Part shown: in pieces, positions 1-20,195 of the stretch
Numbering within the stretch: position 1 is the first letter of the stretch
Layout of the letters: the number at the start of each line of letters is the position of its first letter
Source: a virus
IMG/VR virus record: IMGVR_UViG_3300012954_001620
Span: 1-20,195 of that record
Reading direction: 5' to 3' (one strand)
Length of the DNA: 20,195 nt
Notes under the pieces: generated by a model
The model's database searches: none
What the model was told of the DNA's origin: nothing
The model's input: the letters and a program-made list of their open reading frames with translations, nothing else
Translations under genes and position numbers: made by a program

Positions 1-725
1 CCCGCCCATCTTGCTCCAACAGCTGAAGCTGCTAGTTTGCAATGTTCTATTTCTAATTCTGTTAATTCACAAATAATACCTTGGCCTCCTCTAGAGATAT
101 TAGTTCTAAAGTCGCCTGGAGGCGGCGTTCTAAACATAGAGCCGTATATTTCTCCGTCTACTACGTGAGCTCTTATATCTCCGCTGTGAGGTATGTATTC
201 TTGTAGTATTGCTCCGTCCCAATCTACTCGAGTATTCATAGTTTGAATAACTCCTTTTAATCCTAAAGGAGATTCCATTAGTGCTACTCCTACTCCATAA
301 GACCCTTCAAGTACTTTTAGTACTATAGGATATTGTAGGCCTGCTTGTTGAATTACATGGTCTATAAGTCCATCATACTCTGAAGGAACAAGTACTGTAT
401 TTGGTTGGTGTAGCCCTACTTGATTTAATGCTAGATAAGTTCTATATTTGTCATTACAGACTTCGATACAACTCCTAGTATTTATCATTGTACACCCTCT
501 GTATTCCATTTCTGTTATTTTATCTAACCAGCTTTTTCTGTTTTTTACTGACCCTCTTACAATACATATTGTATCTGAGTCAAACCAATCTCCAACTGGT
601 AAAACATTTACTGGAAACTCTTGAAATTCTATTTCAAGATCTTCACATATTCTACGTATTTCATTCAGTTCTCTGTTTCGGTACTCTGCGTTTACGTCGA
701 TTAAATCGACAACTGCAAGTTTCAT
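1..725 (-). CDS. RimK-like ATP-grasp ligase, 3' end missing (partial)
   Basis: An open frame of 241 codons starts at ATG 725-723 and runs off the left edge without a stop. Its translation reads as an ATP-grasp carboxylate-amine ligase of the RimK/glutathione synthase type. Residues 82-110 match the N...(D)K..T...L...G...P.T block (N82, D92-K93, T96, P108, T110). Residues 134-150 are the glycine-rich ATP loop IVLKVLEGSYGVGVALM with K137. Residues 174-199 hold the hinge LQEYI, the GDIR motif (D183, R185) and R199. Residues 203-216 read PGDFRTNISRGGQG, as in RimK. The C-terminal metal-binding D/E/N residues would lie beyond the edge. RimK enzymes add glutamate to the C-terminus of ribosomal protein S6, and relatives ligate other amino acids or peptides. 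Substrate here is unknown. ATG lies one base after the J stop and a GGAG ribosome site precedes it, so it is coupled to the tail-tip operon. Family assignment is firm; a role in virion or host protein modification is inference. Confidence 0.88.
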   Translation of the reverse strand, partial: MKLAVVDLIDVNAEYRNRELNEIRRICEDLEIEFQEFPVNVLPVGDWFDSDTICIVRGSVKNRKSWLDKITEMEYRGCTMINTRSCIEVCNDKYRTYLALNQVGLHQPNTVLVPSEYDGLIDHVIQQAGLQYPIVLKVLEGSYGVGVALMESPLGLKGVIQTMNTRVDWDGAILQEYIPHSGDIRAHVVDGEIYGSMFRTPPPGDFRTNISRGGQGIICELTELEIEHCKLAASAVGARWA

Positions 726-726
726 C

Positions 727-3700
727 TTATTCTCCGTTGAATTTGAAACTAAATCCTGATACAACGTTAATTACCGCTGTGAGTACGACACTTGCTGAAC
801 CAGTTCTAGCTAAAGTTATTGATTGAGAAGTTGTGCCAGTACCAGTTACCGTTGGGGTTCCTGTATGACCACTTCCACTAATTGTTGGAGCATCAAAATC
901 ATTATTTGTTGTGTCCAAGTTTATTACCACAGTAGATGTTGCTTGTTGCACACCTGCGGCATTTTTCCATCTAACAGTAAAAGTATGGGTAGTTGTATTT
1001 GGGTTATAGTTACCCGCTGCAAATCTTGACCAAGCTACCGTAGCTCCTCCGTCTACGAACCCTGTTATAATGTTAGTGTTTGTAAGAGATGCAATAGAAG
1101 TTAATCCAGTACCACCGAAAGCAGCACCTAGTTCGCCTTCAAAGTTAATAGTACCGTTAGCCGCTCTCATAACCCCTGTTTTTGCTGAAATATCTTCTCC
1201 AAATCCTCCTAAACTTTTTGGAATAGTTGGCAGTTTGGCTGTTGGAATAGAAGGTAATTGTGCAGATTTTAATGCAAGAGTTCCTGACCCTACATTATCA
1301 AATCCTGCTCTTATTCTTAATAGTTCTGCAGGGGTAAAAGAAGTTGTTCCGTCAAAGACACTAGCAACAATTCTGTTACTTGAGTCAATTGCTGAGTTTG
1401 CTCTACTTGCTCCAGTACTAATAGTAGATACTGCTACGTTATTAACTTTACCAGTTAGGTTTCCGCCTAGTATAGTAGATGTAGAATCTTGGTTAGCTGT
1501 AGCTCCAGCTGCTGCTCCAGACTTAACAGTACTAGCTGCTGTTCCACTAACAGTACCTGATACATTACCTGTAAAAGTGCCTGCATTATCAAAGTTTTTT
1601 GTGTTATCTGGACTCTTACCTGAATTTAGTCTTGTCTTTTCTGTAGACGATAATCTGTTATTTACTTTTGTTTGTGAGCCACTAGTACTTTCAAATAATA
1701 GAGTATCACTATCAGGTAGTTTTCCTGCTCTTAGTCTGTTTAGTTTTGTTCTTTCTGCACTCGAGAATACGTTTACATCTGTAGAACTTCCTTCATCAAT
1801 GTTGAATGAGAATATTCCTTCTGTAGCATTATCAGTAAACTCTGTTTTATTTGGTTTTACAGTAAAGGCTTTTCCACTTCCTACTACATCATCTTCATCA
1901 ATCTCATCTCTAATATCTGAGGAAGATTTATCTTCTACATTAGATAACGAAATATCTGCTTTGTTTTGTACATGAATTACTGGAGCTTCCCAAGTATAGT
2001 TAAATTGAAGATTAGGGTAACTTCCAGTTAGTTGCGCAACACCTTTAGATGACCATAGTTGCTTTCCTGATACTGCGGCTGGTGGGCTATCACTCCAGTT
2101 ATCTCCAGAGTTGGGATTATTTGTTGGTAAGTCTGGGTATGCTGTTGCATTTGGAGTTCCTGGGTTACCATTATGGTTTAGGAATATAAAGTTAGTATCT
2201 TGAAAACCTTTATCACTTAGTGAAGGAGTACTCCAAGATGGAGTGCCTGATACATTACCGCCTGCGGTAGCTTCTGTTACCAGCGCTCTGGAAATAGATA
2301 CAATTACACCTCTACCAGCTGCTGGTCTAGTTTGTGACCACCCTGTTGGAATACTTGCAACCACTCCCGTACTAAAATTATAAGTTCCTGTGCTTGGTGC
2401 AGAACTTGGGAATGAGGTAGATGAGCCAGCGACCCACCCACTACTAATTGCATAATAAAGTTCTATTTCTGCTACCTTTTTACCATCAGATCCTGGATTC
2501 CCGTCTTGTCCTGGATCACCGTCTTGTCCATCGTCCCCTGTTTTTGACTTAGTAAGAGTTTGTACTTTACTAAAACTGAAACTTTTATTAGCACCAGTTT
2601 TTCCTGATATGGTATAAGTTATTGAATATAAATCTGTTCCTGTTGCAGGAGTATGATTTCCTACACGTGCAAATCGTACTGGAGCACTTCCTTGTGAAGT
2701 TATACTTCCTGTACTACTAAGACTTCCATTTCCAGAAATACTAACATTGTACTTACCTCTAGTAGCAGTACCTGTTGTAAAGTCAAGTAGAGTTGTGCCT
2801 TCAAACACTTTAATATCAGTACCACTTCCTGTTACATCAGAAACTGCTCCTGTTTTACTTGCAGGGTATACGTGGGCTTCATTTGTAAGTAGTGGAGTTA
2901 TTTGATTATCTAAACCGTCAACAATCTCTAGTGTGGTAGAATCTGATGCTCCTCCATCATTTGCGTGTAGTGTATAAGTAACTGTCATACCGTCTACTGC
3001 GTTTGCAGCAGTAACTACGCAACTTGGGTCTGCATGAGAGTTATCGACACTAGTTATTGTACCTGCACTTGTTGTCCATTGACCGTTTGCTGTGGTATTT
3101 GATGTTGATGCTCTGACTGTAATTTGTTGGGGAGATACTTCTTTTGAAAAACCATTTGATCCGCTTAATCCTGCTTCTCCTTCTGCAAAGAATAATTGAA
3201 AGAATATATGTGCACTTGGAGTAACTACTACTACTTTAGCATTATCTCCATCTGTTCCTTGTGAGGATTTAGTAAATGATAGTACCTTATCTGCTATCAA
3301 TAGATTTGCTCTACCTCTGTCAAACAATCGCATTGTTGCTGTTGCAGATGTATGAGCGTCCATATCGCCATCGCCAATAGTTACTTCTCCACTTCCTGAT
3401 ATTACTACATCACTATCATTATCAAATCCAGTTCTTGCTTGTAGAGATATACCAAAAGTATTTTGGGCAGTACCACTTGATGCAAAAGTATATGCTTGAC
3501 TTCCTCTTTTTACAGTAAAGTTACAAGCAAATGCACTTTCATTTGTTACTGTTCCATCAGTATTTGCATCAAAAGTAAAGTTTTCGTTTGTTGCATTAAC
3601 TTCAAAAGGAGATTCTCCTTGTGAATTACCAAACTTCTGTAAAGTGTAAGCTCCGCTTCCGTCTTTTACAACTTTACCCATAATAGTATCTGTCTTATAG

Positions 3701-6700
3701 TCTACTAAAAAGTTCGGTTTTGAGAATGCTTGGTTATCAGAGTTTACAATAGTATCTCTTGTAGGTTGGAAAGTAAATAATTCAGAGTCGCTTGTAAAAC
3801 GTTTTACTCTGTGGAATCTGGTATTTGAACCATTTACATATTTAAATACATTACCAATGGCTAGTTCGCCATCAAAATTTGTACTGTCTAATCCTGTGAA
3901 TTTTCTTGGAGTAGCACTTGTACTTGCTGTAAGCGTACCTGTTGCAGTAGCGAACACACTACTTCCTACAGGATAGAATTGTCCTGAAGTTTCATCAAAT
4001 GCAATTGCTTTAAATGCGTTTGCTGAGTGGTCAAAAAATACATAACCTGTATTTGCACCATTATTATCTGAGTTGCTTCCTGTTAGTCCTGTAAAGTCTA
4101 ACTGTGCTTGATTAGTAACTGCGTGTTCATTTACTCCATCATTATGAAATATATTTACAGGAGTAAAACTTATTTTACCAGAATCTAAACTAAAGTCTCC
4201 ACTTATATTTCCTATAAAGTTTATATAGTGGGTATCTGTACCAACACTTCCTTCTGCTGGCCCTACTGCTCTATTAAAGTCTACGCTCAACGCTCCACTT
4301 TCCGCAACAGGACTTCGTACTCCATTTAAGCTAACAGTATATACTTTGAAGTAATAAGTTCCACTAAGTATAGCTTTATCTGTATCTAAAATTTCGTAAT
4401 CAGTAGCCGCGGTAGTACCTGCTCTACGCCAAATTTCATTATCATTTGAAAATTCTACTTCGTAGTGTCTTAATGAGTTAAATAAACTTCCGTCTTCGTT
4501 TGTAGCGGGATCCCAATCAACAAGTAAAGAGTTTACTGTACCACCAGTACCAGCTTTTCTAATTTTAGGGTCAACGTCAATATTCGTAGGTGCAGGAACT
4601 GGCTTGAAACTGTCGGGTAAGTTCACCGTCCTGTACTCTGTTAGTGCTTCATTTTTATCTACTGCGTCAAATTTACTAGCGTTATATTCGAGTGCTGTGA
4701 TTTCGTAAAGATTTTTATCTTGCTCAATCATAGACATCATTCTGAATAATTTAGCTTCTTGCTTTGTTTTACCTGTAGCTAGAGCTGCTCTTGATAATAT
4801 CCAGACTGCCTCTTGTGCAGGAGCTGTATTAAAGGCAGAACTTACTGTAAGAGTCTTTCCGCTATTTGATACTGCTGATAGAAATTTTGTTTCTGTAAAG
4901 CTAAAAGGAGTCCATTGTACAAAGACTAGGTTACCACTATCATCTTGTAAAGTAAGAGCGTCTTCTTCAGTTGTAATACTAGTAAGGTGGGCTCCTCGTA
5001 CAAAACTACTGCCTCCAATGGTAGCAGTATCTTGTGCAAGTATTGCTTTATACCCAACATAACTTAAGGTAAGTAAATAGTCTCCTGCGGCATACCCAGA
5101 TTCGACACTTGTGTTACCAAAGCCTCCTGGTTTTCTATCTACATTGATTACTGTAGTACTAGAGCCAGAAGATACTCTGCCTCCCCATGATTTTCCTTCT
5201 TTATGTTGGTCAATAACTTGAATGATATCGCCAGGTCGCAAAAAGGCTGCGTTCAAAGAAGTTTCGAACGTTACAGTATTTGTATTCAAATTATTTGTGA
5301 GTAACTTCCATTTACCCAACCTTCTTGCTTGACCTCTTGAAGTACAACCAAATGCTGTGGTTGCCTCTGGTTTTACAAACTCAGTATCTTTTTGTAGAGT
5401 TTCTTCTAGTTCTACGATTTCTGTTCTGCTTCTATAGTAGTCTTGGGGGTTGTTCCAATTAACCATAATAGAATTTGTTCTTGTTTTATTTGCTGTTCCT
5501 TCGTATTTAAACTCTCCGTTTATTACGTTAGCATTTGTAAATTGATATACAGGGTCTTTTTCTGAATCTTGTACAACATAAGCTTCTCCATTTAACCAGT
5601 AAGACATACCTCTAAATATACTTGTTACGTCATTCAGTACTTTAAATGCTTCTTGCTTTCCACTAATTACTAGGTTGGCACTAAATCTTGGCTCATGTTC
5701 GCCAGTTGACCCACTAGGAATATAGTTAGTATCGTCTGTACAATGTATACTTAATAAGTCTGCGGCAGCTACACCTGCTGGTACTAGTTCATCACAGTAT
5801 CTACCTATTTGAAAAAGTTCCCACTTATTTACTTGATTTGTATCTATATAGTTTCCTAGTCCATATATCTTATTTACTATAAGGTCGTGATATACCCACG
5901 CTGGATTATTACACCAGCTTAAATAGTAAGTACCGTCCCAATCTTGTTCGGCAGTACCAGGCTTTTCTGTGGCTTTGATTCTTCTATAGTTTGCAGGTAT
6001 AAATGTTTGCTCTTGTGCAGTAACAGTTCCTGAATCCCCGTCTCCATTTGTAATAGTACCAGTAACAGCACTTGTTGAGCCTGCTACATTTCTGAGATAG
6101 AGTATATTACCTACTTTCTTATCGACTAAACCACCACTAAACATAACAGCGGTTTTAGTTCCTGTACAAGTAGTTGAGGTTAAAGTTTTATACCCACCTG
6201 CTCCTGAATTTGCAGTTTCGTCAAAGGGTTTATTTAATTGGTATGTAAACGTAGTACCTGAAGCTGCGGTACAAACAAACTCTCCTTCATAAAACTCTTC
6301 ATCTTGAGTAGCTGTAGTTGCTATAGTTGCTTTGAAGGTCTCTCCTGTTGCTACACCATGTGCAGGCACAGTTGCAGTTGCAATGTACCCCTCTTCATCA
6401 CTACCCGCTGCAGTAATACTACTAACGCTAAGTGTCTGACTTATGACGTCTCCAACTGCAAAAGCACTGGCGTTGCTTAGAGTTAGCTTTCTGCCATTAT
6501 AATCACAAGGGAAATGATTAGTAGGAATCTGTATTAACTTACCATCTATCTCATAACCTCTTGCAGGTATACTACTAAATGCTTCCGCATCTATTACCCC
6601 ACCTACATAAGCAGTATATGGGTACTCTAATTTATCTGCGATTGCAGCTTCTATACTGTCTACATATATAGCATTTTGTAATTCAGTTGTATCTGAACTC

Positions 6701-7395
6701 TGAGGACTAGAAGCTAGTTTTGTAACTTTTATTGACCAGTCATTTATTGTAGAGGTACTCTTAATAGTTTCAATATTAAAACCAAAAGTATGTGCATACT
6801 TACCACTAACTTTTCCACTAAAGCCTGTATCAAACATTTGTTTTGTATGATGAACTCCACTATTATCAACCCAGTTGAAGTCAATAGTAAAGTATACAAC
6901 AGTTTCGTTTATATCTCCTTTATTGTCTCCTTTCTTTGTGATAGCAGACATACCAGTAGTAGACACAGTAATTTTTATATAGTCTGTTTCTCTCTTTTCA
7001 AAAACACCACTCGATATAGTAAAGTACTGAGGCTCATTTTCTAGTAGTTCTGCACTACCGATATCTGTTGTTGTAGCTGCACTTGGGTACTCTGCAAAGA
7101 AGTCTGCATCGACTACTTGTGTTGCATCACCATTTTTTGTGATTACAGTAAAGTTATTAAAGTTTGCAGTTGAAGATATACGACCAGTAGCTTGGTTGAC
7201 GTTTCTAAGTCGTACTTCATCAATTAGAATTGAAGCATCGCCATACACTAATCCTTTAATTGGTCCTTCGCATAAAGCATCAATAAACGCGGCAGACTGT
7301 CTTGCAAACATATTATCATCTGCTTCAAACGTACTTCCGCCTCCTCCTTTTCCTTTAGAGCCTCGAATTGATATTAAGTGTTGATTCTTCTTCAT
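727..7395 (-). CDS. gpJ-like central tail fibre / host specificity protein
   Basis: This 2222-residue protein is the tail-tip protein that contacts the host, about twice the length of lambda J (1132). The N-terminal half is J-like: a Gly-rich start, the segment around residues 40-60 (FIDALCEGPIKGLVYGDASI), and about residues 475-530 with WDGTYY, NNPAWVYHDL, YGLGNYID, WELFQIGRYCDEL, which parallel lambda J. A loop domain at about 330-392 interrupts this core. A fibronectin type III domain spans about 932-1033 (PAPTNIDV to SPVAESGALSVD). Ig-like sheets follow at about 1415-1610, a short collagen-like GDDGQDGDPGQDG stretch at about 1616-1637, degenerate S(A/T)E+T+LN repeats near 1877, 1914 and 2019, and a C-terminal domain from about 2089 (FGGTGL onward). 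The start overlaps the I stop by one base (TAATG), with AGGAGG 12 bases upstream. Expected role: receptor recognition at the tip. J-family assignment is strong; receptor unknown. Confidence 0.93.
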   Translation of the reverse strand: MKKNQHLISIRGSKGKGGGGSTFEADDNMFARQSAAFIDALCEGPIKGLVYGDASILIDEVRLRNVNQATGRISSTANFNNFTVITKNGDATQVVDADFFAEYPSAATTTDIGSAELLENEPQYFTISSGVFEKRETDYIKITVSTTGMSAITKKGDNKGDINETVVYFTIDFNWVDNSGVHHTKQMFDTGFSGKVSGKYAHTFGFNIETIKSTSTINDWSIKVTKLASSPQSSDTTELQNAIYVDSIEAAIADKLEYPYTAYVGGVIDAEAFSSIPARGYEIDGKLIQIPTNHFPCDYNGRKLTLSNASAFAVGDVISQTLSVSSITAAGSDEEGYIATATVPAHGVATGETFKATIATTATQDEEFYEGEFVCTAASGTTFTYQLNKPFDETANSGAGGYKTLTSTTCTGTKTAVMFSGGLVDKKVGNILYLRNVAGSTSAVTGTITNGDGDSGTVTAQEQTFIPANYRRIKATEKPGTAEQDWDGTYYLSWCNNPAWVYHDLIVNKIYGLGNYIDTNQVNKWELFQIGRYCDELVPAGVAAADLLSIHCTDDTNYIPSGSTGEHEPRFSANLVISGKQEAFKVLNDVTSIFRGMSYWLNGEAYVVQDSEKDPVYQFTNANVINGEFKYEGTANKTRTNSIMVNWNNPQDYYRSRTEIVELEETLQKDTEFVKPEATTAFGCTSRGQARRLGKWKLLTNNLNTNTVTFETSLNAAFLRPGDIIQVIDQHKEGKSWGGRVSSGSSTTVINVDRKPGGFGNTSVESGYAAGDYLLTLSYVGYKAILAQDTATIGGSSFVRGAHLTSITTEEDALTLQDDSGNLVFVQWTPFSFTETKFLSAVSNSGKTLTVSSAFNTAPAQEAVWILSRAALATGKTKQEAKLFRMMSMIEQDKNLYEITALEYNASKFDAVDKNEALTEYRTVNLPDSFKPVPAPTNIDVDPKIRKAGTGGTVNSLLVDWDPATNEDGSLFNSLRHYEVEFSNDNEIWRRAGTTAATDYEILDTDKAILSGTYYFKVYTVSLNGVRSPVAESGALSVDFNRAVGPAEGSVGTDTHYINFIGNISGDFSLDSGKISFTPVNIFHNDGVNEHAVTNQAQLDFTGLTGSNSDNNGANTGYVFFDHSANAFKAIAFDETSGQFYPVGSSVFATATGTLTASTSATPRKFTGLDSTNFDGELAIGNVFKYVNGSNTRFHRVKRFTSDSELFTFQPTRDTIVNSDNQAFSKPNFLVDYKTDTIMGKVVKDGSGAYTLQKFGNSQGESPFEVNATNENFTFDANTDGTVTNESAFACNFTVKRGSQAYTFASSGTAQNTFGISLQARTGFDNDSDVVISGSGEVTIGDGDMDAHTSATATMRLFDRGRANLLIADKVLSFTKSSQGTDGDNAKVVVVTPSAHIFFQLFFAEGEAGLSGSNGFSKEVSPQQITVRASTSNTTANGQWTTSAGTITSVDNSHADPSCVVTAANAVDGMTVTYTLHANDGGASDSTTLEIVDGLDNQITPLLTNEAHVYPASKTGAVSDVTGSGTDIKVFEGTTLLDFTTGTATRGKYNVSISGNGSLSSTGSITSQGSAPVRFARVGNHTPATGTDLYSITYTISGKTGANKSFSFSKVQTLTKSKTGDDGQDGDPGQDGNPGSDGKKVAEIELYYAISSGWVAGSSTSFPSSAPSTGTYNFSTGVVASIPTGWSQTRPAAGRGVIVSISRALVTEATAGGNVSGTPSWSTPSLSDKGFQDTNFIFLNHNGNPGTPNATAYPDLPTNNPNSGDNWSDSPPAAVSGKQLWSSKGVAQLTGSYPNLQFNYTWEAPVIHVQNKADISLSNVEDKSSSDIRDEIDEDDVVGSGKAFTVKPNKTEFTDNATEGIFSFNIDEGSSTDVNVFSSAERTKLNRLRAGKLPDSDTLLFESTSGSQTKVNNRLSSTEKTRLNSGKSPDNTKNFDNAGTFTGNVSGTVSGTAASTVKSGAAAGATANQDSTSTILGGNLTGKVNNVAVSTISTGASRANSAIDSSNRIVASVFDGTTSFTPAELLRIRAGFDNVGSGTLALKSAQLPSIPTAKLPTIPKSLGGFGEDISAKTGVMRAANGTINFEGELGAAFGGTGLTSIASLTNTNIITGFVDGGATVAWSRFAAGNYNPNTTTHTFTVRWKNAAGVQQATSTVVINLDTTNNDFDAPTISGSGHTGTPTVTGTGTTSQSITLARTGSASVVLTAVINVVSGFSFKFNGE
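2491..2526 (-). repeat. Two 18-bp direct repeats encoding a collagen-like stretch in J
   Basis: Units 2491-2508 and 2509-2526 agree at 16 of 18 bases and are preceded (minus strand) by a degenerate partial unit. They encode Gly-X-Y triplets (GQDGDP, GQDGNP) in the fibre protein. Collagen-like triplets are common in phage tail fibres and form triple-helical shafts. Here the run is only about seven triplets, so it is a short rigid spacer at most. Confidence 0.6.
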
Positions 7396-8291
7396 TAGAA
7401 AATCTGCCCTCCTGGCCCTACATCAATATTCCATTGGTTAGGAGTACTTGTAGTAATTGCCCCTTGTCCTGATTTACTTCCGTCCGTTCTAAAGTTTGGT
7501 ATACCTACCATTTTTCTTCCTGCTGTTAGTTTTTGTCTTGATGTATTAGTAAAGACTGATGCTGATATAGTTTTTGAGCCAACAATCGCTCTTCCATACA
7601 CAAGAGGTATTGCTTGTCCTTGTTTAACTGTATTGACTGGCCCACTAAATAAATAGTTTTCTGCTTTTTCTGATGAAGTTCCGTCTGGTACATCTGGAGC
7701 GAGCATCATAGCAGCTCCTCCTAACATAAGTGCAGTACCTAAATAACCGAGACCTTGTGTTAAAGCCAAAGTAGTACCTGTGACTCCCGCACTTGCGGCT
7801 GCCATTGAAGCTGCAGCTACCGTGGTTCCGACTCCTGTCGTAGCAGCTACCGTAGCTGCAGTTGCTCCTGCAACATTTGCTGCTGCTAAAGAGGCTTGTG
7901 TGACTCCAGCACCTACGGCTGTTCCTGCACTACCTACTCCACTCATAAATCCTCCCATACCAAATCCTGCTAAACCACCTGTTGCGGCTAGTAAAGTTAC
8001 TCCTAATACCATCATAAGTCCTGAACTTTTTGACCCACCAATCACTGGTACAAAAGTATAAGACTGTTGCATATTTGGATTTTGTATTACTAACTCTTCT
8101 TCTATGTCAATCGATTCGTTATCTACTAGTATCTCATAACCTTGTACTCCTTCTGCAGATGCTAAGTATTGACGCATACCAGGGCGCTGTGCCATAATAG
8201 CTGTTAGTGCTTCTGCGGGCGAGTTTACTGCTAGGTTCCATTCTGACCCAAACTTCTCTCCTAATTGTCCTTCTAAATAAATCTTTCTCAT
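7395..8291 (-). CDS. gpI-like tail assembly protein
   Basis: A 298-residue protein if it starts at ATG 8291-8289. The frame stays open upstream to ATG 8360, but 8291 is preferred because it makes an ATGA overlap with the stop of the NlpC/P60 gene, and its product begins at once with the family signature (MRKIYLEGQLGEKFGSEW, then SPAEALTAI and RPGMRQYL). Residues 1-85 match the lambda I N-terminal domain, ending at a VPVIGGS turn. Residues 88-210 are an Ala/Gly-rich hydrophobic segment (LMMVLGVTLLAATGGLAG; long runs of A, G, T and V) that could insert into a membrane or pack in the tip. About residues 220-298 carry the GQAIPLVYGRAIVGS segment typical of this family. Lambda gpI is needed for tip assembly and is not clearly retained in the virion. 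It lies between K and J, exactly as in lambda. Confidence 0.88.
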   Translation of the reverse strand: MRKIYLEGQLGEKFGSEWNLAVNSPAEALTAIMAQRPGMRQYLASAEGVQGYEILVDNESIDIEEELVIQNPNMQQSYTFVPVIGGSKSSGLMMVLGVTLLAATGGLAGFGMGGFMSGVGSAGTAVGAGVTQASLAAANVAGATAATVAATTGVGTTVAAASMAAASAGVTGTTLALTQGLGYLGTALMLGGAAMMLAPDVPDGTSSEKAENYLFSGPVNTVKQGQAIPLVYGRAIVGSKTISASVFTNTSRQKLTAGRKMVGIPNFRTDGSKSGQGAITTSTPNQWNIDVGPGGQIF

Positions 8292-8992
8292 GTCATACTT
8301 TGATGTCTTACTACCATTCTGGTAATTTGTTTCCACATACCTGCATAGGTGTCCCTGCACGATAATCTGTTAGGTGCATGATGAAGCATTTTTCCTCGTC
8401 CTACATAGATTCCTGCGTGATTGGTAATGTCACTATTCAGAGCCATTAAAATGAGGTCATTTGGCTGTAGGCTACCATCTGTTACTTCTACAAATCCTTC
8501 ACTTTGAAAGTTGTCTAAGTATAGATTTTTTCCTTTTTCCCAAAATTCCCACTCGTACTCATATGGGTATATATTTATATCTTGCGTCTCGAAATAGTCT
8601 TTCACTATTGTGAAGCAATCGTAGATGCCATAGACGAAAGGTCTTCCCAGCAAATCATAAGTATTTTCGCTCGGTTCCAATTTTATCCATTCGTCATTTT
8701 CTCCAAAAATATACCACGGAATTCCTAATTTATTACACGCAGCTCGGTCTAACTCACTTGGGTCTGGTGAACAGCCTGGGTGACTATGTACTACACCTAT
8801 TACATCTCCTGCGTCTGCTACAGCTTTGTAATCTAAAGGATCGATAATAAAATCATTCTTTGGATTTTCTGCTTTATTTTCACAAGGATTCCATTTAACT
8901 CTTCCTCGCTGTAAACTTAGTAATCCACATGCTTCTATATTTGCATGCTCATAAACATATTGTTTTATATCTTCTAGTACTGGTTCAATCAT
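8288..8992 (-). CDS. gpK-like tail tip peptidase: JAB/JAMM domain plus NlpC/P60 domain
   Basis: This 234-residue, two-domain protein corresponds to lambda K. Residues 1-105 form a JAB/Mov34 metallopeptidase domain with a complete JAMM set: E20 in EACGLL, H69 and H71 in HSHP, S79 and D82 (HxHx7SxxD). Residues 115-232 form an NlpC/P60 cysteine peptidase domain, with C126 in YDCFTIV as likely nucleophile and H192 in NHAGIYVG as general base; HHAPN at 204-208 lies where a third residue is expected. In phage tails the NlpC/P60 part is thought to cut peptidoglycan stem peptides during DNA entry, and the JAB part may process tail or tape-measure proteins. Both active sites look intact. The ATG overlaps the L stop by one base (TAATG), and its stop overlaps the gpI-like start (ATGA). 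Identification is secure; exact substrates are inferred. Confidence 0.93.
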   Translation of the reverse strand: MIEPVLEDIKQYVYEHANIEACGLLSLQRGRVKWNPCENKAENPKNDFIIDPLDYKAVADAGDVIGVVHSHPGCSPDPSELDRAACNKLGIPWYIFGENDEWIKLEPSENTYDLLGRPFVYGIYDCFTIVKDYFETQDINIYPYEYEWEFWEKGKNLYLDNFQSEGFVEVTDGSLQPNDLILMALNSDITNHAGIYVGRGKMLHHAPNRLSCRDTYAGMWKQITRMVVRHQSMT

Positions 8993-10506
8993 TATCCTAA
9001 CGATGCTCCCGGGAATCCTCCAAATGGTAAGGCTACATTCTTTGTGCCTCTCTGATTAAGTAGTGCTGTTGCTGTTGCTCCTGAACCTCCGCCTCCAGAG
9101 ATTGTAACTGTTGGTGGGCTTGTATAACCAGTTCCTGAAGCAGTTTTTTGAATAAAGACTACTTTGCCACCAGAAACAGTTGCTGTTGCAGCCGCTCCTG
9201 AGCCTCCGCCTCCACTAAAGGAAACACTCGGAGCAGAAGTATATCCACTTCCTCCACTAATTGTTTTCTTATTATTTCCGGCTCCAGTAGTAGTCTGATC
9301 AAGTATTACACTAGCTACCCCTGTAGTTCCTGATGGGTTGTGTCCGTAACGGATTGCACATGAGTTTAATCTCTTACCACACACATCGCCAAATTCCCAA
9401 AAAGAAATATTAGTGGGTCTTATTATATCATCAACATCATCGCCAGTTGCAAGCTCGTGAGCTGTTATACATTTATATAAAGTAACTCTCGTTGCTTGTA
9501 AAAATCCGCTTGATGTCGTTATACTTGCACTTGGGTTTTGAACTGTAATAGAAGTAGCAGTTATACTATTTACATATAAAGGAACTGCTTTAAAATTTGC
9601 GTCTTCATCAGTAAATCCTTTTGCAATTACAAACTCCCCTGCAGTTATACCATGACCACTTCCTACAGTATAAGTAACATTTGAACCCGAAGTTACAGCA
9701 CTTGCTGCTATTAGTCCTCCGATTGGTCTGTAGTACTCTACAAAGTCACCTACTGAATAACTTTGTGCTGCATATAAATTACTTGTTCTATTACTACTAA
9801 CATCTTGTCTTCCCCAAGTATTATAAGTTTCTAATCTATTATCATCTTTATCAAAGTATAAAATTCGTTCTACTCCATCTACTGTAAATCTATTATCTGT
9901 TGGCCAGTCACACCCGCCTTGATCTGGGTCTTTGTATTTCCAAGGACAACGTGCAGCTACAACTGCTCTTCGCGGTAGTTGGATTCCTTGTACATCAAAT
10001 GCACTTGCAAGTTCAAATTCTACCATTGTAGAAGTTTCTGTAGTCTTTCTTTCTATATAGTAGCAATCTCGATTAAATTCCACAGGAGGATTTGTACCTA
10101 AATGCTTTTGTAGAGTTCTTCTTCGTATTACTTTTGCTCCTACTAAATCATCATAGTTACTTAGATGAGCGCTCCAGTACTGATTTATATTTGCAAATCT
10201 AACGGTAGGTCTTGGTAAGGTTCCTGATCCTCTGACTTCCCAACCTTCTGACTCTACTGGAAACGCAGTATAAGTTTGCTGCCCGTAATGTCCTGAGGTA
10301 GTTGACCCAAAATTAGTATCATCTAGTAAACTGTACCATGTAATATCTGCTACTCCATTTGAACCATCATGAAAATATAACTTATCTATACCAGCACCTC
10401 CAATATCACTATTGGGTACTTCGACTTCAAAAACAGTAATTAAACTACTGTTAACCGATTGACCTTGTAGGTCAGCCGGTATAGTGCCTACGATTGGTTG
10501 TGTCAT
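8992..10506 (-). CDS. gpL-like minor tail protein, probable Fe-S cluster, with inserted domains
   Basis: 504 residues, about twice the size of lambda gpL (232). Residues 1-200 follow the L family: [12 protein letters not shown] near 19-30, a tube-fold body, then [16 protein letters not shown]. Four cysteines, C187, C199, C376 (VCGKRL) and C383 (SCAIRYG), match the arrangement that binds a [4Fe-4S] cluster in lambda gpL (known for the family, inferred here). Between C199 and C376 lies an insert of about 170 residues with a small beta domain at about 265-340 ([17 protein letters not shown]). After C383 comes a Gly-rich repeat insert (about 416-482), and then the family C-terminus [12 protein letters not shown] resumes. 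The start overlaps the M stop (ATGA), with a GAGAGG element upstream; the stop overlaps the K start by one base. The protein should sit at the tail tip between M and the J/I complex. Confidence 0.9.
9064..9252 (-). repeat. Duplicated Gly-rich GYTS..P..(S/T)(F/I)SGGGGSGA module in gpL-like gene
   Basis: Two copies lie at 9181-9252 (residues 419-442) and 9064-9135 (residues 458-481), 39 residues apart. Each reads G-x-GYTS-A/P-P-x-V-x-[10 protein letters not shown]-x-ATA. The DNA also repeats: both carry a cctccgcctcca core after gctcctga. I recall this module from structural proteins of marine phages; its function is not known to me. It is inserted between the Fe-S cysteines and the conserved C-terminal tail of gpL. 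Confidence 0.75.
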
Positions 10507-10922
10507 GCCTCAAAGACCTCTCTGGCAGTACAGGTTAAAGTATAAAAATTATCATAAGCCATAACTCTATTATAACTTTCTAGTACAATTGTCGCAGTTT
10601 CCTCCCCATCAACTGAGTTAGGTACTGTGAGTTTTGCAGTATCTACACTTGCTAAAGTATCCATAAATTTATATAGTTTATCTATATCTTCTTTTGTTCT
10701 ATTATTAAAAGTCAATGCCCAAGTACGCGGAGTATTGTTTATACCGTCTCGAGCTCTCAATTCATAACCATCGCCAAATTGTGCTTTTAGTACACGAGGC
10801 GCAGGAGTTTGTTGAATCCCTCTATCGTAGACTACTTTACCTGAAAATCCTGTTATGTTTGTTCCTGCAGAGACTGTGCCTCCGCCTGTTTGTACTGTGT
10901 TAGTTGCTAATCCTAGTGCCAT
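10503..10922 (-). CDS. gpM-like minor tail protein
   Basis: 139 residues, near the usual length for lambda M (109). The central signature is clear: R43[19 protein letters not shown], then WALTFNNRT, and a C-terminal [13 protein letters not shown] strand. The Ser/Gly/Thr-rich N-terminus (about 1-35) is longer than in lambda. M proteins form the ring that joins the tail tube to the tip proteins, acting after the tape-measure initiator forms. The start overlaps the tape-measure stop by one base (TAATG), with AAGGG about 10 bases before it, and its own TGA overlaps the L start (ATGA). No catalytic residues are expected. Gene order H-M-L supports the assignment. Confidence 0.9.
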
Positions 10923-13900
10923 TATGTTCTACCCTTTGTACCTTGCGAGTTTAATAGTCCACCAGGTCTCATTTCTTGTTGTAAATGTTGTTGTACCATA
11001 TTTCCAATACTTCTTCCTAAACCTTGCATACCGTCGCCTGTTACTTGTGAAGCTCCTTGTCCTTGACCATTCATAGTAATGTTTACAGTAACTATATTAC
11101 CAGTACCACCAGCCCCGCGCATATCTACAGGTATACTTCTGTCATTCCCAAGAGGTACAACAGCCTCTCTACCGTGGAGCATTGCCATGTAACCAGACTC
11201 TGGCCCGTTTGCAATACCGCCACCAGCGAATGTACCACCATATCTAAATTTAGTCATTTGGCCGCCGTATCTTGCACCGCCCATTCCTGGTATTGCGCTT
11301 ATGCCTGACATCATATTTCCCATTCCAGGGAATAGAGCAAGCAATATCTTTAATGCGGCTGCTTTTGCAAACATAGCTGCTAAGTCAGTAAGTACTGATT
11401 TGGTGAGATCTTTCATTCCATCTTTAAATGATTTTGTTCCGTCTACCATTGTTTGGAACATAGATACGAACCCGTTAGAAAGCGTACTAGTAACTCCGCT
11501 CATTAGTTCTGTTTCTATTGCAAGATGTTTAGTTGCTATTGCTGTTTCTTTAATTAACTTATGATCTATTTCTGCTTCTGCAACACCAGCCTGTCTAAGT
11601 TTTAAAACTGTTTCGTTATATAATTGAGTTGCAGGATTTAAACTAAATACTTGTTCTCTTTGAAACTTAGCGGTTTCTTTTGTTGCTTTTAAGGTTCCCA
11701 TTATAAACTCGCCTTTTTGTTCGGCGGTTAGAGTTGCTTCATCAATTGCTAGTAATTTATTTTGTTGTTTTAAAGCAATTTCTTTTTGTAGTAGTGCATT
11801 ATACTGCTTTTGAAAGTCATTTTTAGTAGCAATAATTAAACCATCTGCATCTACTGCTCCTTTTACACCAAAGTTAGCTGTATCTGCTTCTAAGTCACCA
11901 CGCTGTGCTTTATAAGCCTTTGCCAAGTCCTTATTTCCTGCTGTTCGGTTTTGAATATTACTAATCTTTGCAGTTCGTGCAGCTGCTTTACCTGCACCTG
12001 TTGGATTTTTCTTTAAATCAAGTGCAATTTGTTTTGCACTTACTGCTTGTGTTCTCATTAAAGCAGCTTGAATTCTTAATTCATCGGTTACTCCTTGCTG
12101 GTTAATTAACAATGCAATTTGTAAATCTAGTTGTTGTTCTTTTAATATTTTGTTGTTTTTTGAAATCTTTACTTCTTCGCCCGCATTTGCAACACCTTGT
12201 TTAGCATTCTCTACTTCTGTAGTAGATATATTCAGTCCCTTAGCTTTATTGATTAACTCCTCTGTACTCAGTTTTCCTAACTCTTCTAGAGTCATTCCTT
12301 CTTCTACTAAAATGCCTTTTAGTTTTTCTTTTGTTGCTGTTAAAGCCACTCCAGCTTCTGTCTCTTTTAGTTGAGCATCTCTTACTTTATCCATAAGATT
12401 AAGTTTTTGCTGGTCTAATATTGCGTCTTGATTTGCAAGAGATGTGCCAAGTGTTTGTAACCTTGAAAGTTCTAATGCACCTGTTAATCTTTTTTCCTCA
12501 TTATTTATGCCCTGTGTTTGTAATTTCTCAATAGCTTGCATTACAACAAATTGTTGTCTTAAAGTTTCTCGAGCACGGTTCACTATGTCTAGATCTTCTT
12601 TTTTCTGTTGGTTGAGATCTTGTTGTGTTTTTAAGTTTTCTTCTGCTGCACCATATAATTCCATATTAGTTTCAAAAACTTTATAGAACCAATCATCTCG
12701 TTCAAATCCTAAAGCATTTATTTCAGCTTCTACTGCTGCTCTTTCTTTTAATTTTGTTACATTACCGTCAGCATCTCTTTCAGCCGCAAAGTCTACAAAT
12801 GTACCCTTATTAGCGCTGCCTTTAAAAGCACCAGCATTATAGCCTATGCCTGTAGAGGTTACCATATCTGCTCGTAGCTCTGCTATTCTTTCATTTCTTT
12901 TATCATTAGCTAGCTTAGTCTGACCAATCATACCTTTAAAACTACCATCTTCATTCACCGAACGCTGCAATTTAGAAGGATCTAATAAGTTACCCTGAGC
13001 ATCTTTTCTTCGTTCCATACCAAGTGCGTCCATTCCGCCTTGTGTAGTAGTAGTATATTGTGTAAGTAAATCTTGAAAAGGAATCTTAGTAAACTTTCTA
13101 ATTTGTTTGTCTAAACTTTTGTTTAAAGACTCTTGATTTTGAGTTAATTTTGCAGCAGCTTGCCCAGCATTTATATAGCTATTTGCTAATCTTTCTGCTG
13201 CTTCTCGCTGGTCATCTGTAAGTCTGTTTCCATTCTGCATGGCTAGAGCTACCTCATGTAGTCCAGGAGCAAGCGTACGGGCCGCATTCATTTGTTTTCT
13301 GAAACCTACTATAACATCATCGCTTGGTTTTTTACCTTGTTTAATTTGTTCATTATAGTTTTTCATCAACTGTGGAATATTTGCACTAGTCATAAACTGA
13401 CCTGTAGCTTCTGTACCACTTTTAGCAGTTAATAAATTACCTGCTTTTTGAACTTCCAACATTCTGTATAATTCGTCATTTAACTCTTTTGTAGACTCGG
13501 TAAGTTCTTTTGTTCTTTCATTTGTTCTTCGATAATGGTCGTTTAAGTTCCTGTTCTTTTCCATCAAAGATTTTATGCCCATGATAACCATAGCAATCAT
13601 TCCAATCCAAGCTGCGGCTGCAAATGCTTTATTTGCAAATGCTGCAGTAGCTGCCAACATGCCTCTCCAAGCTGCTGTCGCTGCGGCTACTACTACTGTT
13701 TTACCCGCCCATATACCTTTCCAGACTTGTGCAGCAGCTTTTTCAATTGATAAAGTTTTAGCAGTTGAACCTTTAATTAAAGCTTCTTGCATATTAAGAT
13801 GACGTCTAAGTTCGTTTCTTTGATCTCTAGTCATCTTTTTGTAAAGGCCAGTCCTTTCATTAAGATGTCGTCTATATGCTGCTATTTGTCTTTTATTTAA

Positions 13901-15028
13901 TCTAGCCTCATTAGGGCCTCCGCCTTTATCAGCTGCTCCGAGTTTATTGAAATAATCCCCACTTGTTTGGGCGTTCATATTTCTATCTCTAAAAGCTGCG
14001 TTTACATCGCCAAAAGAAGATTTCATGCTCTTAAAACTTTGGATTGCTAATCTACTATTGGAACGCATTTTAAACATGGAAGCTTCAAATGCTTTGTCTA
14101 AACTAGGGAGTAGAGATTTTATAATAGGTAGAACAAAGAGTCCCATAGCAGCAACTAGTGCTAAGGAGTTTTCTTTAAAGAATTTTATAATTGGGAGTAA
14201 CCCGTCAACCATGAATTTTTGGAATCCCATGAGTAGGTCGTCGAGTTCTTTCATTAACTGGCCAAGAGCAAAAGCATCTGGATCCATTAACTTAGCGATT
14301 GCCGCAAACTTTGTCTCTCCTTGTTGAAGTACATCATTAAATACGGCTTGGGTTCTTTCAAACGCGTTAAGCTGTTCTCGAGTTTTTCCGATAGAAACAG
14401 CATACTTTGTAGTTGCGTTTTCTAATCTTAGAATAATACCGAGTTCGTCTAATAGTTCTGGTTCTGCCTTAGTTACACCACGAATAAGCCTGTTAAAAGA
14501 ATCTGTTAAATCTCTTCCCAAGGCTAATGAAGCATTTTTTGCTACTGTTGCTAGTGCTCCTAGTTGAGTACTATTTAAACCTGCAGCTATACCAATAGCA
14601 CCAGCACTTGCGGCTTCTTTATAAGCTAGCATACCTTGTGTGGCCTGTTGAATAGATTTGGTCATGGACGCATAAGCTACACCCGTGGCTGATCCGAAAG
14701 CTTTTTGGCCTTCTATAAGATTTCGGGTTTCCATTGAGGATTTTAAGAATTGAAATGCAGCTGATACAGCAAATATTTGAGCAGCAATGGTTGCGTAAAC
14801 CGCAACAAGACCACCTTGCATGGTCTGGGCTTGCTTACTAAAATTCTTTGTTGCGTTAGAAGACTGCTGAGTTACTCCCTTTATTCGTCGGTCAGTAGTT
14901 TGAGAAGCGCCCCCAAGAGCATTCATTTTCTTGGTTAGCTTTTCTGCCTCTTTCCCTGTAACTTTAAAAGAACCACCATCGGTAGTTCTAATAATAATCT
15001 CAGCGGCTTCAATTTTTTTCTTTGCCAT
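10922..15028 (-). CDS. Tape measure protein
   Basis: At 1368 residues this is the second-largest gene and sits immediately after the chaperone pair, as tape measures do. The N-terminal 70 residues are charged and helical, followed by hydrophobic segments at about 73-95 (LVAVYATIAAQIFAVSAAF), 287-308 (LALVAAMGLFVLPIIKSLL), 436-488 (Ala-rich, ending WIGMIAMVIMGI) and 1223-1243 (LKILLALFPGMG). The motif ELLDELGIILRLENAT near residue 194 is common in the family. Residues 500-1200 are mostly long charged helices rich in K, E, Q and L. The C-terminus has the usual FAGGGIANGPESGY, LHGREAVVPL and RSIPVDMRG run. It sets tail length and is ejected ahead of DNA; the hydrophobic segments may reach the inner membrane. 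By the rule of about 0.15 nm per residue the tail would be near 200 nm, if uncleaved. No lytic domain is visible. The ATG is 5 bases after the previous stop, with no clear Shine-Dalgarno. Confidence 0.95.
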   Translation of the reverse strand: MAKKKIEAAEIIIRTTDGGSFKVTGKEAEKLTKKMNALGGASQTTDRRIKGVTQQSSNATKNFSKQAQTMQGGLVAVYATIAAQIFAVSAAFQFLKSSMETRNLIEGQKAFGSATGVAYASMTKSIQQATQGMLAYKEAASAGAIGIAAGLNSTQLGALATVAKNASLALGRDLTDSFNRLIRGVTKAEPELLDELGIILRLENATTKYAVSIGKTREQLNAFERTQAVFNDVLQQGETKFAAIAKLMDPDAFALGQLMKELDDLLMGFQKFMVDGLLPIIKFFKENSLALVAAMGLFVLPIIKSLLPSLDKAFEASMFKMRSNSRLAIQSFKSMKSSFGDVNAAFRDRNMNAQTSGDYFNKLGAADKGGGPNEARLNKRQIAAYRRHLNERTGLYKKMTRDQRNELRRHLNMQEALIKGSTAKTLSIEKAAAQVWKGIWAGKTVVVAAATAAWRGMLAATAAFANKAFAAAAWIGMIAMVIMGIKSLMEKNRNLNDHYRRTNERTKELTESTKELNDELYRMLEVQKAGNLLTAKSGTEATGQFMTSANIPQLMKNYNEQIKQGKKPSDDVIVGFRKQMNAARTLAPGLHEVALAMQNGNRLTDDQREAAERLANSYINAGQAAAKLTQNQESLNKSLDKQIRKFTKIPFQDLLTQYTTTTQGGMDALGMERRKDAQGNLLDPSKLQRSVNEDGSFKGMIGQTKLANDKRNERIAELRADMVTSTGIGYNAGAFKGSANKGTFVDFAAERDADGNVTKLKERAAVEAEINALGFERDDWFYKVFETNMELYGAAEENLKTQQDLNQQKKEDLDIVNRARETLRQQFVVMQAIEKLQTQGINNEEKRLTGALELSRLQTLGTSLANQDAILDQQKLNLMDKVRDAQLKETEAGVALTATKEKLKGILVEEGMTLEELGKLSTEELINKAKGLNISTTEVENAKQGVANAGEEVKISKNNKILKEQQLDLQIALLINQQGVTDELRIQAALMRTQAVSAKQIALDLKKNPTGAGKAAARTAKISNIQNRTAGNKDLAKAYKAQRGDLEADTANFGVKGAVDADGLIIATKNDFQKQYNALLQKEIALKQQNKLLAIDEATLTAEQKGEFIMGTLKATKETAKFQREQVFSLNPATQLYNETVLKLRQAGVAEAEIDHKLIKETAIATKHLAIETELMSGVTSTLSNGFVSMFQTMVDGTKSFKDGMKDLTKSVLTDLAAMFAKAAALKILLALFPGMGNMMSGISAIPGMGGARYGGQMTKFRYGGTFAGGGIANGPESGYMAMLHGREAVVPLGNDRSIPVDMRGAGGTGNIVTVNITMNGQGQGASQVTGDGMQGLGRSIGNMVQQHLQQEMRPGGLLNSQGTKGRT

Positions 15029-15033
15029 TTAAT

Positions 15034-15456
15034 CTACTTTTTTGCTCGCCTACTGGAGGCGTCTTGCTTACGTTTAAGCTCTGCGTTGATATTTATCGTA
15101 CTTGAACTTTCTATATGTTTCAAGAAAAAGCAAACTGTTTTCTTGTCTCCAACTTCATTTATATTTAATAAAGTCATTAAAGGAGACCAATCTTTACCCA
15201 TGTAAGACCCACTTGCTCCGTCCCATTTATCTGGCAACATCGCATGTACAAGAAAAGCCTCCTGAATCTCTAAGGGAAAATCACTTAGTTCAGGTGGCAT
15301 CTCCTCTAAGTCAGGTTCTTGACCTAATTGGTCGCACATTTGTAGGTATGCATCTATACTAATATTATTAGTAAAGTACCTCTGTATTAAAGCAAGAGCC
15401 CAGGCTACTTGCTCTGCGTAAAATTTTCTAAGTCGCCTACCTGTTCTGTTACCCAA
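15034..15456 (-). CDS. Tail assembly chaperone, gpT-like frame expressed by -1 frameshift (gpGT)
   Basis: This frame is in the -1 register of the preceding chaperone gene and overlaps its last 52 bases. It is open from a TTG at 15456, giving 140 residues, but a lone start there has no ribosome site. The likelier product is a fusion: 144 residues of the first frame, then this frame from the Tyr codon at 15420-15418 (residue 13, YAEQVAWALALIQRYF), about 272 residues in total. The T part has an acidic stretch at about 50-65 (EPDLEEMPPELSDFPLE) and a basic C-terminus (KRKQDASSRRAKK). In lambda, gpGT binds the tape measure through T and recruits tail protein through G, and is absent from the finished tail. 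Position directly before the tape measure and the slippery site at 15420-15426 support this. Sequence similarity of T domains is weak, so context carries the call. Confidence 0.88.
   Translation of the reverse strand: MGNRTGRRLRKFYAEQVAWALALIQRYFTNNISIDAYLQMCDQLGQEPDLEEMPPELSDFPLEIQEAFLVHAMLPDKWDGASGSYMGKDWSPLMTLLNINEVGDKKTVCFFLKHIESSSTININAELKRKQDASSRRAKK
15389..15426 (-). promoter_or_regulatory. Programmed -1 ribosomal frameshift site with downstream stem-loop
   Basis: On the minus strand the chaperone codons GAA AAT TTT contain the heptamer A_AAT_TTT (15426-15420). It fits X_XXY_YYZ in the right register, so both tRNAs can re-pair after slipping back one base, moving from the G frame to the T frame. 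Four bases later a stem-loop runs 15415-15389: eight pairs (15415-15408 with 15396-15389, including one G-U), a bulged T at 15407, three pairs (15406-15404 with 15399-15397) and a CTGG loop. The zero-frame stop TAG (15407-15405) sits inside it. The arrangement was read by eye; no folding energy was computed. Confidence 0.85.
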
Positions 15457-15851
15457 GTATCAAAATCATTTGAATTTTTCATAAGAACTTCAACATTCTC
15501 TTTTGAAAACTCTAATTCTTTTTCTTCATCTTCAGGAGACATATCCCCTAGTAGTAACATATTTTTAGCATATCCAAGTTTGAAGCCACTCCACCCTTTA
15601 ATAACTGCTGTGGTATATTCTGCAAGAAACTTATCATCGTCCATTTTTTCTTCGTAGCCTCTAGTTTTCTTATTGAATACTTGAGATACGCAACGATTTC
15701 TAAGTTTCATTAACTCTTCTCTAGCTAGATAGCAAAGCTTTACTTTAAAACCTTCGCAACCAGGATAGTCAAATTCTACTGTTTTTGTTGGAGTCATTAG
15801 ACTCTTTAACGAGACTGCTTTTGCAGGCTCTTTTTTTACTGTATCGTTCAT
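15405..15851 (-). CDS. Tail assembly chaperone, gpG-like
   Basis: 148 residues. It sits between the major tail protein and the tape measure, the fixed place of the G chaperone. The sequence is acidic and helical: VEFDYPGCEGFKVKLCYLAR (about 26-45), ELMKLRNRC, a KKTRGYEEKMDDD segment, AVIKGWSGFKLG at about 82-93, and a C-terminal LMKNSNDFDTWVTEQVGDLE. It acts in the cytoplasm to keep the tape measure soluble and help tail protein load. It ends at TAG 15405-15407 unless ribosomes slip at 15420-15426. The ATG at 15851 is preceded by TAGGA about 10 bases upstream, just after the T-run of the terminator that follows the major tail gene. The assignment rests on position, the overlap with a -1 frame and general composition. 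Confidence 0.9.
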   Translation of the reverse strand: MNDTVKKEPAKAVSLKSLMTPTKTVEFDYPGCEGFKVKLCYLAREELMKLRNRCVSQVFNKKTRGYEEKMDDDKFLAEYTTAVIKGWSGFKLGYAKNMLLLGDMSPEDEEKELEFSKENVEVLMKNSNDFDTWVTEQVGDLENFTQSK

Positions 15852-15864
15852 TTATTTTTTTCCT

Positions 15865-15895
15865 AAAAAAGGTGGACAGGGTTATCCTGCCCACC
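15865..15895 (-). terminator. Intrinsic terminator after the major tail protein gene
   Basis: On the minus strand a 10-pair stem (15895-15886 with 15880-15871, one G-U) with a 5-base loop (15885-15881) is followed at once by six T (15870-15865). The G-U pair would be an A-C mismatch in plus-strand RNA, so the structure is built for minus-strand transcription. It begins 11 bases after the stop of the major tail gene. The chaperone, tape measure and tip genes must be reached by read-through or by antitermination, since I see no clear promoter in the remaining 13 bases. Confidence 0.9.
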
Positions 15896-15906
15896 GTTAA
15901 GTTTAT

Positions 15907-17172
15907 TTATGATGTATATGTAAGTGTTATTTCATTTGCACTTGAAGATGCGGTAGCTGAAGATAAATCAGCTGGTAGCGCATGGAAATTAACATCAATA
16001 CCTATCACGTCTTCAATAGCGTGAGTTGGTAATTCTAGATGGCAATTTGGTACTGCTACTGCAACTTTAGGAGCACTTGCTCCACCTATGCTAAATGTCA
16101 TATCAAAACTATTAGTAATCATGTCGTCAGCTTCATGTAGGTCTTCTAATAAGTCCATTGATCCGTCTGCCGCACTATTTAAGTAACAGGTAAAGTTACC
16201 TGAAACACTTCTAGTTCCCATTACATGTCCTAGAGGCTGATTAACAGACCCTAAGGTTTCTGGTGTTAGGTAAGTTAGATTGTTTTCAATCGTAATATTA
16301 CCACCAGTTAAAACAACATTATAGGTTTTATCAGCTAGTAATTGATCTTCTCCATCACTTGCTTCACCTGCTCCTGTTGAGTCACTTAAATCAAAAGCAA
16401 TTGCTAATGATGTAAGCTTTTGTCTAATATAATTTGAAGTACTATCAATTCCTTCGTTAATTAAACCTTTGACAGTATGCTCTTCTCCGACTACTGCTGG
16501 AGATGTTGCTCCACCAGAAGAAGTCTTGAGTTGAGTTACTTCTTTAATTTTCTTTCCTTGTCCTGACCAAGCTACCTGTGCTAGTCCTTCGATATCGAAG
16601 TCTATAGATGCTGAGCCTACTGAACAATCAGAAATTTTATATACTGTTACGCCGTCTGTGCCAGTTGTATACAATGCAGGGGAGCTGTCTTTTGCTGCTC
16701 CTAGTACAAAGTATAAATCAAACACACCAAGTGCTACTTTATTTGAGTTTTGAAAGTTAAATACATTCGGCTCAAATGATGAGGCTGTTGGTGCTCCTGT
16801 TCCGCCTACACCTAGGTTATAAGTGGTTGCAGACATAGCTGCCCATAAAGGTCCTTCTACTGCAAATTTCTTTGCGTTTCCTGCGTGTTCGTTAGACGCC
16901 CACGTATTACCGGATCCTGATGTAGTCGGTCTCATGTAAGTACTGAAACTCCATTCTGCAGGGGCAAAAGAATCGTTGAACATTGCTCTACCTCTTTTAC
17001 TATTACCTGATGAATCAGCAGCTTCGCTCAGAGTAATCTCCGAACTGTTTGTTGCCTGGCTAAAGGAGTAACCATCTAGTACTGGTATCTCATAAAGTGC
17101 ATCATCTGTACCTACGGCACTAGCGTGAAACTTCATGAATACTTTGGTATCTCTACTAAAATGAAATGCCAT
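15907..17172 (-). CDS. Major tail (tube) protein
   Basis: 421 residues. It stands at the V position, between the tail terminator and the chaperones, and is beta-rich with few Cys or Trp, as expected of a tube subunit. N-terminal strand blocks read YEIPVLDGYSFSQATNSSEI (28-47), ITLSEAADSSG and FNDSFAPAEWSFSTYMRP (66-83). The C-terminal half has NVVLTGGNITIENNLTYLTP, RSVSGNFTCYLN, and then FDMTFSIGG and HLELPTHAIEDVIGIDVNFH, resembling tube beta-sandwich and helix elements. It is longer than lambda gpV (246), so extra surface or Ig-like domains are likely in the middle. ATG 17172 has AGGAG with a 6-base spacer, the best initiation site here, in line with high demand. A terminator follows at 15895. 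The tube role is inferred from position, size and composition; I cannot name a specific family. Confidence 0.85.
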   Translation of the reverse strand: MAFHFSRDTKVFMKFHASAVGTDDALYEIPVLDGYSFSQATNSSEITLSEAADSSGNSKRGRAMFNDSFAPAEWSFSTYMRPTTSGSGNTWASNEHAGNAKKFAVEGPLWAAMSATTYNLGVGGTGAPTASSFEPNVFNFQNSNKVALGVFDLYFVLGAAKDSSPALYTTGTDGVTVYKISDCSVGSASIDFDIEGLAQVAWSGQGKKIKEVTQLKTSSGGATSPAVVGEEHTVKGLINEGIDSTSNYIRQKLTSLAIAFDLSDSTGAGEASDGEDQLLADKTYNVVLTGGNITIENNLTYLTPETLGSVNQPLGHVMGTRSVSGNFTCYLNSAADGSMDLLEDLHEADDMITNSFDMTFSIGGASAPKVAVAVPNCHLELPTHAIEDVIGIDVNFHALPADLSSATASSSANEITLTYTS

Positions 17173-17178
17173 TATTTT

Positions 17179-17183
17179 CTCCT
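17179..17183 (-). promoter_or_regulatory. Strong Shine-Dalgarno (AGGAG) for the major tail protein
   Basis: AGGAG reads on the minus strand at 17183-17179, six bases before the ATG at 17172-17170 and followed by an A-rich spacer. It lies in the 61-base gap after the tail terminator gene. It supports the chosen start and suggests high translation. Confidence 0.75.
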
Positions 17184-17233
17184 AATATTCTCTGAAAGAG
17201 CCGTACTAAATATTTATTTAGCTTAAGCTTTTT

Positions 17234-17698
17234 CTAGTATTGAATCTCTACGATGACTTCTCCGACACCGAGAGGCTCCAAAACACCTTCGTCTGTATCT
17301 ACGGTTAAGACTGTAGTCTTAGCGGTAGATTGAGACGCTCCTGTTGAATCCGTATACGTTAAAGGATCATTATCTTCAAGTACAGTTTCAACGTCTTCTA
17401 GTAACTCTTCAAGTGCCAATATGACGTCATCATTGTCGTTCACATAACACCTAATAGTTACTCGTAAAAATCTAAATCTGAAACCCGCTCCTTCATATTC
17501 ACGAGTTTCTTGCCCTGCTCCCACTTGAATTGCTGGGAAGTCTTGTACTTCGTCCCAGAATCTAAGTCTTGGTTCTACACTTTGAACAGAGCTTCTAAAG
17601 GGCGCACTTCCATTCAAACTTTCATACAACTTACTCGCAATCGCTCCAACTATGGCTCGTCTACGCGTCGAATGTTTTCTTGCTGTAGCTGCGTCCAT
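17234..17698 (-). CDS. Tail terminator / tail completion protein
   Basis: 154 residues, sited just before the major tail protein as in lambda U and HK97 gp10-like modules. The N-terminus is a basic helix (MDAATARKHSTRRRAIVGAI), then VEPRLRFWDEVQDFPAIQVG (about 41-60), RFRFLRVTIRCYVNDNDDV (about 73-91), an acidic helix LALEELLEDVETVLEDND, and a final strand pair ending VGEVIVEIQY. The pattern DFPAI ... E.YE ... V.IR.YV ... LE.LLEDVE is the one I know from small alpha/beta tail-terminator proteins, which cap the tail tube and join it to the head. The start overlaps the previous stop by one base (TAATG), with AGGAG six bases upstream. No catalytic residues are seen. Confidence is good on structural role, moderate on exact family. 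Confidence 0.8.
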   Translation of the reverse strand: MDAATARKHSTRRRAIVGAIASKLYESLNGSAPFRSSVQSVEPRLRFWDEVQDFPAIQVGAGQETREYEGAGFRFRFLRVTIRCYVNDNDDVILALEELLEDVETVLEDNDPLTYTDSTGASQSTAKTTVLTVDTDEGVLEPLGVGEVIVEIQY

Positions 17699-19341
17699 TA
17701 GTTTCTCCTAAGTGAAGTTGGTTGTCTTCCTATTATTCCCATAGCAAGTTCTCTAATACTTGCTCCTATAATTTTGCGGGGGTCTCTTTGAGTACTTCCC
17801 TGCTTATTTCCTGGCTCAAAAGTTTCGTAAGGATCTCTCATATAAGTATAGTCTATCCCTACACCGCCTCTTGGGCCAATATTTACATTCTCAACTCTGG
17901 CTGAGTTTGCAAACCTACCAGTTCTAAATTGTAGTGCTGGTGATGTCATTTTACTCGCTACCATTTCTGGGAGCATTTCATTTAACAAGTTTCTTAAAGC
18001 TATTGGACTTTCTGCTGTTTTTGCAGTTGCAATACTTTTTCCTTTTTTACGTCGTCCCGGTTGCTTAAAAGAAACAGCGGTGTTTAACTTCCTACCTGCG
18101 CTTTGTTTCTTTTTACCTGCATTTGCTCCGTAACTAATTCCTTTCTTTTGTCCTCTAGTAGCTTTTAATACTTTTTTTGATTCGGCTAATAATTTTTTAT
18201 TAACTTTTAATCTAAAATCAGGTCTTGTTCCTTTTACTCCTAGTAGACTTTCTAATAGAATTGTATTGTGAAGTTTTTGAGACCTGTTCCTAACTGTATC
18301 TGAGGTTGTTAGGTCTGGTTGCAAGTGAGCAAACTTCTTTACTAATCTATTCCTTATATCTGTTGCTTTCAGGTTAACAAACTTTCGCATCTCTTTTGCG
18401 TCATAGCTTGCTAATGCGTAGTTTCCTTTAGCATCTGTAGCATGGAGGTCAATAATTGTTTCGTCTTTTACTCCTCCATGTTTACTATCTTTAGTAAATC
18501 TATGAATACTATATCTTGTTGATAAGGCGTCTGTAATTTCTTCTCTTACTTCCCCCATCATTCCTAAAACTTGTTTATTTTTTACTTTTGTTTTTATTTT
18601 TCCCTTTACAAACTTTCTCCATTCTTTAGCTACTGATAGTACTGCTACGGTTGTTTGTATTCCACCACTTTCTACTAATCTTCCTGATACTGCTTTTGCA
18701 GTACCGTGTCCTCTGATTAACGGATTTTTTCTTCCTTTAGCATACTTGGTGTCGGTTCTGCCAGGTAATGCTTGATCTTCGTCAGGGCCTTGTCGTTCTC
18801 TCTTATTCGTTTTAGGCGATGTTACTTGCTCAATATCGATATAGTTAAAAGCCTCACTTCTAGCTTTCTCATAAAGGTCTAGAGTGGCTGAGTTCATTAT
18901 ATTAACATACTTACCACTTAGCTTACTTTTAGTTACTTTATTTAGCATACCTTTAGCTAAATCTATTACTACTTGATACTTTCCTCTTTTATAAACTTTA
19001 ATGTCAAAATCTTTAGAGATTTTTTTCATTGCTGCTTCAACCCTGAATTTATCTAATAGTATTGTTTCTATACCATGGTGTGCAGCTTTTTTAGCTAATG
19101 TCTTATCTGTTATATAAGGAGGTCCGCCCTCCCATATATTTCTGCCGTCTCTTTCAGCTTTTATCTGCTGTTCTTCTACTTGAAAATTCCAGTCATTTAT
19201 CCACTCTTGAAGTTCTGGCTCCATTGTTAAAGTAACAATATTTCTAGTAATTGTATACTTATGTTGAAAGTGCTTTGCAAAAAAGCTTCTACCTGAAGAC
19301 TTTATTTCCTTTCTTAGATGCGCTTCTACGTCTCTAATCAC
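17698..19341 (-). CDS. Neck / head-tail joining protein with gp10-like C-terminus and long basic extension
   Basis: 547 residues starting at GTG 19341, whose first bases overlap the upstream TGA (GTGA). Only about the last 105 residues (443-547) look familiar: LRNLLNEMLPEMVASKM, FRTGRFANSARVENV and DYTYMRDPYETFEPGNKQGS, then RDPRKIIGASIRELA. These resemble the HK97 gp10-type neck or minor tail proteins, usually about 110-150 residues in total. The remaining 440 residues are not recognised. They are rich in Lys and Arg, with a cluster at about 397-442 (GKKKQSAGRK, GRRKKGKSI) and helical N-terminal segments. Position between connector and tail terminator indicates the neck. The basic extension could contact DNA in the neck channel or be a separate protein fused upstream; neither is shown by the sequence. 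Lysine-rich runs are not simple low-complexity repeats, and the frame is intact. Confidence 0.72.
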   Translation of the reverse strand: MIRDVEAHLRKEIKSSGRSFFAKHFQHKYTITRNIVTLTMEPELQEWINDWNFQVEEQQIKAERDGRNIWEGGPPYITDKTLAKKAAHHGIETILLDKFRVEAAMKKISKDFDIKVYKRGKYQVVIDLAKGMLNKVTKSKLSGKYVNIMNSATLDLYEKARSEAFNYIDIEQVTSPKTNKRERQGPDEDQALPGRTDTKYAKGRKNPLIRGHGTAKAVSGRLVESGGIQTTVAVLSVAKEWRKFVKGKIKTKVKNKQVLGMMGEVREEITDALSTRYSIHRFTKDSKHGGVKDETIIDLHATDAKGNYALASYDAKEMRKFVNLKATDIRNRLVKKFAHLQPDLTTSDTVRNRSQKLHNTILLESLLGVKGTRPDFRLKVNKKLLAESKKVLKATRGQKKGISYGANAGKKKQSAGRKLNTAVSFKQPGRRKKGKSIATAKTAESPIALRNLLNEMLPEMVASKMTSPALQFRTGRFANSARVENVNIGPRGGVGIDYTYMRDPYETFEPGNKQGSTQRDPRKIIGASIRELAMGIIGRQPTSLRRN

Positions 19342-19934
19342 ACTACAACTCTATATAAGTCTAGTACTCTTTTGATGTGGTCTGGAAAGTCAGTACTCGT
19401 CCTCATTCCTGAAGTGCCTTGGTTTTGCAATGTTGCTCCACCTAGAGTCTGTCTTTGCTTATGCTCATCTTTTACATAGTAAGTAATTAGATCAAATATA
19501 GCAAGTTTTAAATCTCTTGGGCACTCAGCGTAGCCAGCATTGTAAGTAATTCTTACAGCTCCTACTCCCTTTGCCCACATTTTGTGATTACCATTATCAT
19601 CAGTTCTGATTATAGCATCAGAATCTAAGTCTGCATAGTATTCATAATTCCCTGTAGTTAGTTCCGCGTACGCTCCGCTATACGAGGTTCTTTCTTCTAC
19701 TTTATCAACTGCCGTTAACGGACTCTCGCTGACTATTATCGTTGAGGTGTAGTTATCATCTATTGAAAAAGTTTCTACTTTATCTGTGGAGATATAGTCT
19801 ACAAACGAAGTACCACAGTACTTCTTGACAAGGTCAGATACTTGAGGAACTATTACATTGAGACGGTCGTCTTCTTTCTCGCCTCTAATTCCTTCAGCGT
19901 CTTTGTATTCGTTTGTTGTTACTAAATCTGCCAT
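19338..19934 (-). CDS. Head-tail connector (gp6-like adaptor) protein
   Basis: 198 residues. It has the usual adaptor pattern of HK97 gp6 / SPP1 gp15 families: an N-terminal helix (MADLVTTNEYKDAEGIRGE), a helix LNVIVPQVSDLVKKYCGTSF at about 26-45, beta strands with DKVETFSIDD and SPLTAVDKVEERTSY, then VGAVRITYNAGYAECPRDLK and the helix LAIFDLITYYVKDEH near 145-160, close to the C-terminus. Such proteins form a ring under the portal. It follows the capsid gene directly and precedes the neck protein, overlapping it by GTGA. The ATG (19934-19932) comes only 10 bases after the T-run of the capsid terminator, and no Shine-Dalgarno lies in the intervening bases, so initiation may depend on read-through or an AT-rich unstructured leader. 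A TATAAT hexamer at 19943-19938 is noted but has no matching -35. Confidence 0.85.
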   Translation of the reverse strand: MADLVTTNEYKDAEGIRGEKEDDRLNVIVPQVSDLVKKYCGTSFVDYISTDKVETFSIDDNYTSTIIVSESPLTAVDKVEERTSYSGAYAELTTGNYEYYADLDSDAIIRTDDNGNHKMWAKGVGAVRITYNAGYAECPRDLKLAIFDLITYYVKDEHKQRQTLGGATLQNQGTSGMRTSTDFPDHIKRVLDLYRVVV

Positions 19935-19944
19935 AATATTATAT

Positions 19945-19976
19945 AAAAAGTATAGTGGGGGCGAACCCCCACTATA
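19945..19976 (-). terminator. Intrinsic terminator after the major capsid protein gene
   Basis: On the minus strand a perfect 11-pair stem (19976-19966 with 19961-19951) closes a TTCG tetraloop (19965-19962). It includes five consecutive G-C pairs and is followed, after one C at 19950, by five T (19949-19945). No T-run lies on the plus-strand side, so it acts on minus-strand transcripts only. It begins 9 bases after the capsid stop codon and should cut most messages there, leaving fewer copies of the neck genes. Confidence 0.93.
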
Positions 19977-19985
19977 GGTTAGCTA

Positions 19986-20195
19986 TTAACTAGCTTTGAA
20001 CTTATAAGCCCACTTAGAAGTAGCACCATCGATTAGATCGGTGAAACCAATTCTTTGTGAAGCAACAAGAACTCTTCTCTGGTTAGCAACTTCGTAGTCT
20101 GACTCAATTGTCACACCTCTAAGTCTAGGCATTACGTAGTTTCTTGCATATACTGCAATCGCTCCGTACCCATTAGCTGCTTGAGCAGGGAATTC
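19986..20195 (-). CDS. Major capsid protein, C-terminal end only (partial)
   Basis: The last 69 codons are in frame from the right edge, ending at TAA 19988-19986 followed directly by TAG (19985-19983), a double stop. The fragment reads EFPAQAANGYGAIAVYARNY, then VMPRLRGVTIESDYEVANQR, then RVLVASQRIGFTDLIDGATS and a WAYKFKAS end. The block NY.MPRLRGVTIE.DYEV..Q...LVASQRIGF is what HK97-fold capsid proteins show at their C-terminal end, where the P-domain strand meets the A-domain. Placement before a connector gene and a strong terminator fits. The rest, including any scaffolding domain or protease site, lies outside the window. Role inferred from motif and context; confidence moderately high. 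Confidence 0.85.
   Translation of the reverse strand, partial: EFPAQAANGYGAIAVYARNYVMPRLRGVTIESDYEVANQRRVLVASQRIGFTDLIDGATSKWAYKFKAS

What the first reader, a model, noticed from the sequence alone, without database searches (positions are those of the whole stretch)
1..725. RimK-type ATP-grasp ligase directly coupled to the host-recognition gene J
A complete start and most of the ATP-grasp core sit one base after the J stop with its own GGAG site, so tail-tip and ligase are made together. RimK enzymes add glutamates or other residues to protein C-termini. A ligase in a tail-tip operon raises the idea that it modifies J or another virion protein, or alters a host target such as S6 during infection. 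I do not know of a characterised phage system of this layout.
Basis: partly seen in the sequence, partly recalled or inferred. Interest (0 to 1): 0.66.

Follow-up and report, generated by a model that had tools for sequence, protein, structure and literature searches.

The report
Ligase cassette swapped with tail-tip end
A phage tail-tip gene is followed by a gene for a peptide-adding enzyme and two acetyltransferase-like genes; the whole block, with the end of the tail-tip protein, is swapped in close relatives for a self-cutting protein end plus another acetyltransferase, which suggests that these phages chemically finish the tip of their tail.

Summary
Window 725-3 (minus strand) holds residues 1-241 of a RimK-family ATP-grasp protein, starting 1 base after the J stop with GGAG inside J's last codons. 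The gene is cut by the contig end. Six related viral contigs carry the whole gene (297-299 aa), always directly after J, with the metal-site residues (D244, E260, N262) present and dN/dS 0.16-0.20. Two GNAT-like paralogues follow in overlapping frames.

The new result is a cassette swap. Otherwise near-identical phages (91-93% DNA identity before, 97% after) replace J's C-terminal region + RimK + two GNATs by a J C-terminus ending in an intein-like Hint domain + one different GNAT. Among contigs with a visible J end, RimK occurs only with non-Hint J ends (6 of 6) and Hint/Vint-like J ends never have RimK (18 of 18). Where J has neither, neither GNAT family was detected.

Most other phage RimKs found carry a RimB-like protease domain and, where looked at, lie by regA and DNA polymerase; the J-linked clade lacks that domain. 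Best reading: the enzyme modifies J's own C-terminus, perhaps at the invariant -FKFNGE end. The cassette is shown; the substrate and chemistry are inferred.

The parts
1..725 (-). RimK-family ATP-grasp ligase, N-terminal 241 residues; runs off the contig end (full length 297-299 aa in relatives)
   Evidence: Pfam RimK 1.4e-20; PDB 7qys/5zct/4iwx; 88% identical to the complete L005 gene
732..735 (-). GGAG ribosome-binding site for the ligase, lying inside the last codons of J (AAC GGA GAA TAA G ATG)
   Evidence: Read from sequence; GGAGAATAA conserved in L002, L003, L004, L005, L014
727..7395 (-). Tail-tip host-specificity protein J, 2222 aa
   Evidence: Phage-tail_3 4.8e-22; PHROG central tail fiber J 3.2e-131
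727..1392 (-). Cassette-specific C-terminal part of J: 82% DNA identity continues into RimK against RimK-type relative L016, no alignment here with Hint-type relative L018; ends -GFSFKFNGE
   Evidence: blastn blocks (window reverse-complement 18804-20190); last 12 codons
727..744 (-). J C-terminal FKFNGE (with stop TAA at 727-729 and codons TTC AAA TTC AAC GGA GAA above it), proposed acceptor end; identical in all seven contigs of this J type
   Evidence: role as acceptor is inference

Best explanation
This is a tail-tip finishing cassette. Shown: J's C-terminal region, a protease-less RimK-family ligase and two GNAT-like proteins form one translationally coupled unit that is exchanged as a block among close relatives, against a unit made of a J C-terminus ending in a Hint autoprocessing domain plus a different GNAT. 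Inferred: the RimK enzyme activates a carboxylate with ATP (acyl phosphate) and joins an amino acid or amine to J's own C-terminus, most simply by adding glutamate or a related residue to the invariant C-terminal glutamate of -FKFNGE, as RimK does on S6. In relatives the Hint domain would instead make a thioester at J's Gly-rich end, so the two cassettes would be alternative ways to activate J's C-terminus, and the GNATs would acylate the added group or another amine on J. The effect would be a change in the receptor-facing tip, hence in adsorption.
For: Direct adjacency and order J-RimK-GNAT1-GNAT2 in 6 of 6 contigs with visible downstream DNA, plus J-RimK in the window. Block exchange: L122 versus L123 is 91.5% identical through the J core, unalignable across the cassette, and 97.3% identical again from about 21 bp after the last GNAT stop. 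RimK and J-borne Hint/Vint are mutually exclusive, 6 versus 18 contigs. Neither GNAT family was detected where J has neither feature. ATP-grasp and metal residues are present and dN/dS is 0.16-0.20. RimB-like domain absent here, present in 59 of 59 relatives of the first large set. RimK adds Glu to the C-terminus of S6 and RimB removes it (PMC10092738, PMC11957791). A phage RimK-RimB protein, YerA41 g112, was found in purified virions by LC-MS/MS (PMC7354516).
Against: No substrate is demonstrated. Genes beside a hypervariable J end can hitchhike with it without acting on it. The conserved -GE end overlaps the RimK ribosome-binding site, so its conservation may be for translation; neighbouring DNA is also conserved. 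TIGR00768 scores 137 bits, just below its cut-off of 143, and no known equivalog is matched above cut-off, so the amino acid added is unknown. The RimK-cassette GNATs have only sub-threshold Pfam support and a failed fold model. YerA41 particles also held many non-structural proteins.
Confidence: 0.42

Rival explanations
1. Host takeover: the ligase glutamylates host ribosomal protein S6 (or another host protein) late in infection and simply travels in the tail operon.
For: Same family as S6-glutamate ligase. PHROG 2599 files phage members under host takeover. RimK-RimB fusions in T4-like contigs sit between regA, a translation repressor, and DNA polymerase.
Against: The J-linked gene lies in the late tail module, lacks the RimB-like eraser domain, and is exchanged with J's C-terminus and replaced by a J-borne Hint domain, which a ribosome target would not explain.
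Confidence: 0.2
2. Hitchhiking cargo: RimK and GNATs are accessory genes inserted at a recombination hotspot behind J, making or modifying a small molecule or surface compound, with no direct action on J.
For: The J C-terminal region is highly recombinogenic and other J types carry unrelated small genes here. RimK-family and GNAT enzymes also act on small molecules, for example MptN and CofF, which score next best among NCBIfam models.
Against: RimK is tied to one J C-terminal type in every case, start and stop codons are coupled, and the alternative cassette also carries a protein-activating chemistry on J plus a GNAT.
Confidence: 0.25
3. The ligase modifies another virion protein made next door (for example the 112-aa LtfC-like protein or the downstream fibre-like proteins), not J.
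For: The cassette lies directly upstream of those genes. A second, independent protease-less RimK clade (L170-L173) lies between terminase and tail sheath genes.
Against: Downstream proteins are shared by RimK and Hint phages at 97% DNA identity in the closest pair, so they do not vary with the enzyme; the J end does.
Confidence: 0.1

Closest known systems
RimK, S6 alpha-L-glutamate ligase (E. coli, Pseudomonas RimABK)
   Same: Same ATP-grasp family, signature R-x4-GDFR-x-N-x3-GG and D/E/N metal residues; known members add residues to a protein C-terminus
   Different: Coupled to phage J, no RimA or RimB, below the rimK_fam and S6-ligase equivalog cut-offs; target unknown
Phage RimK-RimB fusions (Mosig, YerA41, many IMG/VR contigs; PHROG 2599)
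   Same: Closest sequence relatives, about 40% identity
   Different: They carry a C-terminal retropepsin-like domain and lie by regA/DNA polymerase or RNR
LysX/ArgX with the carrier protein LysW
   Same: RimK-family ligases that attach an amino acid to the C-terminal Glu of a carrier protein (from own knowledge, LysW ends in -WGE); structures 3vpb, 3vpd and 1uc8 match
   Different: No LysW-like gene seen; the likeness of -NGE to -WGE is two residues and only a lead
Bacterial intein-like (BIL)/Hint autoprocessing domains
   Same: The alternative J cassette ends in one: CFLPGT start, VHN end, match to BIL structure 2lwy (E 0.0044) and to intein C-terminal model TIGR01443 above cut-off
   Different: Here it is a C-terminal domain of a phage J protein, swapped against a ligase gene; no paper describing this was found

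Membership tests
RimK-like ATP-grasp ligase family (Pfam PF08443) | Pfam domain above gathering score | tested here: met
   74.1 bits in the window fragment, 100.5 in full-length L005, cut-off 21
RimK-like ATP-grasp ligase family (Pfam PF08443) | Metal-binding Asp, Glu and Asn of the ATP-grasp core | tested here: met
   In full-length relatives only: D244, E260 and N262 invariant across nine phage proteins and aligned with RimK structures; absent from the window because the contig ends
RimK family alpha-L-glutamate ligase (TIGR00768) | Curated whole-protein score | tested here: not met
   137.1 bits against 143.4
S6--glutamate ligase (PRK10446) | Equivalog score | tested here: not met
   73.8 bits against 331
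RimK/RimB system | RimB-like retropepsin partner, fused or adjacent | tested here: not met
   No such domain in the J-linked proteins or cassette
RimK family alpha-L-glutamate ligase (TIGR00768) | ATP-dependent addition of glutamate to a protein C-terminus | not testable with these tools
   Needs biochemistry or mass spectrometry
GNAT acetyltransferase (GNAT1 and GNAT2 of the RimK cassette) | GNAT fold and acetyl-CoA motif | tested here: inconclusive
   Acetyltransf_3 best E 2.8e-4 but below cut-off; GNAT1 and GNAT2 homologous at 1e-15; model pLDDT 35
GNAT acetyltransferase (protein of the Hint cassette) | GNAT fold | tested here: met
   Model pLDDT 81; Foldseek best 5.7e-8, GNATs including RimL, RimJ and SpeG
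Hint/BIL domain (alternative J end) | N-terminal Cys, internal TxGH, C-terminal HN motif | tested here: met
   CFLPGT, TAGH, LVHN in sequence; TIGR01443 20.2 bits against 15.6; Pfam Hint models below cut-off

The most novel reading that the evidence does not exclude
A phage host-recognition protein is covalently finished at its C-terminus by one of two interchangeable chemistries, an ATP-grasp ligase acting in trans or a Hint domain acting in cis, each with its own GNAT, and phages switch between them by recombination to change the receptor-binding tip.
Probability: 0.3. Interest if true: 0.85.

Novelty: new variant of a known kind. Interest (0 to 1): 0.62.

Why it matters
Enzymatic amino-acid addition to a phage receptor-binding protein is, as far as I know, not described; the literature searches found none. 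The swap against a Hint domain gives a natural two-armed comparison and a specific testable site. If true, it would mean that phages can diversify host recognition by post-translational modification and not only by sequence change.

Tried and rejected
Searched genome contigs twice (ligase alignment, J core): no relatives, so no host or prophage was identified. The GNAT genes and the Hint J end have no match in named phages. Fold model of GNAT1 was unusable, pLDDT 35, and was not searched. Profile comparison of the last J domains of RimK type and Hint type found no homology, so I dropped the idea that both tails extend the same domain. Considered that lack of the RimB domain marks virion-linked RimKs: L170-L173 and S-RIM8 fit, but Melnitz lacks it and lies beside DNA polymerase, and S-CAM8 lacks it and lies beside psbA/psbD, so this is not a rule. 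Conservation of -FKFNGE was checked at codon level: 10 of the last 12 residues are invariant against 3-9 of 12 elsewhere, but the DNA there is conserved too. Window ends and contig redundancy: L016, L044, L122 and others are the same contig as L005, and contigs, not loci, were counted.

Full report
What is there. The window is a 20,195-base virus record and holds a lambda-like tail module on the minus strand: tail completion, tail assembly chaperones, tape measure, M-, L-, K-, I-like proteins and J. J ends at 729..727. One base later a second gene starts at 725 and runs off the contig end. GGAG at 735..732, within J's last codons, precedes it. Its 241 residues are a RimK-family ATP-grasp protein.

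Completing the picture from relatives. Six other IMG/VR contigs carry the full gene: 3300000101_000239, 3300000116_000099, 3300000115_002860, 3300032073_002332, 3300020451_000368 and 3300012952_000219. In each it follows J by one or two bases. The protein has 297-299 residues, and the Asp, Glu and Asn of the metal site are present (D244, E260 and N262 in L005). It evolves under purifying selection, dN/dS 0.16 for window versus L005 and 0.20 for L005 versus L014. It is followed in overlapping frames by two proteins of 205-206 and 227 residues. These are paralogues of each other (E about 1e-15) and weakly match the GNAT family Acetyltransf_3. Their fold model failed, so GNAT is a probable, not a proven, assignment. 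Then come a 112-aa protein, whose relatives in T4-like marine phages are annotated 'L-shaped tail fiber protein assembly', and further fibre-like proteins.

The cassette swap. I collected relatives by the J core and by the 112-aa downstream gene and read what lies between. Three arrangements share this position. (a) J ending in -FKFNGE, then RimK, GNAT1 and GNAT2: six contigs plus the window, where the GNATs lie beyond the end. (b) J ending in a Hint domain (CFLPGT ... TAGH ... LVHNSK, after a run of glycines), then one GNAT of 212-231 residues: 15 contigs. Two of these (L127, L134) carry a Hint followed by a second, Vint-like domain. (c) J ending in the Vint-like domain alone, then a GNAT of the same family: three contigs. 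Other J types have none of these features and different small genes. RimK and J-borne Hint/Vint never occur together (6 against 18; Fisher p 7e-6). The contigs are related, so that p-value overstates the independent evidence.

The exchange is recent and clean. The RimK-type contig of L005 (L122) and the Hint-type contig of L018 (L123) are 91.5% identical through the J core, do not align across the cassette, and are 97.3% identical over the next 8.5 kb, with homology resuming about 21 bases after the stop codon of the last GNAT in both. The unit exchanged is therefore J's C-terminal region together with its following enzyme genes.

Nature of the alternative cassette. The Hint domain matches a solved bacterial intein-like domain (2lwy, E 0.0044) and the intein C-terminal model above its cut-off; Pfam Hint models are below cut-off. 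The GNAT of that cassette folds confidently (pLDDT 81) and Foldseek places it with RimL, RimJ and SpeG-type acetyltransferases (best E 5.7e-8). The two GNAT families are not clearly homologous beyond the short acetyl-CoA motif region.

Where the ligase comes from. Close relatives are common in viral contigs and all 59 examined in that set carry a C-terminal retropepsin-like DTG domain, as in RimB; in L006 this domain is Pfam Zn_protease. In the five long loci read, and in phage Mosig, the fusion gene sits between a regA-like translation repressor and DNA polymerase (regA named from sequence by eye in the contigs, by annotation in Mosig). The J-linked proteins form one strongly supported clade and lack the protease domain. 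Another protease-less clade (L170-L173) lies between terminase and tail sheath genes. Literature: RimK adds glutamates to the C-terminus of S6 and RimB removes them (PMC10092738; PMC11957791). In YerA41 the RimK-family protein was detected in purified particles (PMC7354516, Table 3), along with many other non-structural proteins.

Mechanism. I commit to J's C-terminus as the most likely substrate, confidence 0.42. Steps shown: coupling, conservation, exchange as a block with J's C-terminus, intact catalytic residues, mutual exclusion with Hint. Steps inferred: ATP-dependent activation of a carboxylate, attachment of an amino acid or amine at the -FKFNGE end, acylation by the GNATs, effect on adsorption. 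The chemical parallel (acyl phosphate by RimK, thioester by Hint, a GNAT in both) is what makes the alternative cassettes look like two solutions to one problem; it is an argument, not a demonstration. Caveat on the acceptor: the last codons of J double as the ligase's ribosome-binding site, so conservation of -GE has another possible cause.

Limits. All relatives are uncultivated contigs; no host is known, no isolate has the cassette, and no genome contig matched. That the phages are marine is inferred from their relatives and not from sample records. Few independent lineages of the RimK cassette exist (three sequence groups: L005-like, the window, and L014-like). The absence of published descriptions rests on an open-access library only.

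Noticed in passing
L018, L026, L032, L035, L130 and others (J C-terminus): J proteins of close relatives end in a poly-Gly stretch followed by a C-terminal Hint (intein-like) domain, apparently undescribed for phage J proteins in the papers searched.
   Followed up: yes
L127:1-3349 and L134:1-2928: J C-terminus carries two autoprocessing-like domains in tandem, Hint ending VHN, a Gly run, then a Vint-like domain starting CLTPAM.
   Followed up: partly
L170-L173, for example L170:4695-5765: A RimK-family gene without the RimB-like domain sits between terminase large subunit and tail sheath genes of T4-like phages, an independent link of RimK to virion genes.
   Followed up: partly
L005:19065-20723 (also L003): Very long Thr/Asn-rich repeat protein (NTTTxFTTTTTYNTT type) at the end of the tail module; function unknown.
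   Followed up: no
L005:15199-18834: 1211-aa protein built of repeats of the type ITAAKIADNAVTTAKIA, fibre-like.
   Followed up: no
window:15034-15456 and 15405-15851: Two overlapping tail assembly chaperone ORFs in the place where lambda-like phages make G and GT by frameshifting; no slippery site was tested.
   Followed up: no
L150:977-1572: The Hint-cassette GNAT is split into two frames, a frameshift or sequencing error.
   Followed up: no
L009:8539-8913 and L009:10763-11143 (phage YerA41): Near the RimK-RimB gene of YerA41 the record annotates a mono-ADP-ribosylating protein and a protein with some similarity to LysW, a carrier protein used by RimK-family ligases.
   Followed up: no
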